From Maribacter sp. MMG018 (GTDB lineage: Bacteria; Bacteroidota; Bacteroidia; Flavobacteriales; Flavobacteriaceae), in NCBI RefSeq assembly GCF_018100785.1, contig NZ_JAGJEC010000002.1:744001-808000 (forward strand): DNA of 64,000 bases. Reading direction: 5' to 3'. Positions 1 to 64,000 of the stretch are shown here, piece by piece; position 1 is the stretch's first letter, and each line of letters opens with the position of its first letter. The notes under the pieces are model-generated. The model searched no databases. It saw only the letters and a list, made by a program, of their open reading frames with translations, and was not told the origin of the DNA. The translations under genes and the position numbers were made by a program.

Positions 1-623
1 TCCTCCGAAACATTCTCGGCCTTGGCCAAATCTTGGATAAAACCACTCACACCCTTTGATTTTGTCGGTCCCGGCAAAATGGAATTCACCGTAACATTAG
101 TGCCTTTGGTCAATTCCGCTAATCCCCTACTAACGGCCAACTGCGCCGTTTTTGTCATACCGTAGTGAATCATTTCATCGGGAATGAATACGGCCGATTC
201 GCTGGAAATAAAAATAACCCTGCCCCAGTTTTTCTTCAGCATTTTCGGGAAATAATGACGTGCCAAACGGATGCCGCTCATGACATTGACCTCAAAAAAA
301 CGAAACCAGTCCTCATCGGGAATATCGGCAAATGCCTTAGGTTCAAAAATACCTGTGTTGTTTATAAGGATATCCACTTCTGGAACTTCCTTTAGCAGTC
401 TGTCAATATCCTCAACTTTAGAAAAATCCGCTGCAACCCCGGATACGTTATTGTTTTGGGTACTTGCCTTTAATTTTTCTACCGCGGCATCTACCGTTTC
501 TTGTTTTCTTCCGTTTATGATTATGGTAGCTCCTTCCTTTAAGAGCCGCTCCGCTGTTGCATAGCCAATACCAGCGGTAGAACCACTGATAAAGGCAGTC
601 TTATCTTTAATTTTTAAATCCAT
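1..623 (-). CDS. SDR-family oxidoreductase (3' end outside window)
   Basis: This is a short-chain dehydrogenase/reductase, an NAD(P)-dependent enzyme with a Rossmann fold, probably cytosolic. Reading the minus strand from the ATG at 623 gives about 207 residues before the window edge. The family usually has about 250-265, so some 50 C-terminal residues are missing. The N-terminal glycine motif GSTAGIG is at residues 14-20, the NNTG-type motif is near residue 88, and the catalytic YxxxK (YGMTK, Tyr154/Lys158) has an upstream Ser-Ser pair near residue 140. It starts 19 bases after the aldo/keto reductase stop, so it is probably the last visible gene of a redox operon. The substrate cannot be told from sequence. 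Confidence 0.9.
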   Translation of the reverse strand, partial: MDLKIKDKTAFISGSTAGIGYATAERLLKEGATIIINGRKQETVDAAVEKLKASTQNNNVSGVAADFSKVEDIDRLLKEVPEVDILINNTGIFEPKAFADIPDEDWFRFFEVNVMSGIRLARHYFPKMLKKNWGRVIFISSESAVFIPDEMIHYGMTKTAQLAVSRGLAELTKGTNVTVNSILPGPTKSKGVSGFIQDLAKAENVSE

Positions 624-642
624 TTTTCTTCTCTTTTAAAAA

Positions 643-1587
643 TTATTTACTGGCTGTTTCAAGTAATTCCAGGTCTTCGGCATCCAAATTCAATTTAGGC
701 GCATCGAACAAGGTTTGTAATTGGGCTTTACTTGTGGCACTGACGATGGGTGCCGCAACATGTGGTTGGGCCATTAACCAAGCCAGCGCCACGGTTGCCT
801 GTTTGGTGCCGTGTTTTTCCGAAACGGTATCGAGGGCCTTGATGATTTCCATACCTTTTGGGGTTAAGTATTGTTTTACACTACCTCCGCGAACACTCTT
901 GTTCAAATCATCTTCGGAACGGTATTTACCGGTCAAGAATCCACTTGCCAAAGAAAAATAGGTCATTACACTTAGTCCGTGTTCTTCAACAACACCGGCA
1001 TATTTGCTTTCGTAACCTTCGCGCTCCACCAAGTTGTAATGCGGTTGCAAGGCCACGTATTTGGGAAGGTTGTTCACTTCCGAAACCTTAAGGGACTCAA
1101 GCAATCTTTCGGGCGATAGATTGGAGGCTGCAATATGGCGCACTTTGCCTGCCTTTATGATTTCGTCGTAGGCGGACAGCGTTTCTTCCACAGGGGTAAC
1201 ATCATCGTCAAAATGGGTGTAGTACAAGTCTATATAATCGGTCTGAAGGCGTTGTAAGGACTCGTCCACCGATTTTAAAATGTGCTTCTTGCTAATATCT
1301 TTAGGGTGTTCCTTGGTCTCAGAACCTACTTTGGTGGCCAGCACTATTTGGTCCCTGTTGCCCCGCTCTTTCATCCATTTTCCGATAATGGTCTCCGATT
1401 GTCCGCCAACACCGTTCACCCACCAGCTGTAGGTATCCGCGGTGTCGATAAAATTAAAGCCCGCATCGGTAAAGGCATCTAAAATTTCAAAGGATTGCTT
1501 TTCGTCCAATGTCCAACCAAAGACATTGCCACCAAAATTAATTCGTGATACTTCTAGATCTGTATTTCCTATGTTTACTTTTTTCAT
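643..1587 (-). CDS. aldo/keto reductase
   Basis: This is a 314-residue NADPH-dependent aldo/keto reductase with a (beta/alpha)8 barrel that reduces or oxidises carbonyl substrates in the cytosol. The catalytic tetrad is visible: Asp48 and Tyr53 in DTADTYS, Lys86 in LATKVG and His125 in YYTHFD. The length fits the bacterial YdjG/Tas-like AKR branch. It lies between a Dps gene (22-base gap) and an SDR gene (19-base gap) on the same strand, which suggests co-transcription in a stress or aldehyde-detoxification operon. The substrate is unknown. Confidence 0.93.
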   Translation of the reverse strand: MKKVNIGNTDLEVSRINFGGNVFGWTLDEKQSFEILDAFTDAGFNFIDTADTYSWWVNGVGGQSETIIGKWMKERGNRDQIVLATKVGSETKEHPKDISKKHILKSVDESLQRLQTDYIDLYYTHFDDDVTPVEETLSAYDEIIKAGKVRHIAASNLSPERLLESLKVSEVNNLPKYVALQPHYNLVEREGYESKYAGVVEEHGLSVMTYFSLASGFLTGKYRSEDDLNKSVRGGSVKQYLTPKGMEIIKALDTVSEKHGTKQATVALAWLMAQPHVAAPIVSATSKAQLQTLFDAPKLNLDAEDLELLETASK

Positions 1588-1609
1588 CTTAATCCTGTCT
1601 ATAATTATG

Positions 1610-2083
1610 CTATTTTAAATGAGCCCTTAAGAACCACGCCGTTTTCTCGTGTTCTTCCAATAAGGCGGTAATAAAATCACTGGTTCCCAAGTCTTTGTAT
1701 GTGTCCGCCAAAGGAATAATAATCTCCCTGAGATGAATACAAATGGTCTCGTGGTCTTGCAGTAATTCTTTAATAAATCCGGTGGAACTATTATCGTTCT
1801 GTTCGCGTTCGGTCAAGTGCGTCAAGGCCAAAAACTCTTTTAGGGTGGCCGGGGCATAGTGTCCCAAAGAACGTATGCGTTCCGCAATGTTATCTATCCT
1901 TTCCGCCAATTCCTCGTACTGAGTCTCGAAAAATTTATGCTTGTCATAAAAATCGGGGCCTTCCACATTCCAATGTGCATTTCTGGTCTTTGTATAAAGC
2001 ACATACTCGTCCGCCAAAATTATTGATAAAGCATCAACAACGGCTTGTCGGTTTTCCTCTGTAATACCAATGTTTGTTTTCAT
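1610..2083 (-). CDS. dps: Dps-family ferritin-like DNA-protection protein
   Basis: Dps proteins form dodecamers that oxidise and store iron using peroxide and protect DNA under stress. The interface ferroxidase residues are present: an HW motif, a second His 12 residues later (HWNVEGPDFYDKH) and the Asp-x3-Glu of DNIAER. I chose the ATG at 2081-2083 (157 residues, MKTNIG...), which has an AGAAAG-like purine stretch before it. An upstream in-frame ATG at 2134 would add 17 residues that do not look like Dps. The gene sits in a minus-strand run with oxidoreductases, in line with an oxidative-stress role. Confidence 0.93.
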   Translation of the reverse strand: MKTNIGITEENRQAVVDALSIILADEYVLYTKTRNAHWNVEGPDFYDKHKFFETQYEELAERIDNIAERIRSLGHYAPATLKEFLALTHLTEREQNDNSSTGFIKELLQDHETICIHLREIIIPLADTYKDLGTSDFITALLEEHEKTAWFLRAHLK

Positions 2084-2149
2084 CTTTCTGTTTTTTAATA
2101 TTCTTGTAATAGGAAAAACGCACTTTGGTATCAAAGTACGTTTTCGTGT

Positions 2150-2449
2150 TTATTTTACTATTTCGGTCATTTTGTTAACCTTGAATTCCTCTAATTTGCC
2201 TTCGGTCGCTTTTTTGAATTGTAAAAAATGTTCGCTTTGGCCATGGGCTTTAATGGCCTCTAGACTAGCCCATCTTTCGTATACGAAAAATTGATTTGGG
2301 TTGTCGTTATCGGAATGAAGCACATAATCGATATTGCCTTCTTCTGCTCTGCTCCCTTGTCCAACTTTTACGAGTTCAGATTTAACCGATTCCCTGTCCT
2401 CTTCTTTTGCCGTAATCTTTGCGATTATCGTTACATACGATTTTTTCAT
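2150..2449 (-). CDS. antibiotic-biosynthesis monooxygenase (ABM) domain protein
   Basis: This 99-residue protein is a single ABM/YgiN-like dimeric alpha-beta barrel. Such proteins include quinol monooxygenases and small-molecule-binding proteins of the cytosol. The pattern of an N-terminal beta strand (YVTIIAKI), the EEGNIDYVLH segment and FFVYERWASLEAIKAH before a helix is characteristic. It follows the MRJP-like lipoprotein by 39 bases and precedes dps by 66 bases. The exact reaction cannot be inferred. Confidence 0.88.
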   Translation of the reverse strand: MKKSYVTIIAKITAKEEDRESVKSELVKVGQGSRAEEGNIDYVLHSDNDNPNQFFVYERWASLEAIKAHGQSEHFLQFKKATEGKLEEFKVNKMTEIVK

Positions 2450-2488
2450 GTTGCCGTACTTTATTAATTAATTGTATTTCTATTTAGT

Positions 2489-3544
2489 TTACTTCGCTAA
2501 ATCCGTTTTGATCACCAAATATGGACCTACGCTCTCTTCCTTGCCATTGTTTAATGCTGCGGTCTTGTTCAATTGGTCCACAGTACCATATATAAACCCG
2601 TCATTTCCAACATACAGCCCATCGGGCCATGTCTGGCCTTCGGGAATCTTGGCCCATGTTTGATAGGCCTCTTTGGTAGAAATTCCGATTTCCCCATCAG
2701 CGACGTTGGTTACATAAACCGTTCCGTTCCCATCTACTGCCATTCCGTCCGAAAAAGATTTTGCTCCGAATGTTTCGATGGTATTTATCAGTTTATCATC
2801 TGAATCAAAGCTGCTTGCAGGCACCCTATACATGGTCTTTCCGTGTAAGGCCCCGTAGTACACCCAATTAAATTGTGGATCGATGGCAATGGGGTTCAAG
2901 GCAAATCCGCCTTCCATTTCAGGCATCATAGATGGGTGGCTTTGGGCCATTCTCCTTGCTTCGCCATTTTTGGTATTTATTACGATAAAGGCAGGTTCGG
3001 GAGCACTTTTAAGGTCCCCTTGTGTCATGTCTGCAATAATGACACGGTCATGTTTTTCGTCGATAACAAAATCCTGTAAAAAACTGGCGGGTTTTACAAC
3101 GGCATCGGGAACGGCAATGGTCTTTACTAATTTTTCGTTTTTGGTGTCCCAAACCACAAACTGCTTGGTCTCCATATCCAATAGCCAAAGGTTGTCTTTA
3201 CTGTCGACCCTAATGCCTATTACCGCTTTTAAGATTGAATTGTCACCGGTTGCATATTCATCGTTCGGATAAGCTACGTTTTTACCATTCTTATTCAGTT
3301 CATAAACCTTGGTCGTTGGTGACACCAAGGGATTCATGGTAACGAAAAGTCTGCCGTTAACGGTGAGTGCCAAATTTCCAGGACGAATATCTTGACTGGA
3401 AAATACGGTTTCGACCTTTTTTGTTTTCTCGGTTGCCATTTCCGTGGATGCCGTTTGCTTCGAACCTTCATTTTCTGTTTCGTTTGCCGACTTGCACATC
3501 ACAAATAAGGATGCCATAGCTGATACTAATAATACTTTTTTCAT
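2489..3544 (-). CDS. MRJP/yellow-like beta-propeller lipoprotein
   Basis: This is a 351-residue exported lipoprotein. A short hydrophobic signal ends in LFVMC, with the lipid-anchored Cys near residue 17. The mature part has repeated propeller-blade patterns (DNLWLLDMETKQFVVWD, DRVIIADMTQGDL, NGTVYVTNVADGEI) and resembles the major royal jelly protein/yellow family, with SMP-30/gluconolactonase-like folds as an alternative. The family contains ligand-binding proteins and lactonases, and no reaction is assigned here. It is the first gene of the minus-strand redox run and is divergent from the AraC gene at 3712, which is the likely regulator. Confidence 0.8.
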   Translation of the reverse strand: MKKVLLVSAMASLFVMCKSANETENEGSKQTASTEMATEKTKKVETVFSSQDIRPGNLALTVNGRLFVTMNPLVSPTTKVYELNKNGKNVAYPNDEYATGDNSILKAVIGIRVDSKDNLWLLDMETKQFVVWDTKNEKLVKTIAVPDAVVKPASFLQDFVIDEKHDRVIIADMTQGDLKSAPEPAFIVINTKNGEARRMAQSHPSMMPEMEGGFALNPIAIDPQFNWVYYGALHGKTMYRVPASSFDSDDKLINTIETFGAKSFSDGMAVDGNGTVYVTNVADGEIGISTKEAYQTWAKIPEGQTWPDGLYVGNDGFIYGTVDQLNKTAALNNGKEESVGPYLVIKTDLAK

Positions 3545-3578
3545 TTTATGATATGGATCGTTAATTTTAAGTTCTTTG

Positions 3579-3586
3579 CAAATGTA
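3579..3586 (-). promoter_or_regulatory. candidate -7 element of the redox operon
   Basis: The minus strand reads TACATTTG, a match to the Bacteroidota TAnnTTTG element, about 35 bases before the ATG of the MRJP-like gene. No clear -33 TTG was found. It lies in the 167-base divergent region shared with the AraC gene. Confidence 0.4.
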
Positions 3587-3711
3587 TACCTGTTATTAGG
3601 GGGTGTTTAGGTATAAAAAAGGGGTATTTATGTATTTATAAAGGTTTAACCTGTATTTGTTAGTGTTAAATAGGGTGATTTGCAGTAATTTTATCCTATA
3701 AAACCAAATAA

Positions 3712-4596
3712 ATGGAAGTAGTACAAGCGTATAAACCTTTTGAAATACAAGAATTGACCTTGCGGGAGTGGAAGAAACGCCCCGTGAAGAACAATTTTTT
3801 TGAACTGGTGTGGGTCAAGGACGGTCATGGAAAACAGTGTATCAATTATAATGAGCATGCCTATGGCCAGGGTGATATATTTTTGCATCCCCCGCTTAAA
3901 TGCCATTCGTTTACGGTTGAGGAACCGACCACGTTTATATTCTTGAAGTTTTCCGACACTTTCTTTAAGCAGGTGGGTAGGTCGGCCATAGACCGAAAGG
4001 CATGGTTCAACGAGGCTTCCTATATCCTTTCCAATTACAATCAATTGCCGGGCAGCATAATAAAGTCAGAAGTAGACCGTCAGCACATGGAGCGATTGAT
4101 CGATATGATACTTCAAGAGTCCAGGAACCAGATGGAGACATTTAACGGTTTGATTACAAGTCTGCTCACCGGTATTTTGGAAATATTGATGCGAAATATC
4201 AAGAAGTCCGTTTATTTTGAATCCATTGAAAAACAGACAGATGACCGTATCGTTCGGATACTGCAATACATTAATGAAAACTTGGACAACCCTGATAAAC
4301 TAAAGATAGAGACGCTCTCGAACTTATTTGCCATGTCGCCTACCTATGTCAGCGAATATTTTAAGAAACAGGTAGGTATGTCCTTGCGGGAATACATCAT
4401 AAAAGCCCGTTTAAAATTGGTGGAGATACGACTTTTGAACAGTGATCATTCGCTTAGCGAGATTGCTGACGAGTTGGGCTTTACCGATGTGAGCCACCTT
4501 TCAAAAACTTTTAAGCGCTATGTAGGGCTTTCCATTCGCGATTTTAAGAACCAAGGCGAATATCGCATGCTTACCCGTGGTGTTTGTACGGCTTAA
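3712..4596 (+). CDS. AraC-family transcriptional regulator
   Basis: This is a 294-residue DNA-binding regulator. The N-terminal 150 or so residues form a cupin-like effector domain (HGKQCINYNEHAYGQGDIFL). The C-terminal 100 residues carry the double helix-turn-helix, with IETLSNLFAMSPTYVSEYFKK as the first and LSEIADELGFTDVSHLSKTFK as the second, followed by the AraC signature segment. It is divergent from the operon at 3544-1 with a 167-base gap, so it probably controls that operon. The inducer is unknown. Confidence 0.93.
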   Translation: MEVVQAYKPFEIQELTLREWKKRPVKNNFFELVWVKDGHGKQCINYNEHAYGQGDIFLHPPLKCHSFTVEEPTTFIFLKFSDTFFKQVGRSAIDRKAWFNEASYILSNYNQLPGSIIKSEVDRQHMERLIDMILQESRNQMETFNGLITSLLTGILEILMRNIKKSVYFESIEKQTDDRIVRILQYINENLDNPDKLKIETLSNLFAMSPTYVSEYFKKQVGMSLREYIIKARLKLVEIRLLNSDHSLSEIADELGFTDVSHLSKTFKRYVGLSIRDFKNQGEYRMLTRGVCTA

Positions 4597-4701
4597 ACCA
4601 TGTTTATTGTTGGTATTTTAGGTGTTTAATAAACTATCCCCTGTCTTCTTTTCCTCTTAAATAATGGTATAGATGTCATTCTTTATTAAAGTTTGTTAAA
4701 A

Positions 4702-4715
4702 AATGAACGTTCATT
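4702..4715. promoter_or_regulatory. palindromic operator, probably for the TetR regulator
   Basis: AATGAACGTTCATT is a perfect 14-base palindrome 37 bases upstream of the TetR start. It lies about 12 bases upstream of a -7 element (TATCTTTG, 4727-4734), so a bound protein would cover the -33 region. A partial extra half-site (TCATT) follows directly. This is a classic layout for autorepression by a TetR dimer. The binding itself is inferred. Confidence 0.6.
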
Positions 4716-4726
4716 CATTTTTGTAA

Positions 4727-4734
4727 TATCTTTG
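4727..4734 (+). promoter_or_regulatory. -7 promoter element of the tetR operon
   Basis: TATCTTTG matches the Bacteroidota TAnnTTTG element. Transcription would begin around 4738-4740, giving a leader of roughly 12 bases before the ATG at 4752. The expected -33 position falls within the palindrome at 4702-4715. Confidence 0.6.
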
Positions 4735-4751
4735 TACCAGAAATTGAAACA

Positions 4752-5333
4752 ATGGCAAAACTTCAGAAATGTATGGACAAGCGCAGCGCCTTGGTACAGG
4801 CGACCATTGAGCTGGTGAACAATAACGGCTTTCACGCCGCACCCATGTCCAAAATAGCCAAAATGGCGAACGTCTCCCCTGGCACCATCTACCTGTATTT
4901 TGAGAATAAGCAAGACCTTGTCAACAAGGTATACTTGCAGGTAAAGGAAGTGTTCACGGCCTATGTTTTTGAAACCTACGACCCCAAAATGTCGGTAGAA
5001 CAAGGTTTTGAAGTGATTTGGAAGCGCATTGCGGAATTTAAGCTCAAGAAGTGCCAGGAAGCCATGTTCTTGGCCCAGTGCGACAATACCCCCATGATCG
5101 ATGAACCCATACGGCAAGAGGGCATCAAGCATTTACAGCCCTTGCTCGATCTATGGAAACGCGGTAAGGAAGAAGGCATTATCAAGCCCCTGTCCGATTA
5201 TATCTTGTATGCCTACACCGTAAATCCGCTATCCTTTTTAATGTTGATGCAGCAAAGGGGCGTATTTAAAATGGGGAAGGAAGAACTAAAGTCGGCCTAT
5301 CTGGCCGCCTGGAACAGTATCAAATCAGAATAA
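4752..5333 (+). CDS. TetR/AcrR-family transcriptional regulator
   Basis: This 193-residue repressor has an N-terminal helix-turn-helix at about residues 10-55 (LVQATIELVNNNGFHAA, then MSKIAKMANVSPGTIYLYF), which is the most conserved TetR segment. The rest is the variable helical ligand-binding and dimerisation domain. A palindromic site lies directly upstream. A nitroreductase (35-base gap) and an MDR-type reductase follow on the same strand, so they are likely targets. The inducer is probably an electrophile or quinone, which is inference. Confidence 0.93.
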   Translation: MAKLQKCMDKRSALVQATIELVNNNGFHAAPMSKIAKMANVSPGTIYLYFENKQDLVNKVYLQVKEVFTAYVFETYDPKMSVEQGFEVIWKRIAEFKLKKCQEAMFLAQCDNTPMIDEPIRQEGIKHLQPLLDLWKRGKEEGIIKPLSDYILYAYTVNPLSFLMLMQQRGVFKMGKEELKSAYLAAWNSIKSE

Positions 5334-5368
5334 CACAAACAACATAACAAATAATAAATTATAACAGA

Positions 5369-6001
5369 ATGGAATTACTTGATAAATTAAATTGGAGATA
5401 TGCCGCCAAGGCGATGAACGGGGAAAAAGTGCCCCAAGAGAAAGTAGACCGTATTTTAGAGGCGGCACGCCTTGCCCCTACTTCCAGCGGACTGCAACCT
5501 TTTGAAATTATCGTGGTGACCAATCCGGAATTAAAGGAAAAAATAAAGAACGTGGCTTGGAACCAGTCCGTAGTGACCGATTGTTCACACCTCTTGGTAT
5601 TTGCGGCCTGGGACAACTATACCGAGGAACGCATTAATAAAATGTTCGATCTTACCAACGAGATCCGTGGATTTAAGAACGAGGGTTGGGAAAACTACCG
5701 GCAGCAATTGTTGGGCCTCTACCCAAAGCGCGATCCGGAGGTTAATTTTCAACATGCGGCCAGACAGGCGTATATAGCCTTCACCGAAGCCCTGACGGCT
5801 GCAGCCTTTGAGGGCGTTGATACCACCCCAATGGAAGGTTTTGACCCCGATGCCGTTGATGAGATTTTGGGACTAAGAGAAAAAGGACTTCGCAGCTGTG
5901 TACTATTGCCCATCGGCTATAGGAATACGGAAGAGGATTGGTTGGTGAACCTCGTAAAAGTAAGAAGGAGCAAGGAAGACCTTGTGACCGTAATGGACTA
6001 A
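5369..6001 (+). CDS. NAD(P)H-dependent nitroreductase family protein
   Basis: This is a 210-residue FMN-dependent oxidoreductase of the NfsB/nitroreductase fold, acting on nitro-compounds, quinones or enones in the cytosol. The N-terminal FMN-contact region (NWRYAAKAMNG), the segment RLAPTSSGLQPF and the C-terminal GLRSCVLLPIGYR are typical. It lies between a TetR repressor and an MDR-type reductase, which together look like an inducible detoxification operon. Confidence 0.92.
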   Translation: MELLDKLNWRYAAKAMNGEKVPQEKVDRILEAARLAPTSSGLQPFEIIVVTNPELKEKIKNVAWNQSVVTDCSHLLVFAAWDNYTEERINKMFDLTNEIRGFKNEGWENYRQQLLGLYPKRDPEVNFQHAARQAYIAFTEALTAAAFEGVDTTPMEGFDPDAVDEILGLREKGLRSCVLLPIGYRNTEEDWLVNLVKVRRSKEDLVTVMD

Positions 6002-6012
6002 AAAACAAAAAG

Positions 6013-7011
6013 ATGAACAAGACAATTATATTAAAGAAAAGACCGGTGGGCAGGCCCACTTTGGAAGATTTTGAATTTCAGGAAACCTCGGTGGCCCCTA
6101 CCCTTTCGGACGGCGAACTGCTTCTGGAGACTAAGTACATTTCGGTAGACCCCTATTTGAGAGGGCGTATGAGCGACGCCAAATCGTATGTTCCACCCTT
6201 TGAGGTAGGACAACCCATAAGCTCTGGTGTGGTCGCGGAAGTAATCGCTTCAAAAAACACCGATTTTAAAGAGGGTGATTTTGTTTCGGGATTATTGGAA
6301 TGGAAGACCCAACAGGTAAGCGATGGCAAGGGGCTGCAAAAAGTATCGAAAGACAAGGCACCTCTAAGTGCTTATTTGGGCGTTGTCGGTATGACAGGTC
6401 TAACGGCCTTTTTGGGACTTCACGAAATTGGTAAGCCAAAGGCCGGTGAAACCCTTGTCGTATCCGGCGCGGCCGGGGCAGTCGGTAGTGTTGTGGGCCA
6501 GATCGGCAAAATTTTGGGACTCACTGTTATCGGTATTGCCGGAAGCGATGAAAAGACCGAAATGCTGACCTCCGAATTCGGTTTTGACCATGCCATCAAT
6601 TACAAGACCACGGACGATATGAAGGCGGCAATCGAAAAAGTGGCACCCAACGGAATCGATATCTATTTTGACAATGTGGGCGGACCCATTTCCGATGCCG
6701 TGTTGTTCAACATTAACAGGTTTGCTCGTATCATCATCTGTGGTGCCATATCGGTCTATAACAATACCGAAACTCCTAAGGGACTGGCGGTACAACCGTT
6801 TTTGGTAAAAAACAGTGCCCTGATGCAAGGGTTTATCGTTTCCAATTATGCGGACAAGTTTCCGCAGGCAATCGGCCAATTGGCCCAATGGCTGCAAGAG
6901 GGCAAGTTAAAATACAAAGAGACCGTCGTGGAAGGTTTCGATAATACGCCCCAGGCCTTTATCGATCTCTTCGATGGAAAAAACAAAGGGAAGATGGTGG
7001 TGAAGATTTAA
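6013..7011 (+). CDS. MDR-family NADP-dependent oxidoreductase (CurA/prostaglandin-reductase-like)
   Basis: This 332-residue zinc-independent medium-chain reductase resembles YncB/CurA and leukotriene B4 dehydrogenases, which reduce alpha,beta-unsaturated carbonyls with NADPH. Visible marks are VDPYLRGRMSD, the nucleotide-binding SGAAGAVGSVVGQ and DIYFDNVGG. I chose the ATG at 6013, 11 bases after the nitroreductase stop. An earlier in-frame start at 5938 would overlap the nitroreductase and add residues that do not fit the family. It is the last gene of the tetR operon and is followed by a strong terminator. Confidence 0.92.
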   Translation: MNKTIILKKRPVGRPTLEDFEFQETSVAPTLSDGELLLETKYISVDPYLRGRMSDAKSYVPPFEVGQPISSGVVAEVIASKNTDFKEGDFVSGLLEWKTQQVSDGKGLQKVSKDKAPLSAYLGVVGMTGLTAFLGLHEIGKPKAGETLVVSGAAGAVGSVVGQIGKILGLTVIGIAGSDEKTEMLTSEFGFDHAINYKTTDDMKAAIEKVAPNGIDIYFDNVGGPISDAVLFNINRFARIIICGAISVYNNTETPKGLAVQPFLVKNSALMQGFIVSNYADKFPQAIGQLAQWLQEGKLKYKETVVEGFDNTPQAFIDLFDGKNKGKMVVKI

Positions 7012-7060
7012 CCCTTCTCCCAAAAACCCATAAATGAAAAAGTGATGAATAATTTTGAAT

Positions 7061-7098
7061 AAAAAAAGCCCGAGAACAACTGTTCTCGGGCTTTTTTT
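7061..7098. terminator. bidirectional intrinsic terminator
   Basis: A perfect 10-bp stem GCCCGAGAAC / GTTCTCGGGC (7068-7077 and 7082-7091) with a 4-base loop is flanked by seven A and seven T. It lies between two convergent genes and can end transcription from both. Confidence 0.92.
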
Positions 7099-7116
7099 AT
7101 TTCTTCGTTACTGTTC

Positions 7117-7656
7117 TCAGGTATATTTTATCGTGTAGGTATGAAATTGAAGACCGCCATCGTGCGATTCGGTTTCCACAAGTTCCAATTGGCAACCTTG
7201 TGTCGAATCCCCGAAAAGACGTACCCCTTTGCCCAAGATCAAAGGATTGATCTTGACCTTTAGCACATCGATCAGCTGATGATCAAAGAGCCATCCGGCA
7301 AAAATACCGCCTCCGCATACATAAATATCGGTACGGGAGCTTTCTTTCAATTTGTGGATGGTATCCACATCGTAATCGGCTACCAAGTGTACCTTTTCAT
7401 GGGCATCCTCAAATTTCAAGGATTTTGAAAATATATAATGGTCCATATGCGCATAGGCCGGTTGCCCTGGCTGTAATCCGTAGGCATAGCCAAATTCATA
7501 GGTGTTCTTGCCCATGATAGTGGTTTCGTATTGTTGTAGGTCCGCCATGTATTTGACCACCCCACTCCCCTCACTTATGAAGCCGCTGATATCACTATCC
7601 TCTCCACAAATAAATCCGTCCAAAGAAATGGCTACATAGTACACAAGTTTTTGCAT
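7117..7656 (-). CDS. dihydrofolate reductase/RibD C-terminal family protein
   Basis: This 179-residue protein has the RibD C-terminal/DHFR-like fold, which binds NADPH and reduces small heterocycles. The N-terminal YYVAISLDGFICG, the central YVCGGGIFAGWLFDHQLIDVLKV split over strand and helix, and the PLILGKGVRLF segment are diagnostic. I chose the ATG at 7654-7656, which begins MQKLVYY. An upstream ATG at 7689 would add 11 non-family residues. It stands alone, convergent with the tetR operon. Stand-alone members are usually of unknown substrate. Confidence 0.88.
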   Translation of the reverse strand: MQKLVYYVAISLDGFICGEDSDISGFISEGSGVVKYMADLQQYETTIMGKNTYEFGYAYGLQPGQPAYAHMDHYIFSKSLKFEDAHEKVHLVADYDVDTIHKLKESSRTDIYVCGGGIFAGWLFDHQLIDVLKVKINPLILGKGVRLFGDSTQGCQLELVETESHDGGLQFHTYTIKYT

Positions 7657-7804
7657 CTTATTGCTTTTTAGGGCCAATAAGGTACGCATTTACAACCAGA
7701 TACAAAGAGATACAGGGTAGAACGACATTCTGGTTTAGGCTATGGGAAAACAAAAAAGCCCGAAAACCGAGGTTTCCAGGCCATGTAAACTATTAAGGTT
7801 CCGT

Positions 7805-8485
7805 TTAAACGGAAACGGACTCCCCTACTTCTAGAAGCAGCAGTTCCTTTCCGGCCTTTTTAAACTTTTCCTTGGCCGCTTCGTGGTCTATTTTTATAAA
7901 GGGAAAAGAATCGTAATGCACGCCCATAACCCGGTCGCATTCCACAAAGTCGCTGGCGATAATGGCATCGTCGACGCCCATGGTCACCACATCGCCTACC
8001 GGTAGAACGGCAAGGTCGATCTTCGTCTGCATGGGGATCAGTTTCATATCCATCGTCAATGCGGTATCGCCCGCCACGTAAATGCTCTTTTCTCCACAGG
8101 TAAAGACAAAGCCACCGGGATTGCCACCGTAGCTGCCATCGGCAAAGCTGCTACTGTGTAGGGCGGTAACGTATTTTACCTTTCCGAAATCAAATTCGCG
8201 CACCCCACCGAGGTTCATGGGCATGGCGTTGAGTCCCTTTTCGGCATAGTGGCTATAGACCTCAAAATTACTGACGATGGTAGCCCCCGTATTCTTGGCA
8301 ATGGCCTCGGCATCGAGGGTATGGTCGTAATGGGCGTGGGTCAAGAAAATATAATCGGCCTTCAGCTTCATAATGTCCACCTTGTCCTTTGCCAGGTCGT
8401 TATCGGTAACAAAGGGATCTACGATAATGTTCTTGTTTCCTATTTCTATGGCCAGGCAATTGTGGCCGTAATGTGTGATTTTCAT
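7805..8485 (-). CDS. metal-dependent hydrolase, UPF0173/metallo-beta-lactamase fold
   Basis: This 226-residue metallo-beta-lactamase-fold hydrolase belongs to the UPF0173 group. The metal motif HAHYDH is at residues 50-55, preceded by the family start MKITHYGHNC and IVDPFVTDN. A further His (MGVHYDSFPF) is near the C-terminus. I chose the ATG at 8483-8485 because it starts at the conserved family N-terminus; a start at 8560 would add 25 unrelated residues. The physiological substrate of the family is unknown. Confidence 0.9.
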   Translation of the reverse strand: MKITHYGHNCLAIEIGNKNIIVDPFVTDNDLAKDKVDIMKLKADYIFLTHAHYDHTLDAEAIAKNTGATIVSNFEVYSHYAEKGLNAMPMNLGGVREFDFGKVKYVTALHSSSFADGSYGGNPGGFVFTCGEKSIYVAGDTALTMDMKLIPMQTKIDLAVLPVGDVVTMGVDDAIIASDFVECDRVMGVHYDSFPFIKIDHEAAKEKFKKAGKELLLLEVGESVSV

Positions 8486-8715
8486 GGGTATCGATTTTAA
8501 AACGGGAATGAAATTACTAAGGGAAATGTTTTTTTCCAACCCTGGGGCACTAAATAACAAATCTAGCCTTTAAACAAATTCCCATAGAACTTAGGATTAA
8601 GGGTTTATGTTGATTATTCTGTTGATAGGATTTATATACGAACGGCCTATAACAACCATGGAATTATTAATTTGGGGAAAAGTATAATTTTATATTAGTA
8701 TGTATATTCATGACA

Positions 8716-8755
8716 AATTGTATTAAAGTACAATAGTATACTATTGATACAATTG
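8716..8755. promoter_or_regulatory. nested inverted repeats upstream of the TAC operon (candidate antitoxin operator)
   Basis: In the 353-base gap before the toxin gene there is a perfect 16-base palindrome, CAATAGTATACTATTG (8731-8746), flanked by AATTGTAT (8716-8723) and its complement ATACAATT (8747-8754). The element TACAAT recurs at 8729 and 8748, with an inverted copy at 8717. HigA-type antitoxins bind palindromes near their own promoter, so this is a plausible operator, though it is about 90 bases upstream of the toxin start. The rest of the gap is AT-rich with no gene seen. Confidence 0.4.
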
Positions 8756-8808
8756 ATTCCATGTTCAATATTCTGTGACTAATAAAACACAATAAAATGA
8801 TAATTAAC

Positions 8809-8839
8809 TTGTTATTAATTAACCTATAGCTTAATTTTG
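8809..8839 (+). promoter_or_regulatory. candidate TAC operon promoter
   Basis: TTG at 8809-8811, a 20-base spacer and TAATTTTG at 8832-8839 match the Bacteroidota -33/-7 pattern. A direct repeat AATTAAC (8802-8808, 8817-8823) flanks the TTG. The last G of the -7 element is the first base of the GTG taken as toxin start, so either the real toxin start is further downstream or this promoter is not the one used. Confidence 0.45.
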
Positions 8840-9258
8840 TGAAAAAGAAAGCAAAAGAAATTACTAAAAGTCCTGATGGCAAAAGAATTATTTGTATTGA
8901 TGTTGATAATTGGGAAGAGATATTTGAATACATTAATCAAGATGAAAAGCATCAAAAAAAATTCAAATATATATGTGGAGTAATCTTAGATGGACATAGA
9001 AATACTGATGTTTATGATAAGGAAAATATAAATAGTAATTGTAAGGATGTAACGGCAATGAAGTTTTTTAAAGGAAATGATAATGACAGGTTATACTGTA
9101 AGGAAATATCATTAGAAGATAAAACTTTCGTTATTATTGCTTGTGAATTATTCCAAAAGAAAAAAAGCCAAAAAAATAACAAAAAAAACATTCCAATAAT
9201 TAACAAGGTTGGAAAATCAGAATATGAAATCATCAGAAAAAAATATCCAAAATCTTGA
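8839..9258 (+). CDS. HigB/RelE-like putative toxin of a TAC system
   Basis: This protein of up to 139 residues is very rich in Lys and Asn. The central and C-terminal pattern (VTAMKFFKG, NDRLYCKEI, FVIIACELFQKKKSQ) matches the strand order and basic tail of RelE/HigB-type ribosome-dependent mRNA interferases, where the basic residues act on mRNA. The assignment rests mainly on this pattern and on the genes that follow: an XRE antitoxin overlapping by 35 bases and a SecB-like chaperone. The GTG start at 8839 is uncertain because a -7 promoter element ends on it, and no in-frame ATG occurs before residue 70 or so. The operon is AT-richer than its neighbours, suggesting horizontal transfer. Confidence 0.7.
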   Translation: MKKKAKEITKSPDGKRIICIDVDNWEEIFEYINQDEKHQKKFKYICGVILDGHRNTDVYDKENINSNCKDVTAMKFFKGNDNDRLYCKEISLEDKTFVIIACELFQKKKSQKNNKKNIPIINKVGKSEYEIIRKKYPKS

Positions 9259-9697
9259 TTCAGCTTTCGATAGTCTTTTTGATAATCACGAAATTGATTA
9301 TGATATAGAAGCAAAAGTAATTGCTTCAAAGGTGCTATCTCAAATCTCTGAAATAGCCGAAAAAAAACATATGAATAGAAAAACAATTGCAGAGTTAATA
9401 GGAACTTCTGCCAGTTATTTAACACAACTTTATCGAGGCAACAAATTACTCAATTTTGTTACGCTAGCTAAATTAAAAGACAAGCTTAATCTAAATATTG
9501 AAATTAAAATTAAAGAAAACAGTTATGATAATTTAGACATAGACTTTAATTATCAGAACTTAACTACTGATATTAAACATGGAAATAAAAAGACTAACTG
9601 GGGAATATATAAAAATTTAAACCCTAATAATCAAGAGGCATTTATTGGAGAATCAAAAGCTCCAATGAGAATAACAAAAAAACAATTAACAGCCTAA
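9224..9697 (+). CDS. XRE-family HTH antitoxin of a TAC system (HigA-like)
   Basis: This is a 157-residue protein starting at the ATG 9224, inside the toxin gene (35-base overlap), so translation is probably coupled. A TTG at 9209 is an alternative start. A helix-turn-helix lies at about residues 50-90 (NRKTIAELIGTSASYLTQLY, then FVTLAKLKDKLNL). The remaining 65 or so residues form a C-terminal extension with aromatic residues (NWGIYKNLN). In known TAC systems such an extension is the chaperone-addiction segment that makes the antitoxin depend on its SecB-like chaperone. That function here is inferred. It would also repress its own operon. Confidence 0.78.
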   Translation: MKSSEKNIQNLDSAFDSLFDNHEIDYDIEAKVIASKVLSQISEIAEKKHMNRKTIAELIGTSASYLTQLYRGNKLLNFVTLAKLKDKLNLNIEIKIKENSYDNLDIDFNYQNLTTDIKHGNKKTNWGIYKNLNPNNQEAFIGESKAPMRITKKQLTA

Positions 9698-10170
9698 TGA
9701 AGTTAGTAAAATCAGAGTTGATTTTAGAGGATTTCTTTATAGTAAACTCTAATTATAATTTTATTGAACCAGAAAAGGACAGCTCAATAAATCCAAAAGA
9801 ATATATCAAAGATTATGATATAGATATTGATTTCGTGGTTAGAGATATCAAGAAAGAGGATAATAAATATTTGGTTTTCGCTAAGGTCAACGTTAATAAT
9901 ATGGAAGAAAAATTACCTGGATATTCTATTTTTGCAGAAGCTGTTTCTATATTTAGTTTTGATACATCAACAAAACTTAATGAAAAACAAAAATCAGAGT
10001 TTTTATGGTCGTCTGGTGTTTCGATTTCTATTAATAGCCTTAGAGGCTATTTATCCACAATGACATCTTTTTGTCCATTGGGCAAATACGTTCTTCCTAG
10101 TGTTGATTTAACAACATTATTAAATAAAAAAAGAGAATCAATAATTAAGAGTAGTAATAAGAAGAAATAA
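9697..10170 (+). CDS. SecB-like chaperone of a TAC system
   Basis: This 157-residue protein resembles the SecB-like chaperones of toxin-antitoxin-chaperone systems. The strand FAEAVSIFSF is followed by a C-terminal segment INSLRGYLSTMTSFCPLGKY and VLPSVDLTTLL, which corresponds in position and pattern to the SecB region with LFPYARE...RGTFP...NFDAL. Its ATG overlaps the antitoxin stop by one base (TAATG), so the two are translationally coupled. In the M. tuberculosis HigB1-HigA1-Rv1957 system the equivalent protein folds and protects the antitoxin. The call by similarity is mine and was not searched. A terminator follows at 10233. Confidence 0.75.
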   Translation: MKLVKSELILEDFFIVNSNYNFIEPEKDSSINPKEYIKDYDIDIDFVVRDIKKEDNKYLVFAKVNVNNMEEKLPGYSIFAEAVSIFSFDTSTKLNEKQKSEFLWSSGVSISINSLRGYLSTMTSFCPLGKYVLPSVDLTTLLNKKRESIIKSSNKKK

Positions 10171-10232
10171 AACTTTCTTTTAATAATAAAATATATCACA
10201 ATAACTTCAAATGCCCTAATCCACATTCCCAC

Positions 10233-10256
10233 AAGTCCCTTTTCGGGACTTTTTTT
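10233..10256 (+). terminator. intrinsic terminator of the TAC operon
   Basis: The stem AAGTCCC / GGGACTT (arms 10233-10239 and 10245-10251) with a 5-base loop is followed by a T run, 63 bases after the SecB-like stop. Confidence 0.8.
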
Positions 10257-10452
10257 GTGCCCGACACAAAACAGAAACAAAAAGGGCGGGGAATTTGAAA
10301 ACAAGGTTTGCCGATAGGCAACCCCTGTTTTCCTTAGGTCTTTACAGGCTAAACACAACATCACATAAACAACTGGTTATCAAAAGAACACCGTTGTTTT
10401 TATAATCCATAATGATTAACTTTATAACTATTCCAACCCTAACAATAGAACC

Positions 10453-10830
10453 ATGAAAAGCAAAGTACTTACCGTATTGTGTGTCTTATTCGGACTAATG
10501 ATGATCAATGCCGGATTGAACAAATTCCTTAACTACATGCCCATGCCCGAAGTCTCGGAAGAGATGATGCAGGTGATGAACGGGTTTATGGCCGTAAAAT
10601 GGATTTTTCCACTGGTGGCCCTTGTCGAAATTATCGGAGGCGCCTTGATCGCCATCCCCAAGACCCGTGCCTTGGGAGCCTTGGTCATCCTCCCCGTAAT
10701 GGTAGGTATCATGGTCCACCACCTGGTACACGACATGGCGGGCATTGTAATACCCTTGGTCATGTTCGCCATCAACCTTTGGGCCATTGCCGCCAACTGG
10801 GACAAATACGCCCCTATTTTTAAGGATTGA
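10453..10830 (+). CDS. DoxX-like small integral membrane protein
   Basis: This is a 125-residue protein with four hydrophobic segments (about residues 5-25, 48-66, 72-90 and 97-115). The pattern (FGLMMINAGLNKFL at the first helix, VEIIGGALI in the second and NLWAIAANWDKY at the end) is that of the DoxX/DoxD-like superfamily of inner-membrane proteins. Members have been tied to redox stress and electron transfer, but no reaction can be assigned. It stands alone, 51 bases before an STM3941-like gene on the same strand. Confidence 0.8.
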   Translation: MKSKVLTVLCVLFGLMMINAGLNKFLNYMPMPEVSEEMMQVMNGFMAVKWIFPLVALVEIIGGALIAIPKTRALGALVILPVMVGIMVHHLVHDMAGIVIPLVMFAINLWAIAANWDKYAPIFKD

Positions 10831-10881
10831 CAACGAGAGGTTATATTTGTGTTTCCATGTCCTATTGGAAACCAATTATAA

Positions 10882-11409
10882 ATGACTGAAATCAAACTGT
10901 ACAAATCCAAAAAAAAGGCCATAAAACTGCTCTTGTTATGCACCCCTTTTGTGTTGGGGGGTATTTGGTTGTTAAGGGAAAATCCGATAGTTGGTTGGTG
11001 CAGTATCGCTTTTTTTGGAATGGGCTATGTTGCCGGGATCTATAACCTGATGGATAAAAAACCCATGATCATCATTAATGAAATCGGCATTTTTGACCGT
11101 AGTACCCATAATGGTTTTATTAATTGGGAATTGATACACAATGCCTACCCCATGAGTATAAGCGGGCAAAAATTTATTTGTCTCGTCATCGACGAAAAAT
11201 TTAAACCCTCAAAAAAGAAAAGCAAATGGTCTAAGGGCCTTGCCAAGATGAACGAAGCCATTGGGGCACAAGAATTGAATATCCAGCTAGGCCATATTCA
11301 GAAAATCGATGAAATTAAACTGATCCATTTTATTCTCTTGATGTCGCGGGCCAACCCAAGCGAAAAGGCCAGATTGGTAAAGGCCTTGGAAAGCGAAGGA
11401 TTAAGCTAA
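10882..11409 (+). CDS. STM3941-family membrane-associated protein
   Basis: This 175-residue protein has two transmembrane helices at about residues 16-32 and 38-55, followed by a soluble domain beginning KKPMIIINEIGIFDRSTHNGFINWELI. The two-helix hairpin plus a PH-like strand-rich domain (Asn-Glu-x-Gly-Ile-x-Asp then Ile-Asn-Trp) is the pattern of the STM3941 family, which has no known function. It follows the DoxX-like gene and may be co-transcribed with it. Confidence 0.7.
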   Translation: MTEIKLYKSKKKAIKLLLLCTPFVLGGIWLLRENPIVGWCSIAFFGMGYVAGIYNLMDKKPMIIINEIGIFDRSTHNGFINWELIHNAYPMSISGQKFICLVIDEKFKPSKKKSKWSKGLAKMNEAIGAQELNIQLGHIQKIDEIKLIHFILLMSRANPSEKARLVKALESEGLS

Positions 11410-11447
11410 AAACAGTGCTGTCTTTTCGTTCTACCCTTTGTAAATAG

Positions 11448-11771
11448 TTATACCCCTAGACAAGAGCCGAAACTTGGACAAATACGCGGTAGTATAACCC
11501 AAACGTGAATAAAGAACAGGATAATAAAAAGCAGGCCTATCCAAAGGGCGTGCGTAATATAAATGGCATCGCCCGTAGGTTTGATCTTGGGCCATAACAA
11601 GCCGAAAACACCTGTGGTAAACAACAAGAAAGGTATGCCCGATAAAAAAACGAGGGTTTGTACATTAAATTGGTCCTTTAATACAATAAAGAGAAGATAT
11701 CCTATAAGGATCGATAAGATCAATACGATCCAATAGATTTTTTGGGGTGTATTACTTTTAATTTTGTCCAT
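11448..11771 (-). CDS. small three-helix membrane protein of unknown function
   Basis: This 107-residue protein starts at the ATG 11769-11771 (MDKIKSNTPQ). It has three hydrophobic segments: YWIVLILSILIGYLLFIVL, then FLSGIPFLLFTTGVFGLL, then ITHALWIGLLFIILFFIHVWV. A start at 11819 would add 16 residues. I do not recognise the family. It lies convergent to the STM3941-like gene with a 38-base gap. Confidence 0.7.
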   Translation of the reverse strand: MDKIKSNTPQKIYWIVLILSILIGYLLFIVLKDQFNVQTLVFLSGIPFLLFTTGVFGLLWPKIKPTGDAIYITHALWIGLLFIILFFIHVWVILPRICPSFGSCLGV

Positions 11772-11830
11772 TTTATACGTTTTTCTAATTAACTGTTGTT
11801 TAAAAGTATTGTAAATCAATATTTTATGAT

Positions 11831-11844
11831 ATGATATATATCAT
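11831..11844. promoter_or_regulatory. perfect AT palindrome upstream of the small membrane protein
   Basis: ATGATATATATCAT is a perfect 14-base palindrome 60 bases upstream of the start of the minus-strand gene at 11771. It may be an operator, but chance is possible in such AT-rich DNA. The remainder of the 328-base gap 11772-12099 shows no gene or clear consensus promoter. Confidence 0.25.
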
Positions 11845-12099
11845 TCCAATAAAAAACAGAAATAATCTTCTACCGTTGAAAGAGGCAGTTTCTTGTATTC
11901 TATAAGTAGATCGTACTTTGTACCGTTACCGACCATAACGTTGGTGGTTCCCCCCAATTTTTAAAATACTATTATGGACCATTCGTATATAATTTCATAC
12001 ACAAATATTAATGTTGTAACTTACAGTAATACAATATATTATAGGCTTTTTTTGAGTGTTTGTAAATTAAACAACGGTCTATGGTAAAAAAGGAATATT

Positions 12100-12810
12100 A
12101 TGGACACTATTGATTTTTCGGGACTTAAGGCGATGTACGTGAATTGTACATTAAAACGTACACCAGAAATTAGCCATACCCAAGGGCTTATGGATGTCTC
12201 TATAAAAATTATGGAGAAAGAAGGGGTACAGGTAAGTCAACTAAGGTTGGTAGATTACGATGTTGCTACGGGCGTTTATCCGGATATGACCGATTATAAC
12301 TGGGAAAAGGACGATTGGCCACGATTGTTCAAAGATATTTTTGACGCGGATATTTTGGTAATTGGAACGCCTATATGGCTTGGTGAAAAATCTTCGGTCG
12401 CCCAAATGCTCATAGAAAGACTTTATAGTATGAGCGGTGAAAAAAATAAGAAGGGGCAGTATTTGTACTATGGAAAAGTCGGAGGTTGTGTGATTACGGG
12501 AAACGAAGACGGGGTAAAACATTGTGCAATGGGGCTGTTATATGCTTTACAGCATATTGGCTATTCGGTTCCTCCGCAAGCGGATTGTGGTTGGCTTGGA
12601 GAAGTGGGGCCCGGCCCTAGTTATTTGGACAAGGAATCAAATGCGGCAGAAAATGATTTTACAAACAGAAATACTACATTTATGACCTATAATTTGATGC
12701 ACTTGGCAAAATTATTAAAGGAAAACAACGGATACCCCGCCTACGGCAATTCTAGAAAAGATTGGGACAACGGTGCTCGCTGGAAATTTGAAAACCCTGA
12801 GTATCGATAG
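12100..12810 (+). CDS. flavodoxin-like NAD(P)H-dependent FMN oxidoreductase
   Basis: This is a 236-residue protein of the flavodoxin-like fold, expected to bind FMN and transfer electrons from NAD(P)H in the cytosol. The N-terminal strand and phosphate-binding loop region (AMYVNCTLKRTPEISHT), the segment DADILVIGTPIWLGEKSS contacting flavin, and GGCVITGNEDGVKH are typical of the NADPH-dependent FMN reductase family. It is followed 63 bases later by a GyrI-like protein, which may share its transcript. Confidence 0.85.
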   Translation: MDTIDFSGLKAMYVNCTLKRTPEISHTQGLMDVSIKIMEKEGVQVSQLRLVDYDVATGVYPDMTDYNWEKDDWPRLFKDIFDADILVIGTPIWLGEKSSVAQMLIERLYSMSGEKNKKGQYLYYGKVGGCVITGNEDGVKHCAMGLLYALQHIGYSVPPQADCGWLGEVGPGPSYLDKESNAAENDFTNRNTTFMTYNLMHLAKLLKENNGYPAYGNSRKDWDNGARWKFENPEYR

Positions 12811-12873
12811 TGTAGGGTACGGTCATCATCTAAATAAAGAGGTACCTTATTCTTAAATGTAGGACAAGCAAAA

Positions 12874-13338
12874 ATGAAACAAATAAAAAAAGGGAACTTT
12901 AAACTAGTTGGGTTAAAACTAGAAAACAAGACCACAAACGAAAATGGCCGCTCTAGCATAGATTGTGGCAATCTTTGGCAAAAATTTGAAACAGAAAAGA
13001 TAGTGGAGCGTATTCCCCATAAACTAAGCGAGGAGATCTACGCAGTATATTATGATTATGAAACCGATGAAACAGGTACGTTTTCTTATTTCATAGGTTG
13101 TAGAACCGAGGAGCATTCAAAAACACCTATAGAACTGAACGAACTTCTAATACCATCACAAACCTATAAAAAAGTGGTAGCCAAAGGTGCCATGCCAAGT
13201 TGTATTGCGGCGGCATGGAAGAACATATGGACTTCGGAAAGGAACCGAAAATTTGGGTTCGACTTTGAGGTCTATGATGAAAGAAGTAGGGATTGGAACA
13301 ATGCCGAAATTGATATTTTTATTTCGGTAAACGAATAA
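12874..13338 (+). CDS. stand-alone GyrI-like/AraC effector-binding domain protein
   Basis: This 154-residue protein consists of a single GyrI-like domain, the small-molecule-binding fold used as effector domain in AraC and MerR regulators and also found alone (SbmC/YtkR-like). The pattern includes IYAVYYDYETDETGTFSYFIGC in two strands and the C-terminal DFEVYDERS followed by AEIDIFISV. It has no DNA-binding domain. Stand-alone members include gyrase inhibitors and xenobiotic-binding hydrolases; the role here is open. Its pairing with a flavin reductase hints at xenobiotic handling. Confidence 0.78.
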   Translation: MKQIKKGNFKLVGLKLENKTTNENGRSSIDCGNLWQKFETEKIVERIPHKLSEEIYAVYYDYETDETGTFSYFIGCRTEEHSKTPIELNELLIPSQTYKKVVAKGAMPSCIAAAWKNIWTSERNRKFGFDFEVYDERSRDWNNAEIDIFISVNE

Positions 13339-13369
13339 TACCCTTTGGTTTAGTTAAAACATTCTTTCA

Positions 13370-14047
13370 TTAGTACTCCTGCAACAACGCTTTTACATCT
13401 GTTATCAATTGTGCGATGGAGGCTCGGTTGAGTCCGTTGTAAATACCTCTAATATGCTTGTTCTTATCTATTAGCAAGAAGTTTTCGGTATGTAAAAAGT
13501 CGTTAATATCCTTGGGAATACCAAGATCGTTCTCAACAAAATAATGGTTTCTTCCGAGGTTGTATATTTCTGTTTTATCACCGGTTACCAAGTGCCATTT
13601 ATTATTTATGACCCCGTATTTATCGGCATATTTTTTAAGCACCGATACCGAATCAATAGATGGGGTTACCGAGTGTGAGAGTAGTAATACATCATCATAT
13701 TCTTTAAAGGCTTCTTGAACCTTGGTCATATTATTGGTCATTTTAAGACAAATACCAGGACAAGTAGTAAAGAAAAAGTCGGTAATATAAATTTTGTCGT
13801 CAAAGGTCTGCTGGGTGATGGTATCGCCATTTTGATCTACCAGCTTAAAATCGGGAATTTTATGAAATTGTTTTTCCTCTTCGGTGTTGGGGGTCAACCA
13901 GTGTGGTGTAAACGACTCATCTTGATAATATGGAAGGTAATCTACCCTACTGGTTTCTGTATCTGTCGTATTTGGCCTTTTGGGTGCTTTTTTGCATCCG
14001 ACGAAACATATCGCAGCCATTGTAAGTATTATAATGTTTCTACTCAT
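13370..14047 (-). CDS. SCO1/SenC-family lipoprotein
   Basis: This is a 225-residue thioredoxin-fold copper or thiol-redox protein of the SCO family, anchored outside the inner membrane. The signal MSRNIIILTMAAICFVGC gives a lipobox Cys near residue 18. The CxxxC metal motif is CPGIC within FFTTCPGICLKM, and the conserved third ligand His is in FLHTENF. SCO proteins insert copper into cytochrome c oxidase or act as thiol reductases. I chose the ATG 14045-14047, which overlaps the stop of the upstream gene; a start at 14065 would add MKLLLG. It is the last gene of a three-lipoprotein operon. Confidence 0.92.
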   Translation of the reverse strand: MSRNIIILTMAAICFVGCKKAPKRPNTTDTETSRVDYLPYYQDESFTPHWLTPNTEEEKQFHKIPDFKLVDQNGDTITQQTFDDKIYITDFFFTTCPGICLKMTNNMTKVQEAFKEYDDVLLLSHSVTPSIDSVSVLKKYADKYGVINNKWHLVTGDKTEIYNLGRNHYFVENDLGIPKDINDFLHTENFLLIDKNKHIRGIYNGLNRASIAQLITDVKALLQEY

Positions 14048-14651
14048 CCCTAACAACAATTTCATTTTCTAATTGATAGCAAGAATTGGCTCTTCTTAAA
14101 CCAAAAATACGTCCGTTCTTGGCCTCGTAGTTTACATATAGTTTCCCATTTTGTAACCAAGCTTTTTGAAGGCCCTCTTCCCTCCCATTCTTTAAATTAC
14201 GTTCTTTTGCCAATTGTCCGTTCGGGTACCATCTTTTCTCAACACCTTCTATATTTCCATTTACATAGTTGGTTTCCTGTGCCAATTGGCCGTTTTCCCA
14301 CCAGGTTTTATAACAGCCCTCTAAGCGGTTGTTTTTATAGTGGTAGGCAGCACGTAACATCCCATTTTCTGACCATTTTTTAGTAATTCCTTCTCGCTTA
14401 CCATTAAAGAACCCTATTTTTTCGACCAAAGTACCATTACCGTGTATACTAATGGAATAGCCATTATATGGTTCGTTTTTATAATACCAAGTGCCTTCCA
14501 ATTGGTTCAGTGTAAGTTCTTCTTTAAACCTTGTTACGTTTTCTATTACAGGCTCCCCCTCATTTTGGGCTACATCTTGCGAAGTACGTTTGCATGACAG
14601 CATTAGTATGAATATCAGACCAAAAAAAATATAAATAGAAGTTGTTTTCAT
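14040..14651 (-). CDS. MORN-repeat lipoprotein (YwqK-like)
   Basis: This 203-residue lipoprotein has its lipobox at LMLSC (Cys near residue 20). The mature part holds at least six MORN-like repeats of about 22 residues, such as WYPNGQLAKERNLKNGREEG, WSENGMLRAAYHYKNNRLEG and WWENGQLAQETNYVNGNIEG. Such repeats form an extended beta-hairpin scaffold and often serve as binding or spacer modules. The family is often labelled YwqK antitoxin, but nothing here shows a toxin partner. It sits between a YHYH lipoprotein (4-base gap) and SCO (8-base overlap). Confidence 0.85.
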   Translation of the reverse strand: MKTTSIYIFFGLIFILMLSCKRTSQDVAQNEGEPVIENVTRFKEELTLNQLEGTWYYKNEPYNGYSISIHGNGTLVEKIGFFNGKREGITKKWSENGMLRAAYHYKNNRLEGCYKTWWENGQLAQETNYVNGNIEGVEKRWYPNGQLAKERNLKNGREEGLQKAWLQNGKLYVNYEAKNGRIFGLRRANSCYQLENEIVVRDE

Positions 14652-14655
14652 AGGT

Positions 14656-15444
14656 CTAGTATCCTTGATAAGGTCCTGCGAATGCTAAATAAGATCCAGT
14701 GGTGGAATATACCTCGTTGATAATGTGGTAATGGTATTCTTCCTCTCCATCGGTATACTGCGTAGTAGACACATGCCCGCCAGACTCGTCCATATCGGTA
14801 GGATAATCGCCTGTAGAGCTACATTTTCTACCATATAGGAATACTCCATCAAGTAAAATACCCACTAAATTATCGTCATCGTTCGAAAAAGCTTTGGGCT
14901 CTAGATGGTAATGGTACACCCCTGGGCCAATATGGGCACCTGTCCAGTCTAGACTAGCGGCCGCAGCATCTAGGGGACCACCACCCTCTTGATCATTGAA
15001 TATAGATGCGCCACTAACGGCAATACCAATAGTGTCAAAATCGGTAGCTACTGAATTACCAGATAGATCTGGGGTGGCATCTACCCTAATGGTAACCGCA
15101 TTGTTGTTGCTAGACATTATACTGGGGGTAACGTCTACATCTGGTTCTTCTTTGTATAGCGAATGTCCCTCGCCCCAGTACACGGTTTCGTGATTTGGTA
15201 GACCGGTGGTTTCTATAACCACCTCTGAACCATCTAAATAAATGGTTACGGCATCTGTATTAAAAGCTGAATATGCAGCATGAAGTTCGGTAACAACGGT
15301 CTCGTCCGTGTCATCGTCTTCGGCCATTTCCTCTTCAATATCGGCTTCGTCCATACTGTCATTACTGCAAGCTATAAAGGCGGTTAACGATAACCCCAAT
15401 AAAAGGATGTATATGGCAAACTTCTCAATTACATTTTTTCTCAT
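14656..15444 (-). CDS. YHYH-domain lipoprotein
   Basis: This is a 262-residue lipoprotein with a lipobox TAFIAC and an acidic linker (DEADIEEEMAEDDDTDE). It carries the YHYH motif in GPGVYHYHLEP and a second one in EEYHYHIINE. The YHYH domain is a family of secreted proteins of unknown biochemical function; the clustered His residues suggest metal binding. It leads an operon with a MORN lipoprotein and an SCO protein, which is consistent with, but does not prove, a copper-related role. A second YHYH gene is at 28074. Confidence 0.87.
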   Translation of the reverse strand: MRKNVIEKFAIYILLLGLSLTAFIACSNDSMDEADIEEEMAEDDDTDETVVTELHAAYSAFNTDAVTIYLDGSEVVIETTGLPNHETVYWGEGHSLYKEEPDVDVTPSIMSSNNNAVTIRVDATPDLSGNSVATDFDTIGIAVSGASIFNDQEGGGPLDAAAASLDWTGAHIGPGVYHYHLEPKAFSNDDDNLVGILLDGVFLYGRKCSSTGDYPTDMDESGGHVSTTQYTDGEEEYHYHIINEVYSTTGSYLAFAGPYQGY

Positions 15445-15779
15445 AAAAAGACTATTTAGTTGATATTGTTACTTAACGGGTACAAGAATAGCCATAAAAT
15501 GAAGGGGTAAAAGTAGAATTAAACGAATCGGGGATAGTTTTAAGTAAACGGGTGAATATATGCTGTAATATGATTTTGGTATCTTACAATGGATAGAAAA
15601 AACACACTTGTTTATATGCTTTCATCTTTTGATTTTAGAAAATGATGATTGTTCGTACGACGACAACCCTATACAACCCCATAAAAATCAAGGTTAAAAA
15701 CTGGTTTAAGGTGAAGGTCGGCGACTGATTTTGTTGCTTTTTTTGATATATTTGACACTTCATTTTATTTTGAACCCAC
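15445..15779 (+). promoter_or_regulatory. intergenic region with the ECF sigma gene promoter element
   Basis: This 335-base divergent gap shows no gene. The clearest signal is TATATTTG at 15747-15754, a TAnnTTTG -7 element placing the start of transcription about 20 bases before the TTG codon of the sigma gene. Nothing specific was seen for the minus-strand YHYH operon. Confidence 0.5.
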
Positions 15780-16340
15780 TTGTCCCATACAAAAAAGGTA
15801 TATACTTTATCCTTAAAGTCTTATAAGGATGTTTACGACACATTATATGTTTCATTGTGTTTGTTTGCCAAAAATTATGTCCATGATTTAGATTTAGCAA
15901 AAGATTTAGTTCAAGAGGTTTTTATAAAAGTTTGGGAAGATAAAATAGAGTTTAAGAATGAGGTCGCTGTAAAATCATACATGTATATGGCGGTCAAAAA
16001 CAAATGCTTGGATTTATTAAAAAGCAAGCAGTTTAGATCAACAGAAAATATGTCTGTTGAAGATATGGACGAATTAAATAAGGACTCTTTTTATTTAAAA
16101 GAAGTTGTTATCGAAGAAGTTTCTTCTAGAATAGAAGCTGCGATCAACACATTGCCTACAAAGTGTGCTCAGATAATACGATTGAGTATAAATGGGCTCA
16201 CAAATCCGGAAATTGCCCAACACCTGAACATTTCGGTCAATACTGTTAAGGCCCAAAAAAAGAATGCCTATAAAAGGCTAAGGCCGTTATTAAAAAATTA
16301 CTTCGCCTTAATGGCTTTTGTATTCGATTATACTACCTGA
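15780..16340 (+). CDS. ECF RNA polymerase sigma factor (FecI-like)
   Basis: This 186-residue sigma-70 factor of the Bacteroidota ECF type has region 2 (LAKDLVQEVFIKVWEDK) and region 4 (GLTNPEIAQHLNISVNTVKAQ). It would direct RNA polymerase to the promoter of the uptake locus downstream. The start is a TTG at 15780: an in-frame stop lies just upstream and no in-frame ATG precedes region 2. Weak initiation would be normal for such a regulator. A FecR anti-sigma and an STN-bearing TonB receptor follow, forming a cell-surface signalling trio. Confidence 0.9.
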   Translation: MSHTKKVYTLSLKSYKDVYDTLYVSLCLFAKNYVHDLDLAKDLVQEVFIKVWEDKIEFKNEVAVKSYMYMAVKNKCLDLLKSKQFRSTENMSVEDMDELNKDSFYLKEVVIEEVSSRIEAAINTLPTKCAQIIRLSINGLTNPEIAQHLNISVNTVKAQKKNAYKRLRPLLKNYFALMAFVFDYTT

Positions 16341-16471
16341 AAACATTCGTGTTTTTGTCTTTATTTCTTTGGTCAAATGTTAATTTTTTTAATGTTGGTT
16401 AAAAAAAATCATTTTTTTTTAACCCTATCCTATGATTTTGTCGTCTTAGATGTAAATAGTAGTGTTGATAT

Positions 16472-17644
16472 ATGCTAAACCTTAGTAAAATTATATTGTT
16501 GTCTAAGCAGATAGCTGCTTCCTTGTTAAAGGACGAAAAACCTAATACGTTAGATTCTTCAGAGCTATTTTCTGACCAAGAAAAAGAAGAAATACTCGAT
16601 AGACTTACCAATGAATCAGAGATAGCTTCACGATTACATTCTAAAGCGAAGATCAATAGTAAAGAAGATTGGAAGATATTACAATCTAAGATAGATGCTC
16701 CTAGAAAAACGTATTACTGGCGGTATGCCGCAGCGGCAGCTGTGGTGATAGGAATGTTTACTGCGGTATATGTTTTAAAAGATGATTTTTTGAACGATGA
16801 TGTTGCCAAACCTATAATCGTAAACAACCAAATAGTACCAGGTGATAATAAGGCAATTTTGACATTGGAAACGGGAGAAGAGGTGAATCTTGTTAAGGAT
16901 GTAAAATATACCGCTGAAAATTTACAAACAAATGGAGAAGAAATAGTGTATAAAGAAAGTTCGGATCCAGAATTGACCAAAGAAGAGATAGCGTATAACT
17001 TTTTAACCATTCCGCGTGGAGGTCAATTTCAAATTACACTGTCGGATGGCACCCATGTATGGTTGAATTCAGAATCAAAACTAAAATATCCTGTACGCTT
17101 TATAGAAGGTGGCACGCGAGAGGTAGAACTTTTATATGGAGAGGCTTATTTTGATGTATCGCCAAGTACAGAACATAAAGGTGCAAGGTTTAAAGTGATC
17201 AACAAATCACAATCGGTAGAGGTTTTGGGTACCGAATTTAATATTAAGGCCTATAAAGATGAAGTTACCGTGTATACTACCCTTGTAGAGGGTAAAGTAA
17301 AGGTTCGTTCGCAAGAGCTGGCACAAGACCTTGTTCCAAATCAACAATCGAAATTAAATACAACGACCAATGTTATAGATGTACACCAGGTAGATGTTTA
17401 TAATGAAATTGCATGGAAGGACGGCGTATTCAGTTTCGAGGATAAGTCGCTAAAAGATATTATGACAGTACTCTCTAGATGGTACGACATAGATGTTGTC
17501 TTCGAGAAGAAAAGTTTAGAGTCGGAGAGGTTCGTCGGGGTACTAAAAAAGAATTACAGTATAGAAACAATACTATCAATTTTTCAAGAAGCGAATATTA
17601 TTAACGGGTTTGAAATTGATACCAAGTCCGTAATTATAAAATAA
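16472..17644 (+). CDS. FecR-family anti-sigma factor
   Basis: This is a 390-residue inner-membrane protein. An N-terminal cytoplasmic region of about 80 residues binds sigma, a single transmembrane helix spans about residues 85-102 (AAAAAVVIGMFTAVYVL), and the periplasmic part contains the FecR domain (IPRGGQFQITLSDGTHVWLN, then TREVELLYGEAYFDV) and a C-terminal DUF4974-like segment (SLKDIMTVLSRWYDIDVVFE). It relays the receptor state to the sigma factor. It lies 131 bases after the sigma gene and 122 bases before the receptor, with a hairpin in that second gap. Confidence 0.93.
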   Translation: MLNLSKIILLSKQIAASLLKDEKPNTLDSSELFSDQEKEEILDRLTNESEIASRLHSKAKINSKEDWKILQSKIDAPRKTYYWRYAAAAAVVIGMFTAVYVLKDDFLNDDVAKPIIVNNQIVPGDNKAILTLETGEEVNLVKDVKYTAENLQTNGEEIVYKESSDPELTKEEIAYNFLTIPRGGQFQITLSDGTHVWLNSESKLKYPVRFIEGGTREVELLYGEAYFDVSPSTEHKGARFKVINKSQSVEVLGTEFNIKAYKDEVTVYTTLVEGKVKVRSQELAQDLVPNQQSKLNTTTNVIDVHQVDVYNEIAWKDGVFSFEDKSLKDIMTVLSRWYDIDVVFEKKSLESERFVGVLKKNYSIETILSIFQEANIINGFEIDTKSVIIK

Positions 17645-17671
17645 CAAACAAGATTATAACCCTATTGTAAG

Positions 17672-17719
17672 AAAAAAAGGAGAAATAGTTCAAACGTCCA
17701 AATTCAACACTATTTCTCC
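17672..17719 (-). terminator. strong hairpin before the TonB receptor, terminator-shaped on the minus strand
   Basis: A perfect 11-bp stem, GGAGAAATAGT (17679-17689) and ACTATTTCTCC (17709-17719), has a 19-base loop. Seven A lie to its left (17672-17678), so the minus strand reads hairpin then seven T, an intrinsic terminator. On the plus strand there is no T tract. It sits between fecR and the receptor gene, so it could end a cis-antisense RNA covering the receptor start, or set transcript levels within the operon. Confidence 0.6.
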
Positions 17720-17766
17720 GGTACTAATATTAATTAAGTGTTAATCAATTAATAATATACAAATTA

Positions 17767-20760
17767 ATGAAATTTAAATTAATTGGCACCACCCCGATAT
17801 GGGTGAAAGGTGTGCTAACATGTATTATGCGAATATTTGTATTCTTGTTTTGCGCTACCCTGTTTAGTTTTAATCATGTGAGCTCTCAAAACGTCGAGAT
17901 TAAAATTGCGGAGGATAAAATAGTTACGGTCGACAAGGTTTTTGAGATTATTAAAAAGCAAACGACGGATTTTATGTTCATATATCCCAAAAATCTGTTC
18001 GAAGCTTATCCGAAGGTACAGTTGCGTAAAGGAACCATAACAATAGAAGACCTATTGGACTTGGCACTTTCTGAAGGTAATGTTGATATGACATTGACCG
18101 ATAATAATATTATTATCATTAAAAAGAAAGATGTAAAGGAGAATAGCAAAGTAGTACGAAAAAGGAAAAATGAGGCGGTAGAGATCAAAGGCCGTGTCAT
18201 AGATGCCGACAAGAATGCCCTGTCATATGTTAATGTAATTGTCAGGGATTTAAATATTGGAACTTTCACCAATATGGACGGGGAGTTCTCTTTAGAATTG
18301 CCCCATAAAAACTTTGAACTAGAGTTGAGCCTTATAGGCTTTAAAACAGAGAAAATAGCTGTTTCCACTCTTCCGGATTTATCCAACGTCGTAATAACAT
18401 TAAAGGAAGACCTGTTAAGTTTAGATGAGATTGTCGTTACCGCCAAAAAGACCGTTAGTAGAGAAGGTACCTCTACATATAAAATAGGAAGCCAGGCAAT
18501 AAAACAGGTGCAGGCCATGAACTTATCTGATGTTTTAAGTCTGTTGCCCGGTAATAAAATAGAACAAACAGACCTAACAACTACAAAACAGGCCAATCTG
18601 CGTAGTGCTGTTCCTTCTAAAGTAAATGCTTTTGGTACGGCAATTATTTTAGACGGTGCCGCCATTAGTACCGATGCGAATATGCAAACCCAGAATTCAG
18701 GGTCTTTAAGTGGTGGAAAATCGGTGGTTGCCGGCGGTGTAGATCTAAGAAGTATCTCTTTGGCCAATGTTGAATCTGTAGAGGTTATTTCGGGTATAGC
18801 ATCGCCTAAATATGGAAATATATCATCTGGAGGTATTTTAGTAAAAAGTAAAGTTGGTAAATCTCCATATATTGTTTCAGCGAATGTTTCTTCTACAAAC
18901 TACCAGGCATCCGTTGCCAAAGGATATGATCTAAACAAGTTCGGTATTTTAAATTCAGATCTTTCCTATGCCCATTCTTCGGGCTCACCTACGGAACGTA
19001 AATTATTTTATCAAAGCTTTAATCTAGGTTTGCGATGGAAGTTGCCCGTTTTTGAAAATTTGGACTGGAACCATTTTACATCCTTAAGAGTTAGTCATTC
19101 TGATGACGGAAACCGTCATGAACCAGAAGAGGTATATAAGAACGAGGCCGATGTAAAAAGCACCTCTTATCAGGCAACGCTTTCCGGTAACTTTAAATCT
19201 TCTTTGTTAGGAAAGTTAAATTATAACTTTAGCGGTAGTGTGGTAGACCAACATTCTTATTACGATACGTATGTAATTAATGGTCCCTTTCCCATTATAG
19301 AAGCTATAGAAAGTGGTACTTATACTACTGGTTTTTCTCCAACGGCATTTAATCAAACAAGAGACATCAAAGGAAGACCGGTGAATCTAAATGGTAGGCT
19401 GGATGCTACCCAGAACCTAAGTTTTAAGAACTTGGATTTTAATTTTGAAACCGGTCTGCAATATACTTTCGACGATAATACCGGTAGCGGTAGGGTTGCC
19501 ACAGGCAATATTGCACACACACAAGATGTGGTAGGGAGTAGATCTGCAACTTTCGAGAAGATACCGGCCTCCAAAACTTTTTCGGCCTATCATCAAACCA
19601 TTATTAAACGAAAAGCGGAAAACTCAAAACAGCAATTAAATTTAGGATTGAGATATGACAATATGCTGGAGCGTTACAATTTGATTTCGCCGCGAATGTC
19701 ATTTTCGTCAAATCACCATAATTTCACAGGTAGGGTTGCTTGGGGTGTTTCTTATAAAGCACCGGCAATGATACAATTATACCCCGGTAGGTCTTATATC
19801 GATTATATTAACTATCAGTATTACGCAGAAAACCCCGATGAGCGTTTAGCTGTGGTTACCACTTATATCTACCAACCTACGAACGAGCATTTAAAACCCA
19901 ATTACTCAGATGTAAAAGAAGTCGGTTTCGACTGGTCTCCTTCTTTTATGAATTTGAACGTCACCTATTTTAAAAAAGATATGCGTAGAGGCATTAATAC
20001 AACCGAAGAGTTGTTATTGTTGCCAAAGGTTATTTATGAAGTAGTAGATGCACCAACAGGACAACAACCTACGGTAGAACCTACAGGGGAGGTTTACAAT
20101 ATTCCTAGATCCGTAAATGTTATGAAAAATAACTATTACGAATCTACGGACGGTGTTGAAGTTACCTTGAATCCGGAACGGATAAAAGCGACCAATACAG
20201 AATTCAACTTCAGATATAGCTATTTAAAAAGTGTAGTAACCGACAAAGGGTTTAATATAAATAAATCTGCATATGTTGTTGGGGACAATTCGGTACGCTT
20301 TGGTGTTTACGAAAATGCACTGAGAAAGGCGGTAAGAAGTTTTGGTACGGTAACATTAATACAACATATACCTTCTTTACGATTTGTCTTAACATTATCC
20401 GCCGAATTAAACTTTAAAGAAAGTAGCGATTATATAGGAACAAGCCTATACCCATTTGCGTATTATGATACGGATGGAAATTATATTGCCATTCCAGAAG
20501 AAAACAGAACAGATCCAGAGTTCGCGGATCTAAAGAAAAATGACAATACATACACCACTGTAAGTACCCCGTTTTACAGCAATTTTAACTTACAAATCAG
20601 AAAAGAAACAAAACAAGGGCATTCGTTTAGCTTTTTTGCGATAAATGCACCTTGGTATAACCCGACCTATGATTACTTGGGCAATAGAAGAACTTTGAAC
20701 AGTAAATTATCGGTAGGGTTCAATGCTACAATACTAATCAATAATAAAACCAACAAATAA
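17767..20760 (+). CDS. TonB-dependent outer-membrane receptor with STN signalling domain
   Basis: This is a 997-residue outer-membrane receptor. A signal peptide ends near residue 41 (VSSQ). An STN domain lies at about residues 45-115 (VFEIIKKQTTDFMFIYPKNL) and contacts FecR-type anti-sigma factors. A carboxypeptidase-regulatory-like domain spans about residues 138-225 (IKGRVIDADKNALSYVNV), followed by a TonB box-like DEIVVTAKK, a plug domain to about residue 360 and a 22-strand barrel. Import through it would need TonB-ExbBD energy. No SusD partner follows. The neighbours are a DUF4876 lipoprotein, another barrel and two M16 peptidases. The substrate is unknown; protein- or peptide-bound iron or heme is suggested by the neighbours. 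Confidence 0.93.
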   Translation: MKFKLIGTTPIWVKGVLTCIMRIFVFLFCATLFSFNHVSSQNVEIKIAEDKIVTVDKVFEIIKKQTTDFMFIYPKNLFEAYPKVQLRKGTITIEDLLDLALSEGNVDMTLTDNNIIIIKKKDVKENSKVVRKRKNEAVEIKGRVIDADKNALSYVNVIVRDLNIGTFTNMDGEFSLELPHKNFELELSLIGFKTEKIAVSTLPDLSNVVITLKEDLLSLDEIVVTAKKTVSREGTSTYKIGSQAIKQVQAMNLSDVLSLLPGNKIEQTDLTTTKQANLRSAVPSKVNAFGTAIILDGAAISTDANMQTQNSGSLSGGKSVVAGGVDLRSISLANVESVEVISGIASPKYGNISSGGILVKSKVGKSPYIVSANVSSTNYQASVAKGYDLNKFGILNSDLSYAHSSGSPTERKLFYQSFNLGLRWKLPVFENLDWNHFTSLRVSHSDDGNRHEPEEVYKNEADVKSTSYQATLSGNFKSSLLGKLNYNFSGSVVDQHSYYDTYVINGPFPIIEAIESGTYTTGFSPTAFNQTRDIKGRPVNLNGRLDATQNLSFKNLDFNFETGLQYTFDDNTGSGRVATGNIAHTQDVVGSRSATFEKIPASKTFSAYHQTIIKRKAENSKQQLNLGLRYDNMLERYNLISPRMSFSSNHHNFTGRVAWGVSYKAPAMIQLYPGRSYIDYINYQYYAENPDERLAVVTTYIYQPTNEHLKPNYSDVKEVGFDWSPSFMNLNVTYFKKDMRRGINTTEELLLLPKVIYEVVDAPTGQQPTVEPTGEVYNIPRSVNVMKNNYYESTDGVEVTLNPERIKATNTEFNFRYSYLKSVVTDKGFNINKSAYVVGDNSVRFGVYENALRKAVRSFGTVTLIQHIPSLRFVLTLSAELNFKESSDYIGTSLYPFAYYDTDGNYIAIPEENRTDPEFADLKKNDNTYTTVSTPFYSNFNLQIRKETKQGHSFSFFAINAPWYNPTYDYLGNRRTLNSKLSVGFNATILINNKTNK

Positions 20761-20761
20761 C

Positions 20762-22009
20762 ATGAAATCAAACATTTTTAAAAGAACAAGCATGACAAAA
20801 TCAATAATAGCAATTTTATTGTTTGCAACAACCTTAATGAGTTGTAGTAGTGATGATGACAGTGTTGCCAATTTAGGTGACTTGCAAGTACAATTAGAAT
20901 TAGCGGCCGGCCTTAGCGATATTCCGCTTGAAGGGGTCGATGTTAGTATTACGAATACGGTAGATAACGCAACCACAAACCTTACGACCGATGCGAATGG
21001 GTCTGTAACGTTTCCGAATATTTCTGTAGGCACCTATAATATTGTTGCTACCAGTACTACTGATGATTATCAATTAAGTGGTACGGCAAATAATGTTTCT
21101 GTTACTATCCAAGAAACAACGCAGACTACTTTAGAAGTTAACGCAACAAACTTTAACGGTGGTCTGGTAATCAAGGAAGTGTACAGTGCCGGATCGGGCT
21201 ATATTACTTTATTTAAAGATTCGTTTATAGAGATTTTTAATAATTCATCGGAAACATTATACGCGGATGGTATGTACATCGCCAATGCATTTGGAGATTC
21301 AGGTAAGTCGGGCGATACTCCGGTATCTAGTATATTAACAGATACCGATTATGTATATACAGATGTAATGAGTCAAATACCCGGTTCGGGAACAGACTAC
21401 CCCGTAGCATCCGGACAAAGCATTGTAATAGCATTAAATGCCATTAACTATAAAGAAGGAAGTACGAATCCAGATGGTGAATTAGATAATACAGATGCTA
21501 CTTTAGAGCATTATTCTATCGATTGGTTAGAGGCCCAAGGTCGTGTGGGAAATTCGTTCTTCGAATTGGACAATCCGGCGGTACCTAACATGACCAATAT
21601 TTATATGTTCGAAGAAACTAATTTCTTTAGGTTGTCTTTGCCAGCAAGTGTGGTTTTGGTTAGTAGCGAGGCTAGTTTTGGTGATTCTGATATTGTAGAT
21701 TATACACCAACAGGATCTACAAGTACCTATAAGGTGATGAAAATATCTGTAGACTTGGTTGTAGATGGTGTCGATATTTTAGACAACTCAGCTTCTGCCG
21801 ACTTTAAACGTATACCTAGTACTATAGATGCAGGTTTTACCTTTTTAACAGAAGATGGTGCCATTTCTTATACCGGTTTAAGTAATAGAAGAAAAATAGA
21901 CGAAACCGCAACAGCCCGTTTTGGTAGAACTATTTTATTGGATACAAACAATTCAACGGTAGATTTTGAAGCTATAAATTTTCCAGATAAGTATGGTTAC
22001 AACAACTAA
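20762..22009 (+). CDS. DUF4876-type lipoprotein of the receptor locus
   Basis: This is a 415-residue surface or periplasmic lipoprotein with a lipobox LMSC (Cys near residue 28) and the acidic SSDDD tract after it that is common for exported Bacteroidota lipoproteins. Residues 40-125 form a carboxypeptidase-regulatory-like beta-sandwich (LEGVDVSITNTVDN, then TDANGSVTFPNISVGTYNI). The remaining part (GLVIKEVYSAGSGY, then YITLFKDSFIEIFNNSSETL) matches my memory of DUF4876. The gene begins one base after the receptor stop, so the two should be co-expressed, and it may be the surface substrate-binding partner of the receptor in place of a SusD. Confidence 0.8.
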   Translation: MKSNIFKRTSMTKSIIAILLFATTLMSCSSDDDSVANLGDLQVQLELAAGLSDIPLEGVDVSITNTVDNATTNLTTDANGSVTFPNISVGTYNIVATSTTDDYQLSGTANNVSVTIQETTQTTLEVNATNFNGGLVIKEVYSAGSGYITLFKDSFIEIFNNSSETLYADGMYIANAFGDSGKSGDTPVSSILTDTDYVYTDVMSQIPGSGTDYPVASGQSIVIALNAINYKEGSTNPDGELDNTDATLEHYSIDWLEAQGRVGNSFFELDNPAVPNMTNIYMFEETNFFRLSLPASVVLVSSEASFGDSDIVDYTPTGSTSTYKVMKISVDLVVDGVDILDNSASADFKRIPSTIDAGFTFLTEDGAISYTGLSNRRKIDETATARFGRTILLDTNNSTVDFEAINFPDKYGYNN

Positions 22010-23576
22010 TAAAAGTTATTATTTAATCGTAAAGAGAATGTTTGTAACATTCTCTTTACTTTTTCTTATTGCGAGTACATATGCCCAATCAAAAAAAAAT
22101 ATCGATAGCTTATCGGTTATAGAAAGAGATTTTCAATTTCAATTATTCGAGAACCGTTACTTTGATATTCCTTCGTTGATCAACCATGAAAATATATATA
22201 AGTATACCTACGGAGAAGGTAGATTTCTATATTCAGAAGGTTCATTGAGACATCCGCAAGATTATAAGAAACAAAACGGAGTGTATTTGGAAACGGCATC
22301 CTTGGCTGATTTGAAAAATACAAATTGGACCCTATACGGTAGTTTGGAATATTTGAATACCAGAAAAGAAGATGTAGAGAACAATTTAACCTACGGTGTT
22401 AAAGATTATGGTTCGCCCTACTATTTTTTTCAACAAACAAGTGGTTTATGGAACCATCAAAACTATAATTTTAAAGTAGCCGGAGCCAATAAGGTCAACT
22501 CTAAACTTACTTTAGGAGCTTATTTAAATTATGATACCAATTTTTATTTCAGAAAAAACGATACTAGAAATGAACTGACAGCTTTAAAAATTCTAGGAAA
22601 GTTATCCGCTAGTTATCAATTTAATGATAAACACTTATTTAGTGTTGTTTTAAGCAATGAGTTTTATAAGGCAAACTCTGAACTATCTAACAAGTTTCCC
22701 GAAAACAACACAGAACTTACCGCCGATTATTATTTGAACACCGGTTTGGGTTCTTATATAAAAAACTTAGATAGAGGTTTTGATACCAAAAGAAGTGTAC
22801 CCGAAGTACAATTGCAATGGTTTTTAACACAGGACAATTGGGACTTATCGATAGAAAGTGATACAAAATTTGGTAGAGAACGCTGGATAGATAAGAATAT
22901 CTTTAAAGTGGAAGAGAACGACGAGAGAACAAGATATAGTTTTATAGACCAAGAATTTACGATCTTTTACAATAGGTACAAGGCCAATAGTCTTTTCTCG
23001 CTTAATTTAAATGCGGCGTATTTAAAAGGAGATGGCAAGGTATGGGATGAAACAAGTACTGTTTATGCCAAAAATTTTACTACCACCAGCTACAGTCTTG
23101 CAACGGGCGCTACCCTTTTGTTCTATAATAGCTTTCTTAACAAAGTTAGTTTAGGGGTTAATTATTACAATAAAGAACAGTTCGATTTAAATTATGCCTA
23201 TACATTCGATTATCAATATTTAGAGCCACAGGTAACTGTAGGTTTTAATAAGGTTATTTCTAAAAAGGCTGCCTTATTTGCCGATGTTTCTTCTACATAT
23301 CACTATGTATTGGATGTAGAGCACGATCCATTTGCGGCAAACAACATTTTTGTGGATTGGATAGGAAACAAAATTGCCGATTATACGGGAATAAGTACCA
23401 TAGATTACAGCTTAAAATTAGGGACAGATTTAAGACTTAGAAATAAAAACAGCATAGAATTATCTATCTCTGCAGGTTACTTAAAAGTTACCGAGCTATC
23501 TAAAAACAGCCCAAATTTCTATTCTAAAAATGATGATTATTTAAATCTGACAACGGGATTAAAATTACATTTCTAG
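21993..23576 (+). CDS. outer-membrane beta-barrel protein (DUF6850-like)
   Basis: This is a protein of up to 527 residues with a signal peptide ending in STYAQ, followed by alternating beta-strand patterns rich in Tyr, Asn and Phe, and ending in a barrel-type C-terminal LTTGLKLHF. It looks like the DUF6850 family of outer-membrane barrels. The ATG at 21993 overlaps the DUF4876 gene by 17 bases and gives a charged n-region. A second ATG at 22038, preceded by AAAGAGA, is an alternative that would leave a signal without basic residues. Its role in the locus is unknown; it may be an accessory pore. Confidence 0.75.
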   Translation: MVTTTNKSYYLIVKRMFVTFSLLFLIASTYAQSKKNIDSLSVIERDFQFQLFENRYFDIPSLINHENIYKYTYGEGRFLYSEGSLRHPQDYKKQNGVYLETASLADLKNTNWTLYGSLEYLNTRKEDVENNLTYGVKDYGSPYYFFQQTSGLWNHQNYNFKVAGANKVNSKLTLGAYLNYDTNFYFRKNDTRNELTALKILGKLSASYQFNDKHLFSVVLSNEFYKANSELSNKFPENNTELTADYYLNTGLGSYIKNLDRGFDTKRSVPEVQLQWFLTQDNWDLSIESDTKFGRERWIDKNIFKVEENDERTRYSFIDQEFTIFYNRYKANSLFSLNLNAAYLKGDGKVWDETSTVYAKNFTTTSYSLATGATLLFYNSFLNKVSLGVNYYNKEQFDLNYAYTFDYQYLEPQVTVGFNKVISKKAALFADVSSTYHYVLDVEHDPFAANNIFVDWIGNKIADYTGISTIDYSLKLGTDLRLRNKNSIELSISAGYLKVTELSKNSPNFYSKNDDYLNLTTGLKLHF

Positions 23577-23618
23577 GTCCTTTTTATTCTAATTTATATT
23601 GTTCATAAAATTAAATTA

Positions 23619-24935
23619 ATGAAGAGATTATTTTTTCTGATAATCTTTTTGGTTCCGTTTTTTAATTGGGGTCAAAAGATAGATAAAGTTCATATTGAAG
23701 AATATGATTTGCCTAACGGCTTGCATGTTATACTTCATAAAGATGTTAATGAGCCCAACGTAATCGTAGGTACAAAATACCATGTGGGCTCTAAAAATGA
23801 AGATGCGGGAAAAACCGGGTTTGCGCATTTTTTTGAGCATCTTTTATTTCATGGTACTAAAAATATACCTCAGGGCGAGTTAGAGAATATAATCTTTAAT
23901 GCCGGTGGGTATTGTAATGCCTATACCAATTATGATGTTACGTATTATTATCAATTGCTTCCTGCCCATGAATATAAACTGGGGCTTTGGGTAGAATCTG
24001 AGCGTATGCTGCACCCCATCATTACCCAAAAAGGTATAGATCGTGAACGTGAAATCGTTAAAGAGGAAAAACGTATGCGATACGACAATAAACCTTTGGG
24101 CAATTCATATTTTTATTTAATGTCCAAGTTATTTACCAATGATACTTATGGACACAACATGATCGGGTCTATGGAAGATTTGGACAGGGCTTCTGTAGGA
24201 GATTTTGAAGCATTTTTTAAAAAATTCTATGTACCGAACAATGCTTGTTTGGTCGTATCGGGCAATATCGATATTGAAGACACCAAAAAATGGGTCGGTC
24301 TGTATTTTACAGATATTCCCAGAGGTGAAAAAATTAAAAGACCCAAAAAAATTAAAAAAACGTCTGGTTTGGACCATTATACGGAGATGGATGTTAAAGG
24401 ATTACGGAACCAATCTATAGAGATCGGTTATCCTATAATGTCACAAAGCAGTGCTGATGCCCCGGTCATGCAAATAATAACCTCCATTTTATCTGGGAAC
24501 AGTGATTTTTCCTATTTCGACAATAATCTAAAAGCAGAGCAAGATACCGTTATTAAACGGCTAAATGCTTCTTCAAGTTTTTGGGAAAAAGTAGGAACTT
24601 TAAGTGTTAAGGCCGAAATAACAACAAAAGAAAGTGAGGCTTATACACTACAAAGGATAGAAGAACAATTAGAGTTGTTAAAAACAAAATCTGTTGACCC
24701 TATGGTGTTGGAACGGGTCAAAAAACAGTACATATCTACTTATATAGACATTTTTTATGATGCACAAACCTTCGCGGACAAGGTGACCGACTATTATCAT
24801 TTGCATAAAAACACTTCAGATATAAAATCCCTTATAAGTGATATTGAAAAAGTGACAAGCAGTGATATACAACGCGTAGCAAAAAAATATTTGAACATTA
24901 ATAATCGCATTGTCATTAGCTATCATCCTGAATAA
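23619..24935 (+). CDS. M16 zinc peptidase, catalytic subunit
   Basis: This is a 438-residue periplasmic peptidase of the insulinase/processing-peptidase family, with a signal peptide (MKRLFFLIIFLVPFFNWGQ). The inverted zinc motif HxxEH is intact (HFFEH within GFAHFFEHLLFHGT), and the distal Glu ligand is expected in REIVKEEKRMR about 75 residues later. M16B enzymes cut peptides or small unfolded proteins inside a closed chamber. The next gene is the M16 homologue without the zinc site, so the two probably form a heterodimer. Confidence 0.92.
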   Translation: MKRLFFLIIFLVPFFNWGQKIDKVHIEEYDLPNGLHVILHKDVNEPNVIVGTKYHVGSKNEDAGKTGFAHFFEHLLFHGTKNIPQGELENIIFNAGGYCNAYTNYDVTYYYQLLPAHEYKLGLWVESERMLHPIITQKGIDREREIVKEEKRMRYDNKPLGNSYFYLMSKLFTNDTYGHNMIGSMEDLDRASVGDFEAFFKKFYVPNNACLVVSGNIDIEDTKKWVGLYFTDIPRGEKIKRPKKIKKTSGLDHYTEMDVKGLRNQSIEIGYPIMSQSSADAPVMQIITSILSGNSDFSYFDNNLKAEQDTVIKRLNASSSFWEKVGTLSVKAEITTKESEAYTLQRIEEQLELLKTKSVDPMVLERVKKQYISTYIDIFYDAQTFADKVTDYYHLHKNTSDIKSLISDIEKVTSSDIQRVAKKYLNINNRIVISYHPE

Positions 24936-24944
24936 TTCTATATA

Positions 24945-26387
24945 ATGAAAAAATTACATCTATTTATATTAGTTGTTTGTTGCGGCTTTTTGGGCCATGC
25001 ACAGGTAAACCGTACCATACCCCCAGAAGCCGATACACCAAAAACATTGAACGTAGGAAAACTAATTCCTATGGTATTGGATAATGGCCTTCGTGTGTAT
25101 TTGGCCCCTGTAAAAGACTATCCGAAATTTACAATGTCCGTCAATATCGAATCACCGAGCTTGGATGAAGAAACACGATTGGCCGAGAAAAGGGTTTTGG
25201 GATCTGCCTATTCGAACAAGCTATCTAAAAAATATCCAAACCATGAGATAGATTCCATGGAGAACACCTACCCTGCCATGATCAATGTAAATACGTATGG
25301 TGGCACGGTCAAAGGAATGAAAAAAGATATAGACGATTTACTGGATGCCTACAGGGATCTTATGTTGCACCCTATTATCACGAAAGAAATTATCAGTGAA
25401 AAACATAAGGAATTTTTAGCCCGTAAGAAAAAGGCCAAAAAGCCATTGTCACAACCATCGCCCAAATTCTCTTTGGATGCTATTGTAGATTCATTGCTTT
25501 TTGGGGCAAAAAAAGAGGAAGAGAAAACCAAAACAAGGTTAGCGCCCAATTTTAAAGGACTGACCGTGCAGGATGTTTATGATTATAAGAACGACAGAAT
25601 TTTGTCTAACAATGCATTAGTGGTGATCGTAGGCGATTTTACAGAATCTGAATGTCGTGCACTGATGACACGTTATTTTGGAGCATGGAAGGCTGGGACT
25701 AAGTATGTGAAAAAAAATGTCGTAAAAAAGAAAACGGCAATTATAAAAAACAGAAAAATAGTGGTAAAAGATGTGCCCGATGCCGTACAGTCTAAAATTT
25801 CGTTTAAATGGCATTTAGGCGACGCCTTTACTTATTTCGAAGACGATATAAAATTGCAAGTTCTAAATAAGATTTTTGGAGAAAGCCAACTCTCCTATTT
25901 ATATAAAAACCTTAGAGAAGATAAAGGGCTCTGTTATTATATAAGATCTTCGGTGGGCAGTTCGGCAGCCGGGGGTACGGGATCGGTAGCTACCGATGTA
26001 CGTAATGAGCAAACGGCCTATGCCATAGAAAATATTGTTTTAGAAATGCTGCGGCTAAGAAACGAAGATGTCAGCGCATCTGACTTGAAAATTGCCAAAA
26101 ACAGTTTAATTGGGGAGCACACGAGGTCTCTAAGTCCTATTGCCCCAATATCATATATAACCTTTGCTATGCAGAAAGATGTTTATGGCCTACCGGACGA
26201 TTATTTACAAAATAAGGTAAAGCAGTATTACGATGTTACTATTGAAGACGTGAAAACTATGGCACAAAAATATATTGATCCGTTTAAGTGTGTTATAACC
26301 ATATCTGGCAAGGTGTCGGAACTAAAGGGAACACTCGAAAAATTTGGAGAGGTATTGTACTACGATCAAAATGGAAATAGAATATAA
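24945..26387 (+). CDS. M16-family non-catalytic partner subunit
   Basis: This is a 480-residue M16 homologue with a signal peptide (LFILVVCCGFLGHAQ). At the position of the zinc motif it has RLAEKRVLG-type sequence and no HxxEH, so it cannot bind zinc. The C-terminal half keeps the substrate-binding features of the family (LREDKGLCYYIRSS). It starts 9 bases after the catalytic subunit, the arrangement seen for M16B alpha/beta pairs. A Lys-rich insert (ARKKKAKKP, KKEEEKTK) near residues 160-190 is unusual. Confidence 0.9.
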   Translation: MKKLHLFILVVCCGFLGHAQVNRTIPPEADTPKTLNVGKLIPMVLDNGLRVYLAPVKDYPKFTMSVNIESPSLDEETRLAEKRVLGSAYSNKLSKKYPNHEIDSMENTYPAMINVNTYGGTVKGMKKDIDDLLDAYRDLMLHPIITKEIISEKHKEFLARKKKAKKPLSQPSPKFSLDAIVDSLLFGAKKEEEKTKTRLAPNFKGLTVQDVYDYKNDRILSNNALVVIVGDFTESECRALMTRYFGAWKAGTKYVKKNVVKKKTAIIKNRKIVVKDVPDAVQSKISFKWHLGDAFTYFEDDIKLQVLNKIFGESQLSYLYKNLREDKGLCYYIRSSVGSSAAGGTGSVATDVRNEQTAYAIENIVLEMLRLRNEDVSASDLKIAKNSLIGEHTRSLSPIAPISYITFAMQKDVYGLPDDYLQNKVKQYYDVTIEDVKTMAQKYIDPFKCVITISGKVSELKGTLEKFGEVLYYDQNGNRI

Positions 26388-26412
26388 ATTTAAATTAAAG
26401 CATATTACAGAT

Positions 26413-27300
26413 ATGAAACATATTACAGTACTAATAATTTTATGCGCACTCTTTTTTGTAGAAAAAACAAATGCACAAGATAAACAGGCCTATCAATTGT
26501 ATAAAAATAATGGGGAGATCGTAAATTATGATTTAATGATCTCAGATTTGGCCGAGAGTGATATGGTCTTTTTTGGAGAATATCATTTTAATCCTATTTC
26601 ACATTGGTTAGAATTAGAGGTTAGCAAAAGTTTGTTCGCTATAAAAGGAAGCAAATTATATTTGGGGGCCGAAATGTTCGAGAGCGGAAATCAATTGGTG
26701 TTAGACGAATATTTAAAGGGATTCTACGCAGAATCTAAAATGATTCCGGAAATAACCCAAATGTGGAGTAATTACAAAACCGATTATAGGCCTTTAATAG
26801 AATTTGCCAAGGATAATGATTTGCGGTTTATTGCCACAAATATTCCCAGAAGGTATGCATCTATGATAAGTAAAAAGGGATTCGATGCCCTAGAAATACT
26901 AAGTCCCGAAGCAAAGGAACTCATTGGGCCCGATCTAAAAAAGTATTTTGACCCGAATGTAAAAGCATATGCGGAAATGGCCAGCAATATGGGCGGACAT
27001 GTACCTCCGAATATGTTACATATGCAAATGGCCCAAGCGGCCAAAGATGCGACGATGGCACATTTTGCACTTAAGAATTTTAATGCAGGTGATATTTTAT
27101 TGCATTTTCAAGGTTCTTACCATTCTAATTATGACCAAGGTATTATCTGGTGGATCAATAAGATTCAACCAGGTCTACATATTAAATCCATTACGACCGT
27201 TTCACAGTCTGAATGGGACAAACTGACCGTTGAAGAAAGAGAAGGTATCGCAGATTATATAATTGTGGTCGCAAATAATATGACAAGTACTCAAGGCTGA
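26413..27300 (+). CDS. ChaN-family (DUF399) putative heme-binding protein
   Basis: This 295-residue exported protein starts at ATG 26413 with a signal peptide ending KTNAQD. An upstream ATG at 26344 lies inside the M16 gene and gives no signal at its start. The motif FFGEYHFNPISHWLE matches the conserved GE-x-H...H start of the ChaN fold, and HFQGSYHSNYDQG near the C-terminus holds further His residues. Campylobacter ChaN binds heme between monomers and is iron-regulated. Unlike many relatives it has no lipobox Cys. It ends the receptor/peptidase locus and supports an iron or heme role. Confidence 0.85.
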   Translation: MKHITVLIILCALFFVEKTNAQDKQAYQLYKNNGEIVNYDLMISDLAESDMVFFGEYHFNPISHWLELEVSKSLFAIKGSKLYLGAEMFESGNQLVLDEYLKGFYAESKMIPEITQMWSNYKTDYRPLIEFAKDNDLRFIATNIPRRYASMISKKGFDALEILSPEAKELIGPDLKKYFDPNVKAYAEMASNMGGHVPPNMLHMQMAQAAKDATMAHFALKNFNAGDILLHFQGSYHSNYDQGIIWWINKIQPGLHIKSITTVSQSEWDKLTVEEREGIADYIIVVANNMTSTQG

Positions 27301-27321
27301 TCATAAGCCTGCATGCCCATG

Positions 27322-27370
27322 TAGCCTTACCTTTTTTACATTTAGCAATATCGTCAAAAGTGTAAGGCTA
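27322..27370 (+). terminator. hairpin at the end of the receptor/peptidase locus
   Basis: TAGCCTTAC (27322-27330) and GTAAGGCTA (27362-27370) form a 9-bp stem with a long 31-base loop, followed by the T-rich TATTTTTAATATTTTTTATT. It sits 21 bases after the ChaN-like stop and is the probable transcript end, though the loop is long for an intrinsic terminator. Confidence 0.45.
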
Positions 27371-27433
27371 TATTTTTAATATTTTTTATTCGCACAAAAA
27401 GTTTCCTAACCTAGAAATGTACAGCCTAAGTTA

Positions 27434-28063
27434 CTAGGGCTTTTTTTTGTGCTTCTTTTTAAGAAACACGAATTGCTGTATAATGAACGCTATGGCGATT
27501 ACCGCAATCAGTATTATTATTACGTATTTTGAGGATGAAGTTGCCTCTTGTTGTACTACTTCTACAAACGTATTCTCTTTAACAACTAAAGAGACCGTAT
27601 GGTCATTGGATTGAGAAAGAGTAAAATTACTTTTTTCGAAACCGTCCTTAAAAAGCAAGAAAGTACTCTTGTTTCTGCTAATATCCTTAAAAATGGTATT
27701 CTGTACCACTACCGACTCAAGACTTGCGGGGATATTTAAAACTTCAAAAATCACTTTGGTCTCATGTCCCAGTTTTACTACCCCTTTATCTAAGCTTATC
27801 TGCTCACCGTTATTAAAAAATAGGTGTAAATTATTTTTAATATGCTCCAACACCATTTCTTGAAACTCTTCGGGTGTTTTATAAGGGGTATCCGCATAAT
27901 GTGTTCTGACTTCTTGTTGAAATGCGGTCAGGGAAGCATTGATCTGCAAGACCCACACATTGTTTTTTTGTTCGGCCAATACCAAGGTAGAAGCATCGGG
28001 GTTATGGGCAAAACCCAGTATAGAAAAGCATAATAAAGCAAATGTTATTATATGTTTTTTCAT
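27434..28063 (-). CDS. exported, membrane-anchored protein of unknown function
   Basis: This 209-residue protein starts at ATG 28061-28063, 10 bases after the YHYH stop; a start at 28129 would overlap that gene. A signal peptide (HIITFALLCFSILGFAHN) is followed by an extracytoplasmic beta-rich domain of about 150 residues and a C-terminal transmembrane helix (YVIIILIAVIAIAFIIQQFVFL) with a basic cytoplasmic tail (KKKHKKKP). The domain resembles DUF6702/HupE-associated N-terminal domains only loosely. It is the last gene of the YHYH/CotH cluster. Confidence 0.7.
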   Translation of the reverse strand: MKKHIITFALLCFSILGFAHNPDASTLVLAEQKNNVWVLQINASLTAFQQEVRTHYADTPYKTPEEFQEMVLEHIKNNLHLFFNNGEQISLDKGVVKLGHETKVIFEVLNIPASLESVVVQNTIFKDISRNKSTFLLFKDGFEKSNFTLSQSNDHTVSLVVKENTFVEVVQQEATSSSKYVIIILIAVIAIAFIIQQFVFLKKKHKKKP

Positions 28064-28073
28064 TTTTATTGAA

Positions 28074-29126
28074 TTAATTGGCATAAGCACCGTGCAGACC
28101 ATTGATAAAATTATTGTTTCCGGCTTCATCTACATGGTAATGGTATCCTCGTATTTCATCGGTATGGCCACGCAAATCATCCAGATCCGAAGGGGTGCTG
28201 CCATCTTCATCGGCATATTCATAAATTCCATATCCGTCCATTGCGTAACCGATCAATGCTGCGTGCCCATCTTCTTGCTCTACTTTAGTGCTAAAACCTG
28301 TAGCGGCATGGTAATGGTATCCTTGGTGAACGTTAATATGCCCGCCAGCATCGTCAAATGGTGCCAAGGTATATGCTCCAAGAATATTATCGGTAGGTGC
28401 GGGTGCAGAAAATTCTATACCATTAAGGGCTATACCTCGTGTAGACGGAACATTTTCGACCATTTCCGGTGGGCCTGCAGGCGCGTCGTCCGGTGCCCCC
28501 CCAACAGGTGCGTCCCCTGCCCCTGCCGTTAGGAAAAATACGGGGTCTGTTTGGGCAACCGGGGTTATAGGTATTAAAAAGGTTTGAGAAACATTGGTAA
28601 TGTACGAAGGAAGACATTCTACACAGAAATTTTCATATTCATCCCCAACATCCGGATTGGCGGCATTAATACAGTCCTCTTCAGAATCTGTAATATATAC
28701 GTCTCCGTTAGCGTCGTACATAAGCCAGTTCGAATCGTTATAGAATGTAGCCATATTCTCAATAAAAGCACCATCTACATCATACACCTCTCCATTTTCC
28801 AACCAGATACCACCAGCTTCCGCATCATCGGAAATATTGTCCGGGCACCATGGACCCATATTATGATCGGACGGCATACTATTGGTAACTATTTGGTAGC
28901 AATCTGTAGAAGTACCATCGGATAATGTGCAGGGTACGGTAGAGATAGTTACGGTACCATCGCTTGTTAGAAAATGGGTAGCGTCCACATTTATGACCAA
29001 TTCGTCATCGGAACTATCCGTATCATCATCGGTAGAGGTATTGTCACTACTACAACTAACCATGCCTATGGCAAAGAAAGAGTACAGTGAATATCTTAGA
29101 ATGGAATACTTAAATTTATGTGTCAT
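28074..29126 (-). CDS. YHYH-domain lipoprotein, second copy
   Basis: This is a 350-residue lipoprotein with lipobox MVSC (Cys near residue 25) and an acidic serine-rich linker. It has two clear repeats of the YHYH signature, GYHYHAATGF and GYHYHVDEAG, plus a GIYEYADEDG segment between them. A Gly/Pro-rich insert (GDAPVGGAPDDAPAGPPEM) at about residues 205-225 is absent from the copy at 14656. The first half has paired Cys residues. YHYH proteins have no assigned reaction; His clusters suggest metal binding. The neighbours are a membrane-anchored protein and a DUF6090 protein. Confidence 0.87.
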   Translation of the reverse strand: MTHKFKYSILRYSLYSFFAIGMVSCSSDNTSTDDDTDSSDDELVINVDATHFLTSDGTVTISTVPCTLSDGTSTDCYQIVTNSMPSDHNMGPWCPDNISDDAEAGGIWLENGEVYDVDGAFIENMATFYNDSNWLMYDANGDVYITDSEEDCINAANPDVGDEYENFCVECLPSYITNVSQTFLIPITPVAQTDPVFFLTAGAGDAPVGGAPDDAPAGPPEMVENVPSTRGIALNGIEFSAPAPTDNILGAYTLAPFDDAGGHINVHQGYHYHAATGFSTKVEQEDGHAALIGYAMDGYGIYEYADEDGSTPSDLDDLRGHTDEIRGYHYHVDEAGNNNFINGLHGAYAN

Positions 29127-29174
29127 ACTATTTAATTTTAATGAGAAATCCTTGATTTTGGGTTTATTGTTTTA

Positions 29175-29927
29175 TTACGTTCTATGCAGTTCTTCATTTA
29201 ATTTTGTAGCTATAGTCTTAGTTTTTTTTCTCAAATTTTTTGCGATCTCCAATTGTCCCTTGGTTTGTATTAACCTGTCTATAACACTGTTCTGATACTC
29301 TCTGTTCACCAACAGTTCTCCGTAATCAGATTTGTTTCCGTAATTTTCAAGTCTTTTATAGCTGTAGCTGTTTCTTGGTATGATCTCTATTAGGGAAATG
29401 TGTTTTTCTATAATCGGTTTTAACCGATCGGTTATAATATTTTCGATCTTCTTTTGTTGATTGTCAAAACTATCCAGTTCATTGGGGTAATCGGCTATCA
29501 ATCTCTTGAGCGAGTCGCTTTCTATAAATTCGAACTTATTGGTGGCATTTATAGAATTAATGGCCTCGTTACGTACTATGGTTCTTTCATAGTTTAAATT
29601 GACTATTAGGGACTTGGCCTCTTGTGTTAATTTATTGGGTTGATACCCAAAATAATTTATGGTGTTCTGAAGGTCTTGAATGTTCTTGGTGTAATCCACG
29701 ATAGAACTATCCAGAACGTTTAAATTGGTCTGTAATTCTTGGCTTAAGCTTTCATAGATCTTTAATTCTACGATTCTATTTTTTCTACTTTCGTTCAGAT
29801 TATTGATTTTTAGGGCGATCAGCAATCCTATTACTATTAGTAGAATTTCGCCAAGGGCATACATGAAATAGCTTTTAAACTTTTCCATACGTAATAATTT
29901 TTTTCTGACTTTTCTAAACAGTACCAT
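29175..29927 (-). CDS. DUF6090-family membrane protein
   Basis: This 250-residue protein begins with a basic stretch and one transmembrane helix (YALGEILLIVIGLLIALKIN) followed by LNESRKNR, then a long helical, probably coiled-coil, extracytoplasmic part. This N-terminal pattern (basic R-K-x-R-K-K-L, GE-I-x-L-V-x-I-G-x-L-I-A-L, NN-x-NE) is the signature of DUF6090, a family common in Flavobacteriia with unknown function. It is separated from the CotH gene upstream by a strong hairpin. Confidence 0.85.
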   Translation of the reverse strand: MVLFRKVRKKLLRMEKFKSYFMYALGEILLIVIGLLIALKINNLNESRKNRIVELKIYESLSQELQTNLNVLDSSIVDYTKNIQDLQNTINYFGYQPNKLTQEAKSLIVNLNYERTIVRNEAINSINATNKFEFIESDSLKRLIADYPNELDSFDNQQKKIENIITDRLKPIIEKHISLIEIIPRNSYSYKRLENYGNKSDYGELLVNREYQNSVIDRLIQTKGQLEIAKNLRKKTKTIATKLNEELHRT

Positions 29928-29958
29928 TATCGGTCATAGAAACTTTGTGTTTACAATT

Positions 29959-29992
29959 GAGGCTTCACGATCAATAGTAATCGTGAAGCCTC
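29959..29992. repeat. perfect 13-bp hairpin between CotH and DUF6090 genes
   Basis: GAGGCTTCACGAT (29959-29971) and ATCGTGAAGCCTC (29980-29992) form a perfect 13-bp stem with an 8-base loop, extendable by two pairs with one wobble. Neither side has a T tract, so it is not a standard intrinsic terminator. It lies 31 bases before the DUF6090 start and 36 bases after the CotH stop, both on the minus strand, and may stabilise or process the operon mRNA. Confidence 0.8.
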
Positions 29993-30028
29993 GAAACTAA
30001 CTCTAACAAAAACTAACAAAAACAAAAA

Positions 30029-31435
30029 CTATTCACTCAAATAATTACTTACCGCCGTTGCCCTACTTGTGGCATGTGCGTTTAATTCGTTTATTGCATT
30101 CTGAAAATCTGCACTTGAATTCAAGAAAGTATATCCTTCATTTTCAGATGTTGCATAAGGCGCTATCAAAGAAGAATAACTAGCGTACATCGCTTGTACC
30201 GTGGCCTCGTCAAAGGCTCCGTTTATTACTTCTTCTACGTAGTTGTCGTATATACTCTTATATACTTCGTCCTCGTACAGATAAGAGATCAAAGGCCATT
30301 GGCTTTCAGATACATCGGAAAAATCCAGTTCAGGAGCACCTTGTTGTTTTCCTTCTTGGAGGGCTTCGTTGTTATCCCAAGGAATCCAGGTAAGTTTACC
30401 GGTATCGGGATTATTGTACAGAAAGTAGTTGTGAGACATTCTTCCATACGTATCCCAGTTTTGGATGACCGTATTTGTAGCCAAATATTTTAAGAAGACA
30501 TCGGTATCGAACACCGATTCTAGGTTCGTACGCCAAGTTGCCGGGTCTGTTGTTCTCGAGTCATCATGTAAAATACTGAGCAAGCTCTCTACATCAGAAA
30601 AATCGGCCTCGTCCTCATTCGTTTTCTTTACGTATTCATCTTCATCATATGTTCCTAGGGCAAATGTTGCCGCATCGCCATCTGGTTTATAAAGGTTTCC
30701 GTCATTATCGTCAAATTGCTCATCGATAACCGTATCGTCGACCTCTTCTACCATGGTGTACAGTCCAAAATAAACGGGTCCATCACCATAGTCTACATAA
30801 ACGGTGTAAAATGCGGTATTCGAAACTACTAAACCGGCATTTCTAAAAATATCGGCCGCAGCTTTTTCCCTTAGGAAAGATTTATCATCGTAATTGTTTT
30901 TAAGGCTTAGTTTTTTAAAGCCGTAAAAACGCTGATTGTCTATTTGAGGATAGTCATCTTCGAACTCGTCAAAATCGAGTTTGAACGAGAGTTTTAGAAT
31001 ACCAGCCTGCCAAGAGGACTGTAAACTGGAATTTCCTTTAAAACGTACCCCTACCCTATACCATTCTTTGTCATTATAAAAGATTTCGGCCGGAACAAAT
31101 ATCGGATCTTCATCGGTAGATGTTGCGGTGCCACGACCTCCTGAGCCAAAGGTTCCGTATAGGTTGGTCATATTGTCCAACATACTTTCCCAACGTTCTT
31201 CGGTAATTACGATATCTAACCGTTTTACTTCATCGTCGGCAAATACCTCTTCAAAATTAGGATCGGCATCTTTGCTATGAGTCTCAACGGTCCAGTCGGT
31301 AGCTTCAAAATCAGTATCATCTAACGTAATTTCAATTTCTTCCTCTGTGTCCTCCATATCAGAATCTTCGACCGTGTCATCATCGCTACAGGCAATAAAA
31401 ACAGAAATGAACAAAAGAAGTATCGTTTTTCCCAT
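30029..31435 (-). CDS. CotH kinase-family lipoprotein
   Basis: This 468-residue lipoprotein starts at ATG 31433-31435, giving the signal MGKTILLLFISVFIAC and then an acidic linker. The rest is the CotH atypical protein-kinase fold: KRLDIVITEERWESML at the start, WYRVGVRFKGNSSLQ, the KKLSLKNNYDDKSFLREK region, GNLYKPDGD, and the C-lobe SHNYFLYNNP with WIPWDNNEAL in place of the usual acidic motif. CotH of Bacillus phosphorylates coat proteins. The target here, outside the cytoplasm, is unknown. A small EF-hand protein gene lies just upstream. Confidence 0.9.
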   Translation of the reverse strand: MGKTILLLFISVFIACSDDDTVEDSDMEDTEEEIEITLDDTDFEATDWTVETHSKDADPNFEEVFADDEVKRLDIVITEERWESMLDNMTNLYGTFGSGGRGTATSTDEDPIFVPAEIFYNDKEWYRVGVRFKGNSSLQSSWQAGILKLSFKLDFDEFEDDYPQIDNQRFYGFKKLSLKNNYDDKSFLREKAAADIFRNAGLVVSNTAFYTVYVDYGDGPVYFGLYTMVEEVDDTVIDEQFDDNDGNLYKPDGDAATFALGTYDEDEYVKKTNEDEADFSDVESLLSILHDDSRTTDPATWRTNLESVFDTDVFLKYLATNTVIQNWDTYGRMSHNYFLYNNPDTGKLTWIPWDNNEALQEGKQQGAPELDFSDVSESQWPLISYLYEDEVYKSIYDNYVEEVINGAFDEATVQAMYASYSSLIAPYATSENEGYTFLNSSADFQNAINELNAHATSRATAVSNYLSE

Positions 31436-31501
31436 AGGTATGGGGGGCATCGTTTTATGAAAAATCATATCCTCATTTTTTTATAAATAATTTAGTACTC
31501 C

Positions 31502-31786
31502 TTAGTTTCTTGGTCTTCTTTTTGGCTTGGGAGCATTCTTAAACTCTTCTTCGGAGATATATCCGTCTTCATCGGTATCTATTTCTGAAAAGCTTTCTTT
31601 TAAAGGACCCTTCACTTCATCCTCGGCTAATTTTCCGTCTTCATTGGCGTCCATTTCCTCTAAGAGTTTGGCGTATGTAGGCGGCTCTTTTCTGTCTCCC
31701 CTAGATTGTGCATTCATGGTAGCGGTTCCAAAGGTTATCAACATACCTAATAATAATCCTGCTTTTAATGTGTTTGTACTTTTCAT
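31502..31786 (-). CDS. small exported EF-hand protein
   Basis: This 94-residue protein starts at ATG 31784-31786 with a signal peptide (LLLGMLITFGTATMNAQ). Two EF-hand calcium loops follow: MDANEDGKLAEDEV and IDTDEDGYISEEEF, with acidic residues at positions 1, 3, 5 and 12. A basic Pro-rich tail (PKPKRRPRN) ends it. A much longer upstream extension to 32005 has no coding character. It leads the minus-strand cluster with the CotH kinase and could be its calcium-binding substrate or cofactor, which is inference. Confidence 0.88.
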   Translation of the reverse strand: MKSTNTLKAGLLLGMLITFGTATMNAQSRGDRKEPPTYAKLLEEMDANEDGKLAEDEVKGPLKESFSEIDTDEDGYISEEEFKNAPKPKRRPRN

Positions 31787-31975
31787 ATTATATTTTTTTG
31801 TATTAATATTTCGATTACAAAGATCAATGAAACTTTCATGCACAATGAGCACTTTAAGTAAACACCCAGAGCTATTAAGTAAAATGCCATAGATGTACGG
31901 TGAATGCCTTATTAATGCTTGTTTCGAACAAGGTTTTGGGGCTATTGTTGAAATATTATTCCTTTTATTTGTACC

Positions 31976-33049
31976 ATGAATAGACATAAACATTTTATAT
32001 TTCATGTAATCTTGTGGCTTTTAATTTGGGCCACGGCATGGATTTTTAGTGGAGATCAAATTGGGTTTGTTTCTGAAAATGGATTGTCGTTGGTATTTCA
32101 GATCTTGGCCATTGCCGTCTTAATATATTATTCGGCCCCAAAATTATTATTAAAGAAAAAGTATATACTGTTTACATTGGCATCGTTACTTACCATTGTA
32201 GTGGTGACTTTGGTCTTAACCAATATAACGCCGAGTGCTATAATCGGTGCAGGTCCATTAAACGGACCTCCAGGTCCTGTTCCCGGTCTATTGGAAGGAC
32301 CTAATTCAGGTATGGCCCCACCAATGGAAATGAATCGGAGACCCCCTTCAAAATTTTTCGTTAACCTATTATTAGTGGCCATTGCCTATGTAATTGCGAC
32401 ATTGGTGGAAACATTTTTATTCGTACAGCGAAAAGATGAAGAATTGATAATAAATAAAAATGAAGCATTACAGACCGAATTAAAGTTGTTGAAGTCGCAA
32501 ATAAATCCACATTTTCTCTTCAATGCCCTGAATAATATTTATGCACTATCTGCAATAGATTCTGGTAGAACCCAGCAGAGTATCAGCTATTTATCGGATA
32601 TGCTTAGATATGTATTGTACGAGTGCGACCATGAAATGGTACCCTTGCAGAAAGAGGTGGATTATATAAAAAACTATGTAAAACTGTTCGCTCTAAAAAG
32701 TAGTAAGTCCTACCCTATCACGACCAAGTTCCATATAGAAAACCCCACTATCAATATAGCTCCGATGGTATTGATCCCTTTTGTGGAAAATGCCCTTAAA
32801 CATAGTAATATTGAAAAAATAACCGGTACGTTCGTACATATAAAACTACATGCAGATTCTAATTTGATAGATTTTGAAATAGAGAATAGCAAACCGGCGA
32901 ATAATATTATAAAAGATGGTGTGGGCGGTATTGGAATCGAAAATGTAAAGAAAAGACTTGCTATATTATACCCGAATAGCCATCAATTATCGATCAACGA
33001 AACATCGGAGGCTTTTAAGGTTAATTTAAAATTAAAATTACATGGCTAA
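31976..33049 (+). CDS. LytS-type sensor histidine kinase
   Basis: This 357-residue membrane kinase has four transmembrane helices (about residues 8-24, 37-53, 62-82 and 127-150). The phospho-acceptor region contains QINPHFLFNALNNIYAL with His at about residue 179, and an ATP-binding domain with PFVENALKHS and GGIGIENVKKRL. The loop between helices 3 and 4 (residues 90-125) is rich in Gly, Pro and Met and should face outside. It is divergent from the EF-hand/CotH/YHYH cluster, its probable target, and overlaps its response regulator by 8 bases. Confidence 0.92.
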   Translation: MNRHKHFIFHVILWLLIWATAWIFSGDQIGFVSENGLSLVFQILAIAVLIYYSAPKLLLKKKYILFTLASLLTIVVVTLVLTNITPSAIIGAGPLNGPPGPVPGLLEGPNSGMAPPMEMNRRPPSKFFVNLLLVAIAYVIATLVETFLFVQRKDEELIINKNEALQTELKLLKSQINPHFLFNALNNIYALSAIDSGRTQQSISYLSDMLRYVLYECDHEMVPLQKEVDYIKNYVKLFALKSSKSYPITTKFHIENPTINIAPMVLIPFVENALKHSNIEKITGTFVHIKLHADSNLIDFEIENSKPANNIIKDGVGGIGIENVKKRLAILYPNSHQLSINETSEAFKVNLKLKLHG

Positions 33050-33716
33050 TATTAATTGTGTGGTAGTGGATGATGAAGAATTGGCGCGTACCCTTCTTGC
33101 CAACTATATAGAAAGAATAGATTTCATTACTCTTGTAGGACAGGCCGAAAATCCACTCGAGGCATTACAATTAATGAGAGAACATACGGTAAATCTTTTA
33201 TTTTTAGATATACAAATGCCAGAAATAAAAGGAACCGAATTTGCCAAAATGGTAGGTTCCGATACAAAAATCATCTTTACGACCGCTTATTCGGAATACG
33301 CCTTGCAAGGGTATGAGTTGAATGCAGTGGATTACCTTTTAAAGCCCATTACTTTTGAACGTTTTCTTACAGCGGTAAATAAGGTAAAAACAAACCAGAT
33401 AATAGAAAAATCGGAAGCTATCACCATAAAATCGGGCTATGATCTATACAAAGTACAGTATGGGGATATTATATACGTAGTAAGTGATAGCGAGTATGTA
33501 ACCTACCATACCGTAGATAAAAAGATTATAAGCAATCAGCGTTTAAAGACCGTAGAGCAAGAATTGCCAAGTTCTTTGTTTATAAGGGTACACCGTTCGT
33601 ATGTGGTTAACCGAAGCTATGTAACAGGACTTAAAGGAAGAGATTTAATACTTTCCGACATAACCATACCGGTAAGCGATTCGTATTATGATCGTGTTAA
33701 AAAAGAGCTGTTTTAG
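33042..33716 (+). CDS. LytTR-family response regulator
   Basis: This 224-residue regulator has a receiver domain (VVDDEE at the N-terminus, phospho-acceptor Asp in LLFLDIQMPE, Lys in DYLLKPI) and a C-terminal LytTR DNA-binding domain (FIRVHRSYVVNRSYV). It forms a two-component pair with the preceding kinase, with coupled translation. The stop codon lies inside the following terminator stem. Confidence 0.94.
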   Translation: MANINCVVVDDEELARTLLANYIERIDFITLVGQAENPLEALQLMREHTVNLLFLDIQMPEIKGTEFAKMVGSDTKIIFTTAYSEYALQGYELNAVDYLLKPITFERFLTAVNKVKTNQIIEKSEAITIKSGYDLYKVQYGDIIYVVSDSEYVTYHTVDKKIISNQRLKTVEQELPSSLFIRVHRSYVVNRSYVTGLKGRDLILSDITIPVSDSYYDRVKKELF

Positions 33717-33742
33717 TGTACAACAGCTCGTTTCTTTTCTCT
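33705..33742 (+). terminator. intrinsic terminator overlapping the response-regulator stop
   Basis: GAGCTGTT (33705-33712) and AACAGCTC (33722-33729) form a perfect 8-bp stem with a 9-base loop, followed by the T-rich GTTTCTTTTCTCTTT. The left arm includes the last codons of the regulator. Confidence 0.65.
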
Positions 33743-33847
33743 TTAAATCAGATTTACAAAAAGAATATCTTCTTGGGTATTTGCTAAGTAACTCAGAGTA
33801 AACATGCTATAAGGCCCAAGGTTGAATTGTGAATATCTAATCTCGTT

Positions 33848-33883
33848 TTTGCCCATTCCAACTATGCTTAAAACTTATATTTG
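33848..33883 (+). promoter_or_regulatory. promoter of the DUF4494 gene
   Basis: TTTG at 33848-33851, a 24-base spacer and TATATTTG at 33876-33883 match the Bacteroidota -33/-7 pattern. Transcription would begin near 33888, about 18 bases before the ATG. Confidence 0.55.
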
Positions 33884-33905
33884 CCACCCCTAAAACAATA
33901 TAATT

Positions 33906-34466
33906 ATGAGTGCAACATGGTACGAATGCAAAGTAAAATATAGAAAATTAGATGAAGCAAGTGGCATGCAAAAGGTGAAGACAGAACCTTTTTTGGTAGA
34001 TGCCATATCCTACACGGAAGCAGAAAGTAGAATAACAGAAGAAATGTCGGCTTATTTAAGTGATAGCGATGAGATCAAGATCACCAATATTAAAGTTGCC
34101 AATTTTGCAGAAATACATCCGTTCGAAAATTCTGACCGGTGGTTTAAGTCTAAAGTATCTTTGATCGTTTTTGATGAAGAAAGTGGCAAAGAACGTAAGA
34201 GCAACCAGTATTTACTTGTTCAGGCCAACGATGTTAAAGAGGCCTATGACAACACGGTAAGCGTTATGAAGGATACCATGGGCGATTATACCATTCCAGC
34301 GATAACGGAATCTCCGATCATGGATGTTTTTCCATATTTTTCAGGAGAAGAGGATGATATTGAAAGAGTGGAAAAATTTAAAGAACTAAAAGGTTCCGTA
34401 CCTGCGACCAATGAAATGGATGAAGCTTTAGAGATGGCAGATGTAATGGGCACCGAAGAAGAGTAG
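33906..34466 (+). CDS. DUF4494-family protein
   Basis: This is a 186-residue cytosolic protein with the DUF4494 pattern: WYECKVKYRKLDEASG at the N-terminus, VDAISYTEAESRITEEM, then a second similar half with WFKSKVSLIVFDEESGKE and ANDVKEAYDNTVSVMKDTM. The two halves look like a duplicated alpha-beta unit. The acidic C-terminal tail (EMDEALEMADVMGTEEE) is typical. The family is widespread and conserved in Bacteroidota but has no known role. It is monocistronic, with its own promoter and terminator. Confidence 0.88.
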   Translation: MSATWYECKVKYRKLDEASGMQKVKTEPFLVDAISYTEAESRITEEMSAYLSDSDEIKITNIKVANFAEIHPFENSDRWFKSKVSLIVFDEESGKERKSNQYLLVQANDVKEAYDNTVSVMKDTMGDYTIPAITESPIMDVFPYFSGEEDDIERVEKFKELKGSVPATNEMDEALEMADVMGTEEE

Positions 34467-34515
34467 AAGATTTATTTATGGGGTTTCCCCAAATTTTGTA
34501 GTAGTGTACAAAAGT

Positions 34516-34545
34516 AAAAAAGGATCCAATGGGGTCCTTTTTTTT
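34516..34545 (+). terminator. intrinsic terminator after the DUF4494 gene
   Basis: An A run, AGGATCC / GGGTCCT arms with one wobble pair (34521-34527 and 34532-34538) and a long T run make a standard terminator 50 bases after the stop. Confidence 0.8.
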
Positions 34546-34639
34546 GATATGGTTTGATTTGTTTTGATCATTGGTTACTTATGGCGAACGAAGATTAATT
34601 ATATTTAGGTACTTAAACATCTGTAAATAAGACACTATT

Positions 34640-35746
34640 ATGGGCTCAAGAAGAGATTTTTTACAAAAACTATCGGTATCCGCCGTTAGCCTCCCCCTTA
34701 TATATTCCCCCGCGAATTTATTTGCTGCAGACAGTGAACCCTACGATGGGCCAAAGCTAAAAGTTGCCATTATGGGATTGGGGAGTTATGGTACCAGGGT
34801 AGCAAAGGCAATGCAAAGCTGTAAGCGCGCTACGTTAGTAGGCCTTATAAGCGGTACGCCTTCTAAAATCGAAAAATGGAAAACCAAATATGGTATTCCA
34901 GAAAAGAATTGTTACAACTACGATAATTTCGACGCCATAAAGGACAATCCCGATATAGATGCCGTATATATAATAACGCCCAATGGCTTGCATAAAGATC
35001 AGACCCTGCGGGTGGCCAAGGCCGGTAAGCACGTAATTTGTGAAAAACCCATGGGCATCAATGCCAAAGAAGGACAAGAAATGGTAGATGCCTGTAAAGC
35101 CGCCAATGTAAAATTACTGATAGGCTATAGAATGCATTTTGAGCCCAAGACCGTGGCGGTCATAAAAATGAGAAAGGAAGGCATGTTCGGCACACCGAAA
35201 TTTTTTCAGGGACAATCCGGATTCACTATTGGCGACCCTACGCAATGGCGTTTGAACAAAGAATTGTCCGGTGGTGGGGCTATGATGGATATAGGTATTT
35301 ATTCTATAAACGGGGCGCGCTATATGTTGGGCGAAGAACCTATTTGGGTGACCGCCCAAGAGACAAAGACCGATCCCCAAAAGTTTAAGGAAGGTATAGA
35401 TGAGACTATACAGTTTCAAATGGGATTCCCCAGTGGCGCCGTGGCCAATTGCCTCTCTACCTACAATATGAATAATTTGGACAGGTTTTTTATGACAGGA
35501 TCCAAGGGATATGTTGAAATGCAGCCTTCTACAGGATATGGCCCTATTGAGGGGCGTACCCATGAAGGGCCATTAACACAGCCACATGTAACACATCAAA
35601 CGCTTCAAATGGATGGCATGGCCGCACTTATTTTTGACGGGGTACAACCCATTGTCCCCATAGATGGTGAAGAAGGCGTAAAAGACATGAAAATAATAGA
35701 TGCCATATTTTTGGCAGCTAAAACGGGAAATAAAATAGAACTCTGA
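34640..35746 (+). CDS. Tat-exported Gfo/Idh/MocA-family oxidoreductase
   Basis: This is a 368-residue NAD(P)-dependent oxidoreductase, related to glucose-fructose oxidoreductase, acting on sugars. A twin-arginine signal (RRDFLQK followed by a hydrophobic stretch to LFAAD) means it is folded with cofactor before export to the periplasm. The Rossmann motif is IMGLGSYGTR near residue 42, and the family EKP motif is in CEKPMGINAKEG at about residue 134; GGGAMMDIGIY follows. The sugar substrate is unknown. It stands alone, convergent with the M13 peptidase. Confidence 0.92.
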   Translation: MGSRRDFLQKLSVSAVSLPLIYSPANLFAADSEPYDGPKLKVAIMGLGSYGTRVAKAMQSCKRATLVGLISGTPSKIEKWKTKYGIPEKNCYNYDNFDAIKDNPDIDAVYIITPNGLHKDQTLRVAKAGKHVICEKPMGINAKEGQEMVDACKAANVKLLIGYRMHFEPKTVAVIKMRKEGMFGTPKFFQGQSGFTIGDPTQWRLNKELSGGGAMMDIGIYSINGARYMLGEEPIWVTAQETKTDPQKFKEGIDETIQFQMGFPSGAVANCLSTYNMNNLDRFFMTGSKGYVEMQPSTGYGPIEGRTHEGPLTQPHVTHQTLQMDGMAALIFDGVQPIVPIDGEEGVKDMKIIDAIFLAAKTGNKIEL

Positions 35747-35837
35747 TCTTTACTTGTGTATTGAGACCTTTGTAGAGCCATTTTTATTTCCCGTAGTATT
35801 TATTGACCAATAAATTTTAGAGATTTTTATTCGTTGA

Positions 35838-37847
35838 CTACCATATTTTTATTCTTTCTTCCATAGGCTTGTAATTTTTTTCTCCCGGTTTTACTTCAAA
35901 TGCTTCATAAAAAGGGGAAAAGTTCATTAACGGGCCGTTCACTCGCCAAATAGCTGGGGAGTGTGGGTTGGTATTTACATAATTATGCAAGAATGCATCT
36001 CTGGTCTTAACCCTCCAGATACGTGCAATAGATAAAAAGAAGCGTTGATCAGGGGTGTATCCGTTGATCTTAACGGTATCTTGCCCCTGTTCTGTCATTT
36101 TAAAGGCGTCGTAAGCAATAGAGATCCCTCCGTTATCGGCAGTATTTTCACCAATGGTAAGGGCTCCTTTTACATGAACACTGTCCAATACGGTAAAGGT
36201 GCTATAACGATCGATCAGTTGTTGGGTTTTTGCTTTGAATTTTTCAAGATCATCTTTGGTCCACCAGTTTTTTAGATTGCCATCTTTGTCGTATTGTGCA
36301 CCATTATCGTCAAAGGCATGGGTAAGTTCATGGCCGATTACCATTCCTATACCCCCGTAATTTACCGCATCGTCCGCTTCCATATCAAAATAGGGAAATT
36401 GTAAAATTCCCGCAGGAAATACAATCTCGTTCAAAGATGGGTTGTAATAGGCAGTTACCGTAGAAGGTGTAGTACCCCAACGGTCTTTATCGGGAGCCTT
36501 GTTCAAATCTTTTACTCTATACTCATAATCGTTTTTGTGAAGGGCGACCACATTTTCATAAAACTTGTCCTTTTCAATGGTTACATCATATTCTCGCCAT
36601 ACATCTGGATATCCAATTTTTTTGGTAATGGCATAAAGTTTTTCCTTGGCCTTTAGTTTGGTACTGTCGCTCATCCAGTCCAGTTCAGAAATCCTATTTT
36701 CAAAAGCTTTCTGAAGATTGTTTACAAGGTCGAGTACCCTTTTTTTGGCAGCCTCGTCAAAATACCTTTTTACATACAATTGACCTAGTGCAAAGCCAAG
36801 CTTACGATCCACCTGTTGTACCATTAATTGAGCTCTTGGCTTTTGTTTAGATTGTCCGTAAAGTACTTTGTTATATTCAAAAACGGCCATTTCAAAAGGT
36901 GAGCTAAGATAGTCCGCGGCATTGTCCAACGTATGGGCCTTTAAATAGGCTTTCCAATCTTGGACAGAAACGGAACTCAACATTTCATTAAGTTTTTGGT
37001 AATATGCCGGTTGTCTAACATTTACCGAATCTACGTCCAATGCCAATGTTGAGAACATTTTGGCCCACCCAATATTAGGCTCGTTGGCCGTCATGTCGGA
37101 TACTGAAAATTTATTGTAATTAGCCTGAATATTTCTACGTTCAATTCTTGTTTTATGGGATTCTGCCAACTGTTTTTCCAATTCATAGACCTTTTCGGCC
37201 ATGGCCTGTGCATTTTCTTCATCGGTCAATTCTAACAACGTAGCTATATATTTTTTATAGGCTTGTTGAATGCCTAGAGAAGAAGAATCATTTTTAAAGT
37301 AATAATCACGGTCCGGAAGACCTAAACCTGCTTGGCTCGCATGTAATATATTGATACTACTATTTTTGGTATCTGCACTTACCCTTAGGCTTATGAAGGA
37401 ATTATTGCCGTTCTGTATCTCTGTAGTTACAAAATGCATAATGTCGGCCACATCTTTTATATCATCTATTTTTTTTAAAACGGGTACTACGGGCGTGTAA
37501 CCACGTTTGTTTATTTGGGCCGTATCCATACCGGAGGCATAAAAATCCCCTACTTTTTGTTCTATACTTCCTTTAGGGTGCTCTGTAATGGAAACCTCTT
37601 CTAAAATATTTTGAAGTAACTGTTTTTGTGGAATGTTCAAAAAACTATAGGACCCTACCCCTACTTGATCATCCGCAATTTGTATTGTATCGTACCAGAT
37701 CTTATTAACGTGCATAAAAAAATCATCGCCGGGTTTAATGTTTTCGGAAATACCGGTAAACTCAATTTTTGATGGTTCTTGGGGTTTCTCTTGTTCACAT
37801 GAGATACATAAGAGTGTTGCGATTACTGCGAAATAAAAGGGTTTCAT
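35838..37847 (-). CDS. M13-family metallopeptidase (neprilysin/PepO-like) lipoprotein
   Basis: This is a 669-residue zinc endopeptidase of the neprilysin family, full length for the group. The signal MKPFYFAVIATLLCISC ends in a lipobox. The zinc motif HELTH is in GHELTHAFDD, the third ligand Glu lies in ENTADNGG, and NPSLNEIVFPAGILQFPYF matches the substrate-binding NAxY/F-type region. It would degrade peptides in the periplasm or at the cell surface. It is followed on its upstream side by an aminotransferase gene with a 64-base gap. Confidence 0.94.
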   Translation of the reverse strand: MKPFYFAVIATLLCISCEQEKPQEPSKIEFTGISENIKPGDDFFMHVNKIWYDTIQIADDQVGVGSYSFLNIPQKQLLQNILEEVSITEHPKGSIEQKVGDFYASGMDTAQINKRGYTPVVPVLKKIDDIKDVADIMHFVTTEIQNGNNSFISLRVSADTKNSSINILHASQAGLGLPDRDYYFKNDSSSLGIQQAYKKYIATLLELTDEENAQAMAEKVYELEKQLAESHKTRIERRNIQANYNKFSVSDMTANEPNIGWAKMFSTLALDVDSVNVRQPAYYQKLNEMLSSVSVQDWKAYLKAHTLDNAADYLSSPFEMAVFEYNKVLYGQSKQKPRAQLMVQQVDRKLGFALGQLYVKRYFDEAAKKRVLDLVNNLQKAFENRISELDWMSDSTKLKAKEKLYAITKKIGYPDVWREYDVTIEKDKFYENVVALHKNDYEYRVKDLNKAPDKDRWGTTPSTVTAYYNPSLNEIVFPAGILQFPYFDMEADDAVNYGGIGMVIGHELTHAFDDNGAQYDKDGNLKNWWTKDDLEKFKAKTQQLIDRYSTFTVLDSVHVKGALTIGENTADNGGISIAYDAFKMTEQGQDTVKINGYTPDQRFFLSIARIWRVKTRDAFLHNYVNTNPHSPAIWRVNGPLMNFSPFYEAFEVKPGEKNYKPMEERIKIW

Positions 37848-37911
37848 GATGATTAAATTTAAGTATACCTAGATTATAAGGTGTTTGTTAGTTTTAATGT
37901 TAGATATGATA

Positions 37912-39186
37912 CTAAGCCAAACTTTGCACAATTTGTAAGGCTTTGTCTATTTCTTCTTTCGAATTATAAATATGAACTGAATGACGGATCATTTTGTTAC
38001 CGACAGATCGTGGCTGTAGTTTTTCTCTTTCCCACATTATTTTTTGCAGATCAGGGCCTGAATAGCCCTTTACACCATAACTGGTGATACCGGCGGCCAT
38101 CTCCTCGTTGGTAGAAGAGTAGATGGTTACATGTGGCATTTTTTTGAGTCCATCGCGCAAGTACATACCTAGTTCCTTGATACGACCCAACCAATTTTCT
38201 GCCCCAATGGTGTTAAAAAAATCAACGGCCGCGTTGTAGCCCTCCATAAGACCCGCATTGCCAGTTCCGTTTTGCATTAATCTAAAACCGTGGTCCTCTT
38301 GGTTGTCCCAATTGTAACTAGCTATGGTAGACCAAATAGTACTGGCTATGTTATTGTTTACATACAAAAGACCACTACCGGCCGGGGCCAATAGCCATTT
38401 GTGTAAACTGGAGTAATAGGCGTCACAGCCTATATCTTTAACATCTACAGGAATATGGCCCACACATTGTGCGCCATCCAATACAGTAAAAATACCCCGT
38501 TTTTTGGCTTCTTCACATATGGCTTTTACAGGCATAACGGTTCCATAACCCGATACGATATGCGGAATGGCAATAACCTTCGTTTTTGCTGTAACTTCTT
38601 TAAAAATGGCATTAAAAACGGCTTCAGGATCGTTGGCGGGTTCTGGTAAAATGGCCTGTTTGTACACGCAGCCCTTTCGTTTGGCGAGCAATTGCCAAGC
38701 TCCAAATCCTCCACCATGCTCTTGGTTGGTGTTCAAAAGTTCGTCACCTTGCTTAAGATCGAGCCCCATGCCCACATAGTTCATCCCAAAGGTTGCATTT
38801 TGTACCAGCGAGACCTCTTTATAATCGCAGTTGATAATATTGGCCAATTTGGTCCGTAATTCGGTATACGGAAAATACCCCGTTAAAAGCTCTGGCCCCG
38901 AACCATTCTTATAATCGATCGTTGCGGCCTCTATATTGTAATGTAACATATGGTGTACCATACGATCTAGGGCATAACCCGATGTAGGCCCCATGGTACC
39001 ATTGTTAAAGTAGGTTGCCCCTTCTTTTAAAGGAAACTGTTTGCGCACCGTTTTCCAATAAGCATCATCGACCTCTGTGGTTTTTAATGGTGCCAACGAC
39101 CATTTTTTGTGTGTATCAAAAGAAATTAAAGGAGCCGACAGCATGGCCATAGCTCCTTGTTTTAAGAATTTTCTACGGTGAAACAT
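37912..39186 (-). CDS. class V aminotransferase-fold PLP enzyme with Tat signal
   Basis: This is a 424-residue PLP-dependent enzyme of the class V/cysteine desulfurase-like fold. The start has a twin-arginine-like signal (HRRKFLKQGAMAMLSAPLI). PLP contacts are seen in VLDGAQCVGHIPVDV and in SSLHKWLLAPAGSGLLYV, where the Lys after His is the Schiff-base residue. Relatives include isopenicillin-N epimerase-like enzymes. The substrate is unknown. An exported PLP enzyme would carry its cofactor through Tat, consistent with the signal. Confidence 0.9.
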   Translation of the reverse strand: MFHRRKFLKQGAMAMLSAPLISFDTHKKWSLAPLKTTEVDDAYWKTVRKQFPLKEGATYFNNGTMGPTSGYALDRMVHHMLHYNIEAATIDYKNGSGPELLTGYFPYTELRTKLANIINCDYKEVSLVQNATFGMNYVGMGLDLKQGDELLNTNQEHGGGFGAWQLLAKRKGCVYKQAILPEPANDPEAVFNAIFKEVTAKTKVIAIPHIVSGYGTVMPVKAICEEAKKRGIFTVLDGAQCVGHIPVDVKDIGCDAYYSSLHKWLLAPAGSGLLYVNNNIASTIWSTIASYNWDNQEDHGFRLMQNGTGNAGLMEGYNAAVDFFNTIGAENWLGRIKELGMYLRDGLKKMPHVTIYSSTNEEMAAGITSYGVKGYSGPDLQKIMWEREKLQPRSVGNKMIRHSVHIYNSKEEIDKALQIVQSLA

Positions 39187-39291
39187 AAGGTTATTGGTTG
39201 GTACACCTAATGTAATGAAAACCGTAAAATTATCCCGTACGATTCTTGTGAAAATTAAGGGATTGTATTAGGGATCTATAAATTGAAAACC

Positions 39292-40029
39292 TTAAAGATT
39301 CAATGAATTTTTATTGATGAACTCTAAAAACTTGGGCTTATATTGTTCAGATACCGTAATACGTTGATCATTGATAACGATCTGACTTCGTTCAATGACC
39401 TCTACATGTTTTAAGGATACGATGAAAGACCTATGGACCCGCATAAATTGTGTTTCCGGAAGTTCTTCGTCTAAGCTTTTTAAGCTCATAAGGGTTAAAA
39501 TAGGTTTGGGGTTGTCTTTTACCCATATTTTTATATAGTCTTTTAACCCTTCAAAATATAATACATCAGAGAGTTTGATGCGTAATTGTTTGTACTCTGA
39601 TTTTACAAAAAGAAATTCTTTTTTCTCCGAAATTACAGAAGTTGTTTTACTGCCCCTAAGCAAGGTAAACCATTCCAATGCCTTGTTTGCCGCGGTTAAA
39701 AACTCGGCATAGTCAAAAGGTTTTAATAAATAATCCAGCGCTTCTACCTTAAAGCCTTCCAAGGCATACTGGTCAAAAGCCGTAGTGAAGATGACCCGGG
39801 TGTTTTTAGGTAGCATTTTAGAAAATTCAAGCCCGGTTAGATCGGGCATTTGAATATCCAAAAAAAGCACATCTATTGACTCGGTATTTATAAATTGCAT
39901 TGCCTCGATGGCACTGCCACATTTTTTCTTTAGATCTAAAAAAGGTGTTTTTTGTACATAGCTCTCTACTAAATTTAAGGCCATTGGCTCATCGTCTACG
40001 ATCATACATGTAAGTTGAACAGTATCCAT
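39292..40029 (-). CDS. LytTR-family response regulator of the efflux operon
   Basis: This 245-residue regulator has a receiver domain (MIVDDEP, phospho-acceptor Asp in VLFLDIQMPD, Lys in DYLLKPF) and a LytTR DNA-binding domain (FMRVHRSFIVSLKHVEVIE). It directly abuts the kinase gene (stop at 40030, start at 40029). It is the last gene of the TolC/MacAB-like operon and probably regulates that operon. Confidence 0.94.
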   Translation of the reverse strand: MDTVQLTCMIVDDEPMALNLVESYVQKTPFLDLKKKCGSAIEAMQFINTESIDVLFLDIQMPDLTGLEFSKMLPKNTRVIFTTAFDQYALEGFKVEALDYLLKPFDYAEFLTAANKALEWFTLLRGSKTTSVISEKKEFLFVKSEYKQLRIKLSDVLYFEGLKDYIKIWVKDNPKPILTLMSLKSLDEELPETQFMRVHRSFIVSLKHVEVIERSQIVINDQRITVSEQYKPKFLEFINKNSLNL

Positions 40030-41070
40030 TTACGTCTCTATTTTTAAATTTACGGTGTAAACTCCTTCTTTGAGTTCTCTTTTAAAATAATATTTATTGG
40101 GGTACAGTAACTCCAATCGTTTTTCTAAATTCTGTAATCCAATACCGGATCCACTTTTATCACTTTCTTCTTTTGGAAAATTATGGTTTTCCAACATGAA
40201 GTTCACTACGTTGTCGTGAACTATCATTTCGAGCGATATGGTACTGTTCTTATTTGCGGATACGCCGTGCTTAAAAGCATTTTCTATCAAAGAGATAAAC
40301 AATAATGGAGCTATTTCAATATTGTTCTTACCAATAGGAAAAGCCGATTCTACTTGAGTTTTATCGGTTAGGCGTAGTTTCATCAACTCAATATATTTTC
40401 GCATGAACTCTATTTCTTTTGAGAGCGGTACCAACTCTGTATTTGTTTCATATAAAAGGTAGCGCATAAGCTTGCCCAAGCTATGGATGGTAGACTTTGC
40501 CTTTTCTGGGGAAATATCTACAAGTGAGTAGATATTGTTGAGTGAATTAAAAAAGAAATGCGGCTGTAATTGATACCTTAAATGCTGAAGCTCTGTATGT
40601 AATTTAAAGTTTTCGGCCTCTTTGCGCTGTGCTTCCGTTTTTATCCATCTTTTGGTTGATTTAATGGCAATGGAAAAAAGCAGGGGAGCCGCGTAGGTCA
40701 ATATTTGTATATAAATAAACAATTTGAACGGGGGGCCTACCCTAACCCTATTATCGTTTGACGGACGATTATTGGCCAATTCAGAAAAAAAAGTATCTTC
40801 TATCCTTTCTTTTAATAAAATAAAAAAAGCGATTATGGCTATGTTGACCAGAACAAAAACCAATGTTTTTTTTGTAAACAAGAACTTGTCTATGAGAACA
40901 AAAAAATTAAGATAAAAAATGATGGCGTAAAATATCATTGGAATAAAGAAATGGGCAATCAACCTGTCCATATTCTGTTCTTCCCTATATGTCAAAATAA
41001 AAGGCATACTAAACAGCACCAACCAAATTAGCAGGTGCTGTATAATCATTATTTTCTTGTTTTTGTACAT
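40030..41070 (-). CDS. LytS-type sensor histidine kinase of the efflux operon
   Basis: This 346-residue membrane kinase has four hydrophobic helices in the first 150 residues (HLLIWLVLFSMPFIL, FFIPMIFYAIIFYLNFFVL, TLVFVLVNIAIIAFFIL, FIYIQILTYAAPLLFSIAI). The phospho-acceptor motif is LQPHFFFNSLNNIYSL, and the ATP-lid region has LIENAFKHG and GSGIGLQNLEKRL. It starts 7 bases after the ABC permease stop, so it is co-transcribed with the efflux genes and may sense their substrate or membrane stress. Confidence 0.93.
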   Translation of the reverse strand: MYKNKKIMIIQHLLIWLVLFSMPFILTYREEQNMDRLIAHFFIPMIFYAIIFYLNFFVLIDKFLFTKKTLVFVLVNIAIIAFFILLKERIEDTFFSELANNRPSNDNRVRVGPPFKLFIYIQILTYAAPLLFSIAIKSTKRWIKTEAQRKEAENFKLHTELQHLRYQLQPHFFFNSLNNIYSLVDISPEKAKSTIHSLGKLMRYLLYETNTELVPLSKEIEFMRKYIELMKLRLTDKTQVESAFPIGKNNIEIAPLLFISLIENAFKHGVSANKNSTISLEMIVHDNVVNFMLENHNFPKEESDKSGSGIGLQNLEKRLELLYPNKYYFKRELKEGVYTVNLKIET

Positions 41071-41077
41071 AACTTAT

Positions 41078-42298
41078 TTATTCATATCGTAATGCCGTAA
41101 TTGGGTCTAACGCCGCTGCTTTTCTTGCTGGGTACCAGCCAAAGAATATTCCCGTGATGGCACACACTGCAAATGATATTATAATAGAATACATGGCGAC
41201 ACTGGTAGGCCAATGTAAGAACTTTTCTATAAAAACAGTTGCACTTAGTCCTAAGAGTACGCCTAAGATCCCTCCGGTGATACTAATTAAAATAGCCTCG
41301 ATCAAAAACTGCATCAATATATCGGAACCTTTACCACCAACTGCCATTCGCAAACCTATTTCTTTTGTACGTTCTTTAACGGACACGTACATAATGTTCA
41401 TAATGCCGATACCTCCTATCAATAATGATATTCCTGCAACCGCTACTAGCAGAATTGTGAGCATTTCACTGGTAGAACTGAATGTTGATATCAATTCCTC
41501 CATAGAACGTACCGTAAAATCATCATTTTCATAATCCAGAAGTTTGTGTTGTGCACGCAAAATTTCGGTAACCTGTGTTACAGCTTCGGGCGCTTCGTCT
41601 TCACTTACGGCCGATGCTATGATCTGGTTTAGGTAATCTATGGCTAAAATACGTTTTTGTACGGTCGTAAAAGGGGCTATGACTACATCATCTTGGTCTT
41701 GTCCAAAGGTGTTTTCCCCTTTTTCTTCCAATACCCCGATGACCGTAAATGGAATACTGTTAAAACGGATCAACTTACCGATAGGCTCTTCACCATTAGG
41801 GAATATGTTATCTACAACCGTCTGCCCTAATATAACAACCTTAGAAGCCGATTGTACCTCGGCATTGGTAAACATACTTCCACTTTGAAGTCCGACCACT
41901 TTAATGTCCAAGTACTCCGGATTTACACCATAAATGGTAGATGGCCAGTTATTTGAACCGTTTATGACTTGTCCGCTACCATTTACAACGGGCGTAATGT
42001 AATTTAATAATGTGGATTTTTCTTTTATTGCCTCATAGTCATCGAGCGTCAATGTTTGTACATCGCCACCACTTCCCCTTGCGGGGCCTCTATCATCTTC
42101 CCCAGGTCTAACGGTAATCATATTGGATCCCATACTGGAAATCGTACTACGAATACTTTCTTTAGACCCTTCTCCAATGGCGAGCATTGCAATCACGGAA
42201 GCAACACCTATGATGATGCCCAACATGGTCAATAAAGTCCTTAACTTGTTAAGAACAATCGCTTTATAGGCTATTTTTAATAGATTTAATATTCTCAT
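41078..42298 (-). CDS. MacB-like ABC transporter permease
   Basis: This is a 406-residue permease of the MacB/FtsX type. The first transmembrane helix follows KLRTLLTMLGIIIGVASVIAML, a large periplasmic domain of about 220 residues follows, and three helices sit at the C-terminus (ILLVAVAGISLLIGGIGIMN and ISITGGILGVLLGLSATVF among them). Unlike E. coli MacB, the ATPase is a separate gene. I chose the ATG at 42296-42298; a TTG at 42304 overlaps the ATPase stop. It couples ATP use to export through an adaptor and TolC. Confidence 0.93.
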   Translation of the reverse strand: MRILNLLKIAYKAIVLNKLRTLLTMLGIIIGVASVIAMLAIGEGSKESIRSTISSMGSNMITVRPGEDDRGPARGSGGDVQTLTLDDYEAIKEKSTLLNYITPVVNGSGQVINGSNNWPSTIYGVNPEYLDIKVVGLQSGSMFTNAEVQSASKVVILGQTVVDNIFPNGEEPIGKLIRFNSIPFTVIGVLEEKGENTFGQDQDDVVIAPFTTVQKRILAIDYLNQIIASAVSEDEAPEAVTQVTEILRAQHKLLDYENDDFTVRSMEELISTFSSTSEMLTILLVAVAGISLLIGGIGIMNIMYVSVKERTKEIGLRMAVGGKGSDILMQFLIEAILISITGGILGVLLGLSATVFIEKFLHWPTSVAMYSIIISFAVCAITGIFFGWYPARKAAALDPITALRYE

Positions 42299-42300
42299 GA

Positions 42301-43044
42301 TCAATGGTCTTCTTTAGGTAATTTTGCTAACTCTTCTGCTGCCGATTGTATATTGTCATTCAAATAATCTTGAATAATATTACCATCTTTTAGCACGATG
42401 GTTCTACTACTAAAGGTGGCAATATCCGGTTCGTGGGTTACAAAAGTAATGGTGATGCCCTTCTTGTTCAGTTCTTGAAACAAAGACATGATCTCATACG
42501 ACGTTCTGGTGTCAAGGTTACCTGTTGCCTCGTCCGCCAAGATCAACACCGGGTTGTTCACCAAAGATCTTGCAATGGCTACACGTTGCTGTTGTCCACC
42601 AGAGAGCTGTGCCGGTGTGTGATGCAATCTATCTGCCAACCCAACCATTTCTAAAGCCTTTATGGCCCGTTTACGTCTCTCTTCTGTAGAAACCTTACTA
42701 TTGTATAAAAGGGGTAATTCTACATTTTCGATAGCAGATGTTCTGGCCAATAGGTTATAGGATTGAAAAATAAATCCTATTTTCTCATTTCTTATAGTGG
42801 CCAATTCATTTTTACTGAGGTCCTTCATGCTAACACCGTCAATCTCATACCTTCCCGATGTAGGCTGGTCCAGACATCCCAAAATGTTCAGCATCGTACT
42901 TTTACCCGAACCACTAGATCCCATGATGGTCACGAACTCTCCTTCTTTTATGCTTAAAGAGATGCCCTTTAACGCATGCACTGTTTCAGTGCCCATGGTA
43001 AAATCGCGTTTTAGGTTTTCTATTTTTATTATTTCCTTTTTCAT
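42301..43044 (-). CDS. MacB/LolD-type ABC transporter ATP-binding protein
   Basis: This 247-residue ATPase has Walker [10 protein letters not shown], the Q-loop IFQSYNLL, the signature LSGGQQQR, Walker [14 protein letters not shown] and the switch His (FVTHEPD). I chose the ATG 43042-43044 ([10 protein letters not shown]), four bases after the adaptor stop at 43049. An extended start would read into the adaptor gene. It energises the adjacent permease. Confidence 0.95.
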
Positions 43045-43048
43045 GATG

Positions 43049-44266
43049 CTATTTTTTTCTGCCTCCCGGTCGCTGTGGCATAAATGGACTTTCATCAGAA
43101 CCACTAGAGCCCGATACTTGAGCAGAGGTTCCTTTTAAACTGTATACCAGTTTATCCCCTTCATTGATTCCACTCAAAACTTGAACGTTTACCCCGTCAC
43201 TGGCACCCAAAGTAACTTGTTTTGGGGAAATGGCCCCGTTGGGCTCCAATACCCAGACTTTAGTAGCTTCGTCTCCATCAGATCCTGGGCGGGTGTTTGG
43301 TCGCACTGTTTCTAAATTGTGTTGCTCGTTATAGGCCATCATCTCGGGTGGCGTAGGTTTAAAGTTGATAGCTTTGGCCTCTACGGTCAATACATCTTTT
43401 AATTCCAATGTATAGATGGAAATGGTAGCCGTTAATCCCGGTTTTAGTTTTAAATCCGGATTGTCCGCTTTGATTACCACAGTGTACGTGATTACGTTGG
43501 ATGTTTCGGTATAATCTAAACGAACCTGTGTTACGGTACCTTCAAAAATTTCACCTTGAAAGGCATCTACCGTAAAACTAACACGTTGTCCTTCTTTTAC
43601 ATTACCTATATCGGCCTCGTCAACATCGGCCTCTACCTGCATTTGTTTTAAATCTTGTGCAATGGTAAAAAGTGTAGGCGTACTATAACTGGCTGCAACG
43701 GTTTGGCCTTCGTCAATATCCCTTGAAAGTATTACACCGTTAATAGGTGAGTAAATATTGGCATATCCCAAATTGGTCTTTGCTTCTTGTAATTCAGACA
43801 AACGTTGCGCTGCCGTACCTTTTGCTGTTTCATAGTTATACACGGCGGCGTCATAATCAGCCTTGCTGATTACTTGGTTTTCGTACAGTGTTTTTTGTCT
43901 TTCATAGACTTCCTTCATATAATTTCTTTGGCTCACCGCATTGTCATAGGAAGCTTGGGCCTGTACGGTAGCAGCTTTAAGGTTTGTCTTGTCCAACTCG
44001 GCAATCAATTGTCCTTCGGTCACTACACTGTTGTAGTCCACATATATTTTTTCTATCACACCGGATACTTGAGTACCCACGTCTACCTGCGTAATAGGTT
44101 CAATGGTGCCCGTTGCCGTGACCATGGTGGTTACATCCGCCTTTTTGGCAGCTACCGTTTTTGCTTCAATGATGACGTCATCATTACCTTTTAAAAAGCT
44201 ATAAGCCACAAAAGCTATTACAGCCAAGGCAATGCCGCCTATTATGATTTTTGTTTTATTTTTCAT
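43049..44266 (-). CDS. MacA-like periplasmic adaptor (membrane fusion protein)
   Basis: This 405-residue adaptor has an N-terminal membrane anchor (IIIGGIALAVIAFVAYSFL), a split lipoyl/barrel-sandwich domain (TGTIEPITQVDVGTQVSG and ANIYSPINGVILSRDIDEG), a helical hairpin of about 80 residues between the halves, a beta-barrel, and a membrane-proximal domain. It links the ABC permease to the TolC-like channel. The C-terminus (PQRPGGRKK) is basic and Gly-rich. It lies between tolC-like and ATPase genes with gaps of five and four bases. Confidence 0.94.
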   Translation of the reverse strand: MKNKTKIIIGGIALAVIAFVAYSFLKGNDDVIIEAKTVAAKKADVTTMVTATGTIEPITQVDVGTQVSGVIEKIYVDYNSVVTEGQLIAELDKTNLKAATVQAQASYDNAVSQRNYMKEVYERQKTLYENQVISKADYDAAVYNYETAKGTAAQRLSELQEAKTNLGYANIYSPINGVILSRDIDEGQTVAASYSTPTLFTIAQDLKQMQVEADVDEADIGNVKEGQRVSFTVDAFQGEIFEGTVTQVRLDYTETSNVITYTVVIKADNPDLKLKPGLTATISIYTLELKDVLTVEAKAINFKPTPPEMMAYNEQHNLETVRPNTRPGSDGDEATKVWVLEPNGAISPKQVTLGASDGVNVQVLSGINEGDKLVYSLKGTSAQVSGSSGSDESPFMPQRPGGRKK

Positions 44267-44271
44267 TTTGA

Positions 44272-45603
44272 TTAAAGTTTAATTTCGTTTCCTTGATAGA
44301 ATTGTAATAATTGATGGTATAAAATATTTAAATACTTTGCTTGCAAATAGTTTTGTTGTGCACTGGTATAGGTGTTTTGACTTATTACCAGATCAGTGGT
44401 ACTAAGATCCCCTAGTTCATATTTTTTCTGTGCTAGTTTATAAGACTGTTCCGCGGCTTGCAAAGATGCTTCCGCCGCCACCAATTGTTCTTGTGACGAT
44501 AATGTATTTTGATATGCCGTTTCTACTTTTTGAATAACTTCTTTTTCTATGCTCTGTTTTTGTAACTGTGCTTTTTCGATGTTTATGGATGCGGTCTGTA
44601 CCGCCGCCTTTGTTTGGTTTCTATTAAAAATCGGAATGTTTAGGCTTAACCCTAACCGTTGGTTAAAATTTAGGTCCAACTGATCTGCAAAAGAGCTGTT
44701 ATTGATACTTGTATATCCAGAACCTACACTACCCGTAAGGGTCAATGTTGGTAAATATCCACCTTTGGCAATGTCCAATTCTTTCTCGTTTATGGCGATA
44801 TTCATACTGCTGGCCTCTACTTCTGGTAGAAAAGAAAGCGCATTGTTATAAATACTTTCTTTGTTGAGTTCTAGATTTAAAAGATCCATATTCTCGTCAA
44901 TGGTCTCAATTTCCAAATTCTGCAAAGGAGATAGTTCCAGTAATTGTTTTAAAGTAATTATATTTTGTTCGTATTGATTTTTGGCGGCAATCAAATTATA
45001 CTTGTTGGTCGCCGCTTGGCTCTGTGCTTCGGTATAATCCGTTAGCGCAATGGTACCGGCATCCAATCGTGTTTTTGCTCTAATAACTTCCTGTTCCGAG
45101 GCTTCTAGATTGTTTTCGGCGATAGAAATACCTTCTTTACTAAAAAGTGTCTGCAAGTAGGTTTCTAGAATACTGATGACAATGTTGTTCTTGGCCTCTT
45201 CCGCCAAAAGACTATTTTGTTCTATCAACAGTTTATTTTGGGCCACCTGGTTCGTAAGTTGATTCCCTTTAAACAGCGTCATAGAGGTATTAACCCCCAG
45301 GTTTGTGTTATGGATCTGATCAGACACATAATCACTGGTAATGGGGTCGATAGAGGTACCGTTCGTAAAACTTTGGGTAGCGCTACCATATAAATTGGGA
45401 AGCTTTGCCGATTTGGATGTCTTGTAATCCACCTCGGATATACGCTCGTTCAGGGTAGCCTCTTTAATGGTAATATTATTTTCTATAGCATAGTCGATAC
45501 AGTCCTGTAAAGACCATATTTTAGTACCTGAATCGATTACAGGTTCTTGGGCAAAAGCAAATTGAGCAAATAAAATGCCTGCTATGACGATATATTGTTT
45601 CAT
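44272..45603 (-). CDS. TolC-family outer-membrane efflux protein
   Basis: This is a 443-residue outer-membrane channel subunit with a signal peptide ending AFAQE. It has the internal duplication and long helices of the TolC family, for example LLAEEAKNNIVISILETYLQ in the first half and QKVETAYQNTLSSQEQLVAA in the second, with strands rich in Ser, Thr and Asn. It leads a six-gene operon: TolC, adaptor, ATPase, permease, kinase and response regulator. The export substrate is unknown. Confidence 0.94.
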   Translation of the reverse strand: MKQYIVIAGILFAQFAFAQEPVIDSGTKIWSLQDCIDYAIENNITIKEATLNERISEVDYKTSKSAKLPNLYGSATQSFTNGTSIDPITSDYVSDQIHNTNLGVNTSMTLFKGNQLTNQVAQNKLLIEQNSLLAEEAKNNIVISILETYLQTLFSKEGISIAENNLEASEQEVIRAKTRLDAGTIALTDYTEAQSQAATNKYNLIAAKNQYEQNIITLKQLLELSPLQNLEIETIDENMDLLNLELNKESIYNNALSFLPEVEASSMNIAINEKELDIAKGGYLPTLTLTGSVGSGYTSINNSSFADQLDLNFNQRLGLSLNIPIFNRNQTKAAVQTASINIEKAQLQKQSIEKEVIQKVETAYQNTLSSQEQLVAAEASLQAAEQSYKLAQKKYELGDLSTTDLVISQNTYTSAQQNYLQAKYLNILYHQLLQFYQGNEIKL

Positions 45604-45720
45604 CTAATGCGTGTTTTAATTAACACTTCAAAAATGAAACATTACCATTATTTAATAAAAGCAAATAGAAGTCTTGGCCATTTGCCTATACGAAAACCAT
45701 TTTTTTATCGATGGGATTTT

Positions 45721-45761
45721 TGGGGCAAGTTGTAATATGGACTACTTACTAACTTGCCCCA
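45721..45761. terminator. hairpin after the sortilin-like gene
   Basis: TGGGGCAAGTT (45721-45731) and AACTTGCCCCA (45751-45761) form a perfect 11-bp stem with a 19-base loop. On the plus strand it is followed by a T-rich ATTTTATTAT; on the minus strand by an A run. It lies just past the 3' end of the minus-strand sortilin-like gene, so it may protect or end that mRNA. It has the same arm and loop lengths as the hairpin at 17679. Confidence 0.6.
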
Positions 45762-45766
45762 TTTTA

Positions 45767-48700
45767 TTATAGTAGACTTATTTTCTTCTTGATCTCGGCC
45801 AATTGACCTTGTAGTTCTTTAAACCTTTCCAATTCCTCGTTTCCGGGAGTTTTGTCGGCCCTACCCACAATATTGGAGAGGTAAGAAATTTGTGCTACCA
45901 ACATTTGCTGAGGATAAGCACCTTCATCGTTCTTAAGTGCTTTTAATATATTTTGAAGTTGGCCCTTTTTATCGGAATTGGTAGTTTTTTTGATTGTTTT
46001 TTCTAAATCGGCCTGTGTTTTTCTCGCATCGGATAACAGGTCGATCACCTTTTTTTGAAAAGACAACTGTTCTTTTATAGTGCCCGTTGTAATCCCTTCG
46101 TCCTTTAGTCTAGGGTCTATAAGTATTTCAAAAGGTTGCTCCATTGTTTTGTCACCTACCGTTAACTTGGCAATATAAGAACCTGGGGCCACCATAGGGC
46201 CATTTTTAAAGCTTCTTCTCTTATTACTGCTCCATGCTCCTTTTTGCCTTAAATCCCACTCAAAACGATTGATTCCCTTTTTCGTTTCCAATTTATTGTC
46301 GGCATATCTAAAGACCATGCTCAATCCCATATCCTCTACTTCTTCAGAAGTTGATTTTAACAAGGTAGAATCACTGACGATGGTGACAACCGGAGCGTTG
46401 TTCGCATCCAATATTTCTAATGTAACCCCCTCTTTAAATTCTTTTGGTAAATAATAATCGATGGTAACACTGGTGGTAGGGTAATTTGGAAAAGCACTTG
46501 AACGCCAAGGTGTTCTGTACCTAATCGTGTTCTCGGGTTTAAAAAGAACGGCATCGTCTTTTAAATCGGTGATTTTTGGATTTCTTAAAGATGTAATGTT
46601 GTCCAAAATCCAAAATCCACGTCCCATAGTACTTAAAACGAGGTCTCCCCTATTTATAATAATATCGGTGATCGGGGTAACAGGCAAATTTTGCTGAAAA
46701 CTTTTCCAAGTCTTGCCATCATCGAACGAGATAAACATTCCAAATTCTGTTCCTGCGTACAACAACCCTTTGGCTTTAGGGTCTTCCCTTAAAACCCGGG
46801 CAGTATGGTCGGAAGGAATTCCATTGGAATCTGTACTGATCAATTCCCAACTTTTTCCGTAATCTTCGGTTTTGTAAATGTATGGTGTCATATCTCCCAA
46901 CAAGTGCCTATCGACGGTAATATAGGCTTTGGCCGGATCAAATTGTGATGGTTCTATGGACTCTACCCTACCGCCTTTCGGAAGTTTTTTGGGGGTTACA
47001 TCGGTCCAAGTCTGTCCGCCGTCCTTAGTAATGGATATGACCCCATCATTAGACCCTGTCCAAATTAAACCTTCTACCAATTTTGATTCCCTGATGGAGT
47101 ATAGCGTACTATAATATTCTTCTCCGGTAATGTCTCTAGTTATAGGGCTTCCGGATATTACCTGCTTATCCTCTTCGAAAGCTGTAAGGTCGGGTGAAAT
47201 AGTTTCCCATATTTGACCGCCATTTCTGGTCTTATGTAAGTATTGCGATCCCATATACACGACATCGGGATCATGTGGAGATACATGTACGGGGGCAACA
47301 CGCTGAAAACGATACTTTAAATCTTTTGGATTGTGACCATAAATGTTAGAGGCTCCAATGGAATATTCCCTATCCATTCCCGTTCGTTTATCATAAACAC
47401 TAAAACGGCCTTTACAGTTGTTATAAACGATGTTATGATTACCTGGTTTGGGGATGGTAGGGCCTGTTTCACATCCTCCCGTGGCGATCATCACCTGTGT
47501 TCCTTGTGGAGAAGTGGCACTTGGCGATGAACTTGGTATCGCAATGGTCGTATTGTCTTGCTGCGCTCCATATACCCAATATGGGTATTGGTCATCTACG
47601 GCTACCTGATATATTTCTGCTGTTGGTTGGTTAAACTGCGTAGACCAGGTCTTACCCCCATTATGGGATACATTGGCACCACCATCATTACATTGGATCA
47701 ATAGGTCTGGATTATCCGGGTTTAACCATATATCATGATTATCGCCATGTGGAACGCTCATTCGTTTCCATGTTTTCCCTCCGTCCACAGATTTTAATAA
47801 AGGGTTTGCATTGGAGTAAACGATATCTGGGTCGGTAGGATCTAGCTCTATATTGGTATAATAAAAAGGTCTGTTTACTAGACCTATATTGCTAGATGTT
47901 TGTTTAAACGTTTTTCCTTGGTCGACCGATTTATAGACACCTCCTTCTTTTTCGGGTGCTTCTATAACGGCGTATAAAATGCTGGAATCTGTCGGAGATA
48001 CGGCCAAGTCTATTTTGCCGATCAATCCCTTTGGAAGTCCATCTTCCAATTTTACCCAATCTTTACCACCATTAATTGATTTATAGATGCCTCCTTCATG
48101 GTTCTCACCACCCGAGATAATGGTCCATGGGGTACGTTGTGCCTTCCAGGCTGCCGCATATACAATATTCGGATTACTGGGTAATAACTCTAAATCGGCA
48201 AAACCTGTTTTATCTGAAATATATAGTACTTTTTCCCAAGTCTCACCCCCATCCGTAGTCTTATATATACCACGTTCCTCATTTGGTTTAAAAGCATTTC
48301 CTATGGCAGCGACCCATACTATATTATGGTCGGTGGGGTCGATTTCCACAGCTCCTATCTGACCGGCATTTTCCAACCCTATGTGCTTCCAAGTTTTTCC
48401 GCCGTCAATAGATTTGTAAACACCTTTGCCGCTAATAATATTACTTCGCAATCCGTCAGAACCAGTGCCTACATAAACAATATTGGGATCGTTATGTGCA
48501 ATTTCGATGGCTCCAATAGAAGGAGTGTCAAAATAGCCATCAGATACGTTGTTCCATGTAGTCCCGTAATCATCAGTCTTCCAAACACCACCACCCGATG
48601 CTCCTAAATAAAAGGTGCCCGGTAACATTGCAGTGCCTGTTACAGTGGTTACACGTCCTCCTCTAGAGGGGCCTATGGTACGGTATTGGAACTCAGAAAA

Positions 48701-48772
48701 ATCTTGGGCCGAAGTTGAATGGTTAACAAGTGTAAAAACAAGAATCGTGGTAAAAAGAAATAACTTCTTCAT
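45767..48772 (-). CDS. sortilin/VPS10-like beta-propeller exported protein
   Basis: This is a 1001-residue secreted or periplasmic protein with a signal peptide (LFTTILVFTLVNHSTSAQ). It holds a long series of BNR/Asp-box repeats of the type S-x-D-x-G-x-T-W (KTDDYGTTWNN, KSIDGGKTWKH, KTTDGGETWEK and many more), which make a ten-bladed propeller as in the sortilin/VPS10 family. A beta-sandwich and a helical C-terminal region (residues 880-1000) follow. Bacterial members are called glycosyl hydrolase BNR-repeat proteins without known substrate. Confidence 0.88.
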   Translation of the reverse strand: MKKLFLFTTILVFTLVNHSTSAQDFSEFQYRTIGPSRGGRVTTVTGTAMLPGTFYLGASGGGVWKTDDYGTTWNNVSDGYFDTPSIGAIEIAHNDPNIVYVGTGSDGLRSNIISGKGVYKSIDGGKTWKHIGLENAGQIGAVEIDPTDHNIVWVAAIGNAFKPNEERGIYKTTDGGETWEKVLYISDKTGFADLELLPSNPNIVYAAAWKAQRTPWTIISGGENHEGGIYKSINGGKDWVKLEDGLPKGLIGKIDLAVSPTDSSILYAVIEAPEKEGGVYKSVDQGKTFKQTSSNIGLVNRPFYYTNIELDPTDPDIVYSNANPLLKSVDGGKTWKRMSVPHGDNHDIWLNPDNPDLLIQCNDGGANVSHNGGKTWSTQFNQPTAEIYQVAVDDQYPYWVYGAQQDNTTIAIPSSSPSATSPQGTQVMIATGGCETGPTIPKPGNHNIVYNNCKGRFSVYDKRTGMDREYSIGASNIYGHNPKDLKYRFQRVAPVHVSPHDPDVVYMGSQYLHKTRNGGQIWETISPDLTAFEEDKQVISGSPITRDITGEEYYSTLYSIRESKLVEGLIWTGSNDGVISITKDGGQTWTDVTPKKLPKGGRVESIEPSQFDPAKAYITVDRHLLGDMTPYIYKTEDYGKSWELISTDSNGIPSDHTARVLREDPKAKGLLYAGTEFGMFISFDDGKTWKSFQQNLPVTPITDIIINRGDLVLSTMGRGFWILDNITSLRNPKITDLKDDAVLFKPENTIRYRTPWRSSAFPNYPTTSVTIDYYLPKEFKEGVTLEILDANNAPVVTIVSDSTLLKSTSEEVEDMGLSMVFRYADNKLETKKGINRFEWDLRQKGAWSSNKRRSFKNGPMVAPGSYIAKLTVGDKTMEQPFEILIDPRLKDEGITTGTIKEQLSFQKKVIDLLSDARKTQADLEKTIKKTTNSDKKGQLQNILKALKNDEGAYPQQMLVAQISYLSNIVGRADKTPGNEELERFKELQGQLAEIKKKISLL

Positions 48773-48921
48773 AATGAATTTAAAGAATTGGTTGGTTTTG
48801 CTTTAAAGTTAATAAATGAATATCGCAATTCGGTAGTGAGAAACCATTTTTTAGAATTTCTAATAGAAAGGGGCCTTGGTATGGAAAAAAGAAAAAAGAG
48901 GGCTATATATTTAAAGAAAAA

Positions 48922-49779
48922 CTATCCCTTTTGATTACGTTTGAGATTTAAGAAAGCTTCTTGCAGTTTTTTTGTGATAGTACCGGTATCATTACCCGAA
49001 TAATACTTGTGGTCGTCTATTTGTTGGATAGATGCGATCTGTGTACTGGTACCTGTTAAAAATGCTTCTTGCATCTTATCGATATCATCTAAAGAAATAG
49101 GGGTTTCTTTAAATTTAATACCCAATTGCCTACATAATTGCAGTACCACGATTCTCGTAATGCCATTTAAAATAAATTCATTGGCAGGATGGGTATACAC
49201 GGTATCGTTCTTCACAAAAAATACATTGCAGTGCGAAGCTTCGGTTATTATACCGTTTCTTACCAAAATCGTTTCAAAGCAATTGTGCTGCATGGCCTGT
49301 TCGTTCAGCATTACATTACCTAAAAGTGACGTCATTTTTATATCGCACCGAGACCATCTAAAGTCGTTGGCGGTCATGACCTTGGCATGCATTTCATTAA
49401 TATCCGGATATACCTTTGGAACCGCATACATCATTACCGTAGGAGTAATATCTTTTGGGTAGGAATGTTGACGGGGAGCAACACCTCTAGTTATATGTAT
49501 GTAAAGAAAGCAGTCTTTATTTACCAAATCGGTAGCCTCTAACAGTCTATCGATTTCTTTAGGTAACCGTTCAATATCGTAAGTAATATTGATTTTCCGA
49601 AGCCCGTCGGCCAATCTGTCAAAATGTTCTTTTTTATAAAAGAAGGCTCCGCCAATTTGGGCCATGGCCTCATATATACCATCCCCAAATATAAAGCCTC
49701 GGTCAAAAACGGAGACCTTGGCATTTTCAACCGCTACAATGGCTCCGTTCAAATATATTTTTTCAGGAAACCCTTTCAT
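48922..49779 (-). CDS. class IV aminotransferase (branched-chain/D-amino-acid type)
   Basis: This 285-residue PLP enzyme has the class IV fold used by branched-chain and D-amino-acid aminotransferases and aminodeoxychorismate lyase. The N-terminal SVFDRGFIFGDGIYEAM and the catalytic Lys in SLLGNVMLNEQA-type position (KMTSLLGN, Lys about 144) are seen, with EASHCNVFFVKND and the C-terminal EAFLTGTSTQIASI also typical. The C-terminus fits a D-amino-acid transaminase. Its start overlaps the last base of the sugar isomerase-like gene, so the two are coupled. Confidence 0.9.
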   Translation of the reverse strand: MKGFPEKIYLNGAIVAVENAKVSVFDRGFIFGDGIYEAMAQIGGAFFYKKEHFDRLADGLRKINITYDIERLPKEIDRLLEATDLVNKDCFLYIHITRGVAPRQHSYPKDITPTVMMYAVPKVYPDINEMHAKVMTANDFRWSRCDIKMTSLLGNVMLNEQAMQHNCFETILVRNGIITEASHCNVFFVKNDTVYTHPANEFILNGITRIVVLQLCRQLGIKFKETPISLDDIDKMQEAFLTGTSTQIASIQQIDDHKYYSGNDTGTITKKLQEAFLNLKRNQKG

Positions 49780-50684
49780 TATATAAGATGTTGTAAATGC
49801 TTTTTAAAATAAGTTGCGCTATCGCTAATGCTTTGCATAGAATTTTCGGCAAAATTGCCGCCCTGTTCTATATAATAGTAATCTAGGCTTTCTTTGTTCA
49901 ACCCTTGCAGCATTTTTTGGTAATCTATGCTGCCATTGCCCAATTCCGAATAGTCGCGGGTTACCTTGTCCATATCCTTTATGTGCCACATGACATAGCG
50001 GCTTGGGTTTTGCGCTATCCATTCTTCCGGACTTTTTGTAGAAGAATGTTTTACCCAATAAAGGTCTATCTGTAATTTCACCAATTCGGGATCGGTTTCC
50101 CTTAAAATAATGTCGTACCCGACCTGTCCGTTTTCTTCCTCAAATTCAAAACCATGGTTGTGATAGGCAAAATGAAGCCCAGCATTAGTTACCCGCTCCC
50201 CTATTTTGTTCAGTTTGCCAGATAATAATTTAAAATTGTCCAGGTTTCTATATTCGGGCGCCAACCAGGGCCATGTAATATATTTTGCCCCGATGGCATG
50301 TGAACCTTCTATACATTTGTCTACATAAGAAAGAAGCTCCTCTTCCGGTTTTTTAAAGAAATCGGAAAAATTGTAATGACCACTGGATATACTAAAGTTT
50401 ATATCGTCCAATACCTTTTTAAACTCTTTGGCCTTTAACCCATAGTAAGCCCCCTCTTTTTCATTAAAACCATACAGTTCACCATCTTCATAACCAAGTT
50501 TTGTTACCTGCTTTAAGGTTGCAACGGGATCTATGGCCATAGCATCTCGGATGGTGAACAACTGTAGTCCCATTTTATAATTTTTCTTTTTTATGAAATT
50601 GGGAATCGGCATTAATAATGCAGCGGAAGCTAGGCTAGATTGTTTTAAGAACGATCGGCGGCTACTGTTTGCACAAGTTTTCAT
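49779..50684 (-). CDS. Tat-exported sugar phosphate isomerase/epimerase-like TIM barrel
   Basis: This is a 301-residue xylose-isomerase-like TIM-barrel protein. A twin-arginine signal starts it (SRRSFLKQSSLASAALLMP). The barrel begins MGLQLFTIRDAM and has FAYHNHGFEF and IDLYWVKHSS as metal-ligand regions, with MWHIKDMD near the end. Exported members of this group in Bacteroidota act on sugar derivatives, often 3-keto sugars. The substrate is unknown. It follows the sorbosone dehydrogenase-like lipoprotein by 14 bases. Confidence 0.9.
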   Translation of the reverse strand: MKTCANSSRRSFLKQSSLASAALLMPIPNFIKKKNYKMGLQLFTIRDAMAIDPVATLKQVTKLGYEDGELYGFNEKEGAYYGLKAKEFKKVLDDINFSISSGHYNFSDFFKKPEEELLSYVDKCIEGSHAIGAKYITWPWLAPEYRNLDNFKLLSGKLNKIGERVTNAGLHFAYHNHGFEFEEENGQVGYDIILRETDPELVKLQIDLYWVKHSSTKSPEEWIAQNPSRYVMWHIKDMDKVTRDYSELGNGSIDYQKMLQGLNKESLDYYYIEQGGNFAENSMQSISDSATYFKKHLQHLI

Positions 50685-50698
50685 ATTAGAACCATCTT

Positions 50699-51895
50699 TT
50701 AATTAATACTTGCTACTTGGGTGTTTGTATACGTAACCCTGTAGATGGCATCTGCGTAGTCATCGGAAATCAATAAAGAGCCATCTTTTAGCCACAACAG
50801 ATCTACGGGCCTTCCCGTTACTTTTTGTGTTTCATCATTTAGCCAACCGTCTATAAACGGTTTCATGTCTTTTACTTCGCCATCTTGAATATCGGCCAAC
50901 ATAATACGGTAACCTACTTTTTCGCTTCTGTTCCAAGAACCATGCTCTGCTATAAAGGCTTTTCCGTCATAAGAGGACGGAAACATATTGCCAGACTTAA
51001 ATTTTATGGATAAAGGAGCAACATGTGCTCCCAATTGTTGTGCCGGGGCCACAAAATCTGAACAAGGGCGATCATTGCCAAACTCGGGGTCTTGTACTAT
51101 ACCTCCATGACAAAACGGATACCCAAAGTGCTGGCCCATTTCTGTAATACGATTTAATTCGCATGGCGGAGTATCATCGCCGAGCATATCCCTACCATTG
51201 TCGGTAAACCACATTTCTCCGGTGTCTGGGTGCCATGTAAACCCGACCGAATTACGAACACCCCTCACATAAATTTCTCTATTGCTCCCATCTGGATCCA
51301 TTCTGGTAATTGTAGAAAAACGCTCGTCCTCATCGGTACGGTTACATATATTGCATGGTGCGCCTACCGGAACATATAATTTGTCGTCCGGTCCAAAAGC
51401 GATATATTTCCATCCGTGGTGAAATTCTGTAGGATAATCATCATATATCAATTCTTTTTTTAACTCTCCGTTCAACTGACTTTCGATAGCTGGATATTTC
51501 CAAAGACTTCCTACCTGGGCCACATATAGATCTCCATTTCTCATGGTAACCCCATTTGGCATTTCCATGGTATCCAACACTATAATCGTTTCTGCATTGT
51601 AATCTCCATCGTTATCTTGAATGGCATAAACCGTATTCTCATTTCTTGTGCCTACAAATAGGGTGCCTTCATCTCCCATAGCCATAGAGCGGGCACCATC
51701 TATGCCGCGAGCATATACTTTTATTTCGAAACCATCAGGTAAATTCAGGTCCATAAGGGCTAGGTCCGTACTGTCCAATGGAACTTTTTTCTCGGTACCT
51801 TTAGTTTCTTTGTTCTCCGGTTTTGTTTCCTTGCATGCCAATATCATTAACGATATAAATACTAAAAAAGAAACTCTGTAAAATTGTTTTTTCAT
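50699..51895 (-). CDS. glucose/sorbosone dehydrogenase-like PQQ-type lipoprotein
   Basis: This 398-residue lipoprotein (signal ending MILAC, then acidic/Lys linker) has a six-bladed propeller of the soluble glucose/L-sorbosone dehydrogenase type: LPDGFEIKVYARGIDGARSM, then HGWKYIAFGPDDKLYVPVGA, NSVGFTWHPDTGEMWFTDNG and VAPLSIKFKSGNMFP. Such enzymes use PQQ or a metal and oxidise sugars in the periplasm. A Cys-rich loop (PCNICNRTDEDE) is present. With the isomerase-like Tat protein it forms a likely periplasmic sugar-oxidation module. Confidence 0.88.
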   Translation of the reverse strand: MKKQFYRVSFLVFISLMILACKETKPENKETKGTEKKVPLDSTDLALMDLNLPDGFEIKVYARGIDGARSMAMGDEGTLFVGTRNENTVYAIQDNDGDYNAETIIVLDTMEMPNGVTMRNGDLYVAQVGSLWKYPAIESQLNGELKKELIYDDYPTEFHHGWKYIAFGPDDKLYVPVGAPCNICNRTDEDERFSTITRMDPDGSNREIYVRGVRNSVGFTWHPDTGEMWFTDNGRDMLGDDTPPCELNRITEMGQHFGYPFCHGGIVQDPEFGNDRPCSDFVAPAQQLGAHVAPLSIKFKSGNMFPSSYDGKAFIAEHGSWNRSEKVGYRIMLADIQDGEVKDMKPFIDGWLNDETQKVTGRPVDLLWLKDGSLLISDDYADAIYRVTYTNTQVASIN

Positions 51896-52198
51896 TTTGG
51901 TGGTTGTTTAATATTGCTAAGATACACAAGCCATGTTATTATGCCCAAGATAATATGGTTAAGCGGTTATAGATCTATTCTACTTTTATAAGGCTGGTTA
52001 TGCCCTATTTTTCTTTACGCATTTATTTTAACGTGTTTATGGGTTTTATGACCTGCCTTTTCTATTTGTAGACCAAAGAAAAATAATTCTATTATAGTGT
52101 TTAATTATTATATACTTGAATTTTAGGGTATTTTTTTATCATTTTAATAAATAGTATGATCGATTTTAATTAAGTTGTGCGCACCAACCGAACAACCA
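51896..52198. other. intergenic region without recognisable features
   Basis: This 303-base divergent gap between the sorbosone dehydrogenase-like and DUF5916 genes is AT-rich. I saw no -7 consensus match, no strong hairpin and no plausible small gene. It must hold both promoters. Confidence 0.5.
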
Positions 52199-54376
52199 AT
52201 GAAATTTAAAATATACTCTTTGTATGTTTTTTTGGCATTTACCATTACGACATATGCACAAAAAAAGAACCAGGCATATAAACTACATATCAAAAAAACC
52301 ACTGTTCCCGTCAAAATAGATGGTAAAGGTGATGATCCTGCATGGCAAGAGGCCGATGAGGCAAAGGATTTTTTTAGGGTGTTGCCTATGGACGATGGTT
52401 TGGCCAATGAGCAAACCGTTATTAAAATGACCTATGACGAAAAGAACCTTTATTTGTTGGCAACGTTTTATAATGCTACCAAGGCCAATTATTTTGTAGA
52501 ATCGTTACGGCGTGATTTTAGCTTTGGAAAAAATGATAATTTTCTACTTTTTTTAGACCCTTTCAATAACCAGACCACAGGTTTTTCATTTGGGTCGAAT
52601 GCCTATGGCGCCCAATGGGACGGTACCATGTTCAATGGTTCTTCCATAGATCTTAATTGGGACAGCAAATGGATATCTGAGGTTACCCGTGATGATGATA
52701 AATGGGTGTTCGAAATGGCGGTCCCCTTTAAATCTATTCGGTATGGTGAAGGGGTTACAGAGTGGGGCATTAATTTTAGTAGGCTTGACTTAAAATCGAG
52801 TGAAAAATCTAGTTGGACCCCCATCCCTAGACAGTTTCCTACCGCTGCCTTAGCATATACGGGGACTTTGGTATGGGATGCCCCACCACCTCCGCCCGGC
52901 ACCAATTTTTCTATAATACCGTATGTTCTAGGGGAAGTTAACAGAGATTTGGAAGCGGATGGAGATACCAAGACAAATGGAAAAATTGGAGGAGACGTGA
53001 AGTTTAGCTTAACCTCTTCCCTAAATTTGGATCTTACGGTAAATCCGGACTTTTCTCAAGTAGAAGTAGACCGTCAAATTACCAACCTGGATCGGTTTGA
53101 GCTGTTTTTTCCCGAGAGAAGGCAATTTTTTCTAGAGAACGGAGATCTTTTTGCCAACTTTGGTTATGAAAACATTAGACCGTTTTTTTCTAGAAGAATT
53201 GGTCTTGGAATACCCATACAGGCGGGAGCCCGGGTAAGTGGGAATTTAAACGACAAATGGCGTTTGGGCATTATGGATATGCAGACGGCCAGTGATAGCG
53301 AAAGTGGTCTGCCTAGTCAGAATTTTGGCGTACTGTCTTTGCAACGCAAGGTATTCGGGCGAAGTAGTATTGGGTTTATGTTCGTTAACAAACAGTCTAT
53401 TAACTATCCACAGGAAAATGATTCCATTAACAATTTGTACCCTAAGTATAATAGAAACTTCGGAATGGAATATAATTTAGCTTCGTCCAATAACCTATGG
53501 AGCGGAAAGGCATTTTTTTTAAAGTCGTTTGCCCCAGACGAAATAGGAAATGGTGTAACACAGGGAGCACATATAGAATACAATAGTAGAAAATGGAATT
53601 GGAGAGTACAAGAAGAATGGGTTGGTGAAAAATATACGGCCGAAGTGGGGTACGTACCTAGAAGAGGGTATGTGAACTTGAGTTCTAAACTAGGGCATGT
53701 ATTTTTTCCAAAGTCCGGACCTATCGTAAGTCACGGTCCAGAGTTGAATATATCGTACTTTTTTAACGAGGCGTTTAGACAAACGGATCATTTGGCCTAT
53801 GTTGTCTATCAATTCGATTTTAGAACAAGAAGTAATTTAATGTTCTTTCTGTCCGATGATTATGTAGAACTATTGTCTCCTTTTGACCCTACCAGATTAG
53901 GTCTAGAGAGTTTGGCAGTGGGCACCAAGCACCAATGGAACGCTTTTGGGTGGGAATACGAATCTAAACCTCAAAGTTTGTTCACCTATGCGTTTGCCGG
54001 TCGTGTCGGAGGATATTATCAAAATGGTAACCGAACAAGCCTTACCGCGGACCTGGGCTATCGTTTTCAACCATATGTGAGTTTAAACGCTAATTTAAAT
54101 TATAACCATATTGATCTTCCGGCACCTTGGAACAAGAACGAATTTTGGTTGATCGGGGCCGAGGCGGATATAACCTTTACCAACAAGTTGTTTTTTGCGA
54201 ACCTGTTTCAGTATAACGAGCAAACAAGGAACCTTAACGTAAATTCGCGTCTTCAATGGCGTTATAGCCCTGCTTCAGATTTGTTTCTGGTATATACCAA
54301 TAACTATTTCATAGAGCCTTTTGAGGGGAGAAATTGGGGGGTGACCTTAAAATTCACCTATTGGTTGAATAATTGA
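52199..54376 (+). CDS. DUF5916 protein with N-terminal carbohydrate-binding-like domain
   Basis: This 725-residue exported protein starts at ATG 52199, giving a signal peptide that ends TTYAQ. An upstream in-frame TTG at 52175 adds eight residues and is unlikely. Residues about 30-220 form a DOMON/CBM9-like sandwich (VPVKIDGKGDDPAWQEAD, then WVFEMAVPFKSIRYGE). The rest (SLNLDLTVNPDFSQVEVDRQ, then LFFPERRQFFLEN) is the DUF5916 region, with beta-barrel-like strands to the C-terminus (WGVTLKFTYWLN). It probably sits in the outer membrane. Function is unknown, though glycan or heme-related binding has been suggested for such N-terminal domains. Confidence 0.87.
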   Translation: MKFKIYSLYVFLAFTITTYAQKKNQAYKLHIKKTTVPVKIDGKGDDPAWQEADEAKDFFRVLPMDDGLANEQTVIKMTYDEKNLYLLATFYNATKANYFVESLRRDFSFGKNDNFLLFLDPFNNQTTGFSFGSNAYGAQWDGTMFNGSSIDLNWDSKWISEVTRDDDKWVFEMAVPFKSIRYGEGVTEWGINFSRLDLKSSEKSSWTPIPRQFPTAALAYTGTLVWDAPPPPPGTNFSIIPYVLGEVNRDLEADGDTKTNGKIGGDVKFSLTSSLNLDLTVNPDFSQVEVDRQITNLDRFELFFPERRQFFLENGDLFANFGYENIRPFFSRRIGLGIPIQAGARVSGNLNDKWRLGIMDMQTASDSESGLPSQNFGVLSLQRKVFGRSSIGFMFVNKQSINYPQENDSINNLYPKYNRNFGMEYNLASSNNLWSGKAFFLKSFAPDEIGNGVTQGAHIEYNSRKWNWRVQEEWVGEKYTAEVGYVPRRGYVNLSSKLGHVFFPKSGPIVSHGPELNISYFFNEAFRQTDHLAYVVYQFDFRTRSNLMFFLSDDYVELLSPFDPTRLGLESLAVGTKHQWNAFGWEYESKPQSLFTYAFAGRVGGYYQNGNRTSLTADLGYRFQPYVSLNANLNYNHIDLPAPWNKNEFWLIGAEADITFTNKLFFANLFQYNEQTRNLNVNSRLQWRYSPASDLFLVYTNNYFIEPFEGRNWGVTLKFTYWLNN

Positions 54377-54377
54377 T

Positions 54378-55625
54378 TCAACCCATTGCAATCACTTCCA
54401 TTATTCCTTTTGCGGCTGTTTCGCCAGAAGTCATGGCTGCGTTCAAAGAACCGTTTAGAAGGTAGTCTCCGGCAAGAAAAATACGGTCGGTAAGCCGGGT
54501 CTCTGTAGGTATCATGCTATATCGTAAATCTTTTGTATCGGGAAGGGCTTTTTTAATGCTGTACCTTTTTAAATAACGATCTACATCAATGTTGGCGAAT
54601 TTTTTAAGCTCCTTTTTTACTTCCTGTATCAATTGGTATTCCGTTAGATCATGATTTTTTACAACCGTCACAGAAAGTAGCTCATCTTCCCCTTGTTGAA
54701 GACATTGTAGCGAGGTGTGATAAAAGAAGTTGTTGATAAGGGCCCCTTTATCGGCTATTAGCCCGATCAAGGGTTTTTTGATTGATTTTTTTAAGCATGT
54801 AAAATAGAGCGTATCAGAAGAATGCCATGCTATCTGTTGTGTTTTTAGATTGGGCATTACCTGAGAAGCTTCGGTGGCAATAATGGTATAGTCCACAAAT
54901 TCTTTAGTGTCATCAGAAAAAAGTAGCTCTCCATTTCTACAACTGGTAACGGTAGTATTGAATTTAAAGGAAGTGCGCCTTAACCTATTCTTTAACTGTA
55001 AGGGAATAGCTTCTATACCGGCTTTGGGTACCGCCGCATGGCCCATACCGAACATTTTGTATACAAATTGAAACATACGGCTCGATGTCTCTAAATTTGG
55101 CTCTAAAAAAATACCGTTAAAAAAGGGCTTAAAAAAAGTGCTTATCATTTCTTCCGAAAAACCAAGGTCTTTTAGATAACTTATGGTGGAGGTTTCGGGC
55201 TCCATGAAAATTTTTTCTAAGGTCTTGCGCTTTAGGCTATTGTTCAGCTTAAGAATCTTCCATTTATCTTGAATATTTCCAATACCAGAAAACAATGTGG
55301 AAAAGAGAAGGTTTGGTTCTCTTAGGGGATCACCAATGGATACGGACTTTCCTTTTTTAAATATTTGTGCTCCCGGCAGAAAGTTCTGAAGCTCTAAAGA
55401 ATCATAGTCCAAATATTTAGAGGCCATTGGGTAGGCATCCAACAAAACTTGAAAACCATGGTCCAATTGGTAACCATCGATAATTGATGTTTTGACCCTA
55501 CCACCTACGCTGTCGGTCTTTTCATAGATTACAGGAGAATATCCTTGTTCCTCAAGGTTTAGGGCTGCAATCAAGCCACTTATGCCTGCACCTATAATCG
55601 CTATTTTGGGTGATTCCGTTTCCAT
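54378..55625 (-). CDS. FAD-dependent amine oxidase/protoporphyrinogen-oxidase-like protein
   Basis: This is a 415-residue flavoprotein. The FAD dinucleotide-binding motif is IIGAGISGLIAALNLEEQGY with the following Glu (VIYEK) and the GG motif (DSVGGRVKT). The C-terminal FAD contact is FLAGDYLLNGSLNAAMTSGE. This fold covers amine oxidases, phytoene desaturases and protoporphyrinogen oxidases. No specific substrate can be assigned. It is convergent with the DUF5916 gene, one base apart. Confidence 0.9.
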   Translation of the reverse strand: METESPKIAIIGAGISGLIAALNLEEQGYSPVIYEKTDSVGGRVKTSIIDGYQLDHGFQVLLDAYPMASKYLDYDSLELQNFLPGAQIFKKGKSVSIGDPLREPNLLFSTLFSGIGNIQDKWKILKLNNSLKRKTLEKIFMEPETSTISYLKDLGFSEEMISTFFKPFFNGIFLEPNLETSSRMFQFVYKMFGMGHAAVPKAGIEAIPLQLKNRLRRTSFKFNTTVTSCRNGELLFSDDTKEFVDYTIIATEASQVMPNLKTQQIAWHSSDTLYFTCLKKSIKKPLIGLIADKGALINNFFYHTSLQCLQQGEDELLSVTVVKNHDLTEYQLIQEVKKELKKFANIDVDRYLKRYSIKKALPDTKDLRYSMIPTETRLTDRIFLAGDYLLNGSLNAAMTSGETAAKGIMEVIAMG

Positions 55626-55692
55626 AGTTTAAAAGTAAGAAAAGAAACGACCTTAGCGGTATGCTAAAATAGAAATGAAATGCTTCTTTGTT

Positions 55693-57246
55693 TTAATCTT
55701 CGGGTGGATGTCCGTGGATATCTTCAAAAACAGAATCAAAGTTTTCACGTAAATAGGCGTTCAATTTCTTTTGATAGTCCTCTTTAAGCCAACTTAGGAA
55801 ATTGTGGGTACTTTTACTGATACATTTTCCGTAGACGTGAATTCTATTATCAATATCTTCCTTTAATAACTTGGCAAGGGCAAGGGCATCATACACATCT
55901 TCACTGTTTTCGATACAGATATAGGCATGTTGTGCAATAGATCTTTCTAAGACAACCTTTGACGATTCACCTGCATAGGTGGCCTGCTCATAAGTTTTCT
56001 TGATATCAAAATATGTTTCCTCCGAATTTTTGAACTCTTCTTTTATTTCATCGGAAAGTTCATGGCGAAAAGCACTTTCTATTTCTTCGTCATCTTGTAT
56101 ACGATCCATGTAGTAATTGGGCGATTTAAAAATCGATACCCAATCCAGATCTGCTCCCCACGGACCAAAACGATACATGTTGTTACCAAGGTCTATTACG
56201 GTAAATTTGGATTTATTGTTCAACACACGAGATCCCCTACCGATCATTTGATAATACAAGGTCAAAGATTTGGTGGCCCTGTTCAAAATAATGGTTTCTA
56301 TGGTAGGCTCATCAAAACCGGTCGTCAAAATACTTACCGATGTTAATATGGCGTCGGGTGTTTCCTTAAACCATTTTAAGATTTGTTTTCGTTGTTTTTT
56401 AGTAGCCGTATTGTCTAGGTGCATGATAGGCAGCCCGGCATTTTTAAATGTATAATAGACTTGAATAGACGTTTCTATACCATTATTGAAAATAAGGGTC
56501 TTTTTGCCTTTTGAGTGTTTTGTGTAAGCTTCTAAAAGCTTGTTTAACATGGACGGACTCGTATATAGGTCCGCCGAAGATTTAACGGTATAGTCCCCAT
56601 TGGAACCGACTTCCAAAGAGGTTAGCCCCATGTCGTATTGAAATACTTCTGCCCTGGCCAAAAAATCGTTCTCAATTAGGTTCTGAATAGATTCGCCCGG
56701 TATCAGCTCATCATAATTGCTGTTCATGGGTAAATCTTTGTTCGAACTTAAAGGCGTGGCGGTAACCCCCAGAATAAAAGATTTCTCAAAAAACTTGAAT
56801 AATTTTGTGAAAGAATTGTAATGGGCCTCATCGACAATGACAAGACCTACGTCCGAAATATCCAATTTATCGTCGTTAAGCCTATTGTTCAATGTCTCTA
56901 CCATGGCCACGTAACAACTATATTTCTCTTGATCGTCAAGATTTGCCTTACTGTTGACCACTTTATTGACCACACCAAAACTGGTTAACATTTCAGAAGT
57001 TTGGTTACATAGTTCTACCCTATGTGTCATAACCAAAACTTTCTTTGAGTGGTTTTTAAGGTATTGCCGTACTATTTCGGAAAAAATAACGGTTTTACCA
57101 CCCCCTGTAGGTAGCTGGTAAAGTAAGTGGTAATCTTCCCGTTCGTTCTCGAACTTTTCAAAAATTTGTTGAATTGCGCCTTGCTGATAACTATAAAGCT
57201 CTTTGTCCGTCTTTTTTTCCTGTAATTCAAAAACTGTCTCTTGCAT
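55693..57246 (-). CDS. superfamily II DEAD/DEAH-box helicase
   Basis: This is a 517-residue helicase starting at ATG 57244-57246; an upstream in-frame start at 57375 overlaps the divergent gene and its extra residues lack any helicase pattern. The Q-type SYQQGAIQQIF, motif I PTGGGKT, motif Ia MTHRVELCNQ, motif II DEAH, motif III ATPLSSN, motif V STTGFDEP-type (SILTTGFDEP) and motif VI QMIGRGSR are all present. It resembles the Rad25/ComFA-like DNA helicases. A C-terminal region of about 120 residues is of unknown function. Confidence 0.92.
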   Translation of the reverse strand: MQETVFELQEKKTDKELYSYQQGAIQQIFEKFENEREDYHLLYQLPTGGGKTVIFSEIVRQYLKNHSKKVLVMTHRVELCNQTSEMLTSFGVVNKVVNSKANLDDQEKYSCYVAMVETLNNRLNDDKLDISDVGLVIVDEAHYNSFTKLFKFFEKSFILGVTATPLSSNKDLPMNSNYDELIPGESIQNLIENDFLARAEVFQYDMGLTSLEVGSNGDYTVKSSADLYTSPSMLNKLLEAYTKHSKGKKTLIFNNGIETSIQVYYTFKNAGLPIMHLDNTATKKQRKQILKWFKETPDAILTSVSILTTGFDEPTIETIILNRATKSLTLYYQMIGRGSRVLNNKSKFTVIDLGNNMYRFGPWGADLDWVSIFKSPNYYMDRIQDDEEIESAFRHELSDEIKEEFKNSEETYFDIKKTYEQATYAGESSKVVLERSIAQHAYICIENSEDVYDALALAKLLKEDIDNRIHVYGKCISKSTHNFLSWLKEDYQKKLNAYLRENFDSVFEDIHGHPPED

Positions 57247-57267
57247 TATATCTTTTTCTGAAGGATG

Positions 57268-57275
57268 CAAAGGTA
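57268..57275 (-). promoter_or_regulatory. -7 promoter element of the helicase gene
   Basis: The minus strand reads TACCTTTG, a match to TAnnTTTG. It would give a short leader of about 18 bases and supports the start at 57246. No clear -33 TTG was found. Confidence 0.45.
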
Positions 57276-57357
57276 AGGCGTTCCACCTGCGAATGCTAAT
57301 GAAATGGGATAAAAAGGGTATCTTTCCGACCAATGAAACTGTTGGCAGGATAAAAAA

Positions 57358-57939
57358 ATGATAGGTCACCACCATTTTAAAATCTATAAGCCTTTTGGAA
57401 TGTTAAGCCAATTAACTTCTGGAGAGGAACGACAATTACGTAAAAAGAAATTTCTTAGAGAGCTATATGAGTTTCCGCAAGGAACAATGCCGGTAGGTCG
57501 ATTAGATGAGAAGTCGGAAGGCTTAATGTTGATGACAACCGATGGAAAATTAACCGATCATATAAATAATTCAGGGGTAGAAAAAGAGTATTTGGCGCTT
57601 TTGGACGGAGTAATAAACGATGCTGCCATACAAAGGCTGCAACAAGGGGTATCCATTGGTCTGTTCGGAAAAAAATACACAACAAAACCTTGTGTGGTAA
57701 GGCGGCAGCAACCCCTTTTAGGTCTGCCAGCTGCAAATTCTAAATTAAGAATAGGGGCCCATAGAGAAAATTCTTGGATCAGTATCGTATTAACGGAAGG
57801 AAAGTTTAGACAGGTACGTAAAATGACCGCAGCCGTTGGTTTCCCTACCATACGATTGGTGCGTATAAGAATCGGTGATTACAGAATAGGGAATATGAAA
57901 GAAGGAGAAGTTATAAAACTCGACAAGCTAATTATTTAG
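57358..57939 (+). CDS. RluE-like rRNA/tRNA pseudouridine synthase
   Basis: This 193-residue enzyme isomerises uridine to pseudouridine in RNA. It has the RsuA/RluB/RluE/RluF family catalytic motif GRLDEKSEGLMLMTTDG with Asp near residue 45, the KEYLALLDG motif, and RQVRKMTAAVGFPTIRLVRI near the end. There is no S4 domain, as in RluE, which modifies 23S rRNA U2457 in E. coli. It is divergent from the helicase gene and its 3' end overlaps the convergent EamA gene by 12 bases. Confidence 0.88.
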   Translation: MIGHHHFKIYKPFGMLSQLTSGEERQLRKKKFLRELYEFPQGTMPVGRLDEKSEGLMLMTTDGKLTDHINNSGVEKEYLALLDGVINDAAIQRLQQGVSIGLFGKKYTTKPCVVRRQQPLLGLPAANSKLRIGAHRENSWISIVLTEGKFRQVRKMTAAVGFPTIRLVRIRIGDYRIGNMKEGEVIKLDKLII

Positions 57940-58863
57940 TTTTTTAGACGAGAACCTCGAAAACAGTGTCAGTCTTTTCTTGGTGTTGATAAAATATACG
58001 CCCGTTAAAAGTATAATGGCCGCCACTGCAGATTGTAGGGTTATTTCCTCTTGTAGAAAATACCACCCCAACAACATTGCAATAATGGGATTCACATAAG
58101 ACGAGGTAGCCACTTTTTCCGGTGACACCACTTTTAGAAGGTAGTTGAACGCGGTAAAGGCCACGATACTTCCCAACAGCACCAAAAGAATCATAGACCA
58201 TTTCACAGGGGTACTCCAATTAACTGGGGAAACCCACTTTTCTCCTATCGCCAAACTAATGACAAATAACATTACACCACCGGTTACCATTTGATATCCT
58301 GTGTTCACAAAATAATTTTTGGGTAAATTGGCCTTACCTACAAATAGGCTACCATAGGCCCAACTTAGCATGCATGTAAATATTAAGATCATTCCGGTCA
58401 GGGCTCCCTCTTTTGATATAATTTGTTGTTGACTTACAAGAAGGTAAATGCCGACCATGCCGAGAGCCACCCCCACTAAAGACATAGCCTTTATCTGTTT
58501 TCCTTGTATGACTCTCATTAATAAAAGAACAACCAAGGGTTGCGCGGAAATTTCCAAGGCCGCGAACCCACTGTCCACATATTTTAAGGCCCAGACCACT
58601 ACCCCATTACCAAAGGTTAAAAAAAGAAAACCGGCAATAATGGTGTTGATCAATTGCTGTCTGCTGATCTTTAGCGGTATTCCAGAAAATTTGGCTATCA
58701 AAAAAATAAGACAGCCGGCCGTTACAAAACGCATTCCGGCGAGCATAAATGCAGGAAGTTCTGTAACCGCGATTTTATTAAGTAGGTAGGTAGAGCCCCA
58801 AATAACATAGATAGCAAAAAAAGCCAGTATAATTAGACCTGTATTGCGCTTGGGGCCAGTCAT
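57928..58863 (-). CDS. EamA-family (DMT) transporter
   Basis: This 311-residue membrane protein has ten hydrophobic helices in two EamA repeats, for example IILAFFAIYVIWGSTYLLNK at the N-terminus and LVLLGSIVAFTAFNYLLKVV plus KVATSSYVNPIIAMLLGWYF in the second repeat. It is a drug/metabolite exporter-type protein; the substrate is not known. It overlaps the pseudouridine synthase by 12 bases at the 3' ends and follows the cold-shock gene by 20 bases, so both may share a transcript. Confidence 0.93.
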   Translation of the reverse strand: MTGPKRNTGLIILAFFAIYVIWGSTYLLNKIAVTELPAFMLAGMRFVTAGCLIFLIAKFSGIPLKISRQQLINTIIAGFLFLTFGNGVVVWALKYVDSGFAALEISAQPLVVLLLMRVIQGKQIKAMSLVGVALGMVGIYLLVSQQQIISKEGALTGMILIFTCMLSWAYGSLFVGKANLPKNYFVNTGYQMVTGGVMLFVISLAIGEKWVSPVNWSTPVKWSMILLVLLGSIVAFTAFNYLLKVVSPEKVATSSYVNPIIAMLLGWYFLQEEITLQSAVAAIILLTGVYFINTKKRLTLFSRFSSKKLNN

Positions 58864-58883
58864 TTTAAAAAAATGTAACTAGG

Positions 58884-59342
58884 TTAGATTTTTTTTACTC
58901 TTACGGCGTTCATGCCTTTCATGCCTTTTTCCAACTCATAAGAAACTTTATCGTTTTCCATGATCTCATCTATAAGGCCGCTAACGTGTACAAAATATTT
59001 TTCGTTGTTTTCAGCGTCGATGATAAAACCGAACCCTTTTGAGGAATCGAAAAAGGATACTTTTCCGTTTCTTACCGGATCAAATTCCTCTATATCACCT
59101 TCTTCTTTTTTAGGTATTCCCAAGACAATGTCTTCTGCGTCTATTTCGACTTTCATTGTTGGGTCTGGTGGAGTGTCCACTAAATTTCCATTGTAATCCA
59201 CATAGGCAAGAGGTATACCAGAAGTTCCGCTTTCTTTGGCAGCTTGTTTTCTGGCTAATTTTTTCTTTTGTTTCTCTTCCCTTTTCTTTAAGCGTTTTTT
59301 TTCTTTCTCTGTCTTGTTAAATGTTTGTTGCGATTTTGCCAT
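58884..59342 (-). CDS. cold-shock domain protein with N-terminal basic extension
   Basis: This 152-residue protein has a C-terminal cold-shock domain (residues about 88-152). The nucleic-acid-binding motifs are GFGFI (RNP1-like) and KYFVHVS (RNP2-like). Residues 1-40 are extremely Lys/Arg/Glu-rich (KTEKEKKRLKKREEKQKKK), probably helical, and may add RNA binding. The middle has a Tyr-Asp-rich linker. The single-domain CspA type is only about 70 residues, so this is a longer Bacteroidota-type variant. Confidence 0.9.
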   Translation of the reverse strand: MAKSQQTFNKTEKEKKRLKKREEKQKKKLARKQAAKESGTSGIPLAYVDYNGNLVDTPPDPTMKVEIDAEDIVLGIPKKEEGDIEEFDPVRNGKVSFFDSSKGFGFIIDAENNEKYFVHVSGLIDEIMENDKVSYELEKGMKGMNAVRVKKI

Positions 59343-59822
59343 TCGTAATTTTAAAGTAGTATCTAATTAATGTTAAAGAAGAAATAGAAATTCATGTTCA
59401 CTATCATGAAATGTAATTGTAATCAGAACTACAAAACCGTTCACTTTGAGGTCGGAGCAAGATTCCCCTGTTTCCCTTAAACTTTGTCAAAGATAAGTTA
59501 TGTTTTTGGATTTATGATGTCATTAACGTTAAGTATTATAACCAGAATTGTATTTACTAGCCATTTTGTGGTACCCTATTGCACAATTTAAGACTAAAAA
59601 AATGTTTAGATGCCTCATATAAAAAATTATAATTTTCATATTTTTTATGATAAATTTATTTAAATAACTGTAATTCAGATACATATGTTCCATTGTCGCC
59701 AATTGAATATGTTAAATAATGCTTAAAACAGTACCTTTTATAACATAGTACTGTAACAAAAATAATACTTCTTCGTCTTCTAGATATAACAACTTAATAA
59801 TCATCAATTAAAAATCAATATC
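59343..59822. other. AT-rich intergenic region before the tandem small ORFs
   Basis: This 480-base divergent gap has no recognisable gene. Two signals stand out. TATCTTTG is seen on the minus strand at 59488-59495, a possible -7 element of the cold-shock gene that would give a leader of about 140 bases. An inverted repeat ACAGTAC / GTACTGT (59728-59734 and 59748-59754, 13-base spacer) lies about 70 bases before the first small ORF. No consensus promoter for the plus strand was identified. Confidence 0.5.
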
Positions 59823-59936
59823 ATGAGAACTTTTATCAATCAATCACCGACAGAATCAAGAAGACATTCATTCTTTTCAACTTTTAGAAACAGTAAAAGA
59901 GTACAATGGGCAGAAGTTAGAAACCATACCCATTAA
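59823..59936 (+). CDS. small basic 37-residue protein, tandem copy 1
   Basis: This 37-codon frame (ATG to TAA) encodes a basic peptide starting MRTFINQSPTESRRHSFF and ending QWAEVRNHTH. It has no signal peptide, no Cys and no membrane segment. It is the first of three tandem copies, each preceded by an almost identical A-rich leader (CATCAATTAAAAATCAATATC-like, 21 bases, with no Shine-Dalgarno site). The peptide is identical to copy 2 while the DNA differs at synonymous positions, which argues strongly for translation. I do not recognise the family. Such tandem small genes can encode stress peptides, toxins or signalling peptides, but nothing chooses among these. Confidence 0.75.
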   Translation: MRTFINQSPTESRRHSFFSTFRNSKRVQWAEVRNHTH

Positions 59937-59988
59937 ATTTTAAATTAATCAATCGTCAATTATCAATCATCAATTAAAAATCAATATC

Positions 59989-60102
59989 ATGAGAACTTTT
60001 ATCAATCAATCACCGACAGAGTCAAGAAGACATTCCTTTTTTTCAACTTTTAGAAACAGTAAAAGAGTACAATGGGCAGAAGTTAGAAACCATACCCATT
60101 AA
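59989..60102 (+). CDS. small basic 37-residue protein, tandem copy 2
   Basis: The second copy begins 166 bases after the first. Its peptide is identical to copy 1. The DNA changes between them are silent: GAA to GAG for Glu11, TCA to TCC for Ser16 and TTC to TTT for Phe17. Leader and tail (TAAATTTTAAATT) are also repeated, so the whole unit was duplicated. Function is unknown. Confidence 0.75.
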   Translation: MRTFINQSPTESRRHSFFSTFRNSKRVQWAEVRNHTH

Positions 60103-60147
60103 ATTTTAAATTCATCAATTATCAATCATCAATTAAAAAACAATATC

Positions 60148-60261
60148 ATGAGAACTTTTATCAATCAATCACCGACAGAATCAAGAAGACATTCATTCTT
60201 TTCAACTTTTAAAAACAGTAAAAGAGTACAATGGGCAGAAGTTAGAAACCATACTCATTAA
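60148..60261 (+). CDS. small basic 37-residue protein, tandem copy 3
   Basis: The third copy begins 159 bases after the second. It differs from copy 1 by one conservative residue (Arg22 to Lys, AGA to AAA) and by a silent change (ACC to ACT for Thr36). The repeat ends after its stop, where the downstream sequence (TTTTGAGGTATG) departs from the unit. A hairpin that looks like a terminator follows at 60316. Confidence 0.75.
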   Translation: MRTFINQSPTESRRHSFFSTFKNSKRVQWAEVRNHTH

Positions 60262-60312
60262 ATTTTGAGGTATGTGCAAACAAAATCCCAAGAATATTGT
60301 GATTCTGACAAA

Positions 60313-60405
60313 ATGAAAAAGGATAAGATCTCATCAATCTTATCCTTTTTTTTATGTGCTATTTTCGTTGCTGTTATTTCTTCATGTCAAAGAAATAAAG
60401 TGTAA
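60313..60405 (+). CDS. possible 30-residue lipoprotein (entericidin-like size)
   Basis: A 30-codon frame starts MKKDKISSILSFFLC and continues with a hydrophobic run to VISSC, followed by only QRNKV. This is a complete-looking lipoprotein signal: basic n-region, hydrophobic core and a lipobox ISSC with Cys25, leaving a mature peptide of six residues. Its codons 2-13 coincide with the hairpin at 60316-60350. It ends one base before the stop of the convergent lipoprotein gene. It may be a real tiny lipoprotein, a decayed gene, or chance over a terminator. Confidence 0.4.
   Translation: MKKDKISSILSFFLCAIFVAVISSCQRNKV
60316..60353 (+). terminator. intrinsic terminator after the tandem small ORFs
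   Basis: A perfect 14-bp stem AAAAAGGATAAGAT / ATCTTATCCTTTTT (60316-60329 and 60337-60350) has a 7-base loop and ends in a run of eight T. It would end the small-ORF transcript. It also overlaps the start of the possible mini-lipoprotein, which is unusual. Confidence 0.8.
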
Positions 60406-61200
60406 CTAATCTCTAAGATTAATTTCTTCTACGGCTCCGTTCGGATAGGTTATGGTCGCAACATCGTCACAAGTACCATCTCCAAAATCAACGATTAAAG
60501 TAAGACCATTTTTAGCAACGGTCATCGTACCATCGTTTAAATAACTGCAAGCATAGTTGCCTTCTAAAGTAGAGCCTACGGTAACATTATAAGTATTTCC
60601 ATCGTCCACTACGGTCCAAGTACCGTCTATACCAAAGGTGGTGGTTTCTAAACTGTCGCCAAAACTTAAGGTAAAGGTTTTTGTTCCGTCTTCCTCGATA
60701 ACACTACCATCTTCCATAACTATACTCATGTCGCTTGTGGTAGTAAATGAGACGGAATTGTTCTCAGAATTGGTGCCGATATCATAGGTTCTGGTACCAT
60801 TGATCTTAATTTCCCCAACATAAAAATCATTGTATGTGGCGGTAAAGGAGCTTGATTCGCTTTCAAAATTATAGGTTACCGTCAAGGTTCCGTTTACATT
60901 GTCCGTACCGTTCAAAACACAATTATTGAAGGTGGCCGTATAACCGGTATCTGTATAGGTAGCATAATAGCATTCTTCACTACTAATAGTTTTAGCCGTA
61001 GTACTGTTATTCATATAAAGGTCATACAAAGCGGTATCTACGACGCCAGATACATCATCGGCCTCTAAAATGGTCTTTAGCTCGGTATTGGTGAGCATTA
61101 CTTCTTCTTGTGTCTCGGCATCATCGCTACAACTGTAGGATACGGTCAAAATGGCTGCAAAAAAGCCTAATTTTTTTAAAGTGGGAGTTACAATTTTCAT
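60406..61200 (-). CDS. lipoprotein of unknown function
   Basis: This 264-residue lipoprotein has a signal peptide ending VSYSC (Cys near residue 24), followed by an acidic SDDAETQEE linker. The mature part is a Thr/Ser/Asn-rich beta protein with repeated strands (VNGTLTVTYNFESESSSF, NVTVGSTLEGNYACSY, GTMTVAKNGLTLIVDF). Two Cys pairs (EECYYAT / NNCVLNG and YACSY / GTCDD) may form disulfides. I do not recognise the family. It is monocistronic and convergent to the small-ORF array. Confidence 0.85.
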   Translation of the reverse strand: MKIVTPTLKKLGFFAAILTVSYSCSDDAETQEEVMLTNTELKTILEADDVSGVVDTALYDLYMNNSTTAKTISSEECYYATYTDTGYTATFNNCVLNGTDNVNGTLTVTYNFESESSSFTATYNDFYVGEIKINGTRTYDIGTNSENNSVSFTTTSDMSIVMEDGSVIEEDGTKTFTLSFGDSLETTTFGIDGTWTVVDDGNTYNVTVGSTLEGNYACSYLNDGTMTVAKNGLTLIVDFGDGTCDDVATITYPNGAVEEINLRD

Positions 61201-61333
61201 TTGGTTTCTTTTGTAGGTTTCAGCATAGGAACGTAGAATGGTTGTTTTTAGTATTGCTTCGCAGGTACATTGAGCTTATTTTAGATAAACGGTAAACTTT
61301 GATCCACAATAAATTACCTTCACAATAAGTTAA

Positions 61334-61345
61334 ATCGTATACGAT
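61334..61345. promoter_or_regulatory. palindromic operator of the GntR gene
   Basis: ATCGTATACGAT is a perfect 12-base palindrome 16 bases before the GntR start. It has the GTATAC core typical of operators bound by FCD-type GntR regulators. It lies immediately upstream of a -7 element, so binding would block transcription: probable autorepression. Confidence 0.65.
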
Positions 61346-61349
61346 ACGT

Positions 61350-61357
61350 TATATTTG
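61350..61357 (+). promoter_or_regulatory. -7 promoter element of the GntR gene
   Basis: TATATTTG matches TAnnTTTG and ends 4 bases before the ATG at 61362. Transcription should start at or next to the A of that ATG, so the mRNA is probably leaderless. Confidence 0.6.
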
Positions 61358-61361
61358 ATGG

Positions 61362-61991
61362 ATGTCTATTAAAACTAATTTACGAGATCGGGTACGTGAT
61401 TACCTTTTGCAACAAATGCAAAGTGGCCATTTAAAAATTGGTAAAACCATAAATTTGGCGGCCCTTTCAAGAGAGTTGAACATTAGCGTAACCCCTATTA
61501 GGGAAGCATTGACCCAGTTACAGCAGTCGCGTATAATTAAAGCGGTACCCAACAGAGGTTTTATAGTATCCGATTTAGATGTAAAAGAGGCAGAAGAGTT
61601 ATATGGTTTGGTTGCAAACCTAGAGGTTATGGCCATTGAAAGCTCTGAATTTGACGAAACCAGAATAGCAGAACTAAAAAAGCAGCAAGAAGTTTTTGAA
61701 AATGCGCAAGATGCATTGTCACGAATTCAGGCAGATCTAGAGTTTCACCATCTTTTGACCAAAGGATATCACAACAGTCTTGCCCTTGAGATTCTTAAGA
61801 ACCTAAAAACAAGAATATTTTTTTATGAGCGTGCGTTTACCTCGGACGATTCTTTTTATAATAAATCCGATAATCAGCATGAGGCCATTATTTCTGCCAT
61901 AGAAGACGATAATGTACCAACGGCTTCCCTCCTACTTAAAATGAACTGGATGCTTATTTTAAATTATATACAGAAAAAACTGACCGAGTAA
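61362..61991 (+). CDS. GntR-family regulator (FCD subgroup)
   Basis: This is a 209-residue regulator. The winged helix-turn-helix is at about residues 8-72 (LRDRVRDYLLQQMQSGHLKI, then LAALSRELNISVTPIREAL and IIKAVPNRGFIVSDLDV). The C-terminal FCD ligand-binding domain follows, with a metal-type His in DLEFHHLLTKGYHNSL and another in NQHEAIISAIEDDN. Its ligand is probably a small organic acid, as for most FCD regulators. It stands alone with an operator-like palindrome, so no target beyond itself can be named. Confidence 0.93.
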   Translation: MSIKTNLRDRVRDYLLQQMQSGHLKIGKTINLAALSRELNISVTPIREALTQLQQSRIIKAVPNRGFIVSDLDVKEAEELYGLVANLEVMAIESSEFDETRIAELKKQQEVFENAQDALSRIQADLEFHHLLTKGYHNSLALEILKNLKTRIFFYERAFTSDDSFYNKSDNQHEAIISAIEDDNVPTASLLLKMNWMLILNYIQKKLTE

Positions 61992-61992
61992 A

Positions 61993-62595
61993 TTATGCTT
62001 CTAGATCTTTGAGTACTTCGGCTGCATTATCCGTAATTTTCTTATAGCTTCTGTAGCCCCATCGAGTAATTACCGTTACGAACAAAAGCGCAATTATTAT
62101 AGCAAACCATTGTATCGGTTCAGGTTTGACAAGAAAAACATTCTTATTGGATATAATTTTTGAAGATACGGGAACCACAATGAACATTAATAAAAAACTA
62201 AAGGCTATGCCTATTTGCTGTAGTTTTAGAAGATGGTTTTTTTCTTTTGTATAGGTTATCAATGTTTCGCGATACGTACCTTTTAAAATATTAAGATTTT
62301 TAATTTTTTTAAGGGACCGCAATACCAAGGTCGGCATTATTATAAGAAACCCTAAGGTAATGGCACCGCATAGCTGAAGATACCAGGTATCTAGCTTATA
62401 AAAATTTAGGATAATAAAAAGGGCTATACTATAACAGACGATGGCGCCTATTGTTTCATAAGTGTTCAATGTTTTAAACTTGTTCCTGTACTTGTCCTGT
62501 GTCATTTTAAGAATTATTTCGTTCGTTAGTTTTTCTTGTTTATTGAGCTGTTGGCTCAATTGGCTCCAAGCCGTTTGTAATTCGTTTAGTTCCAT
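61993..62595 (-). CDS. membrane protein paired with an ECF sigma factor, possible anti-sigma
   Basis: This 200-residue protein starts MELNELQTAWSQLSQQLNKQ, a helical cytoplasmic segment, and has four transmembrane helices: AIVCYSIALFIILNF, LQLCGAITLGFLIIMPTLVL, IGIAFSFLLMFIVVPVS and WFAIIIALLFVTVITRWGY. It lies 6 bases after the ECF sigma gene, where an anti-sigma factor is normally found. No zinc-binding HxxxCxxC motif is present. It is a candidate non-canonical anti-sigma factor; the family is not recognised. Confidence 0.7.
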   Translation of the reverse strand: MELNELQTAWSQLSQQLNKQEKLTNEIILKMTQDKYRNKFKTLNTYETIGAIVCYSIALFIILNFYKLDTWYLQLCGAITLGFLIIMPTLVLRSLKKIKNLNILKGTYRETLITYTKEKNHLLKLQQIGIAFSFLLMFIVVPVSSKIISNKNVFLVKPEPIQWFAIIIALLFVTVITRWGYRSYKKITDNAAEVLKDLEA

Positions 62596-62601
62596 GATAT
62601 A

Positions 62602-63087
62602 TTATTTTGTCATGTTTTTCTTTAGTTTCGTTTTAATACGAGAAATTTTTGTGCCCACATTAGATTCCGAAAGTCCTGTTATCTCTGCCATTTCCTTATA
62701 ACTTTTACCTTCTAGAAGCAATAACATCAGCCCTTTTTCTAATGGATTTAGATATTGTATTTGTTGGTACAATAGTTTTAAGCGCTCTTCTAAAACATCA
62801 TTTTTGGTCTCCGTCCTATTTAAAATTACGTCGGTAATGGGCACGGAATTGGAGTTCTTTTTTGATTTTTTTAATTGCGTAATAGCGGTATTCATGGCCA
62901 CGCGATACATCCAAGTACTGATCTTTGATTCGTTTCTGAACGTATCAAAATATTTCCATAATTGATAGACCACCTCTTGAAACAAATCTTCTTGGTCCTC
63001 TTTGTTGTTCGTATAAATAGAGGTAACCTTGAACAACAATCCTTGGTGTTCCCTTATCAAATTAGCAAAAACCGTTTCTTTGCCCAT
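62602..63087 (-). CDS. ECF RNA polymerase sigma factor
   Basis: This is a 161-residue sigma-70 family factor. Region 2 is seen in YTNNKEDQEDLFQEVVYQLW and in ISTWMYRVAMNTAI, and region 4 in LLEGKSYKEMAEITGLSESN followed by VGTKISRIKTKL. It would control an extracytoplasmic stress or signalling regulon. It is separate from the FecI-like factor at 15780 and is followed by a multi-pass membrane protein that may be its inhibitor. Confidence 0.93.
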   Translation of the reverse strand: MGKETVFANLIREHQGLLFKVTSIYTNNKEDQEDLFQEVVYQLWKYFDTFRNESKISTWMYRVAMNTAITQLKKSKKNSNSVPITDVILNRTETKNDVLEERLKLLYQQIQYLNPLEKGLMLLLLEGKSYKEMAEITGLSESNVGTKISRIKTKLKKNMTK

Positions 63088-63223
63088 CTAGTAATATTCT
63101 TTTATAGGTAAGTATGACCAAGCTTGAAAAAATCACATGATTATAGATTTTTTTTCTTGAACGATTAAAAGATATGGCAAGACAACAAAATACTTGTGCT
63201 GCCGTTATTCATAAAAATAGTAC

Positions 63224-63361
63224 ATGCAGTTTTTAAATAAAGAGATAGAACAACTTACCAAGAAAAAAAAGTCTCCTTCTTTGGTGAAAAAAGAAATTTC
63301 CTGTGGCATTTTTCAAGATGTAGAAAATCTTCCTAAAAAAGAAACAGAGGCAGAAAGGTAA
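63224..63361 (+). CDS. possible 45-residue small protein
   Basis: This 45-codon frame from ATG 63224 to TAA 63361 starts MQFLNKEIEQLTKKKK and is rich in Lys and Glu, with one Cys (EISCGIF). It has no signal or membrane segment and ends 4 bases before the stop of the convergent amidohydrolase gene. No clear ribosome-binding site is seen. It lies in an otherwise empty gap between two minus-strand genes, and its Lys/Glu-rich composition is plausible for a real small cytosolic protein. I do not recognise it. Confidence 0.4.
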   Translation: MQFLNKEIEQLTKKKKSPSLVKKEISCGIFQDVENLPKKETEAER

Positions 63362-63365
63362 TCGT

Positions 63366-64000
63366 TTATTCGAACAAAGACCTATCTAAACCGGGAACTA
63401 TATTCAAAGCATTTTTATAATAAACCTTTTTGAGTACCTCGTCTGGCAGGTTTAGACCATACATTGCCCAAAATGCATGGTACTTTTTATAGTAGGGAAA
63501 GTACTCATCATTGCTTTCCAAAACCCTAAAATAGGTAGGAAACTCTTCGGGTTTCCAACTGTCTTTTCCAAAAAGGATCCTGTCTTGGTATTTAATGAAA
63601 AATGCCCTTGCATTTTGTGGTTGCCTACCCAATTCCGCTATCACGGCGGCTATGCCAACATACATATTCGGCATCTCGTCTAAAAGTGTACCCAATTTGG
63701 CCAAATTATTGGCATACCATCCCATATGGGCATTTATAAACTTGGTCTTTGGATGTTTTTTAAAAACGTTGTGTTGTTCTTTTATAATCTGTTCCCAAGG
63801 TGCAGGGTCTGTATCGGTACGTTTTCTTCTTGGATGCGTTTTTAACTCTAACCACCTTTCATTGTCACTGTTCATATCTTCCCAAAAAGGCTTTGGATCT
63901 GCCGCATGTATAAGTACAGGAATTCCCAGTTCACCACATTTTGCCCATATAGGGTCTAAACGTGGGTCGTCTATGGCCAATCTATTGCCATTTATATCTT
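63366..64000 (-). CDS. amidohydrolase-family protein (5' end outside window)
   Basis: This is a metal-dependent amidohydrolase_2-type TIM barrel, with at least 211 residues before the window ends; the reading frame stays open through 64000, so the start lies outside. The visible parts include DPRLDPIWAKCGELGIPVLI followed by HAADP (metal-site His), FINAHMGWYANN (second His) and RILFGKDSW with the catalytic Asp. Relatives are decarboxylases and lactonases such as the ACMSD group. The substrate is unknown. Confidence 0.88.
   Translation of the reverse strand, partial: DINGNRLAIDDPRLDPIWAKCGELGIPVLIHAADPKPFWEDMNSDNERWLELKTHPRRKRTDTDPAPWEQIIKEQHNVFKKHPKTKFINAHMGWYANNLAKLGTLLDEMPNMYVGIAAVIAELGRQPQNARAFFIKYQDRILFGKDSWKPEEFPTYFRVLESNDEYFPYYKKYHAFWAMYGLNLPDEVLKKVYYKNALNIVPGLDRSLFE

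Follow-up and report, generated by a model that had tools for sequence, protein, structure and literature searches.

What is taken up by a locus that joins cell-surface signalling genes and a TonB-dependent receptor to a peptidase and a ChaN-like protein? Such a locus lies in a 64,000-nucleotide stretch of Maribacter sp. MMG018 (the window), where eight open frames, all on the + strand at 15780–27300, encode in order an ECF sigma factor, a FecR protein, a TonB-dependent receptor with an STN-like domain, a DUF4876 protein, a DUF6850 barrel, two M16 subunits (M16a and M16b) and ChaN. The gene order given in a preliminary description of this DNA was recovered, with a family match for each product, as was its statement that SusD is missing: a domain search found no SusD homologue, the mark of SusCD glycan or peptide loci, among the eight proteins. 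Counting the window, six genomes share this order, at protein identities of 63–93%, in keeping with the single block described earlier; Maribacter, Pseudozobellia and three genomes of Formosa keep the block whole, and its flanks partly differ. With a little less than even confidence, we regard the eight genes as one uptake cassette under cell-surface signalling, which would probably be transcribed as an operon.

The sigma factor (15780..16340, +; TIGR02985, PF04542, PF08281) matches TIGR02985 with 141 bits, above the cut-off, and starts with TTG in the window and GTG in the Formosa orthologues. In the window and five orthologous loci, TAnnTTTG, which we take to be the consensus of the Bacteroidota-type −7 promoter element, sits 33–34 bases 5′ of the sigma start; the copy in the window is TATATTTG (15747..15754, +). 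Between the gene for the FecR-type anti-sigma factor (16472..17644, +; PF04773, PF16344) and that for the receptor lies a hairpin or inverted repeat (17679..17719, +) of 11 pairs with a 19-nt loop. It is kept in 6/6 loci, where one pair shows a compensatory change in two sequences and one pair is broken in one sequence. On inspection it is not an intrinsic terminator, since there is no T-run downstream, and an Rfam search had no match for it or anywhere in 15000–28000. In the receptor (17767..20760, +), CarbopepD_reg_2 (PF13715) and Plug (PF07715) were matched; the match to the N-terminal signalling domain, STN, is weak (E 0.0067, under the curated cut-off). Receptors linked to FecR are 991–1018 aa long in 16/16 loci, against 875–972 aa in 55/57 receptors above 700 aa that have no such link, one cut receptor being omitted from the comparison. 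Of the signalling trio proposed earlier, then, sigma, FecR and receptor are present and the extra receptor length goes with FecR, whereas STN stays below its cut-off. Judged by these genes, the block would fit cell-surface signalling of the FecIRA kind. It resembles FecI–FecR–FecA in its ECF sigma factor, FecR and N-terminally extended receptor, and differs at the sigma promoter, where no Fur box was found.

The next gene encodes a DUF4876 protein (20762..22009, +; PF16215, E 1e-23), a predicted surface lipoprotein and likely partner of the receptor, in which the lipobox cysteine C28 is followed by SSDDD (CSSDDD). Its best fold match, and its sole sequence match, is the structure of BT_1938 (PDB 4q1z). 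The protein formerly described as a barrel can now be named: it belongs to DUF6850 (21993..23576, +; PF21012, E 4e-59), and its AlphaFold model (pLDDT 84.7) is an outer-membrane β-barrel with 18 long strands, counted by hand. Foldseek with this model returned generic barrels only, with low TM scores, and a literature search on DUF6850 gave no paper; any role proposed for it is provisional. Pfam gives a function for neither family. Receptor, PF16215 and PF21012 genes are adjacent in the window, and DUF6850 was found in 33/34 loci fetched by PF16215, three of these matches being weak (26–32 bits) and one of the three at a distance. Receptor, DUF4876 and DUF6850 are thus a Bacteroidota core; joined in this way and with exchangeable neighbours, the two families gain a testable function.

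M16a (23619..24935, +; PF00675, PF05193), the zinc-binding subunit of an M16B-type peptidase, has HFFEH and a glutamate downstream, and the structures nearest to it are PDB 4nnz and 3amj_C. In M16b (24945..26387, +; PF05193 only) HXXEH is absent and RxxxGxxY is present as REDKGLCY; its nearest structures are 3gwb_A and 3amj_B, the latter an inactive subunit. Since the genes are adjacent, a single chain has HXXEH and its partner has R/Y, the pair would qualify as an M16B heterodimeric peptidase, and the earlier assignment of one catalytic and one non-catalytic M16 protein agrees with motifs that are complementary across the two chains. Among nine pairs of this type, HXXEH occurs in 9/9 M16a and 0/9 M16b, and RxxxGxxY in 7/9 M16b including that of the window, the patterns used giving no match in L079 and L082. 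SPH2681/SPH2682 (3amj) and TTHA1264/1265, the latter encoded by neighbouring genes (PMC12731061), likewise combine one HXXEH subunit with one partner; unlike them, the pair in the window is linked to a TonB-dependent receptor operon. In an M16 tree, read without the L068 fragment and L123, whose branches are very long, two-chain and one-chain proteins fall into separate clades, 4 of 16 inner branches being open.

The last gene encodes a ChaN-like protein of the Tiki superfamily (26413..27300, +; PF04187, E 4e-52; profile match to 2g5g, E 1.5e-10). By eye it has a signal peptide, and the lipobox of a lipoprotein anchor was not seen. The family named in the preliminary description was right; by comparison with orthologues the gene starts at 26413 rather than 26344, giving 295 aa. 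By analogy with a distant family member the protein may bind heme; its invariant residues, GExH, H, R and KDATM, could also be those of an enzyme. A literature search on ChaN with heme and ChaR brought up nothing that looks relevant. This is the only ChaN gene of the source genome. Of 40 background ChaN loci, most of them from the highest-ranked entries of a 78-genome list rather than chosen at random and in some cases ending at contig ends, 0 lie near DUF4876 and 1 near a matching M16. A cluster c2 protein found near some cores was considered as a distant ChaN and ruled out (hhalign probability 0.4%); the one member scanned had no Pfam match at 0.001.

How far the peptidase and ChaN belong to the core was judged by counting genes within 8 kb of it in 74 of 75 loci, the L097 record being left out because it has no receptor. 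Gene order, which the preliminary description proposed to follow across Flavobacteriia, is kept in a small clade only, and the homologous loci without ChaN and M16 that it named as speaking against its reading exist: both are missing from 62/74 listed loci. M16 stands beside the core in 11/74 and ChaN in 10/74; an M16 pair with ChaN accounts for 9/74 and a one-chain M16 for 2/74. An M16 at the edge of L068, a partial one in L080 and the one-chain genes of L071 and L073, which lie some 8.6 kb downstream and so outside the limit, were not counted. The set includes at least 44 loci from named genomes, among the matches listed, and leaves out weaker second DUF4876 matches; L050, L048, L061 and L059 were dropped as duplicates of L076, L085, L088 and L098. 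Related loci are not independent, and species may overlap between loci of different search sets. Saccharicrinis, a Bacteroidales MAG and a Bacteroidetes MAG have the same core but a different arrangement of ChaN, M16a and M16b. Two sister loci of Flavobacteriaceae (L081, L085) have a one-chain M16 ahead of the receptor. Elsewhere a MauG/MbnH-like di-heme enzyme is found beside the core (32/74 listed loci), and other genes too take the place of M16 and ChaN; the module neighbouring the core is exchanged between loci. Because the receptor tree implies just 2 changes each for M16 and ChaN, their link to the core is largely one inherited event. Five Balneolales-type core loci carry CobW, which hints at another metal there.

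Among characterized systems, the Pectobacterium Fus system (FusA/FusC) and the E. coli Ydd/PqqL system share with the window a TonB-dependent receptor beside an M16 peptidase, and protease-associated systems of the Fus type have been described as widespread in Proteobacteria (PMC6793856). Theirs is a one-chain FusC/PqqL-type enzyme, whereas the two-chain M16 of the window is near 3amj-type pairs and comes with a surface lipoprotein, an extra barrel, sigma/FecR and ChaN; FusA and YddB are not among the 8 matches of the receptor sequence to PDB sequences at E 0.01. The E. coli receptor of the PqqL pairing is now described as the PQQ importer PqqU (PMC12124388), which weakens that part of the analogy drawn earlier. 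The earlier reading is supported by the one-chain M16 of the two sister loci, that of L085, the one compared, matching PDB 9ldy (E 1.8e-130), PqqL (7.8e-76) and FusC (1e-33). XusABC of Bacteroides likewise has a receptor plus surface lipoprotein (XusAB), DUF4374 being named for the XusB homologues (PMC13142918), and is iron-regulated, as are relatives of the window core. In the window, DUF4876 (PF16215) replaces DUF4374, PepSY reductase is absent from the block and peptidases are present. PG1019–1022, BT1938–1939 and BT3631–3633 share the DUF4876 lipoprotein family and a TonB-dependent receptor with the window; M16, ChaN, sigma and FecR, which the window has, are not named for them in the portions of the published accounts available to us.

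The case for iron comes from these relatives. Upon iron depletion, the DUF4876/receptor genes of two human-associated Bacteroidota are strongly induced, PG1019–1022 of P. gingivalis 20.8–214.5 fold and BT3631–3633 of B. thetaiotaomicron 112–128 fold (PMC10434189), yet the family is functionless in Pfam. In a hemin comparison, the DUF4876 gene of P. gingivalis changed by log2 −5.42 and HmuY, likewise negative, by −6.11 (PMC10470040). PG1019 and PG1020 also rose 4.0–9.2 fold in an oxidative-stress study of PG_0686 (PMC10101095), and the response therefore need not be to iron alone. A Riemerella-type Fur box (at least 15/19) precedes the core in 22 of 83 upstream regions, representing the 69 loci with at least 100 bases upstream, where 1.42 were expected. 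Both sister loci with a one-chain M16 have Fur-box-like sites, and in 2/7 FecR-bearing MauG loci (Sphingobacterium) a box lies 5′ of the sigma gene. The Fur-like site sought at the window was not found there or in its five orthologues (best 12–14/19, the range of shuffles), nor in three ChaN+M16 loci without FecR, and a search of the source genome for the Riemerella box with up to 3 mismatches gave no site at this locus. The proposed iron link thus holds for the receptor–DUF4876 core, through published data and boxes in relatives, and not for a box in the six window-type loci.

Taken together, we tentatively propose that a peptide or protein bearing iron or heme induces its own import and is then cleaved by the two-chain M16 enzyme. 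The ligand would be captured by DUF4876 and the receptor, whose signalling domain would relieve FecR, free the sigma factor and turn on the receptor operon; the cargo would reach the periplasm and be cut by the M16 pair, with the zinc motif in the first subunit and the R/Y motif in the second, and ChaN may take or act on the freed cofactor or fragments. Ligand data for such loci were not found in the literature searched; a peptide or small protein that carries iron or heme appears the most likely cargo because relatives of the core are induced by iron starvation, often with Fur boxes. A more specific version, iron piracy that arose in Bacteroidota independently of Fus, with a whole polypeptide imported, digested by the M16 heterodimer and stripped of its cofactor by ChaN, and with a general iron-importing core whose cargo-release module is swapped by cargo, seems doubtful. 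Should a polypeptide prove to be the cargo, nutrient piracy coupled to a protease, reported as widespread in Proteobacteria, would be found in a second phylum, where the peptidase is built differently.

The missing Fur box would suit an importer of iron-free peptides, in which oligopeptides or a peptide antibiotic are degraded by the M16 pair to feed or protect the cell, much as in SusCD loci for peptides. M16 enzymes do cleave peptides (PMC12731061), and another locus of the phylum (L170) has the order sigma–FecR–SusC-like–SusD–M16; uptake of peptides is just as likely there. Such an importer is rather unlikely here, given that the block lacks SusD, that the core family responds to iron in two species and that relatives, including both one-chain M16 loci, have Fur-box-like sites. 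Iron could also enter as a ferric, xenosiderophore-like small molecule, with M16 and ChaN as side functions and the core's neighbour as a lineage-variable iron-release enzyme. The resemblance to XusAB, the variable neighbour, so often MauG-like, and the PepSY and ABC genes of the BT3625–3633 locus (PMC10434189) point that way; however, a non-peptide cargo hardly explains the two-chain peptidase or the separate M16 lineage in two more loci, and the lipoprotein is not the DUF4374 of XusB homologues, which makes this unlikely.

Uptake of another cofactor or metal, such as PQQ, zinc or copper, has a precedent in PqqU and would accord with the presence, close to some cores, of CobW and an MbnH-like enzyme. 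We consider it improbable: relatives respond to iron depletion, and siderophore-type receptors in the source genome have the same type of box. Finally, M16 and ChaN might be envelope housekeeping genes merely placed behind an importer, as suggested by the small number of changes on the receptor tree, by a second M16 pair elsewhere in the source genome and by M16b relatives (26–30% identity) in 63 further genomes of 395 in the order. The second pair also tells against this; moreover, the block stays together though its flanks partly differ, and the M16 genes beside the core come from two distinct lineages. We regard this as highly improbable and retain import of an iron- or heme-bearing peptide or protein as the leading reading.

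Two further motifs were tried upstream of the cores. The best scores of the E. coli-type Fur box (GATAATGATAATCATTATC) over the 83 regions were not above those of shuffles, and a 14-of-19 site 5′ of the L084 receptor is for that reason not claimed. A motif spotted by eye, ATTTAGNCTAAAT, was superseded by the similar published Riemerella box; it occurs at 11/12 in 7 regions against 0.05–0.3 expected. In the source genome ATTTAGNCTAAAT is not more frequent than its control (15 forward matches against 31 for the reversed motif), and 3 of the 15 sites precede receptors with truncated frames for which siderophore-receptor models are the best match, though under the cut-off. When up to 3 mismatches are allowed, the Riemerella box occurs at 11 sites in this genome (10 forward, against 5 in the reversed control), 2 of which precede the same siderophore-type receptors.

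Profile searches identified the families at 15780-27300 as the preliminary description had named them: an ECF sigma factor, FecR, an STN-receptor, DUF4876, a barrel (here assigned to DUF6850), two M16 chains (M16a and M16b), and ChaN, all encoded on the + strand. By their coordinates, the receptor and DUF4876 genes are one base apart, the DUF4876 and DUF6850 frames overlap, and gaps of 42, 9, and 25 bases precede M16a, M16b, and ChaN, respectively. The same eight-gene order was found in Maribacter thermophilus, Pseudozobellia thermophila, and three Formosa genomes, making six loci with the window among the matches listed; protein identities to the window are 63–93% in these five orthologous loci. 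The upstream flanks are common to the window and Maribacter and differ in Pseudozobellia and Formosa, so the eight genes hold together as a block. Conservation of the gene order, which the preliminary description had proposed to check across Flavobacteriia, holds in these genera. The block is rare in the order: an M16b search of 395 genomes, whose match list lacks Pseudozobellia, gave 64 genomes with a match at 1e-40, with the own-genome protein at 100% identity and the remainder at 26–30%. Samples of 120 genomes within the family and 247 within the phylum yielded DUF4876 in 9 and 22 genomes, respectively (both counts including the own genome, of 4.13 Mb); it is absent from another genome of the genus.

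In all six loci, a −7 promoter element fitting the consensus TAnnTTTG lies 33–34 bases 5' of the sigma gene. The fecR–receptor interval contains a conserved hairpin (17679-17719; 11 pairs in the consensus), in which one pair has switched from A-U to G-C by compensatory change in two loci of the six, while another is disrupted in a single locus. It lacks a T-run and has no Rfam match; it is possibly an mRNA stability element, an attenuator, or a protein site.

For the DUF4876 model (pLDDT 80.2), the structure search matched the BT_1938 crystal structure 4q1z with an E-value of 1.6e-26; the literature found for DUF4876 and BT1938/BT1939 gives no function for it. The DUF6850 model (pLDDT 84.7) is a barrel with 18 long strands by our count, for which the structure search returned no specific match. 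M16a contains HFFEH and a glutamate further downstream, whereas M16b lacks HXXEH and contains REDKGLCY. Their nearest solved structures include subunits of the zinc peptidase pair 3amj, the active one for M16a and the inactive one for M16b, and the two chains are therefore likely to form a heterodimer. ChaN, the only copy in its genome, is distantly related by profile to C. jejuni ChaN (2g5g). A heme-binding role is putative: the residues that are invariant in it, namely GExH, H, R, and the motif KDATM, would fit a Tiki-superfamily hydrolase equally. ChaN is common in the phylum, occurring in 78 of 296 genomes; among 40 such loci examined, DUF4876 was nearby in none and a matching M16 in one.

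Most likely, DUF4876 and the receptor would capture a ligand, a signal would pass via FecR to the sigma factor, TonB would drive import, the M16 pair would cut a polypeptide cargo, and ChaN would handle the cofactor or fragments, the steps beyond gene content being inferred. Of the proposed analogy with the Fus system, the receptor-plus-M16 layout holds, but membership in Fus does not. PqqL of E. coli, paired with a TonB receptor, had been invoked as well; that receptor, YddB, is also named PqqU. This analogy is weaker than claimed, because PMC12124388 describes E. coli PqqU as a PQQ importer.

Beyond the block, the receptor adjoins DUF4876 in all 34 regions fetched around other DUF4876 matches, of which 33 also contain DUF6850 (three weakly, at 26–32 bits). 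We surveyed the neighbors of this three-gene core in 74 distinct loci among the matches listed, some of them from a search that used the window clade as seed. The commonest is a MauG/MbnH-like di-heme enzyme (32 of the 74 loci, 7 with FecR; its cluster, c0, spans L113:12859-14031 and 32 other loci), often with a Fur box upstream; one representative matches CCP_MauG in Pfam, and MauG and MbnH in NCBIfam below the cut-off. It could possibly provide an iron-release or oxidation step. ChaN, M16a, and M16b accompany the core in six loci with FecR and three without; other neighbors are the c2 family (13, 5 with CobW), a T9SS-type BNR protein (8, in part alongside other genes), a one-chain M16 (2), DUF4857 (2), ChaN alone (1), and HEAT (1), and six loci have none of these modules. 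Mapped onto the receptor tree, the distributions of M16 and of ChaN take two changes each and that of MauG five; the window module is therefore mostly a single inherited association, retained over deep divergence with altered order.

The two loci with a one-chain M16 (929–938 residues, 5' of the receptor) are L085 of Sinomicrobium and L081 of a Flavobacteriaceae MAG. The L085 protein is closest to PDB 9ldy (E 1.8e-130), followed by PqqL (7.8e-76) and FusC (1e-33). In the tree, this one-chain lineage stands apart from M16a and clusters with an M16 encoded in a SusCD locus. That two M16 lineages adjoin the core suggests that peptidase activity matters to it. Bacteroidota have a second layout for M16-coupled import at L170:1571-11129, where a sigma–FecR–SusC-like–SusD operon includes a one-chain M16 and a ChaN gene is oriented divergently. 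A CobW-type GTPase and an amino-acid permease cluster lie near the core at L086:14079-15287 and in four further Balneolales-type loci (one member each scanned), a hint that the lineage may handle a different metal. Judged by eye, the DUF4876 protein at L058:6670-7833 seems to have a C-terminal sorting tail for type IX secretion, which fits a surface location; its start is unsure, its N-terminal part being a separate frame just upstream. In Sphingobacterium, two DUF4876–receptor copies (L101 and L112) are immediate neighbors in divergent orientation, only one of them having sigma/FecR.

Relatives of the core respond to iron. According to the available text of PMC10434189, iron depletion raises P. 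gingivalis PG1019-1022 (annotated as DUF4876, receptor, and hypothetical proteins) 20.8–214.5 fold, B. thetaiotaomicron BT3631-3633 112–128 fold, and the BT1933-1939 group 3.5–7.4 fold. In three further reports, the P. gingivalis DUF4876 gene has a log2 value of −5.42 in a hemin comparison, in the same direction as HmuY at −6.11 (PMC10470040), the PG1019 protein, HmuY, and flavodoxin co-vary in an RNA-binding-protein study (PMC12119571), and PG1019/PG1020 rise together with HmuY in a PG_0686 oxidative stress study (PMC10101095).

We scanned 83 upstream regions of core loci with the Riemerella Fur box ATTTAGAATTATTCTAAAT, for which the available text of PMC5609570 reports gel shifts at some promoters. 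At a threshold of 15/19, 22 regions had a box, compared with a mean of 1.42 and a maximum of 5 in 100 shuffles; of 830 segments drawn at random from these loci, with coding DNA allowed, 6 reached this score. Boxes were found in 14 of 23 MauG loci, 2 of 7 with FecR and MauG (5' of the sigma gene), both one-chain M16 loci, and 4 of 5 with no listed module, and in none of the 3 ChaN+M16, 1 ChaN, 11 c2, 8 BNR, 2 DUF4857, and 1 HEAT loci. The Fur-like site that the preliminary description had proposed to look for did not reach 15/19 in any of the six window-type loci, nor did a search of the own genome place such a site at the block. The core thus has a good link to iron, and the window copy has one by kinship; here, ligand signaling may have replaced Fur control. 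Some boxes in the own genome precede siderophore-type receptors, and Fur-box-like sites there (L215 and L210) lie near an apparent hemA and an apparent hydrogenase small-subunit gene, both judged by eye.
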